A stretch of 64,000 nucleotides of DNA from Alphaproteobacteria bacterium. Lineage in GTDB: Bacteria > Pseudomonadota > Alphaproteobacteria > UBA7985 > JAUIBT01. This document shows, piece after piece, positions 1-64,000 of the stretch; the stretch's first letter is position 1, and each line of letters starts with the position of its first letter. A program made the position numbers and the translations under genes. The notes under the pieces were generated by a model. It made no database searches. It was not told where the DNA came from and saw only the letters and a list, made by a program, of their open reading frames with translations. The DNA is taken from NCBI GenBank assembly GCA_030428565.1, contig JAUIDR010000005.1, positions 1 through 64,000 of the forward strand, written 5' to 3'.

Positions 1-754
1 CGACAAATATGCAAGTGAGCTGGTCGCCAATGGCTTCGTGGATCAAGACCGCTGTTACAGCAGAATCGACTCCGCCAGACAGACCGCAAATCACGCCCTG
101 ATCGCCAACCTGAGCACGGATGCGCTCGATGGCCTGATCCTTGAACGCGGCCATGGTCCAGTCCGCAGAGCAGCCGCAGACCTTGATGGCAAAGTTGGCC
201 AGAAGCGCCGCGCCTTGGTCGGTGTGGGTCACTTCGGGGTGGAATTGCAGGCCGTAGTATTGGCGCTCAATGTCGGCGATGGCGGCAAAGGGCGCGCCCG
301 AACTCGAGCCCACCACCTTGAAGCCAGGGGCCAAGGTATCGACGCGATCGCCGTGGCTCATCCAAACGCGCTGGTCTTGTGGCAAGCCTTCGAACAGGCG
401 GCAGGGGGCGTCAACGTGCAAGTTGGCTGCGCCGAACTCCTGGTGATCGCTGGCTTCGACCGATCCGCCCAATTGCACGGTCATGGTCTGCTGGCCATAA
501 CAGATGCCCAGGATCGGCAGTTTGGAGTCAAACACCCACTGCGGTGCACGCGGCGATCCCGCCTCGGTCACAGACGAAGGGCCTCCGGCTAGAACGATAC
601 CCCGGGGCTCCAGCGCTTGCATGCGCTCGACTTCGGCGTTGAAGGGCAGGATCTCGCAGTAGACCTTGGCTTCGCGCAGGCGGCGCGCGATCAACTGGGT
701 GACTTGGCTGCCAAAATCCAAAATCAGGATGGTATTGTCAGACAGGGACGACAT
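1..754 (-). CDS. guaA: GMP synthase (glutamine-hydrolysing), N-terminal part, cut by window edge
   Basis: This gene converts XMP to GMP using glutamine and ATP. It is absent from the ORF track because it runs off the left edge. Reading the minus strand from ATG at 754 gives about 251 residues. The class I glutamine amidotransferase domain comes first, with nucleophile Cys85 in GICYGQQT and the His/Glu pair in QFHPEVTHT. The ATP-pyrophosphatase P-loop [10 protein letters not shown] follows near the edge. A purine-rich ribosome site (gagagaa) precedes the ATG. It lies 256 bp downstream of guaB on the same strand, the usual guanine-nucleotide pair. The dimerisation domain is outside the window. 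Confidence 0.96.
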
Positions 755-840
755 GGGTTCTCTCAACAAAATAAGAAGCAAGCGCGCGCAAGAAGCGCGC
801 CAGCAAGCAGAGCGGGGGCGACCAAGGCCAAGCGCAGCCT

Positions 841-1000
841 GGGTCAAAAGTAGACGGGGTTCAAAGTAACCGGGGCCAAAAGAAACCGGATCAAGAAGGA
901 ACCAAGGTTTGAAAAACCGGGGCTCAGAACGCCGTGGCCGACGGTCAGCCCTTTGGCTCCTCTTAGACAGGCTTCCTTTCGCTAGGCTCCCTTTAGACCA
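841..1000. repeat. Two degenerate tandem-repeat blocks between guaB and guaA
   Basis: About five degenerate 15-16 bp units of the type cggggccaaaagaaac fill 841-922. About three 15-16 bp units of the type ggctccctttagacca fill 955-1000. The units drift from copy to copy, as expected for old slippage products. Almost the whole guaB-guaA spacer consists of such repeats. No gene is seen here. Confidence 0.7.
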
Positions 1001-1010
1001 GGCAGCGGCT

Positions 1011-2920
<1,910 letters not shown>

Positions 2921-3826
2921 ATGCGCCGCTACTACTCAGCGCTCTTTGCTCTGTCCGCGCTGCTTTTGGTTTTTGCGTGTCAACCAACACAAACCGGTAC
3001 CGCCAATTGGCGACTGGACCCCGAACGCGGGGCGCTGACCCCCAGCGAGTGGACCTCGATCCCGGCCTTTATCGTCGATTACACCGCACAAGACGGCACC
3101 CCGCTCAAGGCCTGGGTCTGGAAGGGTTGGCTGCCCGCCTCGCCAACGCTCATGTATCTGCACGGCCCGCGTGGTCACTTGGGATACTCGGCCCAATATC
3201 TGCGGTATATCATCGAGCAAGGCCATTCGGTCATCATTCCCGAATATCGCGGCTTCGGTCCAAACGAGGGTGAAGCCTCGCTGGATACCATGGTCGACGA
3301 CGCCTTGGGCGCCTTTGCTATGGCCCAACGTGAGGCCGCGCTGCCCTCGCAGATCGTGGTCATGTCGCATTCGGTCGGCTCCTTGCCCGCCGCTGAAGTG
3401 GCCAAGGCCTTCCCCAACGTCTTTGGCATGATTTTGATTTCTGCCATGCCCGATGGTTCCGCCAGAAAGGTTCAGCAGACCGATCCCTTGGCGCAGGCCT
3501 TGCAAAATATGGCCGATCAAAGCAACAACGCCAAGGGTGGCACAACCACCGTCGCCGAGACCAATTTTACCGACATCAAGGTGCCGAAAATCTTTGTCCA
3601 TGGGCGCTTGGACAACGTGATGGACTACGCCTCTGCGCATCTGTTGTACGAATCCAGCCCAGGACCGTCGGCTTTCATTACCTTGGATGATGTCGGTCAT
3701 CGGCCTTCTGAGTTCGCGGTCGCCAATCTCTACCCCATGGCCTTGCAGGCCATCACGACCCGCAACATGGCGCTGCTCAAACCGCTGGAGCGCAGCGGCC
3801 TGATCCACGTTGAGGTCAAGTACTAG
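2921..3826 (+). CDS. Alpha/beta-hydrolase lipoprotein
   Basis: A 301-residue protein with an N-terminal lipoprotein signal (hydrophobic stretch ending LLLVFAC, Cys20 as the likely lipidated residue), so it is probably membrane-anchored facing the periplasm. The hydrolase core shows YLHGPRGHLGYS (oxyanion-loop region), the nucleophile elbow SHSVGS in place of the usual GxSxG, an Asp in VHGRLDNV and His in DDVGHRP, a plausible Ser-Asp-His triad. ATG at 2921 has AGGTGA 7 nt upstream. The substrate cannot be told from sequence. It is followed by a strong terminator at 3913, so it is likely a single-gene unit. Confidence 0.8.
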   Translation: MRRYYSALFALSALLLVFACQPTQTGTANWRLDPERGALTPSEWTSIPAFIVDYTAQDGTPLKAWVWKGWLPASPTLMYLHGPRGHLGYSAQYLRYIIEQGHSVIIPEYRGFGPNEGEASLDTMVDDALGAFAMAQREAALPSQIVVMSHSVGSLPAAEVAKAFPNVFGMILISAMPDGSARKVQQTDPLAQALQNMADQSNNAKGGTTTVAETNFTDIKVPKIFVHGRLDNVMDYASAHLLYESSPGPSAFITLDDVGHRPSEFAVANLYPMALQAITTRNMALLKPLERSGLIHVEVKY

Positions 3827-3843
3827 TCATTGATGGGCCCTCG

Positions 3844-3891
3844 GACGCGCCCTGGGCCGCACCCTGGGACGCTCCCTGGGACGCACCCTTG
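3844..3891. repeat. 12-bp tandem repeat, 4 copies
   Basis: Four units of gacgcgccctgg type (gacgcgccctgg, gccgcaccctgg, gacgctccctgg, gacgcacccttg) follow the hydrolase stop codon, each with one to three differences. Confidence 0.85.
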
Positions 3892-3912
3892 ACCGGCAAG
3901 GGATGATTTATG

Positions 3913-3945
3913 AAGCGAGCGGCCGACGGGCCCTCGCTTTTTTTT
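3913..3945 (+). terminator. Rho-independent terminator after the lipoprotein hydrolase
   Basis: AAGCGAG pairs with CTCGCTT (7 bp), an inner GGCC/GGCC adds 4 bp around a gacg loop, and a run of eight T follows. It lies 87 bp past the stop of the upstream plus-strand gene. Confidence 0.88.
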
Positions 3946-4077
3946 GTGAGCGCGCGCCGGAGGGTTTGGGGAGCGGTCTCTCATTTTTTTGGGGCCAGAG
4001 GGATGCACGGTTGAAATTTGCTTTTGGGCGCGCAACATGGCGCTCATGACATCAGCGATAGAAAATGGAATTCCGGC

Positions 4078-4734
4078 ATGAGTAGAGTTGTCTTGGTCCG
4101 CCACGGGCAAGCGAACGCGGGCGCGGCCAGCGAGGAGGACTATGACCGCCTAAGCGGCCTGGGTCAGCAGCAAGCGGCATGGCTCGGCGAATACCTGTCG
4201 GGCATCGACCACGGCGTCGAGCGCATCATCGCGGGCAACCTCAATCGACAGCGCGATACGGCCGCTGCGGTCGCCGAGCATCTGGGCCTGCCGGTCGCCG
4301 AAGACCCGCGCCTGCGTGAGATGAACTATTTTGAGCTGGCGCAATCGGCCCGCGAGACCCTGAACATCGGTGCCTACACCGGGCGTCAGTCCTTCATCGA
4401 GCATTTCCCCTTGGTGCTTGAGGCCTGGGAGGAGGGCAAGATTTCCTGTCCGACCGAGACCTATCGCGAATTCGCCGATCGCGTGCTGAGCGCGCTGGAA
4501 GACGCCGAGCAGCAAGATGGCACCATGCTGGTAACTTCCGGCGGGGTGATCGGCGTCGCGATCCGTCACATCTTGGGACTGGACACCCACAGCTTCGCGC
4601 ACGTGCTGTTGCAGATCAACAATTCATCGCTGCACCGCTATACGGTGGAGTATGGCCAGCGGCGCTTGAACGCCTTTAACACGCTCGCCCACCTGGAGCT
4701 GCCCGACCGCGCCCACGCCCGCACCTTTGTTTAG
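4078..4734 (+). CDS. Histidine phosphatase superfamily protein (phosphoglycerate-mutase-like)
   Basis: The N-terminus LVRHGQAN carries the RHG catalytic signature with the phospho-accepting His. GNLNRQRDTA supplies the second Arg, LREMNYFE resembles the family acidic loop, and the second catalytic His would be in the VTSGGVIGVAIRH region. I start at ATG 4078 rather than the track start at 4018, because the RHG motif normally sits within the first ten residues; this gives 218 aa. The family removes phosphate from sugars, nucleotides or proteins, and the substrate is not predictable here. Confidence 0.85.
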   Translation: MSRVVLVRHGQANAGAASEEDYDRLSGLGQQQAAWLGEYLSGIDHGVERIIAGNLNRQRDTAAAVAEHLGLPVAEDPRLREMNYFELAQSARETLNIGAYTGRQSFIEHFPLVLEAWEEGKISCPTETYREFADRVLSALEDAEQQDGTMLVTSGGVIGVAIRHILGLDTHSFAHVLLQINNSSLHRYTVEYGQRRLNAFNTLAHLELPDRAHARTFV

Positions 4735-4750
4735 CCCGCACCTTTGTATC
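4717..4750. repeat. 17-bp duplication spanning a stop codon
   Basis: gcccgcacctttgttta is followed at once by gcccgcacctttgtatc. The TAG stop of the phosphatase gene sits at the junction, so the duplication copied the 3' end of the gene into the spacer. Confidence 0.85.
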
Positions 4751-4818
4751 GCGCGGGCCCTTGTTTGAAGTGAGTCTTGGCGGTCAAGCCAGGGCTAAGC
4801 GCGGCTTTGGGGCCCGCT

Positions 4819-7260
4819 TCAGCCGCGCATGCGCGCGCCGTCGGCGTCGAACAGAGGCTGGGTCAACAAGCGCGCCTTGCGGTGCTCGCCCAAAATCTCG
4901 ATTTCAACTTCCAGATCATCGCGGATGAATTCGACCGGCACAAAACCAAGCGCGATCGACTTTTCGGCATGGTGCGAGTAGCCGCCCGAGGTGCAGAACC
5001 CCACGACCTGATCGTCGATGATAATGGGCTCATAGGCCACAACATCGGCATCTAAAGCATCGACTTCAAAGGCACAAATCTTGCGCTTGGGCCCGGCGGC
5101 CTTTTCCTGCAAGGCCGCTGCCTTACCGATGAAATTCGACGGTTTGTTGTAAGAGGTAAAGCGATCCATGCCGGTCTCAGCGGGCATATAGTCTGGGCCG
5201 AACTCGCGCAGCCAAGAGCCGAAAAACTTGTCAAGGCGCAGGCTCATCATGGCGCGCATGCCAAAGGGCTTCAGGCCCAAATCGTGCCCCGCTAGTGCCA
5301 GCGTCTCGTATAGCTGACGCTGGGCATCGGCGCCGACATATATCTCATAGCCCAAATCACCAGTGTAAGAGACCCGCTGCACCAAGGCATCTTGCATGCC
5401 CACGTCGATGACTTTGGCATCCATGAAGCGGAAGGCCTGCGCGGACACGTCTGCGCGGGTCGTGCGCGCCAAGAGGTCACGCGCGCGGGGGCCAGCGATT
5501 TGGAAGCCGATGCGCCGGGTCGAGACGTTCTCTACGGCGACGCCCGTCTCGGGCAAATGCTGCTCGAACCAGCGCATGTGAAAGGCTTGCGCGCCGTATG
5601 AGGCGGTGAGTTGGAAGCGCTGTTCGTCCAGGCAAGTGACGGTGAAGTCGCCCATCAAGCGCCCCTTGGGCGACAGCATGGGCGTTAGGGTCAGGCGGCC
5701 GGGATGCGGGATGCGGCCTGCCATGATGGTATCCAGCCAAGCGCGGGCATCGGGGCCCGTGACCAGGAACTTGCCGAAATTGTGGATCTCATTGATGCCC
5801 ACGGCTTCGCGCACGGCTTTGACCTCGCGCGCTGTGGCCGCAAAGGCGTTGGAGCGGCGAAAGCTGGGGGTCTCATAACGCGGCTCGCCCGCGTCGGCGA
5901 AATAGTTGACCGCCTCCATGCCATAAGCCGCGCCAAACACCGCGCCTTGCTGGTCCCAAATGTCGTAGGCGGGCGTGGTCTGGAAGGGGCGCGCGACCGG
6001 CAGCTCCTCGTTGGGAAAGCCGATAGAAAAGCGGCGCTGATAGTTTTCGCGCACTTTGGCGCGGGTATAGCCGGTGCTGATCCAGCGGCCCGCGTCGCGG
6101 TCCGTGCGCAGCTCGCCAAAGCGCGCCACGTCCATGGCAAAGACATCGCGTTCGGGCTCGCCCTCGATCATCCATTGCGCCAGCGATAGGCCGACACCGC
6201 CACCCTGGCTGAAGCCCGCCATGACTGCACAGGCGGACCAATAGTTGCGCAGGCCCGGTACGGGACCGACCAAGGGGTTGCCGTCGGGTGCGAAGGTGAA
6301 GGGGCCGTTGATGATGGATTTGATACCGGCGCGCTCTAGCACAGGAAAACGGCGGTAGGCGAACTCGACCGAATCGCTGATGCGATCGAGCTGGTTTTCA
6401 AGCAATTCGTGACCAAAATCTTGGGGTGTGCCGTCCACCGCCCAAGGATCGCAGCGCTGCTCGTAGAAGCCGATGCACAGCCCGCGGCCCTCTTGGCGTA
6501 GGTAGGATTCTCCCGCTGGGTCCATGACGTGCGGCAGCTCTTGGTCGCGCTCATAGACTTCGGGCGTCTCTTCGGTGACGAGATATTGGTGCTCCATGGG
6601 GTGCAGCGGCAGCATGAGCCCCGCCAGCGCGCCCACTTCGCGCGCCCAAAGGCCGCCCGCATTGACCAAGTGCTCAGCAATGATGGTGCCGTTTTGCGTC
6701 ACCACTTCCCAGCCTTCGGCGCAAGGCCGTGTCGCCAGCACCGGATTGCGCAGCACGATTTCAGCGCCCGCCATACGCGCGGCCTTGGCGTAGGCGTGGG
6801 TGGTGCCCGAGGGGTCCAAGTGGCCGTCTAGCGGATCATAAAGCGCGCCCAAAATGCCATCCACGCTGGTGATGGGTGACAGTTTCTTGATCTCCTCAGG
6901 GCCGACGATTTCGGTCTCAAGGCCCATGTAGCGATGCTTGGCACGTTCAGCTATCAAGAAGTCCAGCCGCTCGGGTGTGTCGGCCAGGGTGACGCCGCCA
7001 ACGTGGTGCAGGCCGCATGACATGCCGGTCAGGGCCTCCAGCTCGCGGTAGAGACGGATGGTATACCCCTGCAAGGCGGCCATGTTGGTATCGGCGTTCA
7101 GGGTGTGGAAACCGCCCGCCGCGTGCCAGGTCGACCCCGAGGTTAGCTCAGAGCGCTCGACCAACATCACGTCATGCCAACCCAGCTTGGTCAGGTGATA
7201 GAGGACCGAGCAGCCGACGACACCGCCGCCGATTATCAAGACCTGGGTGTGGGTTTTCAT
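4819..7260 (-). CDS. Dimethylglycine-dehydrogenase-like FAD/folate oxidoreductase
   Basis: An 813-residue two-domain enzyme. Residues 1 to about 400 form a DAO-type FAD oxidoreductase with the dinucleotide motif IGGGVVGCS. SGSTWHAAGG contains His46, equivalent to the covalent flavinylation His of mitochondrial dimethylglycine dehydrogenase. The C-terminal half is a GcvT-type tetrahydrofolate-binding region (FGKFLVTGPDA, MLSPKGRLMGDF, VSYTGDLGYEIYVG). Family members demethylate dimethylglycine, sarcosine or related N-methyl amines and pass the methyl as methylene-THF. It stands alone between divergent copA and convergent phosphatase genes. An MttB-family gene at 34.5 kb also points to methylated-amine use, but linkage is only inferred. 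Confidence 0.88.
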   Translation of the reverse strand: MKTHTQVLIIGGGVVGCSVLYHLTKLGWHDVMLVERSELTSGSTWHAAGGFHTLNADTNMAALQGYTIRLYRELEALTGMSCGLHHVGGVTLADTPERLDFLIAERAKHRYMGLETEIVGPEEIKKLSPITSVDGILGALYDPLDGHLDPSGTTHAYAKAARMAGAEIVLRNPVLATRPCAEGWEVVTQNGTIIAEHLVNAGGLWAREVGALAGLMLPLHPMEHQYLVTEETPEVYERDQELPHVMDPAGESYLRQEGRGLCIGFYEQRCDPWAVDGTPQDFGHELLENQLDRISDSVEFAYRRFPVLERAGIKSIINGPFTFAPDGNPLVGPVPGLRNYWSACAVMAGFSQGGGVGLSLAQWMIEGEPERDVFAMDVARFGELRTDRDAGRWISTGYTRAKVRENYQRRFSIGFPNEELPVARPFQTTPAYDIWDQQGAVFGAAYGMEAVNYFADAGEPRYETPSFRRSNAFAATAREVKAVREAVGINEIHNFGKFLVTGPDARAWLDTIMAGRIPHPGRLTLTPMLSPKGRLMGDFTVTCLDEQRFQLTASYGAQAFHMRWFEQHLPETGVAVENVSTRRIGFQIAGPRARDLLARTTRADVSAQAFRFMDAKVIDVGMQDALVQRVSYTGDLGYEIYVGADAQRQLYETLALAGHDLGLKPFGMRAMMSLRLDKFFGSWLREFGPDYMPAETGMDRFTSYNKPSNFIGKAAALQEKAAGPKRKICAFEVDALDADVVAYEPIIIDDQVVGFCTSGGYSHHAEKSIALGFVPVEFIRDDLEVEIEILGEHRKARLLTQPLFDADGARMRG

Positions 7261-7364
7261 GGCTGCCTTCCTGATTGTGTGCCTGGAAACGGCCTCAGAC
7301 TAACCCCTGGCCCGCCAGAGGCAATCTGATTTGCGCCAGATTTTGTACTCTTGCGATTGAAGGC

Positions 7365-7395
7365 TTGACCTTCCAGTTACTGGAAGGATTATCTT
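7365..7395 (+). promoter_or_regulatory. CueR/MerR-type copper-responsive promoter of copA
   Basis: TTGACC (-35) and TATCTT (-10) are separated by 19 bp, the overlong spacer typical of MerR-family promoters. Within it lies a perfect inverted repeat CCTTCCAG-tta-CTGGAAGG (7369-7387), very close to known CueR boxes upstream of copA genes. The start of transcription would be near 7402 and the ATG is at 7439. No merR/cueR gene is present in this window. Confidence 0.9.
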
Positions 7396-7438
7396 CTGGT
7401 AATGAGAATGAAATCAGACCAGCGATAGGAGCCAGATC

Positions 7439-10400
7439 ATGGCCGCGTTCCAAGACCTATCACAAGATCCGAAAGCCAGCGATACCCTGCGCTTTGAAGT
7501 CGAAGGCCTCAACTGCGCGTCTTGCGTCGGGCGCGCCGAAAAGGCGCTTGGCGGCCTTGAGGCCGTCGGCTCTGTCACGATCAACCTGGCCAATAAAATG
7601 GCGGAGGTTGAAGGCGAAGCGTTGAGCGCGGCGGATTTGGCCGCTGCCCTGGACGACGCGGGCTATCCGGCAGCGCGTCGCAGCGCCAGCCTTGAGATCG
7701 AAGACATGACCTGTGCCTCCTGCGTGGCTCGGGTTGAACAAGCCTTGGCCAGTGCGCCGGGCGTGGTCAGTGCAGCAGTCAATCTGGCCACGAGCCGCGC
7801 CCAAATCGAAGTGTTGGCGGGTTCATCGCAACAAGAAGAGGCCAGCATCGCCGCCGCCGCTAAGGCATCAAGCGACGCGGGCTACCCGGCATATCGATTA
7901 GGCCGCACGGTCAGCCAGTCACTCGACGGAAGCCGGTTGCGTTTTGCGGTTGAGGGGCTGAGTTGTGCTTCTTGTGTTGGCCGCGCTGAAAAGGCCCTAT
8001 CGGGCGTCGAGGCGGTGAGCGAGGCAAGCATCAATCTGGCCACCAAGACCGCCGAGGTCCAAGGTCAGGCTCTAAAGGCGGCGGATTTGGCCGCTGCGCT
8101 GGACGAGGCGGGCTATCCAGCAGCGCGTCGCAGCGCCAGCCTTGAAATCGAAGGCATGACCTGTGCCTCCTGCGTGGCTCGAGTTGAGCAAGCCTTGGCC
8201 AGTGCGCCGGGCGTGGTCAGCGCTGCGGTCAATCTGGCGAGTAGCCAAGCCGAGATCGAGGTTCTGGCGGGCTCACAGCAGCAAGAAGAAGCCAGCATCG
8301 CGGCGGCCGAGCGGGCGTCGACGGCGATCGGCTATCCCGCCCACTGGCGCCGCCCGGCGGGCGAAGGAGAGGCGGCAGCCCGGCCAAGCCTAGCCGAACG
8401 CCAGTCTTCAGACCAGGCCGCGGCTTGGCGCAAGTTCCTGATTGCCGCCGTCATGACGGCTCCCGTCTTTATTCTGGAAATGGCTGGGCACGCCATCCCA
8501 GCCTTTCACATGTGGGTTCATGCCACCATCGGACAAACGGCTAGCTGGCTGCTGCAATTTTTGCTGACAAGCTTGGTCTTGGTCTGGCCGGGTCGCCAGT
8601 TCTTCCAAAAAGGCCTGCCAGCGCTGGCCAAGCGACGCCCCGACATGGATGCACTGGTCGCGCTGGGCGCTGGTGCTGCTTGGCTCTATTCCAGCGTCGC
8701 CACCTTCGCGCCGTCGCTTTTGCCGGCGGATAGCCGGGCGGTCTACTTTGAGGCCGCTGCGGTCATCGTGACACTGATCTTGTTGGGCCGCTTTTTGGAA
8801 GCGCGGGCCAAGGGCAAAGCCGGTGCGGCCATCCAAAAGCTGTTGGATTTGCAGGCCAAGACGGCTTGGGTTCAGCAAGGCAATGGCTTTGTTGAGCGCC
8901 CGATTGAAGCGGTCGTGGTCGGTGATCGCCTGCAATTGCGACCCGGCGAGACCGTGGCCGTCGATGGCCGGGTGGTCCGTGGTCATTCCAATCTGGACGA
9001 GAGCATGATTTCGGGCGAACCGCTGCCCGTAGCCAAGAGCGAAGGCGATACCGTTGTGGCTGGGACCATCAACGGCCAGGGCAGCCTGGTCTATGAGGCC
9101 GAAGGTGTCGGCAGCGATACCATGCTGGCGCGCATCATCCGCATGGTCGAGCAAGCCCAGGGCAGCAAGCTGCCGGTTCAAGATTTGGTCAACCGCATCT
9201 CGTCTTATTTCGTCCCGGCGGTCATGTTGATCGCGGCGGCCACCTTGTTGATCTGGTTGCTGGCGGGCGCGCCGCTAAACCAAGCTCTGGTCGCGGCAGT
9301 CTCGGTCCTGATTATCGCCTGTCCTTGCGCCATGGGCCTGGCGACGCCGACCTCGATCATGGTGGGCACGGGCAGAGCCGCCGAATTGGGCGTTCTGTTT
9401 CGCAAAGGCGCGGCGCTCCAGAGCCTCAATCAGGCCGAGATGGTGGCGTTTGACAAGACCGGCACCTTGACCCAAGGGCGCCCTGAGCTGACCCACTTCG
9501 AACCGCAGCCGGGCTTTGACGAACAGCGCCTGTTGGCGCAAGTCGCCGCGGTGGAGGCCGCTTCAGAGCACGCCATCGCCGAGGCCCTGGTGCGCGCCGC
9601 GCAAGACCGCAAGCTGGATTTGCCCGAGCGGGAGGCCTTCCAGGCCATCGCTGGCTTTGGTGTGGACGCCAGCGTTGGCGGTCAACGCCTGCTGATCGGT
9701 GCCGCCCGGCTCATGCAGCGCGATGGCCTAGCTTTGGGCGACCTGGAATCGCGCGCCGATAAGCTTGCCCATCAAGGCGTGACGCCCTTGTTCGTGGCGG
9801 TTGACGGTAAGCTTGCGGCGTTGATTGGTGTCAGCGATCCCATCAAGCCCAGCAGCGCGGCCGCCATTGCGGCCCTCAAAGCGGCGGGACGCAAAGTGGC
9901 GATGATTACCGGTGATGCGCAAGGAACCGCCGAAGCCATTGCCGCCAGACTGGGCATTGACAGTCTGCGCGCCGAGGTTCTGCCAGACGGCAAGGTGGCT
10001 GCTATCGAAGAGCTTCGCGCCCAGCATGGCAAGCTGGCTTTTGTCGGCGATGGCATCAACGATGCCCCAGCGTTGGCCTCTGCCGATTGCGGGCTGGCGA
10101 TGGGAAGCGGCACCGATGTCGCGATAGAGAGCGCCGATGTGGTTCTGATTTCGGGCGATTTGTCCGCGGTAACGCGCGCCTTCGACTTGAGCCGTGCCAC
10201 CATGGCCAATATCCGCCAAAACCTGGTCTGGGCCTTTGGTTATAACCTGGTATTGATCCCGGTCGCGGCGGGGCTTTTGTACCCGAGCTTGGGTTGGCAA
10301 CTCTCACCGGCGCTAGCGGCGGGCGCAATGGCTGCGTCCAGCGTGATGGTTGTGACCAATGCGTTGCGCTTGCGCTGGGTCGGGCGTCGCCCCGCTGATG

Positions 10401-10474
10401 GTCCCGAAAACCAGGCTGTGTTACAGGGCGCTGCATCAGAAGGGCCGGCCCCGCGCGCGCCACACGGAGCCTGA
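7439..10474 (+). CDS. copA: Cu(+)-translocating P1B-type ATPase with four heavy-metal-binding domains
   Basis: This inner-membrane pump exports Cu(+) at the cost of ATP. Its 1011 residues start with four HMA domains (CASC motifs at about 23, 93, 173, 243) formed by a 450-bp duplication. Then come the membrane segments, the TGE-type actuator loop (SGEPLPV), CPC in the metal path (ACPCAMGLATP), the phosphorylated Asp in DKTGTLTQG, the GDGINDAPAL hinge, and the YN and MAASSV motifs of Cu(+) pumps in the last helices. The usual SEHP nucleotide-binding motif reads SEHA. GGAG lies 9 nt before the ATG. Expression should be copper-induced through the CueR-type promoter. The methyltransferase gene follows 3 bp after the stop. 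Confidence 0.96.
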   Translation: MAAFQDLSQDPKASDTLRFEVEGLNCASCVGRAEKALGGLEAVGSVTINLANKMAEVEGEALSAADLAAALDDAGYPAARRSASLEIEDMTCASCVARVEQALASAPGVVSAAVNLATSRAQIEVLAGSSQQEEASIAAAAKASSDAGYPAYRLGRTVSQSLDGSRLRFAVEGLSCASCVGRAEKALSGVEAVSEASINLATKTAEVQGQALKAADLAAALDEAGYPAARRSASLEIEGMTCASCVARVEQALASAPGVVSAAVNLASSQAEIEVLAGSQQQEEASIAAAERASTAIGYPAHWRRPAGEGEAAARPSLAERQSSDQAAAWRKFLIAAVMTAPVFILEMAGHAIPAFHMWVHATIGQTASWLLQFLLTSLVLVWPGRQFFQKGLPALAKRRPDMDALVALGAGAAWLYSSVATFAPSLLPADSRAVYFEAAAVIVTLILLGRFLEARAKGKAGAAIQKLLDLQAKTAWVQQGNGFVERPIEAVVVGDRLQLRPGETVAVDGRVVRGHSNLDESMISGEPLPVAKSEGDTVVAGTINGQGSLVYEAEGVGSDTMLARIIRMVEQAQGSKLPVQDLVNRISSYFVPAVMLIAAATLLIWLLAGAPLNQALVAAVSVLIIACPCAMGLATPTSIMVGTGRAAELGVLFRKGAALQSLNQAEMVAFDKTGTLTQGRPELTHFEPQPGFDEQRLLAQVAAVEAASEHAIAEALVRAAQDRKLDLPEREAFQAIAGFGVDASVGGQRLLIGAARLMQRDGLALGDLESRADKLAHQGVTPLFVAVDGKLAALIGVSDPIKPSSAAAIAALKAAGRKVAMITGDAQGTAEAIAARLGIDSLRAEVLPDGKVAAIEELRAQHGKLAFVGDGINDAPALASADCGLAMGSGTDVAIESADVVLISGDLSAVTRAFDLSRATMANIRQNLVWAFGYNLVLIPVAAGLLYPSLGWQLSPALAAGAMAASSVMVVTNALRLRWVGRRPADGPENQAVLQGAASEGPAPRAPHGA

Positions 10475-10477
10475 CGT

Positions 10478-11161
10478 ATGAGCGATCTCAATCACCACTG
10501 GCAGAAGGTCTATCGCGACAAGAGCCCCGACCAGGTCTCCTGGTTTCAAGCCGCGCCGCAGCCAAGCCTGGATCTGATCACCAAGCAGCGTGCGAACCTC
10601 GGCGGGCTTGAATTCATCGACGTGGGCGCGGGGGCGTCAACTCTGGTTGATTCTTTGCTGGACCTCGGCTTGGCCAGCGCGACATTGCTGGATATTTCGG
10701 CTGAGGCGCTGGCGGTCAGCCGCGCGCGCCTGGAGGCCCAAGGCCACCAAGACCTTGGCTATCTGGTGCAAGACATCAGCCAATGGCAGCCTGATCGGGC
10801 CTTTGATATCTGGCATGATCGCGCCGTGTTCCACTTCATGGTCACGCCAGAAGCTCAGGCAGGCTATCGCCGGGCACTGATGGCGGGCACGCGGCCCGGC
10901 AGCCTGATTGTCTTGGCCACTTTTGCCCTGGACGGCCCGGAAAAGTGCAGCGGATTGCCGGTTCAGCGCTGGGGGCTGGACTCGCTTCAGGCCTTCTTGG
11001 GTGAGGGCTTTCATGCGCTGGAGAGCCAGAACCACCTCCACAGCACGCCTGGCGGCGTCGAGCAAAAATTTCAATTTTCTGTCTTTGAACGCCAGCGCGA
11101 GAGCAAGCCGCGAACGAGTGGCAACACGCATGAGCAAGGACTTGTGTTAGAAATCAGTTAG
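10478..11161 (+). CDS. Class I SAM-dependent methyltransferase
   Basis: A 227-residue Rossmann methyltransferase. FIDVGAGASTL is the SAM-binding motif I and FDIWHDRAVFHFM is the motif IV region. The N-terminus HWQKVYRDKSPDQVSWFQ matches the small methyltransferase family often given as class I or TPMT-like. The start lies 3 bp after the copA stop, so it is co-transcribed with the copper pump. The last 19 codons lie inside the 102-nt dispersed element, so the original C-terminus was probably replaced or extended. Substrate unknown. Confidence 0.85.
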   Translation: MSDLNHHWQKVYRDKSPDQVSWFQAAPQPSLDLITKQRANLGGLEFIDVGAGASTLVDSLLDLGLASATLLDISAEALAVSRARLEAQGHQDLGYLVQDISQWQPDRAFDIWHDRAVFHFMVTPEAQAGYRRALMAGTRPGSLIVLATFALDGPEKCSGLPVQRWGLDSLQAFLGEGFHALESQNHLHSTPGGVEQKFQFSVFERQRESKPRTSGNTHEQGLVLEIS

Positions 11162-11205
11162 CTAGAGCGGATGGGCTGTTGCTAGTCCAGCGCTCGACGC
11201 TCTAG
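11104..11205 (+). repeat. 102-nt dispersed element, copy A
   Basis: This stretch matches the reverse complement of 21250-21351 over 102 nt without gaps; I count 14 mismatches (about 86% identity). The 3' half can fold through CTAGAGC ... GCTCTAG with an inner GCTG/CAGC, and most of the differences near the apex fall in the loop. It begins inside the 3' end of the methyltransferase gene and supplies its stop codon. Confidence 0.88.
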
Positions 11206-11311
11206 TTTGTTCCAAGGTTGCAGCGTTGCCGAGCGGTTCGTTATGGCGCTCAGGGGGCACGCTCAAGGTTCGACCAAGCCCAGCCGCGGTCACCGCGCTG
11301 CGCTGCTCTTC

Positions 11312-11845
11312 TTAGTCGGTCGGTGCGCGGTGGAGTTGGACCAGGTGCCATTCGCCGTCATCGTGGCAGAGCAGGGCAAGATCCCCTGGATTGATATCCA
11401 TCAGTTCCCGGCTCATGGCGGGCGATCCACCGACCGTATCGGCCAACCACAGCCCCAGACCGGGATTGTGGGTGATGATCAAAGCCGAAGCGGCGGGCCA
11501 GTCATCCAAAGCATTCAGAACGTCTAAGGGGGCGTCGTAGAGACCGTCTAACAGCTGGGCGTCAGGCGGTACTTTTCCATTGGCACCGGCGGCCACCTGC
11601 GCGTGGGTCTGTTGCGCGCGTTGGGCGGAGGAGACGAACGCTGCTTCAAGCGGTTGCTCCAAGGTCTCGGCCAACCAGAGGCCTTGCGCCCTAGCGCTGG
11701 CTTGGCCTTGGTGCGATAATTCGCGTTCGCCGTCGCTTTGGTCCAGGTCGGCGGGCAGCGCGTGAGCATGGCGCATCACCACCAAGAAGCGAAGCTGCGT
11801 CTTGGGCTTAGCCGGTGCAAAAAGGGAACGGAGCGCTCTTAGCAT
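11312..11845 (-). CDS. SixA-like phosphohistidine phosphatase
   Basis: A 177-residue histidine phosphatase of the short SixA type. VMRHAHA carries the catalytic RHA signature, SSAQRAQQT the second Arg, and IITHNPGLGLW the second catalytic His. In E. coli SixA dephosphorylates histidine-phosphotransfer proteins; the target here is unknown. The N-terminus has a basic leader (MLRALRSLFAPAKPKTQ) but no clear export signal. It is convergent with the methyltransferase, with copy A of the dispersed element between them. Confidence 0.85.
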   Translation of the reverse strand: MLRALRSLFAPAKPKTQLRFLVVMRHAHALPADLDQSDGERELSHQGQASARAQGLWLAETLEQPLEAAFVSSAQRAQQTHAQVAAGANGKVPPDAQLLDGLYDAPLDVLNALDDWPAASALIITHNPGLGLWLADTVGGSPAMSRELMDINPGDLALLCHDDGEWHLVQLHRAPTD

Positions 11846-11939
11846 GTCCCTAACTTAGGGCCAATCGGGGCCGGATGCAAAATCAACCCGTCTCACAGCT
11901 CCAAGAGGCCCCGAATAATTCCTAAGCGCGATCACGCCA

Positions 11940-12004
11940 GTGCAACAAACCAGGGTAACAAACCAGGGCAATACGCCAGGGTAACGAGTCAGGGTGTTCC
12001 ATCA
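11940..12004. repeat. 13-bp tandem repeat, 5 copies
   Basis: Five 13-bp units of the type gggtaacaaacca (gggtaacaaacca, gggcaatacgcca, gggtaacgagtca, gggtgttccatca, with gtgcaacaaacca first) fill much of the 261-bp spacer between the sixA-like gene and hslR. Confidence 0.88.
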
Positions 12005-12106
12005 GGGCCCGGTTTCGGCTAGGGGCTCACGCTGCGCTGGCAGGCCGGGCAAATCGGCCCCCTTGATTGGCGTCCATCGTGCCAGTCCCAAGCCGCAAGA
12101 CCGGCT

Positions 12107-12541
12107 CTAATCGTCTGAGCTCAAGGCTTTATCGAGTTGTCGACGCTCTTTTTTGGTCGGCCGTCCGCTGCCCTCATCACGCACGGCGGGCGAGCGCGGG
12201 CTAAGCGGGCGTTCTTCCTTTTCGCCCACCTCAGCAGGGCCGCGTTCGGGCGGTGGGGCCAAATCCTTATAGAGCTGGCGTGCTTCAGGGGCGGGGCCGC
12301 GCCGTGTGCCCAGCGCCACGATTTCTATGACCCGTGTTAGGCTGCCTTGCTGGAAGGTCAGCACGTCGCCGGGCCGCACCGCATAGTGTGCCTTGCTGGT
12401 CGGGGCCTTGTTGACCCGTACTTTACCGCCTTGAACCACTTTGGAAGCCAGGCTGCGCGACTTGAAAAACCGCGCTTGCCAGAGCCATTTGTCGATGCGC
12501 AGGCTCTCGGCGCTCAGTTTGCCTGGATCGGCGTTGCTCAT
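12107..12541 (-). CDS. hslR: Hsp15-like S4-domain RNA-binding protein
   Basis: The S4 RNA-binding domain spans about residues 13-60 (LRIDKWLWQARFFKSRSLAS, VRVNKAP). This is the ribosome-associated Hsp15 family, which in E. coli recycles stalled 50S subunits carrying peptidyl-tRNA. At 144 aa the length is normal, with a charged, probably disordered C-terminal tail (RPTKKERRQLDK). Its ATG overlaps the stop of the helicase gene (ATGA), so the two are translationally coupled. Both proteins act on RNA. Confidence 0.88.
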   Translation of the reverse strand: MSNADPGKLSAESLRIDKWLWQARFFKSRSLASKVVQGGKVRVNKAPTSKAHYAVRPGDVLTFQQGSLTRVIEIVALGTRRGPAPEARQLYKDLAPPPERGPAEVGEKEERPLSPRSPAVRDEGSGRPTKKERRQLDKALSSDD

Positions 12542-15500
12542 GAGGCCTTCTTGTTCAGTTGATCTTTCAGGCCAGCCAAGACCGCAAAGGGCGAATCGGG
12601 GTCCATGGGCTTGTCCTTGGCGGGGCGGCCTTTGCCCCCTGAATCGCGATTGGCCTGGTGGCGGCGATCATCATCGCGGCGCGGCTTGCCCTTGCCGGGT
12701 TTCTTGCCCCGTGCGTCCTTGGAACGGGCTGCTTTGTTGCCTTCGTCCATGGATGCAGCTTCGCCCTCGCCCGCTTGTGGGCGATTGCGCGCACCCCCGC
12801 TACGTGGGCCCCCGCTACGTGGGCCGGAGTCTTTGTTCCCGTGGCGCGAGCCAGAGTCTCTATTCCCGTGGCGTGAGCCAGAGTCTCTATTCCCGTGGCG
12901 TGAGCCACTATCGCGTTCACGTCGAGGGGGACGGAAGGCAATGACCTCGAACTGAAGCTCGGGGCGCTGCTTTTTGCCCTTCTTTGACTTATCGTCACTT
13001 TTGTCGCCGGTCGTGTCCCCGGTTTCGTCTCCAGTTTTCTCTCCAGGCTCACTCGCCTCATCGCCCGCGCCGGCCTCAGCTGTCTCGGCGGCCTCAGCTG
13101 TCGTGGTGGCCACACTGGACACCTCGGCGCTTGCATCCTCGGCTGAGACTTCCGCTTCCAAGGCCGCAGCATCCACCTGGACCTCAACCTGGGTCTCCCC
13201 TTGGGCGTCTGCCGGGACTTCGGTCGGGGTCTTAGCCGGTATCTCAACTGGGGCCTCGACTGGGGCCTCGACTTGTTCGTCTGTAGACGCTTCGTCTTCT
13301 TGGCCGGACTCGCTTGTCACCGTTGCAGCCGCTTGTGCCGCCTGGCCCGTTGCCTCGGAATCGGCCGCCGCAGCTTCTGTGTCTGTGGCTTGGTCTTCGC
13401 TTGCCGCTGGCGCTTCGGGCGGCAGATCGTAGATCCGATAATCCAAGGCCGCCAGTGCGCCCTTTACCAATTCACTGTCGCCGCCCATCAGGGTTGCCAT
13501 CAGCCGGTTTGAACGCGCGGGCTCGTCACGGGTAGCTTTGCGCGCGGTGCGGTAGGCCACATCGGCAAAATTATCCAAGACATCGGCGCGCATCACCATG
13601 CGCTTATCGCCTTTGCCCATGATGACGAAGCCCATGGCTTGCCAGAAGCTGGCTTCATCGCTATCCAAAGCGGGGCGCGCAGTCAGGCCGGGTGCGGGCA
13701 GCTCGGGGATCGGCTTGTCGTGGTGCAAGCTCCAGAGCAGGGCGCGTAGCGCGCGGTTGCGTGGGCGCACCAAGTTACCCAGCCAAATCGCATGACGGCC
13801 AAAGACGACGCCCAAATCCTTCAGCGCTTTGCGGCTGGCGCGATCCAGAGTGACCTGTTCCAGGGCTTGTTCGCGCGGCAAACAGCCGAAAGCTTCGACC
13901 AACTGGAAGGCCAAGCCTTTGGCTGCGCCGCTCAATTCAGCATCGCGCAGACGGGTTAGAGTGGTCAGGCGCTGTTGAACATCGCGCTGGGCCCAAGTCT
14001 CAACATAGCTCGCCAGCGCTTCGCGCTCGGTCTGTTCCAGCATGTTGGTCTCGTGCAGTCGCAGCTTGGGCGTAAAGCGGTCGCTGCCCGCTTGCAGCAC
14101 GCCGATTTCTTGCCCTTGCCAGGTCACAGCGCCCGCATCGGTGATGGCATAGACCGCGCCCGCAGGGGCCAGCATTTCCGCCAGGCGTTGCTTGACGGGT
14201 TCAGCCATGGCGCTCTTGGCGGCTGACAGCAGGCTGCGCGCGTCTTTGGCCTCCAGGGCGTCAATGGCTTTAAAGTTCAAGCCAACCAATTGGCCTACGT
14301 GCTGGCCTTCTACCTGAACGTCGTTTTCTTTAATCTCTGCCACGGCGGCACTTTCCCTTGCTTTCATCAGCACGGCGGCACGTTGGTCCACGAACTGCAA
14401 TGTCAAGCGTTCATGGAGTGCGTCCGACAGCCTGTCTTCTATCTGACGGCTCACGCCTTGCCAATGGCTGTTATTCTGTAACCAGTCTCTTCGGTGCGAA
14501 ATAAAGGTCCAAGTGCGGATCGAGGCCAGGCGATTGGTCAGCGTATCAATATCGCCGCGCACATCGTCAAGACGCAGCACCTGCTTGGCGATCCAATCCT
14601 CGGGAATGCTGGCTTCGGGGCCCATTAAGAAGCCATAGAGCGCAGACAGCAGTTTGACATGACTGCCGGTCATGGTCTTGTGGAAGTCGGGCACCTGGCA
14701 CACCTCCCACAAGATGCCGACCGCAGCGGGGCCCAGGGCTAGTCGGCGCACCTGTTCTTCTTTGGCCAAATAGCGTAGGGCGCGCTGATCGTCGGCCTCA
14801 CGCCCGCGCACCAATTCACTGCGCGGAGAGGGCGCATCCAGCGAACGCAACAGCCGCTGGATATCGTAAAAATCAAGATCGGGGTTGCGCCAGACCAGGG
14901 CTTCGAGTGGTGGGAAGGTGTGGCTCTCGACCGCTTCGACGATATCCGGGTCCAGGTCGCCCAACTCTTGGGTCATGGAAAAGCTGCCGTCGTTCTTATA
15001 GCGGCCGGCCCGTCCGGCAATCTGCCCGATTTCAGCGGCGTTGAGGCGGCGCGGGCGGCGGCCGTCGAACTTGGTCAGACGGGTAAAGGTCACATGATCC
15101 AGGTCCATGTTGAGCCCCATGCCGATGGCGTCGGTGGCGACTAGGTAATCGACCTCACCGGCTTGGAACATGGCAACTTGGGCGTTGCGGGTACGCGGGC
15201 TCAGCGCGCCCAGCACCACCGCTGCCCCACCACGGTGGCGCCGGATCGTATCGGCGGTGGCGTAGACGTCTTGGGCCGAGAAGGCCACGACGGCGGAGCG
15301 CTTGGGGATGCGCGACAGTTTCTTAGGTGCCACATAGGACAGTTTGGAGAAACGGGCCTTGGAAATAATCCGCACCTGCGGCACCAAGCGTTTGATCAGC
15401 GGCTCGATGGTGGACGAGCCCATGAACATGGTCTCCTCGAGCCCGCGCGAATACAGCAAGCGCTGGGTGAAGATGTGGCCGCGCTCTAAGTCAGAGGCGA

Positions 15501-15795
15501 GCTGGATTTCATCGACCGCCAGGAATTCGGTGCTCACATCCAGCGGCATGCTCTCGACGGTGCAAATCCAATAGGCGGGCGAGCGGGGCACAATTTTTTC
15601 TTCGCCGGTCAACAAGGCCACTTGTTGGGCGCCACATTTCAGCACCAGCTTGTCATAGACCTCACGCGCCAATAGGCGCAACGGAAAGCCCATGATGCCC
15701 GATTTGTAGGACAGCATGCGATCAATCGCAAAATGGGTCTTGCCGGTGTTGGTCGGTCCCAACACTGCGGTCACAAACGCATCGCTATAACTCAT
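12538..15795 (-). CDS. Suv3-like superfamily 2 RNA/DNA helicase with long disordered tail
   Basis: A 1085-residue helicase resembling the mitochondrial SUV3 family found in alphaproteobacteria. The core shows Walker A GPTNTGKTHFA, Walker B DEIQ (in place of DEAD/DEAH), GSSTIEPL, ATDAIGMGLNMD and QIAGRAGR. From about residue 790 the protein becomes low-complexity. An acidic Glu/Ala/Val stretch with short repeats (APVEAPVEIP) is followed by an Arg/Lys/Gly-rich stretch with three RDSGSRHGN units, suited to binding RNA. The likely role is RNA unwinding in decay or ribosome work. It is coupled to hslR downstream and divergent from htpG. Confidence 0.9.
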   Translation of the reverse strand: MSYSDAFVTAVLGPTNTGKTHFAIDRMLSYKSGIMGFPLRLLAREVYDKLVLKCGAQQVALLTGEEKIVPRSPAYWICTVESMPLDVSTEFLAVDEIQLASDLERGHIFTQRLLYSRGLEETMFMGSSTIEPLIKRLVPQVRIISKARFSKLSYVAPKKLSRIPKRSAVVAFSAQDVYATADTIRRHRGGAAVVLGALSPRTRNAQVAMFQAGEVDYLVATDAIGMGLNMDLDHVTFTRLTKFDGRRPRRLNAAEIGQIAGRAGRYKNDGSFSMTQELGDLDPDIVEAVESHTFPPLEALVWRNPDLDFYDIQRLLRSLDAPSPRSELVRGREADDQRALRYLAKEEQVRRLALGPAAVGILWEVCQVPDFHKTMTGSHVKLLSALYGFLMGPEASIPEDWIAKQVLRLDDVRGDIDTLTNRLASIRTWTFISHRRDWLQNNSHWQGVSRQIEDRLSDALHERLTLQFVDQRAAVLMKARESAAVAEIKENDVQVEGQHVGQLVGLNFKAIDALEAKDARSLLSAAKSAMAEPVKQRLAEMLAPAGAVYAITDAGAVTWQGQEIGVLQAGSDRFTPKLRLHETNMLEQTEREALASYVETWAQRDVQQRLTTLTRLRDAELSGAAKGLAFQLVEAFGCLPREQALEQVTLDRASRKALKDLGVVFGRHAIWLGNLVRPRNRALRALLWSLHHDKPIPELPAPGLTARPALDSDEASFWQAMGFVIMGKGDKRMVMRADVLDNFADVAYRTARKATRDEPARSNRLMATLMGGDSELVKGALAALDYRIYDLPPEAPAASEDQATDTEAAAADSEATGQAAQAAATVTSESGQEDEASTDEQVEAPVEAPVEIPAKTPTEVPADAQGETQVEVQVDAAALEAEVSAEDASAEVSSVATTTAEAAETAEAGAGDEASEPGEKTGDETGDTTGDKSDDKSKKGKKQRPELQFEVIAFRPPRRERDSGSRHGNRDSGSRHGNRDSGSRHGNKDSGPRSGGPRSGGARNRPQAGEGEAASMDEGNKAARSKDARGKKPGKGKPRRDDDRRHQANRDSGGKGRPAKDKPMDPDSPFAVLAGLKDQLNKKAS
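12796..12907. repeat. In-frame 15-bp and 27-bp tandem repeats in the helicase tail
   Basis: Two perfect 15-bp units (cccgctacgtgggcc, 12796-12825) and three 27-bp units (12827-12853, 12854-12880, 12881-12907; the last two identical) encode GPRSG and RDSGSRHGN repeats. All unit lengths are multiples of three. A smaller 12-bp repeat lies at 13244-13267. Confidence 0.92.
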
Positions 15796-15826
15796 GGCAA
15801 AGACCCGCCTTCTCGTCGCCAGATGC

Positions 15827-15855
15827 CTTGCAAGCCTGCGCTGCGTCCCCCATAT
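15827..15855 (+). promoter_or_regulatory. Heat-shock (sigma32/RpoH-type) promoter of htpG
   Basis: CTTGCAA (consensus CTTGAAA) is followed after 14 bp by CCCCATAT (consensus CCCCATnT). This fits an RpoH promoter about 110 nt upstream of the htpG start, consistent with htpG being a heat-shock gene. Confidence 0.72.
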
Positions 15856-15962
15856 GCGGGCCGTCAGCCTGCAATTCCGCGCGCAAGCTCAAGGCTTGCT
15901 GGATGGGCTGCTCCGACATCATCAACCGATTATATGCGCAAATAGAAGAGCTACAAAACCCT

Positions 15963-17855
15963 ATGACTGCCGCTACCGCCGAGTCCAAGACTTATCAATT
16001 CCAAGCTGAAGTTTCGCGCCTGTTGGATATCGTGGCTAACGCCTTGTATTCCAACAAAGAAATTTTCCTGCGCGAGCTGATCTCCAACGCCTCGGATGCT
16101 TGCGATAAATTGCGCTACCGCGCTTTGACCGAAGACGGGCTGATGAGCAGCAATCAGGAGTTGAGCGTCTTGCTGGAACCCGACCCCGAGGCGCGGAGCT
16201 TGACCGTCACCGATAACGGCATCGGTATGAACGAGGCCGATTTGCAAGATACCTTGGGCGCCATTGGCCGTTCGGGTACGGCAAAATTCATGGAAGCTTT
16301 GGAAAATTCCAAAGACAGCAATCTGATCGGTCAATTCGGTGTCGGCTTCTATTCTGCTTTCATGGTGGCCGACTTGGTGACTGTGGAGACCCGCAAAGCC
16401 GGTGAAGAGCAAGCCTGGCGCTGGCAGTCGGACGGCAAGGGCGACTATAGCATCGAGCCCATCGGCTCGCGCCCTGTCGGCACCCGCATCATCTTGAGCT
16501 TGAAAGAAGATGCGAGCGAGTACGCCGAGCGCCAACGCCTGGAGCATTTGGTCAAGAAATACTCCGACCACATCGTGATCCCGGTTCAAATGCCCGCCGA
16601 AAAGCAAGACGTGGGCGAAGAGGGCGAGGCAGGCCAAGAATCGGACGAATGGCTGGTGACGCTTAACACCGCGTCGGCCTTGTGGACCAAGCCCAAATCA
16701 GAGATCGCCAAAGAAGAATACGCCAGCTTCTATAAATCCGCGGCCGGCGCTTGGGACGAGCCTTGGGAGACGCTGCACTTCAACGTCGAAGGCCATCTGG
16801 AGCATACCGGGCTGCTGTTCATTCCAACGGCGCGACCTTTCAATCTGTTCGAGCCCGACCGAAAGAATGCCATTAAGCTCTATGTAAAGCGCGTCTTTAT
16901 CACCGACGATTGCCAAGAATTGGCCCCCGCTTACCTACGCTTTATGCGCGGTGTGATCGACTCATCCGACCTGCCGCTCAATGTTAGCCGCGAATTGTTG
17001 CAGGCCTCGCCCATTTTGAACCTAATCCGCAAAGACGTGACCAAGCGCACTCTGTCGGCACTGAAGTCGCGCGCCAAGAAAGACGCTGAGGGCTACGACG
17101 CCTTTTGGGGCACGTTTGGCGCGGTCTTGAAAGAGGGCCTCTATGAAGACCCCGATCAGCGCGAGCCGCTGCTTGAGTTGGCGCGCTTCCGCTCCTCGAC
17201 CCAAGACGGCTGGGTCAGCTTGGCCGACTACAAGGCGCGCATGGCCGAGGGGCAGAGCGCGATCTACTATCTGGTGGGCGAGGATCTGGAGACCGTCAAA
17301 CGCTCGCCGCACCTGGAGGGCTTTAAAGCCAAGGGTGTGGAGGTGCTGCTCTTGACCGATCCCGTCGATAGCTTCTGGACCTCGGTGGTCGGCGATTACC
17401 AGGACACCCCGCTAAAATCGGTAACCCGAGGCGCGGACGATCTGGCGGCCATCAAATCTGGCGAGGATGCCAGCGAGGAGTCCGCGAGCGAGCCGGTCAA
17501 GGAAGGCGATTTCGCCGAACTGATCGCGGCGATGAAAGAAGCGTTGGAGGCGGACGTTAAAGACGTGCGTTTGTCAGAGCGCTTGACCGATTCTCCCGTC
17601 TGCCTGGTGGCGGATGAAGGCGATATGGACATGCAGTTCGCGCGCATGATGGCCGCCCACGGCCAAGAGATCCCCAAGCAAAAGCGCATATTGGAGATCA
17701 ACCCCAAGCACGCCACTATCAAAGCGCTAAAAGAACGCCCGGCGCAGCTGGATGACAGCGTACAGCTGCTGCTGGATCAAGCGTTGATTATGGAAGGCGA
17801 AGCGCCGCGCGATGCAACCTTGTTTGCCCAGCGCCTCAGCCGCCTGATGGCCTAG
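15963..17855 (+). CDS. htpG: Molecular chaperone HtpG (Hsp90)
   Basis: The bacterial Hsp90 is an ATP-driven dimeric cytosolic chaperone. I place the start at ATG 15963 (MTAATAESKTYQFQAEV), 45 codons inside the track ORF, because the family N-terminus YQFQAEVSRLLDIV begins just after it; this gives 630 aa, the usual size. The GHKL ATPase signatures are LISNASDA, DNGIGM and GQFGVGFYS, followed by the middle domain (FIPTARPFNLF) and the dimerisation end. A heat-shock-type promoter lies upstream. It is divergent from the helicase gene. Confidence 0.97.
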   Translation: MTAATAESKTYQFQAEVSRLLDIVANALYSNKEIFLRELISNASDACDKLRYRALTEDGLMSSNQELSVLLEPDPEARSLTVTDNGIGMNEADLQDTLGAIGRSGTAKFMEALENSKDSNLIGQFGVGFYSAFMVADLVTVETRKAGEEQAWRWQSDGKGDYSIEPIGSRPVGTRIILSLKEDASEYAERQRLEHLVKKYSDHIVIPVQMPAEKQDVGEEGEAGQESDEWLVTLNTASALWTKPKSEIAKEEYASFYKSAAGAWDEPWETLHFNVEGHLEHTGLLFIPTARPFNLFEPDRKNAIKLYVKRVFITDDCQELAPAYLRFMRGVIDSSDLPLNVSRELLQASPILNLIRKDVTKRTLSALKSRAKKDAEGYDAFWGTFGAVLKEGLYEDPDQREPLLELARFRSSTQDGWVSLADYKARMAEGQSAIYYLVGEDLETVKRSPHLEGFKAKGVEVLLLTDPVDSFWTSVVGDYQDTPLKSVTRGADDLAAIKSGEDASEESASEPVKEGDFAELIAAMKEALEADVKDVRLSERLTDSPVCLVADEGDMDMQFARMMAAHGQEIPKQKRILEINPKHATIKALKERPAQLDDSVQLLLDQALIMEGEAPRDATLFAQRLSRLMA

Positions 17856-17923
17856 GGTCTATATTTAGGCTGTAAAACAACGAGTTAGAGGCCGGGAGCT
17901 GGCGGTACGCCCGCGCCCGCGCC

Positions 17924-18259
17924 CTAGCTTTTTACGGGATAGCGATCGGCTTCTTCGAACACGTCGATCGCCAGCGAGCCCGCTTTGACCACCGCTCGGT
18001 GCTCAACGCCGGTCGGAATATCCCAGCTCTCTCCCGGCTTGAAGGTCTTGGTAACGCCGCCGATGGTCAGCTCAATTTCGCCGTGGATTAGGGTGCCCCA
18101 TTGGGCTTTGTGGGCGTGAGTGGGGATTTCAAAATCCTGTTCGAAGGTGAAGAAGACCACCAGTCCGCGATCGGATTGGATGGCTCTGGTCTTGACCACA
18201 TCCTCAGAGAAGGGCACGTCCAGCGCCGGGAAATTCATGATAAATTCCGGGTAGTTCAT
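17924..18259 (-). CDS. Small cupin-domain protein
   Basis: A 111-residue single-domain cupin. Cupin motif 1 is seen around PTHAHKAQWGTLIHGEIEL and motif 2 around GESWDIPTGVEHRAV, giving metal-binding His/Glu candidates. Such small cupins may be sugar-binding, isomerase-like or dioxygenase-like, and the sequence does not decide. It is convergent with htpG. Confidence 0.75.
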   Translation of the reverse strand: MNYPEFIMNFPALDVPFSEDVVKTRAIQSDRGLVVFFTFEQDFEIPTHAHKAQWGTLIHGEIELTIGGVTKTFKPGESWDIPTGVEHRAVVKAGSLAIDVFEEADRYPVKS

Positions 18260-18362
18260 CTACTAGCCTCCAAACTTGCTAAAGCCGCGCTGCCAGCGGG
18301 CAGCTGGCCGCAAGCATGCCGCTTAGCGCGGGGGATGGCAAGATAAGCTTCGGCGGGCGGTG

Positions 18363-19940
18363 CTAGCCTTGGTCCGCCAGCTTTTCGCGGATCAGAGCGT
18401 TGGTGTTGGCCAACCCGTAAAGCGCGGCAAAAGAGCCAAAACGCGGGCCTTGGCTTTGGCCCAACAAGACCTGATACAGCGCCTGGAACCAGTCGCGCAG
18501 GTTTTCGAACCCGGCTTCCTTACCGACCGCATAGACCTGCGACTGCACGGCTTCCCCATCGGTCTCATCGCCCAGCGCTTCAAAGGCCAGCACTAGCTTT
18601 TCCATGGCCGCGCGCTCTTGTTCGCTCGGCGCGCGATAGACCTTGGTCGGCAGCACGAAGTCCTTGTAGTACCGAATGGCATAGCCCGCCATTTTGTCCA
18701 GCATGGGCGCGTTTTCGGGTGTTGCGCTGGGTTCGTACTTGGAAATAAAGCCCCACAGCACCGCCGGATCGTCGGAGTTGACCACCGCAGCAAGATTGAG
18801 CAGCAGCGAAAAGCTGATGGCATTCTCGCGCGCGGGCGGTTGGCCACCGTGGATGTGCCAGGCGGGATTTTCGATCTGCTTGTCCAGCTCCTGCCCCGGG
18901 AACTTTTCAACAAAGCTCAGGTATTCATCCATGGTCTTGGGGATGACATCGAAATAGAGTCGCTTGGCCGTGCGGGGCTTTTGATACATGAAGAGCGACA
19001 GGCTCTCAGCCGGGGCATAGGTCAGCCAATCTTCAATCGACAGGCCGTTACCCTTGGACTTGGAGATCTTTGAGCCTTCTTTGTCGAGGAACAGCTCGTA
19101 GTTAAAGCCGTCCGGCGCGCGTCCGCCCAGGGCTTTGACGATCTTGGCGCCCTGCTTGACGCTGTCAATAAGGTCCTTGCCCGACATCTCGTAGTCAACG
19201 CCCAAGGCGAACCAGCGCAGCGCCCAATCGGGCTTCCACTGCATTTTGACATGGCCGCCGGTCACAGGCGCTTCGACTTGGCTGCCGTCTTCATCGGTAA
19301 AGACCACGGTGCCGCGTTCCGGGTGGATTTCATCCATGGGCACTTGCAGCACTTTGCCTGTTTTGGGCGACAGGGGCAGGAAGGGCGAATAGGTGGCACG
19401 GCGCTCTTCGCCTAACGTCGGCAGCATGATGGCCATGACCTGATCATAGACCTCAAGCATGCGTTGCAGCGCGGCATCAAAGCGACCACTGGTGTAATAC
19501 TCGGTCGATGAAGCGAACTCGTAGTCAAAGCCGAATTCGTCCAAGAAACTGCACAGTCGCGCGTTGTTGTGGTGGGCGAAGCTTTCGTGATCGCCGAAGG
19601 GGTCGGGCACCTTGGTCAGCGGTTGGCCGATGTAGCCTGCCAGCATGTCTTGATTGGGCACATTGGTCGGCACTTTGCGAAAGCCGTCCATGTCATCGGA
19701 AAAGCAAATCAGTTTGGTCGGGATATTGGGCGCCAGCGCTTGAAAGGCTTGGCGGACCATCGAAGTGCGCGCGACCTCACCGAAGGTGCCGATGTGCGGC
19801 AATCCCGAGGGGCCATAGCCCGTTTCGAACAGAACGTATCCCTTTTCCGGCACTTGCCCTTTGGTACGCGCCAGCAGCTTGCGGGCTTCTTCAAAGGGCC
19901 AAGCCTTGGCCGTTTTGGCTAGGTCGGGAAGACGGGTCAT
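18363..19940 (-). CDS. lysK: Lysyl-tRNA synthetase, class I
   Basis: This enzyme charges tRNA-Lys with lysine. It is the archaeal-type class I LysRS that many alphaproteobacteria use instead of the class II enzyme. SGLPHIGTFGE contains the HIGH-like motif and KISKSKGNGLS the KMSKS motif. The track ORF starts at a TTG at 19958. I prefer ATG at 19940, with GGAG about 12 nt upstream and a normal N-terminus (MTRLPDLAKTAKAWPF), for 525 aa. Confidence 0.96.
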   Translation of the reverse strand: MTRLPDLAKTAKAWPFEEARKLLARTKGQVPEKGYVLFETGYGPSGLPHIGTFGEVARTSMVRQAFQALAPNIPTKLICFSDDMDGFRKVPTNVPNQDMLAGYIGQPLTKVPDPFGDHESFAHHNNARLCSFLDEFGFDYEFASSTEYYTSGRFDAALQRMLEVYDQVMAIMLPTLGEERRATYSPFLPLSPKTGKVLQVPMDEIHPERGTVVFTDEDGSQVEAPVTGGHVKMQWKPDWALRWFALGVDYEMSGKDLIDSVKQGAKIVKALGGRAPDGFNYELFLDKEGSKISKSKGNGLSIEDWLTYAPAESLSLFMYQKPRTAKRLYFDVIPKTMDEYLSFVEKFPGQELDKQIENPAWHIHGGQPPARENAISFSLLLNLAAVVNSDDPAVLWGFISKYEPSATPENAPMLDKMAGYAIRYYKDFVLPTKVYRAPSEQERAAMEKLVLAFEALGDETDGEAVQSQVYAVGKEAGFENLRDWFQALYQVLLGQSQGPRFGSFAALYGLANTNALIREKLADQG

Positions 19941-20084
19941 GGACGAAACGATCTCCAAATTAGGGGCGGGAAAGCAAAACAGAACCAGACGGCTGGGCTG
20001 GGCCCGCCGCTTCTGGTCCTGTCATATATGGTCCAGTCTTTTGCGCCCATTAGGACGCAAAGGCCAGTAGGTTTCGCGCTGGTT

Positions 20085-20537
20085 TTAGTGCGTCAAGTGG
20101 TCTGCACCACCGAAGTCGCGGCGCGCAGAGCGAATGGAGATGGTGAAGCCGGCGACCACGTCTACGAACATCATCATGATCAGCAAGAAGAACTCTGAAG
20201 TGCTGGCTTGCGGGATGATAAAGAACAGCACCAAAGAGACGATAAAAATGACCATGGAAAAGACGTGATTGACGATCTGGGCGGCCGACGAACGCGCTGA
20301 CAAAGAGACCTCTATATAGAGGGCGACCAAACCGATGGTGAGCAAGATTGTGCCCCAAGTAATGTGCCACACAGCGCCAGAAATCATTGTAAGTTCAAAC
20401 GCTTGCTGATCCCAAACGCTAAAGATGCCGCGCGCCATGGTCTCTTCATTGATGCCGCCTTGGCCCGCGAACGTGCCGACGAAATACATAAGAACCACAA
20501 CGATCATCAAAGGCATAAAGTTGAGAATGCGAAGCAT
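20085..20537 (-). CDS. Conserved four-helix membrane protein of unknown function
   Basis: A 150-residue protein with four predicted membrane helices (residues about 7-25, 52-75, 88-108, 112-132) and a short His-containing C-terminal tail. The loop after helix 1 is GQGGINEETMARGIFSVWDQ. I do not recognise the family. It lies upstream of nothing obvious and downstream of the RidA gene on the same strand. Confidence 0.7.
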   Translation of the reverse strand: MLRILNFMPLMIVVVLMYFVGTFAGQGGINEETMARGIFSVWDQQAFELTMISGAVWHITWGTILLTIGLVALYIEVSLSARSSAAQIVNHVFSMVIFIVSLVLFFIIPQASTSEFFLLIMMMFVDVVAGFTISIRSARRDFGGADHLTH

Positions 20538-20721
20538 GGGGTCAGTCCTTGTTTTGGTATTTGGAGTTTTTGAAGTGGGAAATGAGCGACGGCCAAACCG
20601 GCCCAGCCAGGCCCGCGGCAGAGCCGCAACAAGCGCGCCCTCAGGGTTCCTGCTTGCCCCTTTATTACACTACCTTAGCAAGAATACCAATCAGCAATTG
20701 CGCGCGTTCAGCCCGTCCGGC

Positions 20722-21204
20722 CTAGCTATCTAGCAGGACTTCAGCTTCGATTTCCATGGCAAAGCCCATGGGCAGGCTGACGACGCCCAAGGCCGAGCGC
20801 GAATGTCGCCCGACATCAGGGCCAAAGACCTCAAGGATGAGATCGCTAAAGCCGTTGGCTACCAGGTGCTGCTCGTTAAAATCCGGCGTTGAGGCGACCA
20901 TCGCAAAGACGCGTGCCCAGCCAGAAACCCGCCCCAGATCACCGATCTCAGCCTTTAGATTGGCAAGAACCGACAGCCCAATGTAGCGGGCGATATCGTA
21001 GCCTTGCTGGCTGGTGAAGGTCTCGCCAAAGGTGCCGTAGGGGCCAAGCAGCTGGCCGTCGGCGCCGTGCGCCGGGTGACCGGATATTAGGGCGCGATTA
21101 CACCGCAGGGTGACAAAGCTAAAGGGGAGTTTCAGGGTATCGGGCAGTTTGGTCGGCGCTGGCAGGCTCAGACCCAACTGCGATAGGCGCTGTTCTGGAT
21201 GCAA
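20722..21204 (-). CDS. RidA/YjgF family protein
   Basis: A 160-residue member of the Rid superfamily, which hydrolyses reactive enamine/imine intermediates from PLP enzymes. The fold is recognised from LISGHPAHGADGQLLGPYG, YDIARYIGLSVLANLKAEIGD and the SRSALGVVSLPMGFAMEIEAEV end. It belongs to the longer YjgF-like subgroup, in which the catalytic Arg of canonical RidA is not assured. The start is TTG at 21204, preceded by gggaaggg at a suitable distance; no in-frame ATG exists nearby. Confidence 0.8.
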   Translation of the reverse strand: MHPEQRLSQLGLSLPAPTKLPDTLKLPFSFVTLRCNRALISGHPAHGADGQLLGPYGTFGETFTSQQGYDIARYIGLSVLANLKAEIGDLGRVSGWARVFAMVASTPDFNEQHLVANGFSDLILEVFGPDVGRHSRSALGVVSLPMGFAMEIEAEVLLDS

Positions 21205-21249
21205 TATTGTGGCCCTTCCCTCGCTTTATGTCGGCGCTTGGTTAAGCGC

Positions 21250-21351
21250 CTAGAGCGTCGGGCGCTGGTGTGGTGACAGCCCATCTGCTCTAGCTGACCT
21301 ATTTCTAACGCAAGTCCATGCTCACGCGTGTTGCCACTTGTTCGCGGCTTG
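21250..21351 (-). repeat. 102-nt dispersed element, copy B
   Basis: The minus strand of this stretch matches 11104-11205 along its whole length with no gap (about 86% identity). It begins 2 nt after the kdsD stop codon and is read in the same direction as kdsD. It can fold as two hairpins, CGCAAG...CTTGCG and CTAGAGC...GCTCTAG. Confidence 0.88.
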
Positions 21352-21353
21352 CG

Positions 21354-22337
21354 CTAGACCACGCCGAATTGCATTAGGTCTTGCAAGTGCACGATACCAA
21401 TCGGGCGCTGGGCCTCATCGACCACGAACAGGACCGAGATCTTGTTGCGTTGCATCTCGGCCAGCGCGTCGGCGGCCAGATCTTGCCCGCCGATGGTCTT
21501 GGGCGATTGGCTCATCAACTCGCGCGCGGGACGTTCCAGATCTTGGCTCTGTTGGAAGGTGCGGCGCAAATCGCCGTCGGTGACGATGCCGTTCAAGCGG
21601 CCCTGGTCGTCCAGCACACCAACGCAGCCCTTGCGCCCGCTGGTCATGGTCAACATGAGGTCGTGCAAACTGGTGGTCTCTGAGGCGAGCGGCAGGGGGC
21701 CGACCGTTTTGTCGATGATTTGCTGAACCCGCAGCAGTTGTGCGCCCAGCTTGCCGCCGGGGTGGAAATTGCCGAAATCTTCGGGCGTAAAGCCTTTGAG
21801 CTGTAACAGAACCAGCGCCAAGGCATCGCCCAGCACCAAGGTCATACTGGTCGAGGTCGTCGGTGCCTTATCGAGCGGGCAGGCTTCTTCGGCTTGGGGC
21901 AGGGTCAGGCAGACCGCCGCTAGGTTGGCGAGGCTGGAATCGGCTTGCGAGGTGATGGCGATCAAGGGGATATCAAAGCGCGCGCAATAACGCAGCGTAT
22001 CGGTCAGCTCGCGCGTCTCGCCGGAATTGGAGATGGCGATCACGACGTCGTTTTGCGAGATCATGCCCAGATCGCCGTGACTGGCTTCGCCGGGGTGTAC
22101 AAAAAAAGCGGGGGTGCCCACCGAGGCCATGGTCGCCGCAATCTTGCGCCCGATATGGCCCGACTTGCCCATGCCCGTCACCACCACGCGCCCTTTGACT
22201 GCAAGCAACAGCTCAAGCGCGCGCTCAAATTCGCGGCCCAAGCTGTCGCGCAAGGCGGTAATACCGCGAAGCTGGATGTCGATTGAGGTCTTGGCCAGCT
22301 CAAGGGCGTTGAGGTCGTCGGCGGAGCGTGGGTTCAT
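21354..22337 (-). CDS. kdsD: D-arabinose-5-phosphate isomerase (KpsF/GutQ family)
   Basis: It interconverts ribulose-5-P and arabinose-5-P, the first step toward KDO for lipopolysaccharide. At 327 residues, the SIS sugar-isomerase domain comes first (VVTGMGKSGHIGRKIAAT, HPGEASHGDLGM, AISNSGETREL). Two CBS domains follow (about 205-260 and 275-325). No KDO or capsule genes are adjacent. Confidence 0.94.
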   Translation of the reverse strand: MNPRSADDLNALELAKTSIDIQLRGITALRDSLGREFERALELLLAVKGRVVVTGMGKSGHIGRKIAATMASVGTPAFFVHPGEASHGDLGMISQNDVVIAISNSGETRELTDTLRYCARFDIPLIAITSQADSSLANLAAVCLTLPQAEEACPLDKAPTTSTSMTLVLGDALALVLLQLKGFTPEDFGNFHPGGKLGAQLLRVQQIIDKTVGPLPLASETTSLHDLMLTMTSGRKGCVGVLDDQGRLNGIVTDGDLRRTFQQSQDLERPARELMSQSPKTIGGQDLAADALAEMQRNKISVLFVVDEAQRPIGIVHLQDLMQFGVV

Positions 22338-22393
22338 ACGGACTCTTCTTGGAGGCTCTTTGGGCGGAAAATAGCGTCAGGTGTTGACACTTT

Positions 22394-22444
22394 GGCATGT
22401 AGCGGTCTTGGGCATGTAGCAGTCTTGGGCTTGTAGCGGTCTTG
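22394..22444. repeat. 17-bp tandem repeat, 3 copies
   Basis: Three units ggcatgtagcggtcttg, ggcatgtagcagtcttg and ggcttgtagcggtcttg lie in the spacer between kdsD and the SDR gene. Confidence 0.92.
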
Positions 22445-22498
22445 GCGGCTCTTGTCAGCCCCGCGTGCGCATGTTGGGGAGAGGTGGCCAGGGAGCCG

Positions 22499-23488
22499 TT
22501 AGCCGACGTGTTGGCCGCCGTCGATCTGGATTTCAGATCCGTTGACGTAGGAAGCGGCATCCGAACACAAGAACATCACCACGTCAGCCACCTCTTTTGG
22601 GTTGCCGATACGGTTCATTGGCACTTGGGTCTGTACGATCTTATCCGTGCCAGCGCTCAAAATGGCGGTCTCGATTTCGCCAGGGGCGACCGAATTGACC
22701 CTGACGCCTTGGCGGCCCAGCTCGTAGGCCATTTCGCGGGTCAAAGCCGACAGCGCCGATTTAGACATGGCGTAGGCCGCACCCGCAAAGGGGTGGATCC
22801 GCGAACCGGCGATCGAGGAGACGTTGACCACCGCGCCTTTGCCGTTTTGCAGGGGCCCCAGCAGGCCGCGCGTCAGCAAGAGCGGTGCGTAAACGTTGAC
22901 CATCATGACTTTTTCATAGGTAGACAGATTGGTCTGGGTCGCGTCCAAGCGTAGGCCTTGCTCGTTCTTGGGCGAAATGCCCGCGTTGTTGACCAGCGCG
23001 TTTAGCGGCTTATCGCCCAGCTGTTCTTTCAGCACATCAACAGCGATACGCACCGACGCTTCGTCGGACAGATCGACCGAGATGTGGCGGGTCATACCTT
23101 CGGCCCAAGGGCACTTGCTGGTAAAGGGCGTGCGCGCCAGGGTGTAGACCTTCCAGCCGTGCTCGTAGAATTTGCGCACGATGGCGTGGCCGATGCCTTG
23201 GCTGGCGCCGGTGACGACGACCGTGGGTTGTTCGGCGGTGGCGGCCGAATTGACGTGCGAGACGGGGCAAGCCAGAGCGCTGCCATTGTCTTTGCCTGTG
23301 GCGGGTACCTGGCCGCTCTGTGCTTGCGTTGGTTGGACCTGATTAGAGGGCGCCTGAGACATAGAAGCCTGAGACGTGGCAGCCTGAGACGTGGCAGCCT
23401 GAGACTTAGAAGTCTGGGCGCTCGCCGCACTTTGCTCGGCGGTGGCGCTGGCAGCTGGGGCGTCGTCGTGAAAAGGGCAACCGCTCAT
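22499..23488 (-). CDS. SDR-family oxidoreductase with Cys-Pro-flanked, Gln/Ser-rich N-terminal extension
   Basis: The C-terminal 240 residues form a classical short-chain dehydrogenase: VTGASQGIGHAI binds NAD(P), NNAG follows, and catalytic Tyr-Lys is in YAMSKSALS. The N-terminal 85 residues are unusual: MSGCPFHDD, a repetitive SQAAT-type stretch, then ALACPVSH just before the SDR fold. The repetitive part comes from a 15-bp DNA repeat. AGGAAG precedes ATG 23488. Substrate unknown. Confidence 0.85.
   Translation of the reverse strand: MSGCPFHDDAPAASATAEQSAASAQTSKSQAATSQAATSQASMSQAPSNQVQPTQAQSGQVPATGKDNGSALACPVSHVNSAATAEQPTVVVTGASQGIGHAIVRKFYEHGWKVYTLARTPFTSKCPWAEGMTRHISVDLSDEASVRIAVDVLKEQLGDKPLNALVNNAGISPKNEQGLRLDATQTNLSTYEKVMMVNVYAPLLLTRGLLGPLQNGKGAVVNVSSIAGSRIHPFAGAAYAMSKSALSALTREMAYELGRQGVRVNSVAPGEIETAILSAGTDKIVQTQVPMNRIGNPKEVADVVMFLCSDAASYVNGSEIQIDGGQHVG
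23356..23415. repeat. In-frame 15-bp tandem repeat in the SDR gene, 4 copies
   Basis: Units gagacatagaagcct, gagacgtggcagcct (twice, identical) and gagacttagaagtct encode the SQAAT-like repeats of the N-terminal extension. Confidence 0.92.
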
Positions 23489-23551
23489 GGCCTTGTCTTC
23501 CTATCTGAGCTGGGGGCGTCTTTGCGGGCTTTGACCTGGCTCGCGCTATGT

Positions 23552-23577
23552 CCCATATATGAGCCCCATATATGAGC
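23552..23577. repeat. Perfect 13-bp duplication
   Basis: cccatatatgagc occurs twice in a row upstream of the SDR gene. The TATAT cores might also serve as promoter elements. Confidence 0.85.
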
Positions 23578-23647
23578 TAAGTTGCGCCGCTAGACAATGG
23601 GTGAGACAAGAGAACAGCAAGACGGTAATGCTGGGGCCATGACACGT

Positions 23648-23754
23648 AGGCCCTTATTTGCAGGCCCGTATTTGGTAGGCCCGTATTTGGTAGGCCCGTA
23701 TTTGGTAGGCCAGAAATTGGCAGGCCAGAACTAGGCAGGCCAGAACTAGGCAGG
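23648..23754. repeat. 15-bp tandem repeat, about 7 copies
   Basis: Seven units begin with aggcc: a 14-bp first unit, three identical aggcccgtatttggt, then aggccagaaattggc and two identical aggccagaactaggc. The array runs up to 12 bp before the tusA start, so it forms the immediate 5' region of that operon. Confidence 0.95.
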
Positions 23755-23765
23755 AGTGAGAACGC

Positions 23766-24002
23766 ATGACACGCCCCCCCGACGCAGAATTGGACGCACG
23801 CGACCTCAAGTGCCCACTGCCTGTGCTTAAGGCCCGCAAAGCGCTGAAAGCGCTGGCACCGGGCCAGGTGCTGCGCGTGCAGGCTACGGACCCTAAGTCG
23901 CCACAGGATATGCAGGCTTTTTGCGACACAACCGGTCACGCCATGCTGGCCATGCAAATCAACCTCATGCCCTATGAATTTTTGATCGAGAAACGCGCAT
24001 GA
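23766..24002 (+). CDS. tusA: TusA-family sulfur carrier
   Basis: A 78-residue TusA/SirA-fold protein. DARDLKCPLPVLKARKAL holds the CPxP motif with the persulfide-carrying Cys. TusA proteins relay sulfur to tRNA thiolation or molybdenum-cofactor enzymes, and the exact path here is not shown. GGAG precedes the ATG. Its TGA overlaps the ATG of the deacetylase gene (ATGA), so they form an operon. Confidence 0.9.
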   Translation: MTRPPDAELDARDLKCPLPVLKARKALKALAPGQVLRVQATDPKSPQDMQAFCDTTGHAMLAMQINLMPYEFLIEKRA

Positions 24003-24964
24003 ATGATCAAGCCGCTGCCTTCAAGACCTTGGTTTTTACCGACCCGCAGTTCGCGCGCCAGGACCCTGGTCCCGGTCATCCCGAGCAAAGCGCGCGGGCA
24101 GGGGCTTATGAGCGGGGCTGGCGCCAGGTTGCCAGCTGCGAGGAGCGGCCCATCGCACCAACGGATGAGGCCGCGATTTGGGCGCTAGCGGAGAGCCTGC
24201 ACACACGCGAGTATCTGGACAGCCTAAAACAGGCTCACGCCAAGCTTAGCGCAGAGCCGGGCACGCGCTTGTCGTTGGACGCTGATACCCACATTATGTC
24301 TGAGAGCCTTCCAGCGGCGCTCAAGGCGGTCGCAGGCGCTATGCAAGCGGTTGATGCCCTGATCGCAGGCGAGGCGCCGCACGCCTATTTAGCTGCGCGT
24401 CCGCCAGGCCATCACGCCGAAACGGACCGAGCGATGGGCTTTTGCCTGCTGTCTACCGCCGCTCTCGCCGCGCGCTACGCTCAGCAGGCACACGGCAAAC
24501 AACGCTGCGTAGTGCTGGACTTCGATGTGCATCACGGCAACGGAACGCAAGCTTGTTTTTGGAACCACGCCGATCTTATGCTGGTCTCGAGCCATCAAAT
24601 GCCTCTCTATCCGGGCACGGGCGAGGCTTCAGAGCGCGGAGCGCACGGACAGATCGTCAATTTGCCGCTGGCCGAAGGCTGTCAAGGGCCAGAATTTCGC
24701 CGGGTCTGGACATCGGCCCTGGAACGCGTGCGCGCCTTTGCACCCGATTTCATCGTGGTGTCCGCCGGCTTTGATGCGCACCGTGATGATCCCTTGGCGG
24801 GCTTGCAGCTCGACGAAGACGATTTTGCCTGGTGCGCCCAAGCCATCGAGGCCCTAGCGCGAGGCCTTGGCACGCCGGGCCTGCTGTCGTGCCAAGAAGG
24901 CGGCTATAATCTGCAAGCGCTTGAGCGCTGCGTTGCGGCCTACTTGGGGGGATTTTCGCGCTAG
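23999..24964 (+). CDS. Histone-deacetylase-superfamily amidohydrolase
   Basis: A 321-residue zinc amidohydrolase of the class II HDAC/acetoin-utilisation/acetylpolyamine group. RPPGHHAE carries the His pair, VVLDFDVHHGNGTQ the metal-binding Asp and His, SAGFDAHRDDPL the second Asp, and QEGGYN the substrate Tyr. Bacterial members deacetylate small molecules or proteins. It is coupled to tusA. Confidence 0.9.
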   Translation: MNDQAAAFKTLVFTDPQFARQDPGPGHPEQSARAGAYERGWRQVASCEERPIAPTDEAAIWALAESLHTREYLDSLKQAHAKLSAEPGTRLSLDADTHIMSESLPAALKAVAGAMQAVDALIAGEAPHAYLAARPPGHHAETDRAMGFCLLSTAALAARYAQQAHGKQRCVVLDFDVHHGNGTQACFWNHADLMLVSSHQMPLYPGTGEASERGAHGQIVNLPLAEGCQGPEFRRVWTSALERVRAFAPDFIVVSAGFDAHRDDPLAGLQLDEDDFAWCAQAIEALARGLGTPGLLSCQEGGYNLQALERCVAAYLGGFSR

Positions 24965-25013
24965 GCTCGGTTGGGGGCATCGCGGCGAGCCGATACGATC
25001 CAAATGCCGACAC

Positions 25014-25077
25014 CTGCTATCCCATGCTCCTGCTTTCCCATGCTCCGGCGATGCCATGCTTCGGCGATCCCATGTTA
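25014..25077. repeat. 16-bp tandem repeat, 4 copies
   Basis: Units ctgctatcccatgctc, ctgctttcccatgctc, cggcgatgccatgctt and cggcgatcccatgtta lie in the 271-bp gap after the deacetylase gene. Confidence 0.9.
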
Positions 25078-25235
25078 TGGAAAAGCGCGTCGTTGAGCGC
25101 CCGCTGGCTTGCGGCGCTGCCCTGCGGCCTTGATTCGATCAAGCCGCGAGGTCATATGAAGCCCTAACCGGATCGCTTGACCGTCTTCGGTCGCCGCTTT
25201 TGCCCTTTAACCCGCCCGCGCGGACACAGAGACTT

Positions 25236-26177
25236 ATGGATTTTACTGCCATTCTGGCCCTGGTGGCTGGACTTGTCATGTTGGCCGTCGGAGCTGACTT
25301 CCTGGTGGTGGGCGCCATTTCGTTGGCGCGCCGCTGGGGCGTGCCCCTGTTGGTCATTGGTCTGACCGTCGTGGCCTGGGGCACTTCTGCGCCCGAGCTG
25401 GTGGTGTCGGTCGAGGCCTCCTTGACCGGGCACCCAGGCGTTTCCATCGGTAATTTGGTGGGATCGAACATCGCCAACCTCATGCTGATCGGCGGCATAT
25501 GCACGACGCTGATGGCGCTGGGCCTTTCGCGCGCCGAGTTTCGCCGCGACGGGGTGGTTTTGTTGTTGGCCACTTTGCTGTTCATTGGTCTGTTTTTGGA
25601 CGGCCAACTCACAATCTGGAAGGGCGTCATCATGCTGGTGGCGGTCTTTGGCTACAGCCTTTGGATGACCCTGGATTGTATGGGTTGCGGGCGCCTGCCC
25701 GACGAGCTGCAAGAACCGCTGTTGCCGCGTTTTGGGGCTGCTTGGCGGGTCGCGCTTGGGGCGGTCATGCTGGCCTATGGCGGCAAGTTTTTGATCCATG
25801 GTGCGGTTAGTTTTGCCGAATTCTTGGATGTCTCCGAGGCGGTGATCGGCATGACGGTCGTGGCGGTCGGCACCTCTTTGCCTGAATTGGCCGCATCGCT
25901 GGCCGCGGTACGGCGCAATCAGAGCGATATCGTGCTGGGCAACCTGATCGGCTCCAACATCTATAATATTCTGGCCATTATGGGCGTGGTGTCGCTGATC
26001 TCAGGCAACCAGGCCATGCCTGCCGGTGTGATCGAACGCGATATGTGGGTCATGGGCGCTACCACCGGCATCACTTTGGCGCTGTTGCTGGCGATGCAAA
26101 GGCTGCCACGTTGGTCGGGGCCGGGCATGCTCGCAATTTATTTCGGCTTCCTGGTGCTCCAGGTCCAGGGCGCTTGA
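25236..26177 (+). CDS. Sodium/calcium exchanger family protein (YrbG-like)
   Basis: A 313-residue inner-membrane cation antiporter of the CaCA superfamily. It shows the two inverted alpha repeats: AWGTSAPELVVS with GNLVGSNIANL, and AVGTSLPELAAS with GNLIGSNIYNIL, containing the ion-binding Glu and Asn. About ten hydrophobic segments are visible. ATG 25236 is chosen over the track TTG at 25200 because the hydrophobic first helix begins there. The stop overlaps the folM start (TGATG). Confidence 0.92.
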   Translation: MDFTAILALVAGLVMLAVGADFLVVGAISLARRWGVPLLVIGLTVVAWGTSAPELVVSVEASLTGHPGVSIGNLVGSNIANLMLIGGICTTLMALGLSRAEFRRDGVVLLLATLLFIGLFLDGQLTIWKGVIMLVAVFGYSLWMTLDCMGCGRLPDELQEPLLPRFGAAWRVALGAVMLAYGGKFLIHGAVSFAEFLDVSEAVIGMTVVAVGTSLPELAASLAAVRRNQSDIVLGNLIGSNIYNILAIMGVVSLISGNQAMPAGVIERDMWVMGATTGITLALLLAMQRLPRWSGPGMLAIYFGFLVLQVQGA

Positions 26178-26920
26178 TGGGCGCGGCGCTGGTCACTGCG
26201 GGTGGGCGGCGCTTGGGGCGCGCGATGGCTCTGGCCTTGGCCGGGCGCGGCCATGACGTGGCGATCCACTACCAAACCAGCAAAGATGCCGCTCTTGAGA
26301 CTTGCGCAGATATCCAAGCTCTGGGTCAAAAGGCGGTGGCCTTGCAGGCCGATTTGGCCAGCGAGGAGGCGACGCAAGGCTTGATGGCAGAAGCGGCCCA
26401 GGCGATGGGCCGCCCCGTGTCCTTGTTGATCAACAACGCCAGCCTGTTCGAGCGCGACGACGTCCTGGACGCAGATAAGGCGCTATGGGACCGCCATATG
26501 GCGATCAATCTGCGCGCGCCTTTTGTGCTGAGCCAAGCGCTGGCGAAGGGATTGGCCGCGATCCAGGCTGCGCCTTTGTCGGGTCTGATCGTCAATATGC
26601 TGGATACGCGCGTTCTAAATCTGACGCCGCATTTTACCAGCTACAGCTTGTCGAAAGCGGGCCTGCATACGCTGACGCAGACCTTGGCGCTGGCGCTGGC
26701 GCCGCAGGTTCGTGTCAATGCAATTGCGCCTGGTTTCACCTTGCCCAGCCCCGGCCAGAGCCAAGCGCAATTTGACGAGCGCGCGGCGCGCCAACCGCTG
26801 GGCCAGTCGGTCGATCCCCAAGATATCGTTGCTGCGCTGGCCTGTCTTTTGGATGCGCCCAGCTTGACGGGCCAGGTCATCGCGCCGGATGCTGGCCAAC
26901 ACCTCAATTGGCGCCCTTAG
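26177..26920 (+). CDS. folM: FolM/PTR1-like pteridine reductase (SDR)
   Basis: A 247-residue short-chain dehydrogenase. TAGGRRLGRAMA is the TGxxxRxG-type NADPH motif of pteridine reductases, LINNASLFERD replaces the usual NNAG region, and YSLSKAG is the catalytic Tyr-Lys. Folate-family members reduce dihydromonapterin or dihydrofolate. The start overlaps the exchanger stop, and folB follows 32 bp downstream, which supports a pterin role. The track start at 26045 lies inside the exchanger gene and is rejected. Confidence 0.85.
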   Translation: MGAALVTAGGRRLGRAMALALAGRGHDVAIHYQTSKDAALETCADIQALGQKAVALQADLASEEATQGLMAEAAQAMGRPVSLLINNASLFERDDVLDADKALWDRHMAINLRAPFVLSQALAKGLAAIQAAPLSGLIVNMLDTRVLNLTPHFTSYSLSKAGLHTLTQTLALALAPQVRVNAIAPGFTLPSPGQSQAQFDERAARQPLGQSVDPQDIVAALACLLDAPSLTGQVIAPDAGQHLNWRP

Positions 26921-26952
26921 GATTTAGTCCTCACATCGAAAGAGGTACCGCG

Positions 26953-27315
26953 ATGCGGCTGTTCATCGAAATCGAAGCGCTGAGCCTGGAGGCTTGGGTC
27001 GGTATCTTGCCGCAAGAATACCAAGCATCGCAGCGCCTGATTGTGGACTGCAAGGCCCAGGTTGCGCCGCGACATTGGCCACTGCAAGAACTGGAAGACA
27101 GCGTTTCTTATGCGGCGGTGGTGGAGACCATTACCGAGGTGGTTGCATCCCAGCACTGGCCATTGCTCGAAGAACTGATCGAGGCCCTGCGTCAGCGCCT
27201 GGCTGACGATTATCCCTTGCTCGACACGCTAGAGTTGAGGTTGCGTAAGCCCGATATCCTAGAAGCAGTGGCAAGCGTTGGAATTTCCCTGCAATGGCAA
27301 CGCGAAGGCTCTTGA
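26953..27315 (+). CDS. folB: Dihydroneopterin aldolase
   Basis: This cytosolic enzyme cleaves dihydroneopterin in folate synthesis. The 120 residues show the family layout: IEALSLEAWVGILPQEYQASQRLIVDC, SVSYAAVVETITEVV and LEELIEALRQRL. AGAGGT stands 7 nt before ATG 26953; the track start at 26908 overlaps folM and is rejected. It ends the exchanger-folM-folB unit. Confidence 0.9.
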   Translation: MRLFIEIEALSLEAWVGILPQEYQASQRLIVDCKAQVAPRHWPLQELEDSVSYAAVVETITEVVASQHWPLLEELIEALRQRLADDYPLLDTLELRLRKPDILEAVASVGISLQWQREGS

Positions 27316-27679
27316 CAAGTCAGGCCGCGTTCAAGTTGTGCACAGCTGCCCTGCAGGCTGGAATCCGTAGCTTCTCTGGCAAGCGATTCCTTAGGATTAT
27401 GTTGAATTTGAAAAATAAGTAAGAAAAAATTGTTTAATAACAATATGTTATAGGGTTTGCTCAAAAAATAGACAAAGTAAAGCAAGCCATTGAAAACACG
27501 CGATTCTCTGGCCTAACCCAAGGAATAACCACAGACTTATCCACCGAATTTGGGGGTAACTTGACGTGGGCTGTAGTAAGCTGGCGATTGTTCGATTCCG
27601 CGCCCTGTCAAGCCGATTATTTTTGCTGAACATCGCTCGCTGCGACGATAGGGCTTCTCAATAAAAGACGATCCACGCC
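27316..27679. other. AT-rich intergenic region with DnaA-box-like sites
   Basis: This 364-bp gap is strikingly AT-rich at 27385-27480 against the GC-rich surroundings. It holds TTGTGCACA (27336-27344) and TTATCCACC (27537-27545), each one base from TTATnCACA, plus the weaker ATAACCACA (27525-27533). A perfect inverted repeat ATAACA-ata-TGTTAT lies at 27437-27451. It could be a replication-origin-like region or just the promoter region of the EamA gene. No ORF here looks coding. Confidence 0.4.
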
Positions 27680-28615
27680 ATGTCATTGCTTGCAGACGCG
27701 CCTTTGCCACCGCGTAATGAAAAGGCTGCGGCCATTGGTGTTATGCTGACCGCTACTTTATTTATCGCCACCTCGTTGCTGTTGGCCAAGATGGTCGGCA
27801 GCGGCTGGGGTGCCGTGACACCAGACCAAAAGCTACACCCCTTGCAGGTGACCGCTGGACGCTTCTTGTTTGGCTTTATTGGCATTGCAAGTTTTGTGGC
27901 CTGGCGTCGTCCGTCTTTCACCCGGCCGGCCTTGGGTCTGCATCTGCTGCGTTCCCTGCTCGGTATGAGCGGCGTCGGGCTGATGTTCACGGCCGCCTTG
28001 TTGATCCCTTTGGCTGAGACCACCGCCATCAGCTTCCTCAACCCCATCTTTGCCATGATGCTGGCGGTGGTCATTTTGGGCGAGCGGGTTGGTCTGCTGC
28101 GTTGGTCTTGCGCCGCCCTGGCCTTTGCGGGCGCGCTATTGCTGGTGCTGCGCGGCGGCTTTGAGCCGCGCCCCGAAGCGCTGGTAGCACTGGCGGCGGC
28201 GGCACTGTTGGGCGGGGAAGTGATCGCGCTAAAGTTTCTAAGTGGCCGCGAAGCAGTGCCGCAAATCTTGCTGCTCAACAATGGCATCGCGCTGCTGGTG
28301 ATGATGAGCTTGGCGAGCCTGGTCTGGATTTGGCCAAGCCCGCAGCAATGGCTCGCTCTTGCGGGCGTCGGCTTGGCCATGATCTCGGCGCAAGCGCTGT
28401 TTACGCGCGCCATCCGCATGACCGACGCCAGCTTTATCGCGCCCTTCAGCTATGCGACGCTGATTGTCTCTAGCGGCTTGGATTGGCTAGTGTTTGGCTC
28501 CTGGCCCAGCCTACGCTCGTGGCTGGGGGTGGCCATTATCGTGACCGCGGGCGTGTTGCTGTCTTGGCGTGAAGCGGTGCGTGAAAAGCGGGCACGCCAG
28601 GCGGGGGCCGTATGA
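27680..28615 (+). CDS. EamA/DMT-family transporter
   Basis: A 311-residue inner-membrane protein with about ten hydrophobic helices in two EamA halves. Typical positions are TTAISFLNPIFAMMLAVVILGE at the end of the first half and DASFIAPFSYATLIVSSGLDWLVFG in the second. DMT proteins export or import metabolites; the substrate is unknown. ATG 27680 follows the AT-rich gap. Confidence 0.9.
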   Translation: MSLLADAPLPPRNEKAAAIGVMLTATLFIATSLLLAKMVGSGWGAVTPDQKLHPLQVTAGRFLFGFIGIASFVAWRRPSFTRPALGLHLLRSLLGMSGVGLMFTAALLIPLAETTAISFLNPIFAMMLAVVILGERVGLLRWSCAALAFAGALLLVLRGGFEPRPEALVALAAAALLGGEVIALKFLSGREAVPQILLLNNGIALLVMMSLASLVWIWPSPQQWLALAGVGLAMISAQALFTRAIRMTDASFIAPFSYATLIVSSGLDWLVFGSWPSLRSWLGVAIIVTAGVLLSWREAVREKRARQAGAV

Positions 28616-28643
28616 CGGCCAGCACCTGACGCGGCCCAATACG

Positions 28644-28709
28644 GGGGAGCCCAATGTGAGGGGAGCCCACAATGTGAGGGGAGCCCAGTGTGCGGGCGGC
28701 CCAGTGTGA
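28644..28709. repeat. 16-18-bp tandem repeat, 4 copies
   Basis: Units ggggagcccaatgtga, ggggagcccacaatgtga, ggggagcccagtgtgc and gggcggcccagtgtga separate the convergent EamA and birA genes. Confidence 0.9.
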
Positions 28710-28715
28710 GGGCAG

Positions 28716-29492
28716 CTAGGCGCTCATCAACACATCGCCAGAATAGAGCCGCAGCAAGCGCGCGTCGTCCAGGCGTAACAAGAGCTGGCCTTGCTCGTCA
28801 ATGCCTTCAAAGATCCCGTCTTGATAGTCCTGTTTGTCAGCGCTGGTGCCCAAGCGCACGCGCTGGCCCAGCCGGTGGGCGCGCTGCAAAAACCGCTGGC
28901 GCAGGGGCTCAAAGCCGCTGGCAAGCCAGGTCTGCAAGTTGACTGCCACCGCCTGCCTTAGGCCTTGTACCAACAGCGCCGGATCGGGCGGAATCTGACC
29001 TTGAGCCAGCAAGCTGGTCGGCGGATACAGCGCCTGGTTGGCTTCGGGGGCATGGCGCAAGTTGATGCCAATGCCTGCGATGACATAGGCGGGCAGAGCT
29101 GATCCGCGCTCGGCCGGTCCGCTGGCTTCCAGCAGCATGCCGGTCAGCTTGCCGCTGTTAAGCAATATGTCGTTAGGCCATTTGATCTCCAGTTTTTGGC
29201 TGGGGTCGATCTGAGCCGCTAGGGCTTCGTGAACCGCCAACGCGACGACATAGACCAACTGCGGTACAGCGGGCCAGTGTCGCTGTGGGCGGAATAAAAT
29301 CGACACGTAGACATTGCCCGGTGGTGAATTCCACACCCGCCCATGGCGCCCGCGCCCCTGGAGCTGTTGGTGCGCCCAGACGCACGATAGAGGCGCAGCG
29401 CCCTGCTCGGCCAAGGCGCGCAAATCATCATTGGTCGACTGAGTGGCCTCTTTTTCGACCACCACCGCATCAGCAGGCAAACGGCTGCTCAT
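28716..29492 (-). CDS. birA: Biotin--[acetyl-CoA-carboxylase] ligase
   Basis: It attaches biotin to the carboxylase carrier protein. At 258 residues, the catalytic motifs GRGRHGRVWNSPPGNVY and KWPNDILLNSGKLTGML are clear, with the small C-terminal SH3-like domain at about 205-255. The N-terminal DNA-binding domain of E. coli BirA is absent, so it is not a repressor. The ATG lies 4 nt after the stop of the ion-channel gene. Confidence 0.94.
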   Translation of the reverse strand: MSSRLPADAVVVEKEATQSTNDDLRALAEQGAAPLSCVWAHQQLQGRGRHGRVWNSPPGNVYVSILFRPQRHWPAVPQLVYVVALAVHEALAAQIDPSQKLEIKWPNDILLNSGKLTGMLLEASGPAERGSALPAYVIAGIGINLRHAPEANQALYPPTSLLAQGQIPPDPALLVQGLRQAVAVNLQTWLASGFEPLRQRFLQRAHRLGQRVRLGTSADKQDYQDGIFEGIDEQGQLLLRLDDARLLRLYSGDVLMSA

Positions 29493-29496
29493 GCCT

Positions 29497-30540
29497 CTAA
29501 CCCAGCAAATTATCTTCGATCCGGCGCAGCTCTTCCAGCTTGTCGGGATCGTGCTTGAATTTTTCTTCCATGACCTGGTTGATGATGAGCTGCGCGTCTA
29601 GCGCGGTAAAGCCCAGGGCCTTACGCTCGTATTCCAGATTCTGGCGTCCTTCCAAGCTGATCTCCTGGCCGCCGTTGCGCTCCAACGCGATCTCGATGGA
29701 GCGGTGGAAGGCGTCCTGCCGCTTGAAGCGCGCAAAGGTAAAGCCAGATGCCAGCACACCTGTAACCATGGCCACCAGTAAAACGCCCGCCAGTGATATG
29801 ATCAGGCCAAAGGCGCGGCCCCAAGTGGTCTCTGGTCCGCCGCCCGCATCGCCGATACCCGACAAACTGGCCACGGCCCAGCGCATGGCCGAGGGGATGG
29901 AGCTAAAGGCCTCGTTGGTCTTGCCTTCCAGCGCGAAAATCGTGCTGGCGGCCATGATGATGACCAGCAGGAAGATAAAACCGATGGTGCTGAGCGTCGG
30001 CAGCTCGGCCTTCAGCACGCCAAAGACATTGTCCATGGTGGGTGAATAGCGGGTTAGCTTGAAAGCACGACGCAGGCGCATAATCCGCAAGAAACGCAGA
30101 TCAACAAAGCTATCCAGGCCCGATAGGATAATAAAGAAGGGCAGAATGGCGACCAGATCAGTCAAGGCCATTGGGGTGAAGATATAGCGCAGGCGACCCC
30201 AAAAAGCCCCGCGCTGGCCAAAACGCTCGTCTTCAATGCAGGACCAGACCCTCAGCAGGTATTCAGTGCCAAAGACGATGACCGAAAAGGCCTCAAACAC
30301 AAAAAACGGGGTCGCGAAGGCCTTGGAATAGCCGCTGACACTCTCCAGCATGACCGCCAGCACATTGAGCACGATCATCCCCACCAGGAAGACGTCGAAC
30401 AGGCGCGATAGCTTGTCATTAGGGTCGCGGGTGACGGTGAGCAGCTCGTGAACCCGGGCTCTGGTATAGCGGGTTTGGCGGTGCTGTTTCCAGGCAGCTC
30501 CCAAAAAGGCGGTGGTGGCGAGGAGTGACTTGGCGATCAT
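29497..30540 (-). CDS. Voltage-gated-type ion channel with non-canonical selectivity filter
   Basis: A 347-residue six-helix channel of the Kv superfamily. S1 to S3 are hydrophobic, S4 carries the basic ladder RFLRIMRLRRAFKLTR, and a pore helix lies between S5 and S6 (AFSSIPSAMRWAVASLSGIGDAGGG...TTWGRAFG). The K+ filter TVGYGD is replaced by LSGIGDAG; I checked this against the DNA. The C-terminal 90 residues are a charged helical cytosolic region. Ion selectivity is therefore uncertain. It sits just upstream of birA, with 4 nt between them. Confidence 0.8.
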   Translation of the reverse strand: MIAKSLLATTAFLGAAWKQHRQTRYTRARVHELLTVTRDPNDKLSRLFDVFLVGMIVLNVLAVMLESVSGYSKAFATPFFVFEAFSVIVFGTEYLLRVWSCIEDERFGQRGAFWGRLRYIFTPMALTDLVAILPFFIILSGLDSFVDLRFLRIMRLRRAFKLTRYSPTMDNVFGVLKAELPTLSTIGFIFLLVIIMAASTIFALEGKTNEAFSSIPSAMRWAVASLSGIGDAGGGPETTWGRAFGLIISLAGVLLVAMVTGVLASGFTFARFKRQDAFHRSIEIALERNGGQEISLEGRQNLEYERKALGFTALDAQLIINQVMEEKFKHDPDKLEELRRIEDNLLG

Positions 30541-30630
30541 GCTTTACGTCCAGCTTGGTAGAGACCGACAGGTTGAGACGCGAGGGCACGCTCAACCCTT
30601 TAGGGTCTTATACCAAAGATTGTGAACGTT

Positions 30631-31566
30631 TTAAGCCGCATCTTGCGTTAATTGAACGAAGGTATCCTCCAAGTCTGATTCTTTGGTCGATACGTCGGTG
30701 ATCTCCAATTCGGCGTGACGGATGGCGCGCAAGATCTCGTTGACCGGCGATTGGCTGGGGCGGTAGCTGAAGATCAGCTTGTTGCCGCGCAGTTCCGGGC
30801 TCCAGGGCGCCAGCAGCTCAGGCACGGTGTCGAGCGGCGCGTCAAGCCGAACCTCCAAGACCTTGTTATCGAACAGGGCCAGCAAGCCTTGGGTGGTGTC
30901 TTGGGCGATGATCTCACCGTGATTGATGATAGCGATCTCGTCACACAAGCGCTCGGCTTCTTCGAGGTAGTGCGTGGTCAACAAGATGGTAACGCCGCTG
31001 TTGTTGAGCTGGCGCACGTGCTCCCAAAGTTGACGGCGCAGTTCCACGTCAACCCCAGCGGTGGGCTCGTCCAACACCAGGATCGGTGGGTGGTGGACCA
31101 TGGCTTTGGCGACCATTAGGCGGCGCTTCATGCCGCCCGAAAGCGAACGTGCCCAAGCGTTGGCTTTGTCGTCAAGGCCGACAGCAGCCAAGATTTCCAT
31201 GATGTCACGCTCGCCCTTGGGCACCCCATAGAGCCCGGCTTGTAGATCCAACGCCTGGCGGGGGGTGAAGAAGGGGTCGATGGTGATTTCTTGCGGTACG
31301 ATGCCGATGGCCGAACGCGCCATGCGGGTCTGTCGGTCAATATCATAATCCCAGATTTTCACCTGACCGCTGGTCTTGGTCACCAGCCCTGCCATAACGT
31401 TAATCAGGGTCGATTTACCCGCGCCATTTGGTCCCAAAAGGCCGAAAATCGAGCCGCGAGGGATGGTCAGATCCACGCCCTTCAGGGCCTGCTTTGGGGT
31501 CTTGCCGCCATAGGTCTTGGTCAGACCTGTAATTTGAATGGCAGCGTCGGGCAGGGGCTTGGTCAT
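30631..31566 (-). CDS. ABC transporter ATP-binding protein (ABC-2 type, YadG-like)
   Basis: A 311-residue ATPase with Walker A GPNGAGKST, the Q-loop in VPQEIT, signature LSGGMKRR, Walker B ILVLDEPTAGVD and switch TTHYLEEAE. The C-terminal 90 residues match the drug/polysaccharide-export type. I start at ATG 31566 rather than 31608 because the domain opens there. No ABC-2 permease gene is adjacent on either side, so its membrane partner must lie elsewhere. Confidence 0.9.
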   Translation of the reverse strand: MTKPLPDAAIQITGLTKTYGGKTPKQALKGVDLTIPRGSIFGLLGPNGAGKSTLINVMAGLVTKTSGQVKIWDYDIDRQTRMARSAIGIVPQEITIDPFFTPRQALDLQAGLYGVPKGERDIMEILAAVGLDDKANAWARSLSGGMKRRLMVAKAMVHHPPILVLDEPTAGVDVELRRQLWEHVRQLNNSGVTILLTTHYLEEAERLCDEIAIINHGEIIAQDTTQGLLALFDNKVLEVRLDAPLDTVPELLAPWSPELRGNKLIFSYRPSQSPVNEILRAIRHAELEITDVSTKESDLEDTFVQLTQDAA

Positions 31567-31772
31567 GGCACGGGCCTGGTCGTTGAGTAGAAAAAGGGGC
31601 AAGAGCAACAGCGTTGCGGTGACGCGCGTGCTTGTGGAGGCTTGTCATTGCTGACTCTGCCTCGTAAATAGCCTTTGATAGGAGCCGCGACAAGGTAAGG
31701 ATGGCTTGGCTGAGGCCAAGTTGGCTGAGCTTTGCGTCGCGGCCTAACCTTTGTTCTGGAAGATCGTCACCC

Positions 31773-31943
31773 ATGAGCGCGACCACGACCCCCGGCCAAG
31801 CCCAACCCATCGAGACCAGCGATAAGACCGTCGCTTGCAATGGCGGCGGCGGCGCCCTGGGGCATCCAATGACCTATTACACCTTCGGCGACAAGAAGCA
31901 GATCGACTGCCGGTATTGCGGCCAGGTCTTTGTTAAGAAGTGA
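31773..31943 (+). CDS. Small zinc-finger protein (zf-CHCC type)
   Basis: A 56-residue protein with TVACNGGGGALGHPMTYY and IDCRYCGQVFV, giving the Cys-His-Cys-Cys zinc ligands of the zf-CHCC family (related to mitochondrial complex I subunit NDUFS6). I start at ATG 31773 (ggaaga upstream) rather than the track start 31701. Its TGA overlaps the GTG of the SGNH hydrolase. Confidence 0.85.
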   Translation: MSATTTPGQAQPIETSDKTVACNGGGGALGHPMTYYTFGDKKQIDCRYCGQVFVKK

Positions 31944-32575
31944 AGCCGCAAAAGCACATTTGTTTCGTTGGCGCTTCGACCGTCGAAGGCCTAGGCGATT
32001 CCACCGGGCAAGGCTGGGTTGGTCGCTTGGCGGCGCGCTATCGCGGCAGTCCGCAAGCCTTCGTGCCCTATAATTTGGGGGTGCGTGGTAACACCGTCGC
32101 CATGATGGCTGCCCGTGCGCCAGGCGAGTGCCAAGCGCGCTTTTTTCATCGCAAGCTGGCGGGCATCGTTTTGAGTGCCTCGGTCAACGATGTCGCTTAT
32201 TTGAACGGGCAAGGGCCGCGCACGCCCTATCGATCTATGCTGCGGTCTTTCGAGGGGCTGCTGGATAGCCTGAGCGCCTTGGCGCCGCTGATCGTCATTG
32301 GGCCAGGCCCGGTGATCGAAGAGCGCTTACCCATGCTGTTCTACGGCTACGATTTTTCTTTCAAAAACGCCGATATCCAAGAAGCCGAGCAGGGCTTTGC
32401 AGAGATTTGCCAGGGACGCGGGCTGCCGTTTTTGCCCAGCTTTTCTGCGCTGCACAATAACCCCGCCTACCGCGCGGCTCTTGAGGCCGAAGATGGGGTC
32501 CACCCCAACGATGACGGCTATGCCATCATGGCCGAGCAAGTCGCGGGCTGGCAGGCCTGGCAGGATCTGCTCTAA
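31940..32575 (+). CDS. SGNH/GDSL-family hydrolase
   Basis: A 211-residue esterase-like protein. FVGASTVEGLGD is block I with the Ser, NLGVRGNT block II, SASVNDVAY block III with the Asn, and DGVHPNDDGY block V with Asp and His. There is no signal peptide, so it is probably cytosolic. The start is GTG at 31940, overlapping the preceding stop (GTGA). Substrate unknown. Confidence 0.87.
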   Translation: MKPQKHICFVGASTVEGLGDSTGQGWVGRLAARYRGSPQAFVPYNLGVRGNTVAMMAARAPGECQARFFHRKLAGIVLSASVNDVAYLNGQGPRTPYRSMLRSFEGLLDSLSALAPLIVIGPGPVIEERLPMLFYGYDFSFKNADIQEAEQGFAEICQGRGLPFLPSFSALHNNPAYRAALEAEDGVHPNDDGYAIMAEQVAGWQAWQDLL

Positions 32576-32656
32576 GAACGGCTAGGGTGTGGCAAGGGGC
32601 GGTGCGCCCAGGGAGCGGCACGGCACGCCGCTTGTGCCAAGCCAAGGCCCAACGCT

Positions 32657-33208
32657 CTAGCGGGACTTTTCAACGATCGCGCCACCGTTCGAGCTGAGCG
32701 GGGCCTGTTCTTGCGGGCCCAGCGGGCGGATGTAGGTGAAGACCAGGCGGTCACTGGTGAAGCGGCCGGTGGGTTTGCATTTGTCGTGGACCTCGCGCCG
32801 ACCGATCAAGATGATCTTATGCTCCCAGCGGTGGTCGCCGGTAACGCCGTAGGCCAGCGGTGCGCCCTTGCAATGCTTGGAAAAGACTCGTGCTGTCCCC
32901 TGGTATTTGTTGCCCTTAAGCTCACCATTAAACAGCAGCGTGCCCGGTTGCACACCGGCGTTTTGCATGAGGCGGCGCGGCTCTAGGTATTCAAAAATGC
33001 GCTGGTCGCCCTGGGCATGCAGGATCATGACCGAGCCGTTGTGCCACCAGAGCGATTCAGCCTGCGCGGCGCTTGGGCCGGCCAGCGCCAGACCCAATAG
33101 CCCAAACACAGACATGAGCACCGCCAAGCCAACGTGCTTGAGCCGCGCCAGATTGCGCGGACCTGTGTGGCCGAAGCGTTGGGAAAAGGGGGCGGTTAGC
33201 TGGATCAT
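32657..33208 (-). CDS. Secreted protein of a conserved alphaproteobacterial family, function unknown
   Basis: A 183-residue protein with an N-terminal export signal (hydrophobic VGLAVLMSVFGLLGLALAG, cleavage likely after SAAQA). The mature part begins ESLWWHNGSVMIL and contains a beta-rich core with two Cys (SKHCKG and DKCKPT) that may form a disulfide. I recall similar secreted proteins in rhizobia, but no function. The start could be M32 instead of M1. Confidence 0.7.
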   Translation of the reverse strand: MIQLTAPFSQRFGHTGPRNLARLKHVGLAVLMSVFGLLGLALAGPSAAQAESLWWHNGSVMILHAQGDQRIFEYLEPRRLMQNAGVQPGTLLFNGELKGNKYQGTARVFSKHCKGAPLAYGVTGDHRWEHKIILIGRREVHDKCKPTGRFTSDRLVFTYIRPLGPQEQAPLSSNGGAIVEKSR

Positions 33209-33437
33209 GGCGGGCCTCTTGGCAAGTCCGGTTGCAGGAGCGATTGCGGCCCTTCTTGGCTCTGGTGAGCGGCAAAACGGGCGATTTCAAAGGGCCCTAA
33301 AGCCAGTGGAAGCCCTAGGCTGCATTTCGTGCTTGGGCTTTGTTGGGCCAAGCAGCGATTGCGCGCGCTAAAAAATCGACCCGAGCCGCAAATCGCCCTT
33401 TGCAAGCGCAGCATTCTAGACTAAATAACGGGTGAAT

Positions 33438-33511
33438 GCGGGTGTAGCATAGTGGTAATGCAGCGGCCTTCCAAGCCTCTGAGGTGGGTTCGATTCCCAT
33501 CACCCGCTCCA
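33438..33511 (+). tRNA. tRNA-Gly (anticodon TCC)
   Basis: A complete cloverleaf. The acceptor GCGGGTG pairs with CACCCGC, discriminator T and an encoded CCA follow, the anticodon loop is ctTCCaa, and the T arm contains GGTTCGATTCC. It reads GGA codons. No integrase or direct repeat was seen next to it. Confidence 0.95.
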
Positions 33512-33558
33512 TTTTCTCCTGAAAATCAGTATTTTATCTTGCCTGACGGGCCAGACCT

Positions 33559-34494
33559 TCAGCGCTCAAAGCCCTGTTCGCGTGCCCGCAAGACGGCGCT
33601 TAACGTGGCGTTATGTGGTGCGCGCAAGCCCAAGGCTTCGGCCAAGGGGGCGATGGCGCCGTTGAGCGCATCCAGCTCAGAGCGCCGCCCGGCTTCGTGG
33701 TCTTGCAACATGGACGGCTTGGCGTTTCCGACCCGCTCGGCGAAGGCCGTGACATAGGCCAGGGCCGCCGCTTCATCATCAAAGGAGAAGGCAACGCCCC
33801 GGGCGCGTCCCACAGCGTAGGCTTCGCGCGCGCAGCCAAGAGCGACGGCCCAACGCTCAGGATCGGCGCGTAGCTCAGCGACCGTGCAGCCAAAGGCGGT
33901 GCAGGGCGCGGACAGGGTTACATTGCAGAGCAATTTTTCCCAGATCAGCTTTTCAATATCGTCAAAAACTTGCACATCAAAGCCGCCCGAACGCCAGGCG
34001 TCGGCCACAGCTTCTAATCCCGCGTCGGGTCCACCTTCAAGGCGCCCCAATCGTATCAGCTTCATCGAGGTATGGCGCGCGTGACCTGCTGCCACAATCG
34101 AGGCCCCGAAGCCTTCGGCTACCCCCAGCAATATAGCATCGTCTGGAATGTGTTGGGCCAGGCGCTCGCCAGCGCCCAGTCCGTTTTGAATGGTCAGCAC
34201 CAAGGATTGCGGGCCCATGGCCTGCGCCACCGCTTGCGCCGCGCTGGCAACGCCAGCGGCTTTGGTGGCGATGATGTAAAGATCACATTCACCCGGTTCG
34301 GCTATATTGTTGGTAGCCACCAGGGCACGTGTCTCCAGCCGACCACCGGGGCCGTCCACGACCAGCCCTTTTGTCTGCATGGCGGTGACATGCTCGGGCC
34401 AGGCATCCACGGCAAAGACCTGATGTCCGGCTAGGGCCAGACGGGCGGCATAGATGGAGCCCATGGCTCCGGTGCCAACGACGGCGATTTTCAT
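33559..34494 (-). CDS. Ketopantoate-reductase family protein (ApbA/PanE)
   Basis: A 311-residue NADP-dependent 2-ketoacid reductase. GTGAMGSIYAARL is the dinucleotide motif, IQNGLGAGE and KLLCNVTLSAPCTAF (with the catalytic Lys region) fit the family, and LDALNGAIAPLAEALG is the usual C-terminal signature. PanE makes pantoate for CoA, but paralogs reduce other 2-ketoacids. Here it is coupled by ATGA overlap to an MttB-family gene, so a role outside pantothenate synthesis is possible. Confidence 0.85.
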   Translation of the reverse strand: MKIAVVGTGAMGSIYAARLALAGHQVFAVDAWPEHVTAMQTKGLVVDGPGGRLETRALVATNNIAEPGECDLYIIATKAAGVASAAQAVAQAMGPQSLVLTIQNGLGAGERLAQHIPDDAILLGVAEGFGASIVAAGHARHTSMKLIRLGRLEGGPDAGLEAVADAWRSGGFDVQVFDDIEKLIWEKLLCNVTLSAPCTAFGCTVAELRADPERWAVALGCAREAYAVGRARGVAFSFDDEAAALAYVTAFAERVGNAKPSMLQDHEAGRRSELDALNGAIAPLAEALGLRAPHNATLSAVLRAREQGFER

Positions 34495-36062
34495 TGGTTG
34501 GCTTCCCTTGGATTAGTCGGTGTGCCCGCGGGTTTCATCCTCGACATCTGGCCGCTCTGAACTGCATCCAGGCCAAAGCGCTGGCCGAGCGCTTGGCGCG
34601 TGTCATCCGCGCCGTGGCTTGGCCAATGCTGCGCCAGGATGCGCTTGGCCTCTTCGTTCGCCTTGGCGGCCATGTCCTGCCGCGGGCCGCCTTGCCACTC
34701 TTCAATACCGCTGCGATCGGCGAGCTGGGGATAGAGGAAGTCGCTGCGCATGCGGGCAAAGGTCTCGGGCCTCGCCAAGAAATGCCCCTCGCCAGCCGTG
34801 ACCTGGCGGATAGCGTCCAAGCCCAACGCCGCGTCGTCGATCTCGGATACGGCATTGGCGCGGGCGATGACGCCCAGCATTTCGTTATCGGCCACCATGG
34901 CCGCAAAGCTTACCGCCATGAGGCCCGCTTGCGAGCCTGCGGCTTGGGTCACCAGGTTGGCCCCGGCTTGAACGGCGGTGGTGATGGTCTGCGCCTTTTC
35001 ATAGCCTGCCTGAAAGTCGGCTTGTTTGCTGTCGGTAGCGCCGGCGATGGCCGAACACGGCAGGTTCCAGGTGCGCATGACCTGGAATAGCAAAGCGTTG
35101 ATTTGGGTTTGCTCGCCAGAGCCGCCCGCCATGGCCCCGCTTCTAAGGTCGGTGATCATGGCGCGCGGTCCGGCGATACGCGGCGCGCTTGGCTCTAGAG
35201 CATGGACCAGGGCGAGCCCGGCCAGCGTCTCGGCCAGGGTCTGCGCCGCAGATCCGGCTATCGTCACCGGGCTGGAGGCGCCCAGTTGACCGAATACGTT
35301 GCAGTGAACCGGGATGCCCAGCGCCACTGCTTGCATCAATACTCGCACGGCTTGCGGATCAAAGCGCAAGGGCGGCACGACGTGGTTGATATTGAGCGAC
35401 ACGATGGGCCGCGCCCGCAAGGCCGCAGCCCCGTCCGCCATCGGTTCGCAAATTTGCAGCATGGGGGCCAGGTGCTCGGGCGCGCTGGCCTGAAGCATGA
35501 CGTGTTTGGCGGTCCCCAACAGACAAGCGGCGGTTGTCGCTAGGTCCAAATCGCGGGGCTCGTTCTGATCTCTTGCCACCAAGGAGCGGGCGAAAAAGTG
35601 AATCTGGGGCAGGTGATCGGCAAGGCGCGCGGCATCGTAGAGATCTGCCAGGCGGGACGCGCGAACCTCCCCACTGGCCTCGATCAGCAAGGGCGCGGCG
35701 CCGCCAGTGCCGGTATAGGCGCGCTCGCCCCCGACAGGCAGGTCATAGCGCGGGTCTTGGCCCGCCAACAAGACGCTTTTGGGGCCGTCTGCAAGTGTCT
35801 GCTCCAGCAGTTCTAGAGGGAATAGCAGTCGGCCTTGGTGTTGGCGCCCGCCATAGTCTTCAATCAGGCTGACGGCCTCGGGCGGCGCGTCCGACATCCC
35901 GATTTCGGTTAGGATCTGCAAGGCCGCTTGGCCGACGCGCGCCACCGCAGCGGATGGATAGGGTCGCCAGCTTCCAGCGCGCAAGACCGCAACGGGCGGG
36001 CCGTCCTTGCCGGACTGCGCGGAATGGCGCGATCGTGCGCTGCCGGTCTTGCGTCTTGCCAT
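34491..36062 (-). CDS. MttB-family (non-pyrrolysine) methyltransferase
   Basis: A 523-residue trimethylamine-methyltransferase superfamily member. The frame is open throughout, with no amber codon, so it is not the pyrrolysine enzyme. Characterised non-Pyl members demethylate glycine betaine or other quaternary amines and feed a corrinoid protein. Recognised stretches are TGTGGAAPLLIEASGEVR, AGPRAMITDLRSGAMAGGSGE and GATDSKQADFQAGYEKA. AGGAGG precedes ATG 36062. No corrinoid protein gene is adjacent. It is coupled to the PanE-like gene. Confidence 0.88.
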   Translation of the reverse strand: MARRKTGSARSRHSAQSGKDGPPVAVLRAGSWRPYPSAAVARVGQAALQILTEIGMSDAPPEAVSLIEDYGGRQHQGRLLFPLELLEQTLADGPKSVLLAGQDPRYDLPVGGERAYTGTGGAAPLLIEASGEVRASRLADLYDAARLADHLPQIHFFARSLVARDQNEPRDLDLATTAACLLGTAKHVMLQASAPEHLAPMLQICEPMADGAAALRARPIVSLNINHVVPPLRFDPQAVRVLMQAVALGIPVHCNVFGQLGASSPVTIAGSAAQTLAETLAGLALVHALEPSAPRIAGPRAMITDLRSGAMAGGSGEQTQINALLFQVMRTWNLPCSAIAGATDSKQADFQAGYEKAQTITTAVQAGANLVTQAAGSQAGLMAVSFAAMVADNEMLGVIARANAVSEIDDAALGLDAIRQVTAGEGHFLARPETFARMRSDFLYPQLADRSGIEEWQGGPRQDMAAKANEEAKRILAQHWPSHGADDTRQALGQRFGLDAVQSGQMSRMKPAGTPTNPREANQ

Positions 36063-36161
36063 GGCCTCCTCCTAGCAAGGCACGCGGCCTTGGTTTTAGT
36101 TATTTGTTATTAAAGGCAAATCCATCGCTGGGATCGTTGCAGGCTGCTGCGGGGGATTGCC

Positions 36162-36683
36162 CTAGGCAAGAAATTTAGCGTAGTAGCGCACCCACTTTCC
36201 ATCCTGTCCGGCCTCGGTCATGTCGCGATCATACAAAGCCGCAAAGCCCAAAGCTTTGTGGAAGGCGTGCGAAACGGGGTTGTCGGGCTTGCAGTTGACC
36301 TCGCAGGTCATCATCAGCAAGTCACGCTCGCGCGCCGCTTGTTCTAGGGCTGCATAAAATCGCCGTGCCAGACCCTGCCCCCGCGCCTCAGGCGCCACCA
36401 CGATACGGTCAACGTAGGCAAAGCGCAGCAGGCGCTGTTGTAGCCAGACATAGTTGGCGCCTTCATGGGCGGCGTTTGGGCCCAAGGCGAGCAGGAAGGA
36501 GCCGGTCTTGGGTTCGGCCAGCGCCAACATGGCGACGTCGATTAGGGCCTGCAAGCTGTCGCGATCCAGCGGTGAGGTCACGGCAACTACCTCTTGGTTG
36601 CGCGCGATCACCTTATCCAAAAGCGCGCGCTGAGCGTGGCGCAGATCAACGAGCCCGTGGGCAGGTGACGGGGCTTGGTTCAT
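36162..36683 (-). CDS. GNAT-family N-acetyltransferase
   Basis: A 173-residue acetyltransferase. VDRIVVAPEARGQGLARRFYAALEQ is the acetyl-CoA-binding motif A, and NPVSHAFHKALGF is motif B. The acceptor is unknown. It begins 12 nt after the glutathione reductase stop, so the two are co-transcribed. Confidence 0.85.
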   Translation of the reverse strand: MNQAPSPAHGLVDLRHAQRALLDKVIARNQEVVAVTSPLDRDSLQALIDVAMLALAEPKTGSFLLALGPNAAHEGANYVWLQQRLLRFAYVDRIVVAPEARGQGLARRFYAALEQAARERDLLMMTCEVNCKPDNPVSHAFHKALGFAALYDRDMTEAGQDGKWVRYYAKFLA

Positions 36684-36695
36684 GGTTGGCCCCTG

Positions 36696-38066
36696 TTAAG
36701 AAGCAACGGGATTGCGCATAGTCACCAGCTCTTCGGCGGCGGTGGGGTGGATGCCCACGGTGGCGTCAAAATCGGCTTTGGTCGCGCCCATTTTCATCGC
36801 CACCGCAAAGCCTTGTACGACTTCGCCTGCGTCCGGACCGATGAAATGCAGGCCCAGCACGCGGTCGGTCTCCTTACAGACGATCAGCTTCATCAGCATC
36901 TTTTCATCGCGATCGGGCAAGACGTGCTTCATGGCGCGGCCAGTCGAGCGATACACGTCGATCTCATAGCCTTGCGCGCGCGCTTCTTCTTCGCTCAGGC
37001 CGATGGTGCCTACGTTGGGGTCAGAAAAGACGGCGGTCGCAATATTGCTGTAATCCATGCGCCGGGGCTTGCCTTTAAAATGCGTATCGACAAAGGCCAT
37101 GGCCTCGCCCAGGGCGACAGGCGTCAGCTGCATGCGGTCGATGACATCGCCCAGAGCATAGATACCCGGCACCGAGGTCTCAAAGTCCTGATCGACTTCA
37201 ATCGCGCCGTGGCTGTTGAGGGCAACGCCCAGTTCCTCTAGGCCCAGATTATGGGTGTTGGGGCGCCGTCCTGTGGCCATCAGCACTTGGTCAAAGCGCT
37301 GGCTGGGCAGGTCTTGGCCGCCCTCCTGCCAGGCCACGTCGATCGCGCCCGCTTGGCCCTCAAGCGCCTGCAAGGTGGTGAAGGGCTTGATGGTAACGCC
37401 CTTGTTTTGCATCTGTTGGGTCAGGTGATCGCGCAGGTCTTCATCAAAGCCGCGCAACAGCTTGTCGGCGCGAAAGGCTAGCGTTACGTCCGCGCCCAGG
37501 CCGTTCATGATGCCCGCGAACTCAACCGCGATATAGCCCGAGCCATAGACCAGGAATTTTTCCGGGAAATCTTGCAGCTCAAACAATTCGTTGGAGGTCA
37601 AGGCCAACTCTGCGCCAGGGATGGGCAAGCGCGAGGGGTGGCCGCCGACAGCGATTAGGATCTTATCGGCGGTGATGGTCTGCCCGTCTAGGTCGATGGT
37701 CTTGGCGCCGGCTAGCTTGGCGCGGCCGTGGTGGACCTCAACGCCCGCCGGGATCAAGACCGAGTGCTCATAGACCCGCTCAAGGCGGTCGATTTCAGCG
37801 TCTTTGGCCGCCATCAGCTTTTGCCAGTCAAAGCTGGGTTTGCCGCTCAACGACCAGCCATAGCCTTCAGCGTCGTGTAGTTCTTCACCGAAATGACTGG
37901 CGTAGGAGAAAAGCTTTTTGGGCACGCAGCCGCGAATTACACAGGTGCCGCCCCAGCGATAATCTTCAGCAATACCCACTTTGGCGCCGGTGGCAGCCGC
38001 CATTCTGGAAGCGCGCACCCCGCCAGAACCCCCGCCGATGACAAACAGATCGTAGTGCTGGCTCAT
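36696..38066 (-). CDS. gor: Glutathione-disulfide reductase
   Basis: It reduces GSSG with NADPH, keeping the cytosol reduced. The 456 residues show FAD motif IGGGSGGVRAS, redox-active disulfide GGTCVIRGCVPKKL, NADPH motif GSGYIAVEFAG, second FAD motif ALGDV, and catalytic HPTAAEE near the end. AAAGGA precedes ATG 38066. It heads an operon with the GNAT gene. Confidence 0.94.
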   Translation of the reverse strand: MSQHYDLFVIGGGSGGVRASRMAAATGAKVGIAEDYRWGGTCVIRGCVPKKLFSYASHFGEELHDAEGYGWSLSGKPSFDWQKLMAAKDAEIDRLERVYEHSVLIPAGVEVHHGRAKLAGAKTIDLDGQTITADKILIAVGGHPSRLPIPGAELALTSNELFELQDFPEKFLVYGSGYIAVEFAGIMNGLGADVTLAFRADKLLRGFDEDLRDHLTQQMQNKGVTIKPFTTLQALEGQAGAIDVAWQEGGQDLPSQRFDQVLMATGRRPNTHNLGLEELGVALNSHGAIEVDQDFETSVPGIYALGDVIDRMQLTPVALGEAMAFVDTHFKGKPRRMDYSNIATAVFSDPNVGTIGLSEEEARAQGYEIDVYRSTGRAMKHVLPDRDEKMLMKLIVCKETDRVLGLHFIGPDAGEVVQGFAVAMKMGATKADFDATVGIHPTAAEELVTMRNPVAS

Positions 38067-38310
38067 AGGGGCATCCTTTTTTTGTGGCTCAGTTGTGGGC
38101 AGATCGCGCTGTCATGGGTCTCGTGCCGCGTTGCCCTCACAACTTAACCGGGCATAGAGGCTTGCCGAGCCCGGTAGTTTTGGTCAAACTCTAGGTCTGT
38201 GAGGTCGGGCCTTAGCGCCAAGACCGCTCCTATGTAGGAGCTGGCTTCGGCCGCGTCCAGGCCCGAACTCATACTCCGGTTGAACCCCCGTGAAACAGGA
38301 GGAGCAAGCC

Positions 38311-39003
38311 ATGTGTGGACGCTACCAGTTTGCCACCCCGGTCGAGGAGACAGGCCGCTGGTTCGACTTGGCCAGCATTACCCCGGTACCGCCCAACGAC
38401 AACGCCGCGCCGACGCAAAACTTGTCCGTAATCGCCAAGGGGCCGGATGGCCGCTTGCACGCGGTGGCGATGCAGTGGGGCTTGGTGCCCTCTTGGGCCA
38501 AAGATGCGAGCGGTGGTGCGCGGATGATCAACGCGCGCTCAGAGACCGTGTTCGAAAAGCCCAGTTTTCGCTATGCGGCTGCGCACAATCCTTGCGTAGT
38601 ACCCGCCAATGCCTTTTACGAATGGAAGCGCCAGGACAAGGCCAAGCAGCCCTACAAGATCACCTGGCCCGACCATCCCTTGTTCTTCTTTTTGGGCATT
38701 TGGGATGTCTGGAAGGGCGGGCCAGCGCCACTCTACAGCTTTGCGATTTTGACCCGCGAGGCCAACCCCTCAATCGCCGAGCTGCACGAGCGCATGCCGA
38801 TTATGGTCGATGGTGAGCAGGCCAAGCGCTGGCTGGAGCACGACAAACGCCACACCACCTTGGACCATCTATCCTATGAGACGGCGCAAGTCCGCTATGC
38901 GGCTGAGCCCGTGGATCGCGCGATCAATTCGACCCGCGCCGCAAAGGCGCACGATGCTTCACAAGCGCGGGTTGGTCAGCAAGGCCAGGGGCGATTGTTT
39001 TAG
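38311..39003 (+). CDS. yedK: SRAP-domain protein (YedK/HMCES family)
   Basis: SRAP proteins crosslink covalently to abasic sites in single-stranded DNA and shield them. Cys2 (MCGRYQ) is the crosslinking residue after Met removal, NARSETVFEKPSFR holds the conserved Asn/Arg, PANAFYEWK the Glu, and LHERMPIMV the His. ATG 38311 has AGGAGGAG upstream, so the track start at 38290 is rejected; this gives 230 aa. A GAAC-N7-AAAC motif upstream resembles a half-degenerate alphaproteobacterial LexA box, but weakly. Confidence 0.94.
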   Translation: MCGRYQFATPVEETGRWFDLASITPVPPNDNAAPTQNLSVIAKGPDGRLHAVAMQWGLVPSWAKDASGGARMINARSETVFEKPSFRYAAAHNPCVVPANAFYEWKRQDKAKQPYKITWPDHPLFFFLGIWDVWKGGPAPLYSFAILTREANPSIAELHERMPIMVDGEQAKRWLEHDKRHTTLDHLSYETAQVRYAAEPVDRAINSTRAAKAHDASQARVGQQGQGRLF

Positions 39004-39093
39004 CAAGCAGTGACGTGAAACCGGCACTTAGCCCCAAAAGAAAACGACACCGAAAGAAAACTAAACCAAAAGCAAAGTAGTTCTGAGGCACCT

Positions 39094-39777
39094 ATGCGAG
39101 ACCAAGGCGCGACGCCCGAAAGCGAGGCTGCATACCGTTGACTCACGCTGCATTGCTATCGCTTTGGTGAACCTCGCAGTGAGCTGACCCTCGCCGCACC
39201 CAAGGGGCTGGAGTTCGCCAGGCTGTGCCCAAGTCTATGTCTTAATGAGGAGGGTTTTCCCACGTTGGCCGCGACCGCTTGGGGTGGGTTTGGCGTGCAC
39301 TATGATCGCGCAAGTGCCGAGGCGACGCTGGCGAACCCGCTAGGTTTGTCCCCTGCGTTGGGGGAGGCCGTGGAGAGCTGGCAGGCGCTCGCCTTGCCGG
39401 TCTCTCATGTCGGGGCGGTCACTGGTCCCATGGCTGTGCTGACGTCGGCAGGTTTCGATTCTCACGAGCCCGACCAGTTACCGCGTATTCGCCATTTCTT
39501 GCAGGGCATTGTTCAGGTGTTGGCTTTCTATACCCAAATGCCAGACAACCTTCGCCGTGATGTCTTTACCGGGCATGATATGAACGAAGGTTGTACCATG
39601 TCACTTTGGCCGGGTGAGAAGGCCATGATCCAAGCCGCCTATGGCAGCGGGCTCCATCGCGACTTGATGGACAAAAGCCGGGATGGTTCGACCTTTGATC
39701 GCAGTTCTTTTACGCGCGCCCTGCTGGTCGCGAGCCAGGGGAGTTGGGACGGCGACCCACTGGCTGGCTTGATGTAG
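39094..39777 (+). pseudogene. CrtA-like (spheroidene-monooxygenase-like) gene with in-frame TGA
   Basis: ATG 39094 has GAGG 5 nt upstream and reads 15 codons (MRDQGATPESEAAYR) into TGA at 39139. The same frame then continues open for 212 codons to TAG at 39777, starting LTLHCYRFGEP, which looks like the first strand of a ferredoxin-like fold. The track reports only the part from TTG 39265. The layout ESWQALALPVSHVGAVTG, TMSLWPGEKAMIQAAYG, HRDLM, FDRSSFTR and GSWDGDPL resembles CrtA-type proteins. I call it a pseudogene, with readthrough or sequence error as alternatives. The family call is moderate. Confidence 0.5.
39142..39183 (+). other. Potential stem-loop directly after the in-frame TGA
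   Basis: CTCA-cg-CTGC (39142-39151) can pair with GCAG-TGAG (39176-39183) around a loop of about 24 nt, starting on the first base after the TGA at 39139-39141. Such placement is seen for recoding elements, but GC-rich coding DNA often folds by chance. Confidence 0.35.
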
Positions 39778-39806
39778 AACCGTTTGCAGGAGCGACGGGG
39801 GCTCGA

Positions 39807-41174
39807 CTAGGCCTCTGGCAGCGACTCTCGCCAATTCGTGACAATTTCGAAGCCATAGGTCTTGCACACGTCGTCGATCGGCAGAACCAGGGCCTCGCTA
39901 TCAGAAGCCGATACCAGCAAACCAACGATTTCAGGCTCGTCATCCTCGCTCCTTGGGCGCGTTACGACCAGGGCTCCGCTGTCCCCGGCGTCAGCAAATC
40001 GTTGGTTGTTGTTATCGACAATGACAGCGCGCGAGTAGAAGACCGAACCATGGAATTTGAGCGCTTGAGCGGAAGTCGGATAGACGGTGCCGCTGTATTC
40101 AATCAATTGGGACTGCTCCAATGCGCTGTCCGGGTCTTCTACAATGATTTTCGAAATTGCGGCCCGTGTGTGTCCTGTTGTACGCCCCCATTTTTGAACC
40201 CTGTCATTGGGCTTTAGCAAGTTTCGTTTGGGACTGCCGCTCGCTGCCGCCGCCTCGGATTGGTTCAAAGCTGCGTGAACGCTTGGCGTGTCATAGACCG
40301 GGGTGCTGGTCTGCTGCCCTGTTGCGGTGAACTCCGGGGCCCCTTGTTGTGAACTCAACAAGAAGGGCGGTCTAGTATCTGGTTCATGGCTCATACGAAT
40401 AAACTGGCTGAGGTTGAACCAAGACACATCTCGATTGCTGTTGTCCGAGACGCTAGCGGGGAGGCCCATGTTCATCTCTGCCGAGCCAGCATAGTTGCCG
40501 ACGAGCCGCACCGCTGAGGTACCGATACCAATATCCATAATTCCTGGCATGATAACCGGCAGGCCCCTTGGCGCGTGATTGCATCCGCCGATGACGTGGT
40601 TGCAGGTCAGGCCAAGAATATCGCCGACTTCGGCACCATTTGATTTGTGATAGAGGTCAAAGGCCGGGCCGTCGATCAGGCGAACAAGCAACCCCAGCGT
40701 TCCACAACTGCGCTCATTGGCTAGCGATAGGGACGAGCCGCAGCCAATAAACGGTAACGCAACACCTTCCTCGAAAAAAACATTGGTCGCCTTGGCGGTG
40801 GAGGGCGCAACGAGTTTTGTTACCTGCTTGTGTGGTTTTTCATAGGTGATTTCCAGCGTGACCGCACGCAGTTGCTCAACCGCCTTTCACGCTTTCTCCA
40901 GTTCACTGCGAAAGGCGGCATTGACGGGCAGGCGGGTGGTGGCCAGCAACGTTGCTGGCTTGCCTTCTCCGCCATCGAAACCCAGGGTTTCAAGTTTAAC
41001 AATGGGGGCAGCTTGAAAGCGGTTTAGCGCTGCGTCCGAAATCTCAAAGCGAAGATCTTGGAGTGCTTCGGTTTTGGGTGCTTCCAAGCTCGTCGGTAGT
41101 CGCAATATGCCCGCCGGTTGGGCCCAACCGGCAAAGGCGCGCCGATATTCGCTGGCGCTATGGAGTGGTGGCAT
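39807..41174 (-). pseudogene. NAL1-like trypsin-fold protease gene interrupted by in-frame TGA
   Basis: The track lists two minus-strand ORFs (95 aa from 41174; 294 aa from 40691), but they share one frame. ATG 41174 has AGAAGG upstream. TGA at 40889-40887 follows SELEKA, and the frame then stays open to 39807. The stretch before the track's TTG start (IGCGSSLSLANERSCGTLG) belongs to the protease fold, so 40691 is not the true start. The triad candidates are His in GLTCNHVIGG, Asp in NRDVSWFNL and Ser in DAGDSGALVV; KWGRTTGHT also fits the NAL1-like family. Full length would be about 455 residues. It is downstream of and probably co-transcribed with the lipase gene. GC is lower than the flanks. 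Confidence 0.7.
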
Positions 41175-41309
41175 GCATGTAGCCTTCTATTCGTTGGTTG
41201 ATCAGCGCGTTCACCGATGCGGTTTTACCCCGTGAGCCTTCGATGGATCGATCCCCGGATCTTTTACCGGTCTAAGGACCTGGCTGGGGTCGCGGTTGCC
41301 CGCGTGGCC

Positions 41310-42758
41310 TCAGTCGTCGTCCGGCGCTCCAAGCAGAACAAATTTCCGCTCTACAGTTTTTGTGCCCAAGCGTACGCTGATATTGTAGACACCCCACGGC
41401 TTCATGTCGGTTAAGTCGACCTCGTGTTCCACATCCCTGTGGCGCGTATTGGAGACAGTGATGGACCATTTCTTTTCGGTTCGACCGACGCTTGTATCTT
41501 CGGCTCCGCCGTCCTCCTCGCGGCCATCGACGGGCGCTATCCAGGCAAGCGTGAATTCAAGTTCGAGGGCGTTTTGAACCTCAGGAAAGACGACGCGGAC
41601 GCCAAATGGTTCATCACTTTGCGTAAAATCGCTCGCGACGAACAGCGCCATTTCTGAGATTTGGTTGCGAATGGCCTCGTCCAAATTGACCGCAGATACG
41701 GGCTGCATGGGCTGCCCTTCAGGCGGGAACAGGCGCTGCATTTCGGCTTTAAACCGAGCTGATTCGTGTAAGTCCTCATGCTTTCCGGTCACAATGAACC
41801 ATTCTTCAGCCCCACTGAGTGCGCTTAGTACAGAGACAGTTCCATCTCCCGATGAACGGGATTCTTGCACAATGATCTCGTCGCCAAAAAGCTTGATCTG
41901 ATCGAGGGTCGTTTTGCTGCTAGCGGCAAAATACATATACGCTGGAAGCCCCTCTTGTTCCCGATCGAGCGACCCCCAAAATTGCTCGACGTTTTCCCAC
42001 GCGTCGCTGGGGACTGGGGGGTGGAAGTGGTGCGCCAGTGCATCGTCGGTCATTGCCACCTCAACAATGTCTGGGCGGTCAGCAAAATATTGCCGAACAA
42101 AGCCTGTGCCGGGTCGTGGACCTAATTCGAGTGCGCCCGTGCGTGTGGCATCGCGGAGCAGTGCCGCTTGGCGCTTGGCGTTCAAAAAGAAGTGGAAGGG
42201 CATGGACCGGTTGATGCCAAGCAGGTTTGCCAGCAGCAGCGGTGAACCTTGGTGGGGAGTGCCTAAAAAGGCAACACGCTTGATTTGCTGACGAACACTT
42301 GTTTGCAGCCCATGGCTTTGGGCTTCCAAGCAGGATCGTGTGACAAGCCCGCCCATGGAATGGGGGATAATCGTAATGTCGTGGTGAGTGTTGGCGAAAT
42401 TTTTGTTGAGCCACTGCGCAAATAAGTGGGCGTTGACAGAATTCGATTGGCGCCAATCATAGGCAAACCAGCGAAACGACCGGTCTTGATCGTCAATGAT
42501 GTCATCATTTGTTTCTTGCCGGTCGTCAAAGCCAAGGACGGCAACGAAGTATCGCCGTAAATTTTCGTATATTTCCAGTGATATCAACGAAGTAGCCGGA
42601 TAGTGCCACAAGGGCTCGGCCTCATAGTATTCATTGGACCTCATGTTTTCTTCGAACGCGGTCTTGTTCGACCAATTGGCGGGCCAAACCCGCTTGCCGT
42701 CTTTGTCCAAGAGTGTTGAGCCAAGAATACCCGGCACAAAAATCACGACTTCTGACAT
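41310..42758 (-). CDS. LCAT-like alpha/beta-hydrolase with beta-rich C-terminal domain
   Basis: A 482-residue cytosolic hydrolase of the lecithin:cholesterol-acyltransferase type. VIFVPGILGSTLLDKDGKRVW opens the fold, IIPHSMGGLVTRSC carries the nucleophile Ser, and SSGDGTVSV and GKHEDLHES offer Asp and His. Residues from about 360 on form a separate beta-rich domain of unknown type. GGGAGG precedes ATG 42758. GC is low: the sample lines I counted give 29 of 60. The trypsin-like gene follows 135 bp downstream on the same strand. The pair may be a defence or lipid-acting module, but this is inference. Confidence 0.82.
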   Translation of the reverse strand: MSEVVIFVPGILGSTLLDKDGKRVWPANWSNKTAFEENMRSNEYYEAEPLWHYPATSLISLEIYENLRRYFVAVLGFDDRQETNDDIIDDQDRSFRWFAYDWRQSNSVNAHLFAQWLNKNFANTHHDITIIPHSMGGLVTRSCLEAQSHGLQTSVRQQIKRVAFLGTPHQGSPLLLANLLGINRSMPFHFFLNAKRQAALLRDATRTGALELGPRPGTGFVRQYFADRPDIVEVAMTDDALAHHFHPPVPSDAWENVEQFWGSLDREQEGLPAYMYFAASSKTTLDQIKLFGDEIIVQESRSSGDGTVSVLSALSGAEEWFIVTGKHEDLHESARFKAEMQRLFPPEGQPMQPVSAVNLDEAIRNQISEMALFVASDFTQSDEPFGVRVVFPEVQNALELEFTLAWIAPVDGREEDGGAEDTSVGRTEKKWSITVSNTRHRDVEHEVDLTDMKPWGVYNISVRLGTKTVERKFVLLGAPDDD

Positions 42759-43025
42759 ACGAAACCTCCCGCTAGATCATCATGGGACCGGCAGGATGTC
42801 TGTTTGAGCCTTGCCAAAAAGGCCTGAGTGCGTGCCGATCAACTTTGATAATACACGTAGTGTGATAATAAATCCACTTAAACCCGGTAATATGTCGAAG
42901 CGTATGTCTGCTGCTGGCCGGTCCCGTATCACACGCCAAGGCTCAACAGTCGATTGACCGCCCTCGCTTGCAAAGAAAATTTTCTGGAAAGATGTAAAGA
43001 CCAAGACCTTCGGCCAGCCCAGCCC

Positions 43026-43871
43026 CTAACCCTTAAAGCCCTGGGCGACGATGAACTGCTCGCGGGAGTCCGAGCGCGAAGCGTCGGGTTTGACCGTCTG
43101 CACCTTCTTGAAATTGGTCTTCAGGCGGTCCAGCGTCTCTTTTTGTGCGCCGCCTTGCAGGACTTTGGCGACGAAAGTGCCGCCGGGTGCCAGCAACTGT
43201 TCGGCCACGTCAAAAGCGATGTCGATCAGCGTCATGACCCGCAGGTGGTCGGTCTGGGCGTGCCCGGTCGAGGGGGCCGCCATGTCCGAGATGACAGCAT
43301 CCAGTTTGCCACCCGCTTGTTCGATCACCCAGGCTTGTGTGTCTTCATCGCGCATGTCGCCTTGCCAGATAACCGCGCCCGGTACAGGCTCGACCTCTTG
43401 CAGGTCAATGCCGAGTACGCGCGCATCAGACGGCTTGGGGTTCTCGTTATCGGCCTGATCCGCGCCGGTCCGCCGCGCCGCCACTTGCAGCCAACCGCCG
43501 GGTGCGCAGCCCAAGTCCAACACCCGCGCGCCTGGCTTTAGGAAGCCAAAGCGATCATCCAGCCCCACCAGCTTGAAGGCCGCGCGCGACCTGTAGCCTT
43601 GGCGCTTGGCCTCGGCGACGAAGGGGTCGTTGAGCTGGCGATTGAGCCAGCGTGCTGAGGAGTTGGAGCGTTTGCGGGCGGTCTTGACCTGGGTCGTCAG
43701 CTGGCGTTGCGCACCGATGGCCTGCATGGGGTCACCTTGAGCTGCGGCGTTGGGCTTGACGGCCAGGCCGATAGCTTTGGGGTCGGGGCGCTTGGCGGAC
43801 TTCACACCGACTTTGCTGCGGGGTTTGGCGCCACTCCTGGTCTGGGAAGAGGCGCTGGTTTTTTTTGACAT
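43026..43871 (-). CDS. rlmE: 23S rRNA (uridine-2'-O)-methyltransferase RlmE (FtsJ)
   Basis: It methylates U2552 of 23S rRNA in the large subunit. The fold is clear from [24 protein letters not shown] motif [24 protein letters not shown] and FVAKVLQGG, which supply the Lys-Asp-Lys catalytic residues. The 281 residues include an unusually long basic N-terminal extension of about 70 residues. It lies downstream of ppx/gppA on the same strand, the common alphaproteobacterial arrangement. Confidence 0.94.
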
Positions 43872-43965
43872 AAGAGGGCGTACGCAAAGCTGAAAGTAAA
43901 ACGGGCCACTTTGCAGCGGCGGGGCTAGTCTAGTCCTGCAGGGCGATAAACACCACAGGCAATGG

Positions 43966-44019
43966 CCAGTCGGTGGGGCCAGTCGGCGGGGGCCAGTCGG
44001 CGGGGGCCAGTCGGCGGGG
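43966..44019. repeat. 13-14-bp tandem repeat, 4 copies
   Basis: Units of ccagtcggcggggg type (one with cggtgggg) fill much of the spacer between ppx/gppA and rlmE. Confidence 0.92.
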
Positions 44020-44063
44020 CCTTGGGCGGCAAGTGCGGGATGGCTGACCGCGGATCGGCGGGG

Positions 44064-45620
44064 CTAGTGCGGGCGCTCGTTGTCCGCCGGGTGGCGGCGC
44101 GCTTTTTGGCTGTGCGGGCTGTTGGCTTGACGCCCATCGCTTTGCCGGCTTTCAGCATGTCGGCCATCACCTTTGGCGCCCTGTCCCCGCTTGCGATAGC
44201 GCTTGGAGCGTCCGCTGTTTTTGCCCGTCGGTTGCTTGACCGCTGCGTCCTCGCCGCCGCTCGTACGCTTGGATTTACCGCGCAGGGCCGCCCCTTTGCG
44301 CGGCTGTGCCATCAGCTCATAGAGCATGCCTTCACGCAGGCCGCGATCGGCCACCCTTAGGCGCTGCAACGGGAAGGTGTCCAAAATGCCCTGAAGGATC
44401 GCGCAGCCGGGCAGCACCAAATCCGCGCGGTGGGTACCGATGCTCTGCAGCTTGGCGCGCTCCTCATGGCTCATGGCGAGCAGGCGCTGACAGATGCGCT
44501 CGATGGCGTTGATGGTCAGATAGGAGCCATCGACCCGCGAGCGGTCATAGCGCTCTAGCCCCTGCACCAGGGCCGACAGCGTGGTGACGGTGCCCGAGGT
44601 GCCGATCAGTTGCACCTTGGCCTGGCGTTGGTGGGTGGCGATGCGATTGCGCCGCTCAAAATCGGCCAGGGCGTCCGCCATTTCCTGGCGAATAGCGGTA
44701 TAGTCTTCGCGCGACAGCGTTTGATCCGGCTGCTGCCGATTGGCCCCCTCGGGCGCGGGCTCAGCGGTGCCTTGTACGCGCGCGGCATAGCGCTCGGCCA
44801 AAGTCACCACGCCCATCGGCAAGGAGATGGAGTCCAGGGCGCGGGGGCGATAACCGCCCTTGACCTGCAGCCAAGAAATCTCGGTCGAGCCGCCACCAAT
44901 ATCAAAAACCAAGGCATAGGGACGGCGCGGATTCATCAGCGGGGCGCAACCCATGAAGCCCAGTTGGGCTTCTTCTTGGCCTGAAATCAGCTCTAAGGTT
45001 AAGCCGGTTTCGCGACGCACCCGTTTTAAGAAGTCGTCGCAGTTGTCGGCGGCACGGCAGGCTTCGGTGGCGATGCAACGCACCTTGTCTACGCGGTGAT
45101 TGGCGATGATGCTGGAGCAGGCTTTCAGCGATGCCAGCGTGCGCGAAATGGCTTCCTCGCCGAGTTCGCCGCTCAGTGCGAGGCCTTCGCCTAACCGCAC
45201 GATCCGTGAGTAGGATTCCAAGATCCGAAAGGGCGCGCGTGGGCGGCTGCCTTTAGCCGGGCGCACCGACGGCACTTCGCCCAGGCGGTGCCCCCCTGGC
45301 ACGCGCCGAGCGACCAAAAGACGGCAGTTGTTGGTGCCTAAATCGAGCGCCGCAAAGACGCCACTACCCTGGCCGCGGCGATGGTGGGAGCGCGGCCCGC
45401 CGGGACTCCGGTTAGAATCCCGCTGTAAATCCCGCTGAGTATCCCTGTTTGAATCTTTATGTGTCGAGGGACCGCGTTCACGGGCGGGCGCAGTTCGCAC
45501 GGGCGCGCCATGGTTCGCGTGTTGAGCGGCCATTTTTTCAGATGCTAGGTCCGGTGTTGCGGCGTCGCCAGGCGCGCCCGGATTTGCCTGCGATGCCAGC
45601 GGGGAGATCTGTTCGTTCAT
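44064..45620 (-). CDS. ppx: Exopolyphosphatase / pppGpp phosphohydrolase (Ppx/GppA family)
   Basis: A 518-residue member of the actin-fold Ppx/GppA family, acting on polyphosphate or pppGpp. The domain spans about residues 85-440, with ALDLGTNNCRLLVA, RCIATEACRAADN, FDIGGGSTEISW and LIGTSGTVTTL. Both ends are disordered: the N-terminal 85 residues contain a 12-bp DNA repeat coding RDTQRDLQRDSN, and the C-terminal 75 are Lys/Arg/Gly-rich. Which of the two substrates is used cannot be said. rlmE follows. Confidence 0.92.
   Translation of the reverse strand: MNEQISPLASQANPGAPGDAATPDLASEKMAAQHANHGAPVRTAPARERGPSTHKDSNRDTQRDLQRDSNRSPGGPRSHHRRGQGSGVFAALDLGTNNCRLLVARRVPGGHRLGEVPSVRPAKGSRPRAPFRILESYSRIVRLGEGLALSGELGEEAISRTLASLKACSSIIANHRVDKVRCIATEACRAADNCDDFLKRVRRETGLTLELISGQEEAQLGFMGCAPLMNPRRPYALVFDIGGGSTEISWLQVKGGYRPRALDSISLPMGVVTLAERYAARVQGTAEPAPEGANRQQPDQTLSREDYTAIRQEMADALADFERRNRIATHQRQAKVQLIGTSGTVTTLSALVQGLERYDRSRVDGSYLTINAIERICQRLLAMSHEERAKLQSIGTHRADLVLPGCAILQGILDTFPLQRLRVADRGLREGMLYELMAQPRKGAALRGKSKRTSGGEDAAVKQPTGKNSGRSKRYRKRGQGAKGDGRHAESRQSDGRQANSPHSQKARRHPADNERPH
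45412..45459. repeat. In-frame 12-bp tandem repeat in ppx, 4 copies
   Basis: Degenerate units ttagaatcccgc, tgtaaatcccgc, tgagtatccctg and tttgaatcttta encode the Asn/Asp-Arg-rich stretch of the N-terminal tail. Confidence 0.75.
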
Positions 45621-46039
45621 GACCTATAAATGGACGTCGGCCCAGTGAAGCGCAATCGCTTTGTGCAAGGAAGGCCGGCTTTTGCCAACGCGCCGAGGCG
45701 CGAGGCCAGCGCCGGTGACGACCTGGCATGACCAGCCTTGGGCCATCGCTGATGTGTCTGGGCAGATGTGTCACGATTGGGAACATTTTGGCGGTGGTTT
45801 CCCTTTGGCTCACACCTAGCCTTTCCTTGGCCTCAATTGGTGGAAAATGACACAAGATCGCCTTCTATCTCTGATTGTGTACCTAAAAGCATAATGGTAT
45901 ATCTCTTTGCGTTAACTTGAATTTTAAAACGAACATTTCATATCCGATCATCACTCGGTCCATCGTGTCGCGCAATTTTAGCGCTTCTGGCCGGTGCAAG
46001 TGAAGAAAGGATAAAAAAAGAATACTTTGGAGATTTACC
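45621..46039. other. Divergent ppx/autotransporter intergenic region
   Basis: This 419-bp region becomes AT-rich from about 45840. It must hold promoters for both neighbours. A possible autotransporter promoter is TTGAAT ... TATCCG near 45917-45946, but the match is poor. TTGGAGAT stands 7 nt before the autotransporter ATG. No gene or repeat seen. Confidence 0.4.
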
Positions 46040-48298
46040 ATGCGGAAGCCATTGCTGACGACCACAATGCTTTCCAGCTTGTTTTTAATGTCCGGCTTCG
46101 CGGCTTCAGCGCTAGCAAACGACAATAAAGTCACAACTTCGGTCAATGGCACGGACTCTTATATTAATGGGCGTGTTGGCTCAGCAGGTAATGCCATTAA
46201 CTCCACCTTTGGAGCCGGTCAAACCTACCATTTCGAAATCGATGGCAACGGTTATAGCGTTGGCTACGTCTTGTCTGATAATGGCGATATCATCATCAAC
46301 GAGGCTACGATCGAAGATACCTCGGGTGATAGCCGCTATGAAATAAGCACCCAAGGCGGCAACGATTACTTTGAAAACGCGCCGACCGGCATCGTCAATG
46401 GCCAGATCCACATGGGCGATGGTAACGATTCCGACACTTTCTTTTTGAACGGTACGCCAAACGCGATTGGTGTGGATGCGCTGATTGACGGCGGCATCGG
46501 CGGCAATGATATACTGGCGCTGGGCGGTGCCAATGACGGCAGTATCTATGTCCTGGGCAGTACCGACCTATCCCACATCGTCGAGTTTGAAGACTTAGAG
46601 CAGCGCTCTGGCGTTTGGTATACTTCGGCCAATCTGGCTTACGACAGTCTGACGGTCTCGGGCGGTCAATTGACTCTGGACGGGACTTCGAACGGTATCG
46701 ATTTGGTGACCGTGGACAACGGCACACTGGTCGTCGACGGCGTGCTAACCACCAGCAATGATTTGGTGGTCAACTCCAGCGATACCACCATGGGCTACCT
46801 GAACGGTACCGGCCTCATCCACGGTAATGTGGTCAACCGCGGTAGCATATCGCCCGCGATGCACGGCACCATTGGCACCCTGACCATCGACGGCGACTAC
46901 ACCGCCACCGCAGGCTCGGTGCTGCAGTTGGACGTGGATGCTGCCAACGGCGTGGGCGATAGGTTGGTCATCAACAAGGATCTGTTGATCGACCCCGATG
47001 CGCGCTTGCAAATCAACACCCTCAGCGCCCCTGTCGATGGCCAGACCTTTGTTATGATCTTGGCAGACGTTGGTGGCATAACCGATGGTCGCTTCAATCT
47101 GACGACGCCTTTGGGCGAGTCTCTCAATTTGATTTACGATGAAGATACCCAGAACGTCCTTTTGACCGTGGGCGAGCAGTTGGTACCGGTTGTGGTGTCT
47201 CCTGATACCGAAGAAGAGACCATTATCGCCGATAAGATTTTGAATTCTAACATCATCACCCAACAGCTGTTGACCGAAGACGGCGGCGACGTCCTGGTCG
47301 CTGGCCTCAGCAATAACCTGGTCTCAGAACACGACTTGGCGCTGCTGTCGCCCGAGTTTTATGTCGGGGTCTATCAGGCTAACGCCAATGCAGGCCTCAG
47401 CGCTGGTCGCTATCTGATCGAGCGGATCGACGACCGTGAGCACTGCGGAACCCTGGAAGGCTCGGGTCAAGAAAACTGCCGCCAGCTGTCCGATGGCATG
47501 AACCTTTGGGGCACGCTGGACATGGATCTGGGCAGCTTTGATGACCGCGAGCACATGGAATTGGACTACCAGCTCTATCGTGCCATGTTTGGCATCGACC
47601 AGCGCATCGGCAGCTCGACCTTGGGTCTTGCTGCGGGCTATGGCTTCGGCAAGGGTCTGGAAGACGACTTCGGCGATTATACCACCCACTACGGCCATGT
47701 CGGTGCCTACGTCAGCCAGCACGTCACCTTTTTCAACATTGACGCCGCCTTGGGTTACACCTTTGGCTGGGGCGATGCCAACCGCACGATCAAGCGGATC
47801 ATGGGCAACAACTTCAACCAGACCTACACCGGTGAAATCCAGTCGCACTCGGCGACCGCTATGGCGCGCGTGACCCAAGAATATCAAGCCGAAAACGGTT
47901 TCGAATTTCAGCCGCAGGTGGGCTTTGAATACCATCTGGCAAGCTTTGGTGACATCCGCGAAACGGCGGGCGGCAACTATTCGGCGCTGGGCTTGGACAT
48001 CGAAAACTGGAACCACGATCAGTTGACCGGTTTCGCGGGTGCAGAGGTGCGCAAGGCTTTTGAATCGGGCAATACCATCTTCATTCCTGAGCTGCGCGCT
48101 ATGTCCCGTTACATGGTCATGGGCCAAGAGATTTCCGTTCCCGCGGCTTTCACCTTGGACCCCGGCAATACCCAGTTCTCTAAGAGCGCCAAGATCCCGC
48201 AGGCGACCTTTACCTTGGGCGGTGGCGTCAACGTGGAAGCGCGCAAGGCTCTGACTTTCTATTCGGACTACGATTTTACCTTCGGCGACGAATCATAA
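46040..48298 (+). CDS. Type V autotransporter, stopped just before its final beta-strand
   Basis: The signal peptide is residues 1-27 (MRKPLLTTTMLSSLFLMSGF..., cleaved after ALA). A Gly/Asn/Asp/Thr-rich beta-helix-like passenger covers about 28-440, and the barrel domain starts near 460 (NLWGTLDMDLGSFD). The annotated ORF ends FTFGDES at TAA 48296-48298. Directly in frame follow QHDFRAGLRVKF and a second TAA (48335-48337). HDFRAGLRVKF, ending in Phe, is the classic last strand and BAM-recognition end of autotransporters. As written, the product lacks it. Lower GC than neighbours. Confidence 0.88.
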   Translation: MRKPLLTTTMLSSLFLMSGFAASALANDNKVTTSVNGTDSYINGRVGSAGNAINSTFGAGQTYHFEIDGNGYSVGYVLSDNGDIIINEATIEDTSGDSRYEISTQGGNDYFENAPTGIVNGQIHMGDGNDSDTFFLNGTPNAIGVDALIDGGIGGNDILALGGANDGSIYVLGSTDLSHIVEFEDLEQRSGVWYTSANLAYDSLTVSGGQLTLDGTSNGIDLVTVDNGTLVVDGVLTTSNDLVVNSSDTTMGYLNGTGLIHGNVVNRGSISPAMHGTIGTLTIDGDYTATAGSVLQLDVDAANGVGDRLVINKDLLIDPDARLQINTLSAPVDGQTFVMILADVGGITDGRFNLTTPLGESLNLIYDEDTQNVLLTVGEQLVPVVVSPDTEEETIIADKILNSNIITQQLLTEDGGDVLVAGLSNNLVSEHDLALLSPEFYVGVYQANANAGLSAGRYLIERIDDREHCGTLEGSGQENCRQLSDGMNLWGTLDMDLGSFDDREHMELDYQLYRAMFGIDQRIGSSTLGLAAGYGFGKGLEDDFGDYTTHYGHVGAYVSQHVTFFNIDAALGYTFGWGDANRTIKRIMGNNFNQTYTGEIQSHSATAMARVTQEYQAENGFEFQPQVGFEYHLASFGDIRETAGGNYSALGLDIENWNHDQLTGFAGAEVRKAFESGNTIFIPELRAMSRYMVMGQEISVPAAFTLDPGNTQFSKSAKIPQATFTLGGGVNVEARKALTFYSDYDFTFGDES

Positions 48299-48337
48299 CA
48301 GCACGATTTCCGGGCCGGTCTTCGCGTCAAGTTCTAA

Positions 48338-48866
48338 GCCAACGAGCCACCAGCAAGCCCGCAGAGTGCGCCTGGCTTTGGCGCGTCTGGGCTCCCGGCA
48401 GCGCGTGATCGCACGAACGATCCATCAAATTGCCATGCTAGGTTAACGGTCCTTTCGCTTGGGCGGGACTGTCAAATCACCTTGGCGTGGTGGAAGGCGG
48501 ATTTTCCGCCACCAGCCCGGCGAAATCTCCAAACTCCCCGCCTGTAACCCGCTGTTCCAGGCGGGTTTTTTGTGCAAATCCTTGGCGTGATCACGGCAAC
48601 CAGCATCCGCCCATTGGCGAAACCGGGCGGACCGCCCGCGCGCCAGGGCCACCAAATTTTCTCACCGACGGGCGAAAGTTTCAGGCGCGGCCTTTTTCTG
48701 GCGCTAGTTGGGCGCTATATATAGGCAAATTTGCGTCACACAGCGCTAAGCCCGCGCGCCCAAAGGCCTGCCGAGCGATTAGTGCCAAAACAAGCAAGCT
48801 TTTGTCTACGCGCCTTCCGATCACCGGCAAAGCAGGGGCGGGCTTGCAAACAATAGAGACACACCC
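48338..48866. other. Intergenic region after the autotransporter
   Basis: This 529-bp gap holds a large hairpin without T-run (GGTGG..GGCGGA-tt-TCCGCC..CCACC around 48488-48512), the terminator at 48546, and a TATATATAG stretch near 48718 that may be a -10 region for the RND operon. The ORFs in the track here look like chance frames. Confidence 0.5.
48546..48572 (+). terminator. Rho-independent terminator downstream of the autotransporter
   Basis: AACCCGC pairs with GCGGGTT (7 bp) around an 8-nt loop, and six T in a row end the structure. Confidence 0.85.
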
Positions 48867-50000
48867 ATGCTGCGATCCCTCGTTCCTGCAATCGTGCTAG
48901 CTCTGGCTATCGCGGGCTGGCTTTATTTTGGCTTTTGGAGCGGGAACGCGCCAGAAGTGACCAAGCCCAGCGCTAAGCTTGATGAGGTCGCAGAGAAGCA
49001 AGCGGTCTCGGTCGCCAAGGTCGGGCTGCGCGATTTTCGCTCTGAGCTGCGCTTTACCGCCGAGACCCGCGTTGATCGCAAGCTTGATGTGAAAGCGGAA
49101 ATCGGCGGCCAGATTGCCTCTTTGCGGGTCAAGCGCGGCGAGCGTGTGGTCAAAGATCAGGTCATTGCGGTGCTGGAGGCTGATGAACGCCCGGCGCAGC
49201 GTGCGGAAGCCAAGGCCGCGCTCAGTCAAGCCGAGGTGGATTTGCGGGCGAAGCGGGCTTTGCTCGACAAAGGCTTTGGCTCTGAGATCGACGTTGAGGT
49301 GGCAACGGCAGCGGTTGAACGCGCCAAGGCGGCCTTGTTGCGCGCCGATTTGGCGCTGAAAAAGCTGGAAATAAAAGCGGGCTTTGAAGGGGTGATCGAA
49401 GAGACCTTCGTTGAACCCGGCGCTTTCGTCAATCCGGGCAGCCCCATCGCGCTGCTGTTGGACAAGGAGCCGATCGAGGTCGTGGGCTTGGCCGGTGAAC
49501 GCCAGATCGGACAGATCGAATTGGGCATGATCGGGGCGGTTGAGGTCGCCACGGGCGATACCTTCGACGCTGAAGTTACCTATATTTCGACGGTGGCAGA
49601 GGGCGATACGCGGACCTTCCGCGTCGAGCTGACCGCCAAGATGGACCAAGCGCGCACGCGCCGCTTGAACCTGCCAGAGGGCGTTTCGGCGGAGGTTCGA
49701 ATTCAAACGCCGTCGCGCAAAGCCCACTTTGTGCCCACCAACGCGCTGACCTTGGGGCCGCGAGACCAGATCGGCGTCAAGGCCATCACCGCAGACCAAC
49801 GCGTTGCCTTCTATCCCGCGCGCATTATGCACGCGACCCCGTCGGGGCTGTGGCTAGCCGACTTGCCCGAGACCTTCGATTTGATCGTGCAAGGTCAAGA
49901 CCTGGTGCGCCAAGATGAGGGAGTTGCTGTGCAGAACTTGGACGAGGCCAACTTGGCGCGCTTGGGCCTTTTGGCCGACGCGAACTCGGTCGCCAATTAA
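48867..50000 (+). CDS. RND efflux periplasmic adaptor (membrane fusion protein)
   Basis: A 377-residue HlyD-type adaptor linking the inner-membrane pump to an outer-membrane channel. One N-terminal membrane anchor is at about 5-24. The lipoyl halves are VKAEIGGQIASLRVKRGERV and KAGFEGVIEETFVEPGAFV, with a short alpha-hairpin between them (AKAALSQAEVDLRAKRALLDKGFGSEIDVEVA...). The beta-barrel domain follows. It starts an operon with the RND permease 126 bp downstream. No outer-membrane factor gene is in the window. Confidence 0.92.
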   Translation: MLRSLVPAIVLALAIAGWLYFGFWSGNAPEVTKPSAKLDEVAEKQAVSVAKVGLRDFRSELRFTAETRVDRKLDVKAEIGGQIASLRVKRGERVVKDQVIAVLEADERPAQRAEAKAALSQAEVDLRAKRALLDKGFGSEIDVEVATAAVERAKAALLRADLALKKLEIKAGFEGVIEETFVEPGAFVNPGSPIALLLDKEPIEVVGLAGERQIGQIELGMIGAVEVATGDTFDAEVTYISTVAEGDTRTFRVELTAKMDQARTRRLNLPEGVSAEVRIQTPSRKAHFVPTNALTLGPRDQIGVKAITADQRVAFYPARIMHATPSGLWLADLPETFDLIVQGQDLVRQDEGVAVQNLDEANLARLGLLADANSVAN

Positions 50001-50126
50001 GCCGCCGACTAAGTCCGTTTTTAGTGGGTGAGGACGCCGCAGCGCGTGTCGGCATAAACCCTGGGGTCAATAGAGCCCCAGATATGGAGCTGGGCCATCA
50101 ATTGAGCCCGTTTAAAAGTTGTTATT

Positions 50127-53100
50127 ATGAACGCAATCATTGACGCCGCCATTCGCTATTCCCGCACGGTCCTCTCGCTGCTGGTCGTGATTATCGCCGT
50201 GGGCATTATGTCTTGGCTCTCGATCCCCAAAGAAGCTGAACCCGATGTGAGCGTGCCTTTCATGTACGTCAGCGCCTCGTTGGATGGCATCTCGCCTGAG
50301 GATTCCGAGCGCCTGTTGCTGAAGCCGCTGGAGCAAGAAATTCAAGGCGTTGACGGCGTCAAGACCATCACCTCAACCGGTTATTTGGGCGGTGGTAATT
50401 TGGTGCTGGAGTTCGGCGCGGGCTTTGATGCCGATACCGCGCTGGAAGACGTGCGCAGCGCTGTTGACAACGCTAAGCCTAGCCTGCCGTCAGAAGCCGA
50501 CGAGCCCAAAGTCAGTGAGATCAACCTGTCCGAACAGCCGATTATCACTTTGGCGGTGTTCGGCGATATTCCCGAAAAGACGTTGCTGCAACTTATGCGA
50601 CGGCTGCAAGACCGCATCGAGGCGCTGCCCCCGGTGCTAGAAGCCGACCTGGCGGGTAGCCGCGAGGAAGTCGTAGAGATTCTGATCGATCCCAACGTGC
50701 TGCAATCCTACGGTCTCAATATGCAAGAAGTCTTGGGGCTGGTGGCGGGGTCAAACCGGCTGATCGCGGCGGGTTCGCTGCGTTCTGGCGCGGGTAGTTT
50801 TGACCTGAAAGTCCCGGGTCTGTTTGAAGACATTGAAGATATTTTCGATCTGCCGGTTAAGTCGGACGGCCAGTCGGTGGTGCTGTTCAGTGAGATCGCC
50901 GACGTACGCCCCACCTTTAAAGACCCCGAGAGTTTTGCGCGGGTCAACGGCAAACGCACCATGTCGCTGGCGGTCAAAAAGCGCGCCGGCGAAAACATTA
51001 TCGAAACCATCGAAGCTACCAAGGCTATCGTTGAAGAGGAGCGTAAAGCCTGGCCAGCCGGTCTGGAAGTCAAGTATCTGCAAGATCGCTCGGTGCCCAT
51101 CCGTACCATGCTGGGTGATCTGACCAACAACGTCGCTGCCGCGGTGATCTTGGTGTTGATTATCGTTGTTGGGGCGCTGGGGCTGCGATCGGGCCTATTG
51201 GTCGGCTTTGCGATCCCGGGCTCCTTCTTAATCGGCTTTATGGTGCTGTCGATCCTGGGCTTTACCGTCAACATCGTGGTTCTATTCTCGCTGATTTTGG
51301 CCTCCGGCATGCTGGTAGATGGCGCGATTGTCGTGATTGAATACGCGGACCGAAGGCTGAGCGAGGGGGCCAGCCGCCTGCAAGCCTATTCCGAGGCCGC
51401 CAAGCGCATGTCTTGGCCGATTATCGCGTCCACCGCGACGACTTTGGCCGCCTTTGCGCCTTTGGCTTTTTGGCCGGGCATTGTCGGCGAATTCATGGGC
51501 TATTTGCCGAAAACCCTTTTGATAACCCTGTCTGCGAGCTTGGCGATGGCCTTGATTTTCGTACCCGTGCTGGGTGCGGCCTTGGAGACCGTTTTGGCGG
51601 TCGTGGCCGTGGCGGTGGGTTTCATCTTCATGATCCTCGGCGTGCCGATCGTGCAGGGCATCTTGGCCGTCGTGGATGGCGTGGCGGGGACCGACATGGC
51701 CGCCTGGGGGCCGTTGGATAGCGTCGGGCGTCTGGCTTTCTTGGTCATTGGTCCAGTGCTGGGCTACTTGTTCTTGAAGGTAGCGCGCTACATGTTCGCC
51801 ACCACCACCAACGCGCCGCGCCCCGAGCCCAAACGCGAAATAGAAATTTCGGGTCTCGTGACCCTCTATTCGCGTTTCTTGAGTTTCTTGCTGCGCGCGC
51901 CGGCCTTGGTCATCATCGCGATGTTCGGCTTCTTGGCGTTGGTAGTGACCTTGTTTGTCCAATCCAAGCCCGGCACAGAGTTCTTCCCGACCGTTGAGCC
52001 TGAAAATATAACGCTGACTGTGCGCGCTCGGGGCAACCTGTCGATTTATGAGCGCGACGCCATGGTGCGGCGTGTCGAGAACGAAATTCTGGACATGCAG
52101 CGCCAGCACGGGGAGTTCAACGCCATCTACGCTGTTGCTCAGTCCTCCACCGGCGGTGACTCCCAGCAAGCCGAAGACACTATTGGTTCGGTCCAGATCG
52201 AGTTCGTCGACTACTTCAACCGCCGTACCGTTTCTGACATCGAAGAAGAAATGCGCGCGCGTATCGGTGATTTGCCGGGCATGTTGGTCGAAGTTGCTGC
52301 ACCCGAGGCGGGCCCGCCGCAAGGCAAGGCCGTGCAGGTCGAAGTCAGCGCCGCGGCCATTGACGACATCGTGCCTGCGGTAGAGCATATCTTGCGCGGT
52401 ATGGAGCAGATCGGCGGCTATCGCGATGTAGAAAACGGCCTGCCGCTGCCGGGCATTGATTGGGAGCTGTCGGTCGATCGCGAACAAGCCGCTATCTATG
52501 GCGTCGATATCGGCGTGCTGGGCTACTACGTGCGCTTGATTACCAACGGTGTGACGATCTCCACCTATCGCCCCGCGTCCTCGGAGGACGAGGTTGATAT
52601 CACCCTGCGCCTGCCGCCTCAGTATCGCAACCTGGCTCAATTGGATGAGTTGCGGGTCGATACACCCAAGGGGCAAGTGCCTCTCAGCCTGTTCTTGAGC
52701 CGCGAGCCCAAGCCCAAGGTCAGCCTCATTCACCGCATCGACGGCCAACGCACCCAGACCGTCAAGGCGGACATCGTTGAGTTCGTCAACGGCGAGCGGG
52801 TCTTGGAAGCAACCAAGGTTGCAGAACTCAAAACCTGGCTGAACGAGAACCCTTTACCCGGGACGGCGCAGGCCAAGTTTGTTGGCCAGGACGAAGAAAT
52901 GGCCGAGACCTTCGCCTTCCTAATGCAGGCCTTTGGTATTGCTCTGTTCATCATGGCGGTGATCTTGGTCACGCAATTCAACAACTTCTTCAACATGTTG
53001 CTGATCTTGAGCGCAATTTTCATGTCTTCGGTTGGGGTCTTGCTGGGCCTCTATTTGACCGGGCGGGATTTTGGCGTGGTGATGACCGGCGTCGGGCTGA

Positions 53101-53519
53101 TCGCGCTGGCTGGCATCGTGGTCAACAACAATATTGTTTTGATCGATACCTTTGAGCAGATAAAGCGCACCGGGGTGACGATCCACGAAGCTTTGGTCCT
53201 GACCGCTGCTCAGCGTCTGCGCCCAATTTTGCTGACAACGGTGACAACGGTCTTGGGTCTCATGCCGATGGTCTTGGGTCTGAATATCAACTTCATCGAC
53301 AACCTTGTGACCTTGGGGGCGCCGTCGGGCCAGTGGTGGCAGTCGTTGGCGACCGCCATCGCCTTTGGCCTGTCTTTTGCGACCTTCTTAACGCTGTTCT
53401 TTACGCCCTGCGCCATCAAGCTTCAGTATGATTTGCGTCGCATGACCTACGCCAAGGAGATCTACGAGGACGAACGACTGCAACTGGTGCCAACGACGGC
53501 CCGCCAGCCAGGGCACTAG
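50127..53519 (+). CDS. RND-family efflux permease
   Basis: A 1130-residue proton-driven inner-membrane exporter of the AcrB/HAE-like class, with two large periplasmic loops after TM1 and TM7. Helix 4 carries ASGMLVDGAIVVIEYADR, and GIVVNNNIVLIDTFEQIKRTG is the matching motif in the second half. After TM6 there is an extra hydrophobic stretch of about 80 residues (ETVLAVVAVAVGFIFMILG ... GRLAFLVIGPVLGYLFLKV) not found in typical RND pumps. The ATG at 50127 has no clear ribosome site. Substrates unknown. Confidence 0.92.
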   Translation: MNAIIDAAIRYSRTVLSLLVVIIAVGIMSWLSIPKEAEPDVSVPFMYVSASLDGISPEDSERLLLKPLEQEIQGVDGVKTITSTGYLGGGNLVLEFGAGFDADTALEDVRSAVDNAKPSLPSEADEPKVSEINLSEQPIITLAVFGDIPEKTLLQLMRRLQDRIEALPPVLEADLAGSREEVVEILIDPNVLQSYGLNMQEVLGLVAGSNRLIAAGSLRSGAGSFDLKVPGLFEDIEDIFDLPVKSDGQSVVLFSEIADVRPTFKDPESFARVNGKRTMSLAVKKRAGENIIETIEATKAIVEEERKAWPAGLEVKYLQDRSVPIRTMLGDLTNNVAAAVILVLIIVVGALGLRSGLLVGFAIPGSFLIGFMVLSILGFTVNIVVLFSLILASGMLVDGAIVVIEYADRRLSEGASRLQAYSEAAKRMSWPIIASTATTLAAFAPLAFWPGIVGEFMGYLPKTLLITLSASLAMALIFVPVLGAALETVLAVVAVAVGFIFMILGVPIVQGILAVVDGVAGTDMAAWGPLDSVGRLAFLVIGPVLGYLFLKVARYMFATTTNAPRPEPKREIEISGLVTLYSRFLSFLLRAPALVIIAMFGFLALVVTLFVQSKPGTEFFPTVEPENITLTVRARGNLSIYERDAMVRRVENEILDMQRQHGEFNAIYAVAQSSTGGDSQQAEDTIGSVQIEFVDYFNRRTVSDIEEEMRARIGDLPGMLVEVAAPEAGPPQGKAVQVEVSAAAIDDIVPAVEHILRGMEQIGGYRDVENGLPLPGIDWELSVDREQAAIYGVDIGVLGYYVRLITNGVTISTYRPASSEDEVDITLRLPPQYRNLAQLDELRVDTPKGQVPLSLFLSREPKPKVSLIHRIDGQRTQTVKADIVEFVNGERVLEATKVAELKTWLNENPLPGTAQAKFVGQDEEMAETFAFLMQAFGIALFIMAVILVTQFNNFFNMLLILSAIFMSSVGVLLGLYLTGRDFGVVMTGVGLIALAGIVVNNNIVLIDTFEQIKRTGVTIHEALVLTAAQRLRPILLTTVTTVLGLMPMVLGLNINFIDNLVTLGAPSGQWWQSLATAIAFGLSFATFLTLFFTPCAIKLQYDLRRMTYAKEIYEDERLQLVPTTARQPGH

Positions 53520-53564
53520 AACCAGGGCACTAGAATCGGGGCACTAGAGCCAGGGTATTGGGCG
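53509..53564. repeat. 14-bp tandem repeat, 4 copies, including the RND stop codon
   Basis: Units cagggcactagaac, cagggcactagaat, cggggcactagagc and cagggtattgggcg. The TAG stop of the RND gene is inside unit 1, so the array grew from the 3' end of the gene. Confidence 0.93.
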
Positions 53565-53728
53565 AAAATCGCGAGCCTGTAGACGAGGTGGACATCTGAG
53601 ACGGCCCCTTATCGACATTCCTTATCGACCATGACGCGGCAAAACGCCGGAGCGCCAAGGGGCGCGCATTGATGCCGGGTGCCGCTTCAGGCGTTACCGT
53701 GCCGGGGATTTAACATTGGAGCCCCGTC

Positions 53729-54172
53729 ATGCGCCTAATCTCTCCCATCAAATCTGGCCTTATGGGCCTCGCTCTTATGCTGTCGCCCATGCTGCTTAAC
53801 CCGGCCAGCGCCGATGAAGCCGCTATGGAGGCCATGCAAGAATACCTCATGTTCTCTGAATACGAGGCAGGCATCATCCTGCCCCAGCAGATCGACAAAG
53901 ATGTGTTTGAAGCTGTGTTGTTCGTCGATACCCGCGATGAAGAGCAGTACGAGACCGCAACCATTCCGGGGGCTGTTCACATCGAATGGCGCGAAGTCCT
54001 GGATCGTATCGACGAGATCCCGGAAGACCAAAAGACCGTGTTGTTCTGTAACACCGGCAGCTTGTCGGCTCAGGCCGCCTTCGCGCTGCGCGTGGCCGGA
54101 CGTGAAAACGTCGTGGTGATGCAGACCGGTTTTACAGGCTGGCAGCAAGACGCCGCCTACAAGCCGGAATAG
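53729..54172 (+). CDS. Exported rhodanese-domain protein
   Basis: A 147-residue single rhodanese domain with a signal peptide (cleavage likely after PASA, residue 28). FVDTRDEEQYETATIPGAVHI is the family entry motif, and LFCNTGSLSA is the active-site loop with the persulfide Cys. Periplasmic rhodaneses move sulfur or bind oxyanions; the partner is unknown. It is convergent with the CoA-transferase gene. Confidence 0.88.
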   Translation: MRLISPIKSGLMGLALMLSPMLLNPASADEAAMEAMQEYLMFSEYEAGIILPQQIDKDVFEAVLFVDTRDEEQYETATIPGAVHIEWREVLDRIDEIPEDQKTVLFCNTGSLSAQAAFALRVAGRENVVVMQTGFTGWQQDAAYKPE

Positions 54173-54183
54173 CCATAGCTCGA

Positions 54184-54203
54184 CCAAGCTCGGCCGAGCT
54201 TGG
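54184..54203. other. 20-bp perfect palindrome between convergent genes
   Basis: CCAAGCTCGG is followed directly by its reverse complement CCGAGCTTGG. It sits in the 47-bp gap between the convergent rhodanese and CoA-transferase genes. It may act as a stem for a two-way terminator, though T-runs are lacking. Confidence 0.7.
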
Positions 54204-54219
54204 CCTACTCGATCTTCCT

Positions 54220-55353
54220 CTAGTCCAGCTTAAGCTTGGCCTCTGAAAAGGTCATAGGGCTGCGCAGTCCAGGCTGTCCGCCCTGATCGATACGCATGCC
54301 GCGGTGTTGGAATTGCGGATCGCCAAAGACCTGCTCAACGCTGTTGATCGGCCCTGCGGGGACGCCTAGCTTCGCCAAGGCTTCCAGCAGCGGATCTCGC
54401 TGCCAGTCACTCAGCGCGGCTTCGATCAGCGGTACCAGCGCCGTTCGGTGCTCGACCCGGCCCTGGTTGCCCGCAAAGCGCGGGTCTTGGTGCCATTCTT
54501 GGCCCAACAACTCGGCGAGCTTGGCAAATTGGCTGTCATTGCCGCAGGCGATAATCAGATAGCCGTCGGCCACCGCAAAGACCTGATAGGGCACAATGTT
54601 GGGATGGGCATTGCCCAAGCGCTTGGGGCTGACGCCCGAGGCTAGATAGTTCAAAGCTTGGTTGGCCAGCACCCCGGTCATGCAGTCGAACAGCGCCATG
54701 TCGATATGTTGCCCGCGCCCCGTGCGGCTGCGCATCTGAAGCGCGGCCTGAATGGCAATCACGCTGTAGAGTCCGGTAAAGATATCGGCAAAGGCCACGC
54801 CCATTTTTTGCGGTGCACCGTCCGGCTCGCCTGTCAGGTCCATGATCCCAGCCATGCCTTGGATCATGAAATCATAGCCCGCGCGCGGGGCGTAGGGGCC
54901 GTCTTGACCAAAGCCGGTAATGGAACAATAGACCAGCGCCGGATTGAGCGCCGCCAAGCTGGTGTAGTCGAGGCCGAATTTGGCCAGGCCGCCGACCTTG
55001 AAATTTTCAATGACAACATCGGCGTCGGCAATCAGCGCTTTGACCTGCGCCAAGTCGTTTGGGTCTTTCAAGTCGGCATGCACGACGCGTTTGCCACGAT
55101 TGCAAGAAAAGTAATAGGCCGCCGTCTTGTCGCTGGTGGACTTGGGATCGTCCAAAAAGGGCGGTCCCCAACCCCTTGTATCGTCGCCCGCTGGGCTCTC
55201 GACCTTGATGACCTCGGCGCCGAGATCGGCCAGGGTCTGGCCCGCCCAAGGACCGGCAAGAATGCGCGCCAACTCGACAACCTTGACGCCTTCAAGCGGG
55301 TAGGGTGCGGCTGGATCGCTGGGGCTCCAGTCGGTTGAATTAAGCGCCGTCAC
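54220..55353 (-). CDS. CaiB/BaiF family III CoA-transferase
   Basis: A 377-residue family III CoA-transferase, moving CoA between carboxylic acids. GVKVVELARILAGPWAGQTLADLGAEVIKVE is the standard N-terminus. The catalytic Asp lies in the RAGYDFMIQGMAGIMDLTGEP region. The start is GTG at 55353, overlapping the aminotransferase stop (GTGA), so they are translationally coupled and probably work in one pathway. Confidence 0.9.
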   Translation of the reverse strand: MTALNSTDWSPSDPAAPYPLEGVKVVELARILAGPWAGQTLADLGAEVIKVESPAGDDTRGWGPPFLDDPKSTSDKTAAYYFSCNRGKRVVHADLKDPNDLAQVKALIADADVVIENFKVGGLAKFGLDYTSLAALNPALVYCSITGFGQDGPYAPRAGYDFMIQGMAGIMDLTGEPDGAPQKMGVAFADIFTGLYSVIAIQAALQMRSRTGRGQHIDMALFDCMTGVLANQALNYLASGVSPKRLGNAHPNIVPYQVFAVADGYLIIACGNDSQFAKLAELLGQEWHQDPRFAGNQGRVEHRTALVPLIEAALSDWQRDPLLEALAKLGVPAGPINSVEQVFGDPQFQHRGMRIDQGGQPGLRSPMTFSEAKLKLD

Positions 55354-56588
55354 AGGCTGGCCTCCAAGCCTTCGATCAGCGCCTTGATCTCAGCGGGGCT
55401 GTTGTAGTGGACGAGCGACAAGCGGGTCACGCCCTTATCTGCGCCGATGCCCAAATGGTCCAGCAGGCGGGCGGCGTAGAAGTGGCCCGAGCCCGCGCAC
55501 AAACCTCGCGCGCCCAAGTCTGCGGCTAGCTGCCACGCGCCCTTGTTGTGCGGAGCAAAGCCAATCGTGCCGTGGCGCCCATCGGCGTCGCTTTGCCCAA
55601 CCAGCCGCAGATCATTTCGATGCGATAGGAAGTCCAACAAAGGACGGCGCAATTCGGCCTCGTGCGCGGCCCAGAGCGCATTGACCCGCGCCACCGCGCC
55701 ATCGCCGAGCGAACCGGAGCCGCCGTGGTGGCGATCCAGGGCCTCGATATAATCCAACACGCCCTGCGCGCTGGCCTCTTGCGCATGATCGGGTCCGGCC
55801 GGGGTCAGGCGTTTATTGATTAACTCAGCGTTGAAATAGTGGCCTTGGTTCGGCAGTGCTTCCAGCAGCCAACGCCGCACCGCCATCAGCCCCTGGTGAA
55901 CCGAATAGACTTTGTAGAGGCTAAACAGATAGATATCGCAGCCCAGAGCGCCAACGTCCGGGATCGCGTGCGGCGCGTGACTGACGCCATCGACGACGAC
56001 AATGGCCTTCGGCGCCGCGGCCTTAATCAGGCGTGTCCATTCGGCGACGGGGTTGACCTGGCCAACGATGTTCGAGCAGTGCGGCAGGCAGACCAAGCCC
56101 GTCTTTTCGCTCAGGCGGTCGATGAGGCCCTGGGTGTCCAACAGGCCGCTCTGCGGATCGCTTTGCCATTCGTGCAGGGGTAGGCCGCGCTTTTCGGCCA
56201 TACGACGCACGGCACCGGTGTTGGCTTCGTGGTCCTGGTTGGTGACAATGACTTCGGCGCCGTCGGGCAGATAGTCGCCAAAGGTGTGCGCCAGGATATA
56301 GGTGTTGGCAGTGGTCGAAGGCCCGAATTGCACCTCCTCGGTCTCTAAGCCCAAAGCTACGGCCCAGCGTTCGCGCGATTGATCCATCAGCGCGATGGCT
56401 TCCATGGCCGCCTTGTGGGGGTGCTTGGGTTGCACCTTGCAGTGGGTATAATAGTGGGTCAGGCGCTCGATCGTTGGCTTGCAGGCATAAGACCCACCAG
56501 CGTTTTCGAAAAAGGCTTGGTCTTGCCGGTCGGCTTGCTGGAAGGCCGGGAATTGAGCGCGAACGAAATCAAGGTCTAAGGTGGCCAT
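55350..56588 (-). CDS. Class V aminotransferase-fold PLP enzyme
   Basis: A 412-residue PLP enzyme related to cysteine desulfurases and kynureninases. FENAGGSYACKPTIERL, VTNQDHEANTGAVRRM, VDGVSHAPHAIPDVGALGCDIYLFSLYKVYSVHQG (the last part with the presumed PLP Lys) and GLCAGSGHFYA fit the fold. The Lys context YK differs from the common HK of SufS. Coupling with a CoA-transferase suggests catabolism of an amino acid or similar compound rather than Fe-S assembly. AGGA precedes ATG 56588. Confidence 0.87.
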   Translation of the reverse strand: MATLDLDFVRAQFPAFQQADRQDQAFFENAGGSYACKPTIERLTHYYTHCKVQPKHPHKAAMEAIALMDQSRERWAVALGLETEEVQFGPSTTANTYILAHTFGDYLPDGAEVIVTNQDHEANTGAVRRMAEKRGLPLHEWQSDPQSGLLDTQGLIDRLSEKTGLVCLPHCSNIVGQVNPVAEWTRLIKAAAPKAIVVVDGVSHAPHAIPDVGALGCDIYLFSLYKVYSVHQGLMAVRRWLLEALPNQGHYFNAELINKRLTPAGPDHAQEASAQGVLDYIEALDRHHGGSGSLGDGAVARVNALWAAHEAELRRPLLDFLSHRNDLRLVGQSDADGRHGTIGFAPHNKGAWQLAADLGARGLCAGSGHFYAARLLDHLGIGADKGVTRLSLVHYNSPAEIKALIEGLEASL

Positions 56589-56639
56589 AAATCCTGCAAT
56601 GAAACGGTTGTTGGGTTGTCGGTGAGGCCGTGCGAACGC

Positions 56640-57203
56640 TTAGCGTTCGGTCAGGCGCGGCATCAGTTCGACCAAGTTACAAGGCCGGTGGCGATTGTCT
56701 AGCTGCCAGACCAGGATTTCCTTCCAGGCATCCTTGCAGGCGCCCGTTGAGCCCGGCAGCGCAAACATGTAGGTGCCCTGCGCCAGGCCGCCCAGCGCGC
56801 GCGATTGCATGGTCGAGGTGCCGATGGTCTTATAGGAGAGCCAGCGGAACAGCTCGCCAAAACCCTCGATCTCTTTTTCCATGACACGGCGGAAGGCTTC
56901 GGGCGTCACATCGCGCCCTGTGACACCGGTGCCGCCGGTCGAGATGATGACATCGACATCGCTTTGGGCGCACCAGGCGCGCAGTTGTGCCTCGATCAGG
57001 TCCGGCTCATCGCGCAGAATTTGGCGGTCGGCGACCACGTGGCCCGCGCCCTCGATCATGCTGACCAGCGTGTCGCCAGAGCGGTCATCGGCCAGGCTGC
57101 GGGTGTCTGAGACGGTCAGAACGGCGATACGTACCGCCAGGAAGGGGCGCGTTTCGTCCAAGCGGTGCGGGGCATTGTCGAATGAAGAAGCTGTAGCGTT
57201 CAT
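56640..57203 (-). CDS. moaB: Molybdenum cofactor biosynthesis protein MoaB
   Basis: A 187-residue MoaB/Mog-fold protein that binds or adenylates molybdopterin. [39 protein letters not shown] and [16 protein letters not shown] are the family motifs. I start at ATG 57203 with GAGG upstream; the track start at 57332 adds unrelated sequence. The stop codon lies in a 7-bp perfect palindrome (CGAACGC-tta-GCGTTCG). It is followed by the aminotransferase gene after 51 bp. Confidence 0.92.
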
Positions 57204-57356
57204 GAAGGGGCCTCTTGGTGCGGCGGCCAGGTTACTGATCGCCGACGTCATTAGTGTGTTGGCGGGCGATCCTTGGGAGGTTGCCCTAACTTGCGCTGCA
57301 GCGCCGGTCTGGAACCAGCCCGCACCAATCAAGGCATGGGTGCCAGATCGCGGGCG

Positions 57357-58193
57357 TCAGATTCCGGTTGGCACGCCACCAGCCACCGGTAGGTTTATAC
57401 CAGTCACGTAGTTGGCCTGCGGCCCTGCAAGATAGGCGACGGCGTTGGCAACATCCATAGGCAAGCCCGCGTCACGAAGTGCCACCTTCGCATAGCGCTT
57501 CGATTTGACGCCCTCTAGCGACATTCCTTGTTCTGCCGCCAGTCTTTTGTTCGCTGCCATATGCATATCTGTTGAGATGTAGCCGGGGCAGACCGTGTTG
57601 CAGAGTATCCCATCGGCGCCAAATTCTGCCGCCAGGGTCTTGGTGAAGCCGACCAGACCATGCTTCATTGCCGTATAGGCTCCAAAGCCTGGCTCAGCGC
57701 CCAGGCTGCCCGTGGAGCCGATGTTGATAATTCTGCCGCCGCCGTTTTTCTGCATGATGGGGATGACCGCTTGAGCCATCATCATTGGGCCCAATATGTT
57801 GACCTGAAAGCTGGCCTGCCACTGGCTGGGCGTGGTCGATAGGAAGTTGTCTGATCCGGCAAGCGATCCTGCGTTGTTGACCAGAATATCGGCCTTGCCG
57901 AAGGCGGCCAGGGTCGCCGTGATGCAATCGCTGACTTGGGATTGCTGGGTCACGTCAAGTTTCACGGCGATGGCCCGTCGGCGATGCGACTGGATTTCGC
58001 CGACCAGTTCGTCAAGGAGCGCCATCCTGGCATGATCCTTGCCGTCTATCTTTAGGGCACTGTCGATATCGGCAACCACCAAATTTGCGCCTTCTCGGGC
58101 AAGCCTGAGTGCAATGGCACGACCAATCCCCTTAGGAGCAGAGGCCCCCGTCACAATTGCGGTTTTGCCAGAAAGCAAGGTGATAAAGTCCAA
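57357..58193 (-). CDS. SDR-family oxidoreductase
   Basis: A 278-residue short-chain dehydrogenase. VTGASAPKGIGRAIALRLAREG binds NAD(P) with a slightly extended glycine loop, LVNNAGSLAG follows, and YTAMKHGLVGFTK holds the catalytic Tyr-Lys. The start is uncertain: the track uses TTG 58193 with no strong ribosome site, and no ATG is close. Codon use is less GC-rich than in neighbours, so it may be acquired. Substrate unknown. Confidence 0.82.
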   Translation of the reverse strand: MDFITLLSGKTAIVTGASAPKGIGRAIALRLAREGANLVVADIDSALKIDGKDHARMALLDELVGEIQSHRRRAIAVKLDVTQQSQVSDCITATLAAFGKADILVNNAGSLAGSDNFLSTTPSQWQASFQVNILGPMMMAQAVIPIMQKNGGGRIINIGSTGSLGAEPGFGAYTAMKHGLVGFTKTLAAEFGADGILCNTVCPGYISTDMHMAANKRLAAEQGMSLEGVKSKRYAKVALRDAGLPMDVANAVAYLAGPQANYVTGINLPVAGGVPTGI

Positions 58194-58339
58194 GTCGATA
58201 TTGCTGAGAGATTGAAGGCATAGGCCTTAAAGAGATAGCCTATTTGAGCCGTTAAGTTTTGTCCACGTAGCAGGTTTTTGACCTGGATTTTGACCTGGGG
58301 GTCTCTCGTGCCAATAGGCATGGTCACACCACGGACCAG

Positions 58340-60364
58340 CTAGGAGGCCGGAACGCCCGCGCGATCTTGGCTCACATAGCCCAGTGTGCCGCCCTCACTG
58401 AAGCGTAGGAAATCGTCGCGGCTCTGCTTGAACTTAAGGCGATAGATCAGCACCGAGCGCAGCACGCGGTCAACATATTGGCGGGTCTCGCGCGAAGGCA
58501 GGCTCTCGATGAACAAGAGCTGGTCGCCTGCTGTGCGCGCGCGCGTTTTCCACTTCTTGGCATTACCGATGCCAGCATTATAGGCCACCAGCAGATTGAC
58601 CACATCGCTGTCAACGATCTTGGTGCCAAGCAAGTAAGCCAGATAGACCTCGGCAAAGGCGATATTCAGCTCGGGCTTGGTCAGATCGCGTACCCGTCCA
58701 TAGGGCGCGATATAGCCCTTCTTGACCAGAAAATCGGCCGAGGCAGGCGTCACCTGCATCAGGCCGGTCGCCCCGATGCCGTTGGTCAGCTCGGGCCGGA
58801 AAAAGCTCTCTTTGCGCGCAATTGCGAAAACGACAGCGCGATCGATTAAAAAGCCGCCCTGCGGCTCGTAGGCCATGCGCGGGTAGAGATCGGCATAGAC
58901 CCAATTGGTCTGGTCGCGCTTGACACTGGCGTAATGGCCCAGGCGGGCGGCCAGTTCGGGCAGGCGGGCGCGGCGGGCCAGGTGGCGCAGCGCGCGGCGC
59001 AGCTCCACATCTTGTTCGCGCGCGATCATCAGCAATTCCAGCTCGGCCAGGCGGTATTCGCCGACTTGGATCAAGGCGAAGGCGCGCCGCGCCGGTCGCC
59101 AAGTTGACAAGCGTTCCAACTCGCTGTCGCTCAAGCTGTCTAGGCTAAAGCGCATGTCCGGTACATCGCCTAGTTGCAGGGCTGCAAGCTGCCCATAGAG
59201 CGTATTGGGGAAGGCCATGGCGGCTTGCATGTGCTGGCTGGCGGTCTCGACCTGGCTCTGCGCCAGGGCCGCGCGCGCCGCCCAAAAGTGACAAGCCGCA
59301 CGGTCGTCGCTCAACCAAAAAATTGACCGCCCGCAATTGCCAAAGTGTGTTTCAGCCGTATCCCACTGTCCTAGCCGCCAAGCTGACAGGCCGGCGATCC
59401 AATTCGATAGGGGCACAAAGCGGCCATAGCGCGCAGCGGACCCGGATGCCAGTTCATAGGCGCGCCGAAAGGACTCATCGGTGCCGTCGTAGTAGATTTC
59501 GGCGGCGATCTCGGCGCGTTGCTGGTCGCGCTCGGTTGGGTCCAAAATCAGCGCCGCATCCGCGCCATTGACCAGCGCCAAGGCCTGGTCGTAGTCGTCC
59601 AAAATTAGCAAATCGCGGATGCGCTGGCGAAAGAGCTGGCGATCTTCTTCACTGGAAGCCGCCTTAGATGCGTAGTGGCCGGGTCTCTCTAGCGCGGGAA
59701 TTTTAAAGCGCGCTTTGGTGCCGGTTGTGTCGGGCAGGTCGCGCTCGCCGATGGTCTCGGCCAGTTGGCGCACGGCCTCGGCCTGCGGATGGCGGGGGTA
59801 GGAGGTCAGGTAGTCGCGCAGGCTACGCCCGTCGGGCAGCGGCGCTTCGGGGTTGGTATAAAGCTCGCCCAGGACGTGCCCCATCAAGAGCGTGTCTTGG
59901 ATTACCGCGCGCGCCTCAGCCACGGCGGCAAAGTCGCCGAGCGACAGGCCCAAAAAAGCGTGGCGGTAGGCAGCGACATCATCGGCGCTGAGCGGCGTGG
60001 GCAGGCCATAAAGGCTGTCGGGTTTGCGCGGGGGCGTGGGCGGCTTGGGCAGCTCCGGCTTGAGCTGCGGCAGCGGCGTCGGTAGACCGCTGGGATTGAA
60101 AAAGACCGGCGCATCATCGCCCAGGTCTTGAGCGTGTAGCGCGCCGCCTGCCGTGATGCCGATCCCAACAACGCCGAGCCCAACAACCCCAATCCCAGCA
60201 GCCCCAATCTCAGCCAAGCCAAGGCATGCGCCCAGCCAAAGGGCGAAGCAGCGTGCCGGTGCGGATCGACACGCGCGGGCGACGAAAGCGCGCTTACCCG
60301 GCGCTCGGTGACAGGCCTTTGGGCTGGCTTGACTTGTGGGCTGGATTGGGACTGTCGCGGTCAT
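58340..60364 (-). CDS. slt: Soluble lytic murein transglycosylase
   Basis: A 674-residue periplasmic enzyme cleaving peptidoglycan to 1,6-anhydro ends. A long N-terminal export region (basic stretch, then a Gly/Val/Ile-rich hydrophobic run, likely cleaved near ALHAQ) is followed by an alpha-superhelical repeat domain. The C-terminal SLT domain has ARKESFFRPELTNGIGATGLMQVTP (catalytic Glu) and VAYNAGIGNAKKW. The hydrophobic run is built from short DNA repeats around 60165-60222. It lies 23 bp after the UDG gene on the same strand. Confidence 0.92.
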   Translation of the reverse strand: MTATVPIQPTSQASPKACHRAPGKRAFVARACRSAPARCFALWLGACLGLAEIGAAGIGVVGLGVVGIGITAGGALHAQDLGDDAPVFFNPSGLPTPLPQLKPELPKPPTPPRKPDSLYGLPTPLSADDVAAYRHAFLGLSLGDFAAVAEARAVIQDTLLMGHVLGELYTNPEAPLPDGRSLRDYLTSYPRHPQAEAVRQLAETIGERDLPDTTGTKARFKIPALERPGHYASKAASSEEDRQLFRQRIRDLLILDDYDQALALVNGADAALILDPTERDQQRAEIAAEIYYDGTDESFRRAYELASGSAARYGRFVPLSNWIAGLSAWRLGQWDTAETHFGNCGRSIFWLSDDRAACHFWAARAALAQSQVETASQHMQAAMAFPNTLYGQLAALQLGDVPDMRFSLDSLSDSELERLSTWRPARRAFALIQVGEYRLAELELLMIAREQDVELRRALRHLARRARLPELAARLGHYASVKRDQTNWVYADLYPRMAYEPQGGFLIDRAVVFAIARKESFFRPELTNGIGATGLMQVTPASADFLVKKGYIAPYGRVRDLTKPELNIAFAEVYLAYLLGTKIVDSDVVNLLVAYNAGIGNAKKWKTRARTAGDQLLFIESLPSRETRQYVDRVLRSVLIYRLKFKQSRDDFLRFSEGGTLGYVSQDRAGVPAS

Positions 60365-60387
60365 GGTTTCATTTGGGTCTTATCGGA

Positions 60388-61461
60388 TCAAGCGGACGTC
60401 TTACCAATTGGTTGCTCACCGCTCAGCGCTGATTTGAGCGTCAAGCAATCTGCCCACGCTTCCCGCTTGGCGCGGGATTGGCGCAGCAGGTAGGCCGGGT
60501 GCAGCATGGGCAAGGCCGGCAGGCGCAGCTCGTGGCTCGGATCGTAATATTCTAGCCATTTGCCGCGCTGTTTTAGAATGCCGTCTTGGCAGCCGGTCAG
60601 GGCTTTGGCAGGACTGCCGCCCAAAAATACCAGTATTTTCGGCTTTGCTAAGGCGATGTGGCGGCGAACAAATGGATCACAGAGTGCAATTTCGCCGCTG
60701 GTGGGGGTGCGATTCCCCGGCGGTCGCCAGAACAGAATGTTGGAAATGTAGAAATTTTGGCGTCGATCCAGGTCGATAAAGGACAGCATACGGTCCAATA
60801 GTTGGCCCGAAACGCCAACGAAGGGCTTGCCGTTGCGGTCTTCGTCCGCGCCGGGTGCTTCGCCTAAGAACATGACCGGACTTCCGGGCTGCCCGTCGGC
60901 AAAGACGGTGGACTTGGCCAGCTTCTTGAGTGCGCAGCCTTCGAAATCGCGCACCGCTTGTTCCAGGCTGGCCAGGTCTTGGGCTTGGCTGGCGCTCTGT
61001 TTTGCGGCCGATAGCGCGCCTTGCAATGCAGCGGTCTCTTCAGCGGATAGGCCTGCCCCGCCGCCGCTCGCCGCAAAGCGCCCCTGAGCGCGCACGATGG
61101 GCGGCGCACTGGATGACGCAATGGATGACGCAATGGATGACGCACCGGACGCGGCGTTTGCCTGCGGGGATGTTGCGTGAGAGGATTCTGGTTTGGCAAG
61201 GGGCGCGCGATCTGGTGCGCCCTGTGCTGGTGCGCCCTGTGCTGATGTGCCCTTTGCCGGTCGGGTTGGACTGCTACTCGCCGGGGCAAGGCGCTGGTCT
61301 AGTCGCTTGAACGTGGCCCAGTCTGCCGGGTGGCTGTCGAGCGGTTCGTAGAGGCCTTCATCCATCAGCCACGCCAAGGCCGCCGCGGCCGCTTGCGGCT
61401 TGCTGCCTTCGCTAAGGGCGGCTGCGATGGGTGACGGGGGCTTGTGCTGGGGTCTGTCCAT
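60388..61461 (-). CDS. Family 4-type uracil-DNA glycosylase with long variable N-terminus
   Basis: It removes uracil from DNA. The catalytic domain is in the last 200 residues: MFLGEAPGADEDRNGKPFVGVSGQLLD, ISNILFWRPPGNRTPT and MLHPAYLL. Cys in EGCALKKL and in ALCDPF match two Fe-S ligands of the family. The N-terminal 150 residues are Ala/Ser/Pro-rich and contain in-frame repeats (AQGAP from 15-bp units near 61220-61250; SSIA from 12-bp units near 61110-61145). It is divergent from ETF-QO. Confidence 0.9.
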   Translation of the reverse strand: MDRPQHKPPSPIAAALSEGSKPQAAAAALAWLMDEGLYEPLDSHPADWATFKRLDQRLAPASSSPTRPAKGTSAQGAPAQGAPDRAPLAKPESSHATSPQANAASGASSIASSIASSSAPPIVRAQGRFAASGGGAGLSAEETAALQGALSAAKQSASQAQDLASLEQAVRDFEGCALKKLAKSTVFADGQPGSPVMFLGEAPGADEDRNGKPFVGVSGQLLDRMLSFIDLDRRQNFYISNILFWRPPGNRTPTSGEIALCDPFVRRHIALAKPKILVFLGGSPAKALTGCQDGILKQRGKWLEYYDPSHELRLPALPMLHPAYLLRQSRAKREAWADCLTLKSALSGEQPIGKTSA

Positions 61462-61622
61462 GCCTGCAATCTATCGCCTGGTCGGGCAAAATTCAGGCTC
61501 TTTCCGTCGCAATACGCCTGATTCGAAGCATTTATGTGCGTTTGCGGCCTTTTCCTTGCCGACTCACCCCGCTAGAAGGGAGCCCTGTGAATAACGCGCG
61601 ATCACCAAGAAGGATTATCGCC

Positions 61623-63260
61623 ATGAGCAACGAGATACAACGCGAATCCATGGAGCTGGATGTCGTCATCGTCGGCGGTGGCCCCGCTGGCCTGTCCGCC
61701 GCCATCAAGCTCAAGCAGCTCAACCCAGAGCTGGAAGTCTGTGTACTGGAAAAGGGCTCCGAAATCGGCGCTCACGTCTTGTCCGGCTGTGTCATGCAAC
61801 CCACCGCCATGGAAGAGCTGTTCCCCGATTGGCAAGAGCGCGGCGCGCCCTTGACGGTGCCGGTCCAGTCCGAGCGTTTTTGGATGTTGGGTAAGAAGAG
61901 CGGCCTGTCCATTCCGCTTTGGGCCATGCCGCCCCAATTCCAAAACCACGGCAACTACATCGTCTCTCTGGGCAATGTCTGCCGCTGGCTGGGCGAGCAG
62001 GCCGAAGAACTGGGCGTGATGGTCTTCCCCGGTTTCGCCGCGGCTGAAATCATCTATGACGAGAATGACCGCATCTCGGGCGTTATCACCGATGATAAAG
62101 GCATCGCCAAAGACGGCAGCCATAAGCCGACCTTCGAACCCGGCATGGAACTGCGCGCCACCTATACCCTGTTTGCAGAAGGCGTGCGCGGCTCACTGTC
62201 TAAGCAGGTCATTGCCAAATACGGCCTGGATCAGAACTCTGACCCGCAGACCTACGGCATCGGTATCAAAGAACTCTGGGAGCTGGACCCCGAACAGCAT
62301 CAAGAAGGCCTCGTGATGCACACCGGCGGCTGGCCGATGGACAATCAGACCTGGGGCGGCTCGTTCATCTATCACTTGGATAACAATCAGGCCTACGTCG
62401 GCTATGTGGTGGGGCTCGATTATAAGAACCCGCATCTTTCGCCCTTCCAGGAATTCCAGCGCTTCAAGACCCACCCTAAGGTCGCGCCCATGTTCAAAGG
62501 CGCAAAGCGTATTTCCTATGGTGCGCGCGCCATCAACGAGGGCGGTTTGCAGTCCATTCCTGAACTGACCTTCCCGGGTGGGGCTTTGATCGGCTGTTCG
62601 GCGGGTTTCTTGAACGTGCCGAAGATCAAGGGCAGCCACAACGCGATGAAATCGGGCATGCTGGCCGCTGAAGCTGTGGTCGAGGCGCTGGCCAAGGGCG
62701 AAGATCGGCCCACCAGCTATCCCGAGCGCTTTGAAGCCTCGTGGATGTACGGCGAGCTGCACGCGGCGCGCAATTTCCGCCCTTGGTTCGCCAAGCTGGG
62801 TCTGTTGGGCATGGGTTTTGGCGGCGCAGAACTCAAGCTGTCTGGCGGTAAAGCGCCCTGGACCTTGCACCACCGTCACAAGGACCACGAGGCCCTAAAG
62901 CCGGCGGCTTCGATGCCCAAGATCGACTACCCCAAACCTGACGGCAAGGTCTCCTTCGATCGCAACTCGTCGGTCTTCCTGGCCGCGACGGCGCACGACG
63001 ACGATCAGCCCATTCACCTGACTTTGAAGGACGAATCGGTGCCGATTGCTCACAATTTGGCGATATACGACGCCCCGGAGCAGCGCTATTGCCCGGCGGG
63101 TGTATATGAAATCGTTGAAGACCCAGAAAATGGTCCTAGTCTTCAAATTAACGCCCAAAACTGCGTGCACTGCAAAACATGTGATATCAAAGACCCGAGC
63201 CAGAATATCGTCTGGGTCACGCCCGAAGGCGGCAGCGGTCCGAACTATCCGAATATGTAA
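61623..63260 (+). CDS. Electron transfer flavoprotein-ubiquinone oxidoreductase
   Basis: This membrane-associated enzyme passes electrons from ETF (fed by fatty-acid, amino-acid and dimethylglycine/sarcosine dehydrogenases) to ubiquinone. I start at ATG 61623 with agaagga upstream (545 aa, normal length); the track start adds 64 unrelated residues. FAD motif VIVGGGPAGLSAAI, EIGAHVLSGCV and the C-terminal 4Fe-4S site (RYCPAGVYEI, NCVHCKTCDIKDP) are all present. It could accept electrons from the DMGDH-like enzyme at 4.8 kb. Confidence 0.96.
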   Translation: MSNEIQRESMELDVVIVGGGPAGLSAAIKLKQLNPELEVCVLEKGSEIGAHVLSGCVMQPTAMEELFPDWQERGAPLTVPVQSERFWMLGKKSGLSIPLWAMPPQFQNHGNYIVSLGNVCRWLGEQAEELGVMVFPGFAAAEIIYDENDRISGVITDDKGIAKDGSHKPTFEPGMELRATYTLFAEGVRGSLSKQVIAKYGLDQNSDPQTYGIGIKELWELDPEQHQEGLVMHTGGWPMDNQTWGGSFIYHLDNNQAYVGYVVGLDYKNPHLSPFQEFQRFKTHPKVAPMFKGAKRISYGARAINEGGLQSIPELTFPGGALIGCSAGFLNVPKIKGSHNAMKSGMLAAEAVVEALAKGEDRPTSYPERFEASWMYGELHAARNFRPWFAKLGLLGMGFGGAELKLSGGKAPWTLHHRHKDHEALKPAASMPKIDYPKPDGKVSFDRNSSVFLAATAHDDDQPIHLTLKDESVPIAHNLAIYDAPEQRYCPAGVYEIVEDPENGPSLQINAQNCVHCKTCDIKDPSQNIVWVTPEGGSGPNYPNM

Positions 63261-63349
63261 GCGGCGCTTGGGATCGGCAGCGATCCGCAGAACGGGCCTC
63301 GCAAAGACTGGGGGCGCCCCGTGCGTCCCCAACAATTCTAGGAGTCCCT

Positions 63350-64000
63350 ATGCTTAAGCTATCCACCCTCTGGCACGGTCCCGCAGCAAAAGACAGGTTG
63401 CGGCAAGGCGGGGGGACTGAGCGCTTGGCGTTCTGGGGCTCTGTAGAGCTTCGGGGCCGCGCGACAAAGGCCAGCCAGGGTGTGGCTTCTGTGGCCCTGT
63501 TGGCTGCGGCGTTTGGGGGCCTGGTTTCTGGGGCGCTGGTGTCTGGGGCGCTGGTGTCTGGGGCACTGGTGTCTGGCGCACTCGTATTCGGGGCGCTGCC
63601 GGTCAGCAAGGCTTGGTCACAAACGCTAGACCCGACGCAGTACCGCCTCAATTCCGATATCGAACAGCCGCTGCCACAAGTGGCCGAGCCCATTGCAGGT
63701 AGCGCCAGCGATGTCGGCGCCTACTTGGGCGTTATGCTGGCACGCGACGCACGCGATCTGCGCAAAGCCAGCGCCTTGCTGGGGCCGCTGGTCGAACGCA
63801 ACCCTGAGCGCCTGGATTTGGTGGCGCTGTTGCACGATATGCTGGCCGCTGAAGGCCAGTACGATCAAGCCGCCCCCTTGGCGCGGCGCTTGCTCGAACA
63901 GAGCGACGGCGAGGACGAAGATGCGCGCCGAACCCTCTATTACGTTACTTTAGCCAACGGCGATTACGACCAGGCGCTAGAGCACGCGCAAGCCTGGCAG
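63350..64000 (+). CDS. Exported TPR-type protein, N-terminal part, cut by window edge
   Basis: It is not in the ORF track because it runs off the right edge. ATG 63350 has AGGAG 5 nt upstream, and the frame is open for 217 codons to the end. The N-terminus has a basic stretch, a hydrophobic core built from SGALV repeats and a likely cleavage near KAWSQ. From about residue 120 helical pairs resembling TPR repeats follow (LLGPLVERNPERLDLVALLH, AEGQYDQAAPLARRLLEQ, ANGDYDQALEHAQAW). Probably periplasmic. Function unknown. Confidence 0.78.
   Translation, partial: MLKLSTLWHGPAAKDRLRQGGGTERLAFWGSVELRGRATKASQGVASVALLAAAFGGLVSGALVSGALVSGALVSGALVFGALPVSKAWSQTLDPTQYRLNSDIEQPLPQVAEPIAGSASDVGAYLGVMLARDARDLRKASALLGPLVERNPERLDLVALLHDMLAAEGQYDQAAPLARRLLEQSDGEDEDARRTLYYVTLANGDYDQALEHAQAWQ
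63521..63595. repeat. In-frame 15-bp tandem repeat, 5 copies, coding the signal-peptide core
   Basis: Units ctggtttctggggcg, ctggtgtctggggcg, ctggtgtctggggca, ctggtgtctggcgca and ctcgtattcggggcg encode LVSGA repeats in the hydrophobic core of the exported TPR protein. Confidence 0.93.

What the first reader, a model, noticed from the sequence alone, without database searches (positions are those of the whole stretch)
39807..42758. LCAT-like lipase plus NAL1-like protease: candidate undescribed two-gene system
A lower-GC island between the SRAP gene and rlmE carries a cytosolic LCAT-like lipase with a beta-rich C-terminal domain, followed by a trypsin-fold protease. Lipases that attack membranes and trypsin-like proteases that activate effectors are both known parts of bacterial conflict systems. 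A protease-triggered lipase would be a sensible abortive-infection design. Both proteins lack export signals. I do not know this pair as a named system.
Basis: inference. Interest (0 to 1): 0.68.

Follow-up and report, generated by a model that had tools for sequence, protein, structure and literature searches.

The report
Conserved lipase–protease gene pair, protease interrupted
Two bacterial genes, one for a fat-cutting enzyme that looks able to attack the cell's own membrane and one for a protein-cutting enzyme related to a plant protein, travel together in distant bacteria, which suggests the second switches on the first; in this genome the second gene carries a stop codon.

Summary
Window 41310-42758(-) encodes an intact 482-aa LCAT/group XV phospholipase A2-like enzyme with a Ser-Asp-His triad. 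39807-41174(-) encodes a NAL1-like trypsin-fold protease whose frame is broken by one TGA at codon 96.

The pair is a real unit. All six close protease relatives found (window, an Arenicella MAG, four other gammaproteobacterial genomes) lie directly downstream of a lipase of the same clade; the five outside the window are intact. Wider lipase relatives sit beside or are fused to other proteases: CHAT, caspase-VMAP, Trypsin_2. The site between SRAP and rlmE is variable: a sister species carries a subtilisin there.

The most likely mechanism is proteolytic control, probably activation, of an intracellular phospholipase that damages the membrane, like protease-gasdermin and protease-nuclease pairs. 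Activation and a defence role are inferred. In Arenicella-type genomes the pair sits at one fixed chromosomal locus beside an ABC transporter, not in a defence island, so a physiological role remains open. No named system matches, but α/β-hydrolase-caspase pairing and phospholipase effectors in CARD-NLR systems are published: a new variant of a known kind.

The parts
41310..42758 (-). LCAT / group XV phospholipase A2-like lipase, 482 aa, intact; catalytic Ser134 (HSMGG), Asp305 (GDGT), His327; beta-rich C-terminal region from about residue 385
   Evidence: PLA2G15 profile match 7.7e-14, Foldseek best hits lysosomal phospholipase A2 4.4e-9, triad invariant in the relatives aligned
39807..41174 (-). 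NAL1-like trypsin-fold protease, 455 codons, interrupted by one TGA at codon 96; catalytic His193, Asp249, Ser399 all encoded after the TGA
   Evidence: family profile matches NARROW LEAF 1 structures at 2.5e-13; triad invariant in relatives
40887..40889 (-). in-frame TGA in the protease gene (no stop in any of the five close relatives)
41175..41309 (-). intergenic gap lipase-protease with a GAAGG ribosome-binding-like motif 8 nt before the protease ATG; in relatives the gap is 6-29 nt, or an 11-nt overlap

Best explanation
It is a two-gene unit made of an intracellular LCAT/PLA2G15-type phospholipase (acyl-ester hydrolase) and a NAL1-like trypsin-fold protease encoded just downstream. Shown by sequence: the fold assignments, the intact catalytic triads, the conserved pairing and gene order, and the TGA. 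Inferred: the lipase is held in a low-activity form until the protease cuts it, probably in the linker before the C-terminal beta domain (residues about 350-383, the least confident part of the model). The freed enzyme then hydrolyses membrane phospholipids and stops or kills the cell. The trigger is unknown; infection or envelope stress is most likely. In this genome the protease is interrupted, so the unit is probably silent or being lost, unless the TGA is an assembly error or is read through.
For: The lipase matches group XV phospholipase A2 and LCAT by profile (7.7e-14) and by fold (4.4e-9), with the triad aligned. The protease family matches NAL1 (2.5e-13), with H193, D249 and S399 invariant. 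In six of six close protease relatives the clade lipase (364-566 bits to the A4 profile outside the window) lies directly upstream on the same strand; outside the window the spacing runs from an 11-nt overlap to a 29-nt gap. The pair occurs in three unrelated contexts: SRAP/rlmE; ABC transporter/SixA; and G793. Lipase relatives pair with other proteases: CHAT-X-lipase in three lineages; caspase fused to VMAP-C next to the lipase; Trypsin_2 adjacent or fused; CHAT fused. The published precedent HamM is a proenzyme cut by its partner trypsin, and its authors predict other enzyme classes (PMC12799240). An intact lipase beside a broken protease fits an activating protease better than a restraining one.
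Against: No activation, toxicity or defence experiment exists. In L011, G994, G1086 and G886 the pair sits at one conserved chromosomal locus beside an ABC transporter, which is unlike a sporadic defence gene. PADLOC and the window neighbours give no defence link. The window lipase is on a long branch (2.8) and does not group with the other paired lipases, although one origin is not rejected (p-AU 0.22). The protease model failed (pLDDT 35) and the lipase model is too shallow to show a gated active site.
Confidence: 0.5

Rival explanations
1. A physiological lipid-remodelling or envelope-maintenance operon. The lipase trims or transacylates phospholipids, the protease adjusts its level, and the unit works with the neighbouring ABC transporter in Arenicella-type bacteria; no immunity is involved.
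For: Four genomes keep ABC ATPase-permease-lipase-protease in the same order, three of them with SixA directly after. No defence genes lie nearby there or in the window.
Against: The pair occurs without the transporter in the window and in G793. It is rare (4 of 360 sampled gammaproteobacteria, 1 of 385 alphaproteobacteria). Lipase relatives sit with CHAT, caspase-VMAP, NACHT and Pycsar-type genes.
Confidence: 0.25
2. The protease is a restraint rather than an activator: it degrades the lipase or holds it inactive, in the manner of a toxin-antitoxin pair.
For: Tight two-gene arrangement with conserved order.
Against: Here the protease is interrupted while the lipase stays intact, which a harmful unrestrained lipase would not allow, provided the TGA is real. 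The catalytic triad is kept in all intact copies. The biochemically studied protease-nuclease pairs work by activation (PMC12799240).
Confidence: 0.12
3. The locus is a decaying acquired island with no present function, and the two genes lie together here only by inheritance.
For: TGA in the protease, lower GC, a wider 135-nt gap, a long lipase branch (2.8), and a nearby fragment of a spheroidene monooxygenase-like gene at 39265-39774.
Against: The lipase is fully open with its triad, and the 359 codons after the TGA have no further stop or frameshift. It does not explain conservation of the pair elsewhere.
Confidence: 0.13

Closest known systems
Caspase + alpha/beta-hydrolase pairing in VMAP ternary conflict systems (Kaur et al. 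2020, PMC7159879)
   Same: An intracellular alpha/beta-hydrolase gene always beside a peptidase. One lipase of the present clade (L142, genome G577) sits directly beside a caspase fused to VMAP-C, so the hydrolases may be the same family.
   Different: No VMAP, vWA or MoxR gene was found beside the window pair or the five other pairs; the peptidase is NAL1-like, not a caspase.
Nuclease-protease pairs of Hachiman/AVAST (HamM) and caspase-nuclease canu loci (Tuck et al. 2025, PMC12799240)
   Same: Enzyme-protease pair, effector gene upstream in the trypsin systems, protease family exchangeable between trypsin and caspase types.
   Different: The effector is a phospholipase-like hydrolase instead of an MBL nuclease; the protease stands alone; proteolytic activation is not shown here.
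Bacterial gasdermin and CARD-NLR systems, including variants with phospholipase effectors and trypsin-like peptidases (as summarised in PMC13236601)
   Same: Protease plus membrane-attacking effector.
   Different: No gasdermin, CARD or NLR/STAND gene was found beside the paired genes.
Group XV phospholipase A2 / LCAT (PDB 4x90 and others)
   Same: Fold and S-D-H triad.
   Different: Cytosolic, no signal peptide, about 17% identity, extra C-terminal beta domain.
NARROW LEAF 1 (NAL1) peptidase of plants
   Same: Nearly whole-length profile match and H-D-S triad.
   Different: Bacterial, paired with a lipase, its own N-terminal region.

Membership tests
LCAT / PLA2G15 lipase fold | nucleophile elbow with S-D-H triad and profile or fold match | tested here: met
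NAL1-like trypsin-fold peptidase | H-D-S triad and full-length profile match to NAL1 | tested here: met
   single-sequence Pfam score stays below the Nal1_C cut-off
NAL1-like trypsin-fold peptidase | uninterrupted reading frame in this genome | tested here: not met
   one TGA at codon 96; intact in five relatives
VMAP ternary conflict system | VMAP-C, vWA and MoxR genes beside the peptidase/hydrolase | tested here: not met
   not among the window neighbours scanned with Pfam; VMAP-C found only beside the clade member L142
Bacterial gasdermin / CARD-NLR system | gasdermin or replacement effector plus STAND/NLR ATPase and CARD-bearing protease | tested here: not met
   no STAND/NLR or gasdermin match in the neighbours scanned; a phospholipase-type effector is present
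Proteolytically activated effector-protease pair (HamM type) | conserved co-occurrence of effector and protease | tested here: met
   six of six
Proteolytically activated effector-protease pair (HamM type) | effector is a proenzyme cut and activated by the partner | not testable with these tools
   needs biochemistry
Proteolytically activated effector-protease pair (HamM type) | effector is an MBL-fold nuclease | tested here: not met
   alpha/beta-hydrolase
Known anti-phage systems in PADLOC | match to a system model | tested here: not met
   only weak partial matches

The most novel reading that the evidence does not exclude
A minimal, stand-alone pro-phospholipase/protease suicide unit without NLR, CARD or nucleotide signalling, in which a NAL1-like protease itself senses the trigger and unleashes a cytosolic LCAT-type phospholipase on the inner membrane: a lipase counterpart of protease-gasdermin and protease-nuclease pairs.
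Probability: 0.35. Interest if true: 0.75.

Novelty: new variant of a known kind. Interest (0 to 1): 0.57.

Why it matters
Tuck et al. [quoted passage not shown] This pair is a concrete candidate: a phospholipase-like enzyme conserved with a protease across distant proteobacteria, with lipase relatives coupled to several different protease folds. It also gives a bacterial setting for NAL1-like proteases, known mainly from plant growth genes, and intact two-gene copies that can be tested directly.

Tried and rejected
1. P0002 alone in genome contigs found nothing; an alignment was needed.
2. P0001 alone in plasmids found nothing, and in 385 alphaproteobacteria only itself.
3. Phage and viral collections: no match for either protein in phages; the protease has no viral-contig relative; viral lipase hits are distant. 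A phage-borne origin is not supported.
4. Protease structure prediction failed (pLDDT 35, two sequences), so no fold search was run with it.
5. I first thought NAL1-paired lipases should be monophyletic; the tree leaves the window lipase outside on a long branch, with one origin not rejected.
6. A Fisher test of protease proximity for the clade against other LCATs gave p = 1.6e-5 within 4 kb and 1.2e-3 within 1 kb. It is indicative only: some of the protease profiles were built from these same neighbours and the table was compiled by hand.
7. The sister species' subtilisin is not a relative of the window protease.

Full report
OBSERVATION. The lipase is intact (482 aa). The protease frame (455 codons, ATG at 41174) holds one in-frame TGA at codon 96. 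No usable start follows before TTG at 40691, so a restart would lose the N-terminal domain and the first strand of the protease domain. The stretch is lower in GC and third-position GC is 0.56-0.62 against 0.73-0.77 in neighbouring genes.

WHAT THE PROTEINS ARE. The lipase matches LCAT, PGAP1 and DUF7379 in Pfam above their cut-offs. As a nine-sequence profile it matches group XV phospholipase A2 at 7.7e-14 and LCAT at 3.3e-9. The predicted structure, confident only in its core (mean pLDDT 62), finds lysosomal phospholipase A2 first (4.4e-9) and also the propeptide form of BlEst2 lipase (2.5e-6). Ser134, Asp305 and His327 are invariant across the relatives aligned. The protease is weak as a single sequence, but its family profile matches NARROW LEAF 1 structures over nearly its whole length (2.5e-13), and His193, Asp249 and Ser399 are invariant. 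Neither has an export signal by inspection.

THE PAIR IS CONSERVED. A profile scan of species genomes found an Arenicella MAG (L011) whose lipase is followed 12 nt later by an intact relative of the window protease (1.2e-31, 34% identity). A protease-profile search of 360 gammaproteobacterial genomes found four more strong relatives, all without stops. Each lies directly downstream of a lipase of the same clade: 29, 28 and 6 nt apart, and one 11-nt overlap. With the window that makes six of six. In L011, G994 and G1086 the order is ABC ATPase, permease, lipase, protease, SixA; G886 shares the ABC-lipase-protease part. G793 and the window have other neighbours, so the pair also moves as a unit.

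THE LIPASE KEEPS COMPANY WITH PROTEASES. On the A4 profile the lipase clade is separated from other LCATs (299 bits or more against 128 or less) and is supported 98/99 and 100/100 in two trees. Outside the NAL1 pairs its members sit in CHAT-X-lipase cassettes (Acidobacteria MAG, Bradyrhizobium, Gluconobacter plasmid), beside a caspase fused to VMAP-C (G577), and with an HExxH-motif protein and an MBL protein on Rhizobium plasmids, with trypsin, S8 or nuclease genes nearby. One member, on a Skermanella plasmid, has no recognised protease. More distant LCATs are fused to CHAT (15 loci by my profile, four checked with Pfam) or to Trypsin_2, or lie beside CHAT, trypsin, NACHT/AAA or a TIR/cNMP-binding Pycsar-type effector.

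THE SITE. In sister species G002 the interval between SRAP and rlmE holds one subtilisin-family protease instead; neither G002 nor G001 has the lipase. The site is therefore variable within the genus. The window itself shows no defence neighbours.

MECHANISM. I favour proteolytic activation of a phospholipase. The grounds are the pairing, the exchangeability of the protease, the kept triads, the precedent of HamM, and the survival here of an intact lipase beside a broken protease. The activation step, the cleavage site, membrane damage and any defence role are inference. The fixed locus beside an ABC transporter in the Arenicella-type genomes keeps a physiological role alive.

KNOWN OR NEW. 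Alpha/beta-hydrolase genes beside caspase peptidases in VMAP systems were noted in 2020 (PMC7159879), hydrolases fused to bacterial Death-like domains in 2021 (PMC8195603), and phospholipase effectors in CARD-NLR systems are cited in PMC13236601. I found no description of an LCAT-type lipase with a NAL1-like protease in the library searched, which lacks most subscription journals. I therefore class it as a new variant of a known kind.

Noticed in passing
window 39265-39774 (+): Fragment matching the C-terminal part of the spheroidene monooxygenase model (1.9e-6, far below cut-off): a likely gene remnant next to the island.
   Followed up: partly
L158 7568-9385 (genome G002): The sister species carries a 605-aa subtilisin-family (S8) protease between SRAP and rlmE, exactly where the window has the lipase-protease pair: a variable site.
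   Followed up: partly
L053, L015, L056, L101 and 11 more loci: LCAT-like hydrolase fused to a CHAT protease domain in single proteins of 1000-2050 aa, in Pseudomonas, Accumulibacter, Mycolicibacterium, Aquimarina and others.
   Followed up: partly
L012 6029-9320, L013 5928-9380, L003 6152-9380: Three-gene cassette CHAT - X - lipase in three lineages; X is 255-303 aa with no Pfam match.
   Followed up: partly
L008, L010, L143, L144: LCAT-like proteins, at least three with signal-peptide-like N-termini, directly followed by a trypsin-like protease gene in Rhizobiales: a second lipase-trypsin pairing, apparently periplasmic.
   Followed up: no
L106 6665-9263: On a Rhizobium leguminosarum plasmid a NAL1-like protease sits near a phospholipase D-like gene, another protease-lipid enzyme neighbourhood.
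   Followed up: no
L011, L173, L174, L175: ABC ATPase and permease directly upstream of the lipase-protease pair in four genomes, with a SixA-like phosphatase directly downstream in three of them.
   Followed up: partly
window 55353-56588 (-): Cysteine-desulfurase-like protein that hits SspA/DndA models in PADLOC; probably an ordinary desulfurase.
   Followed up: no
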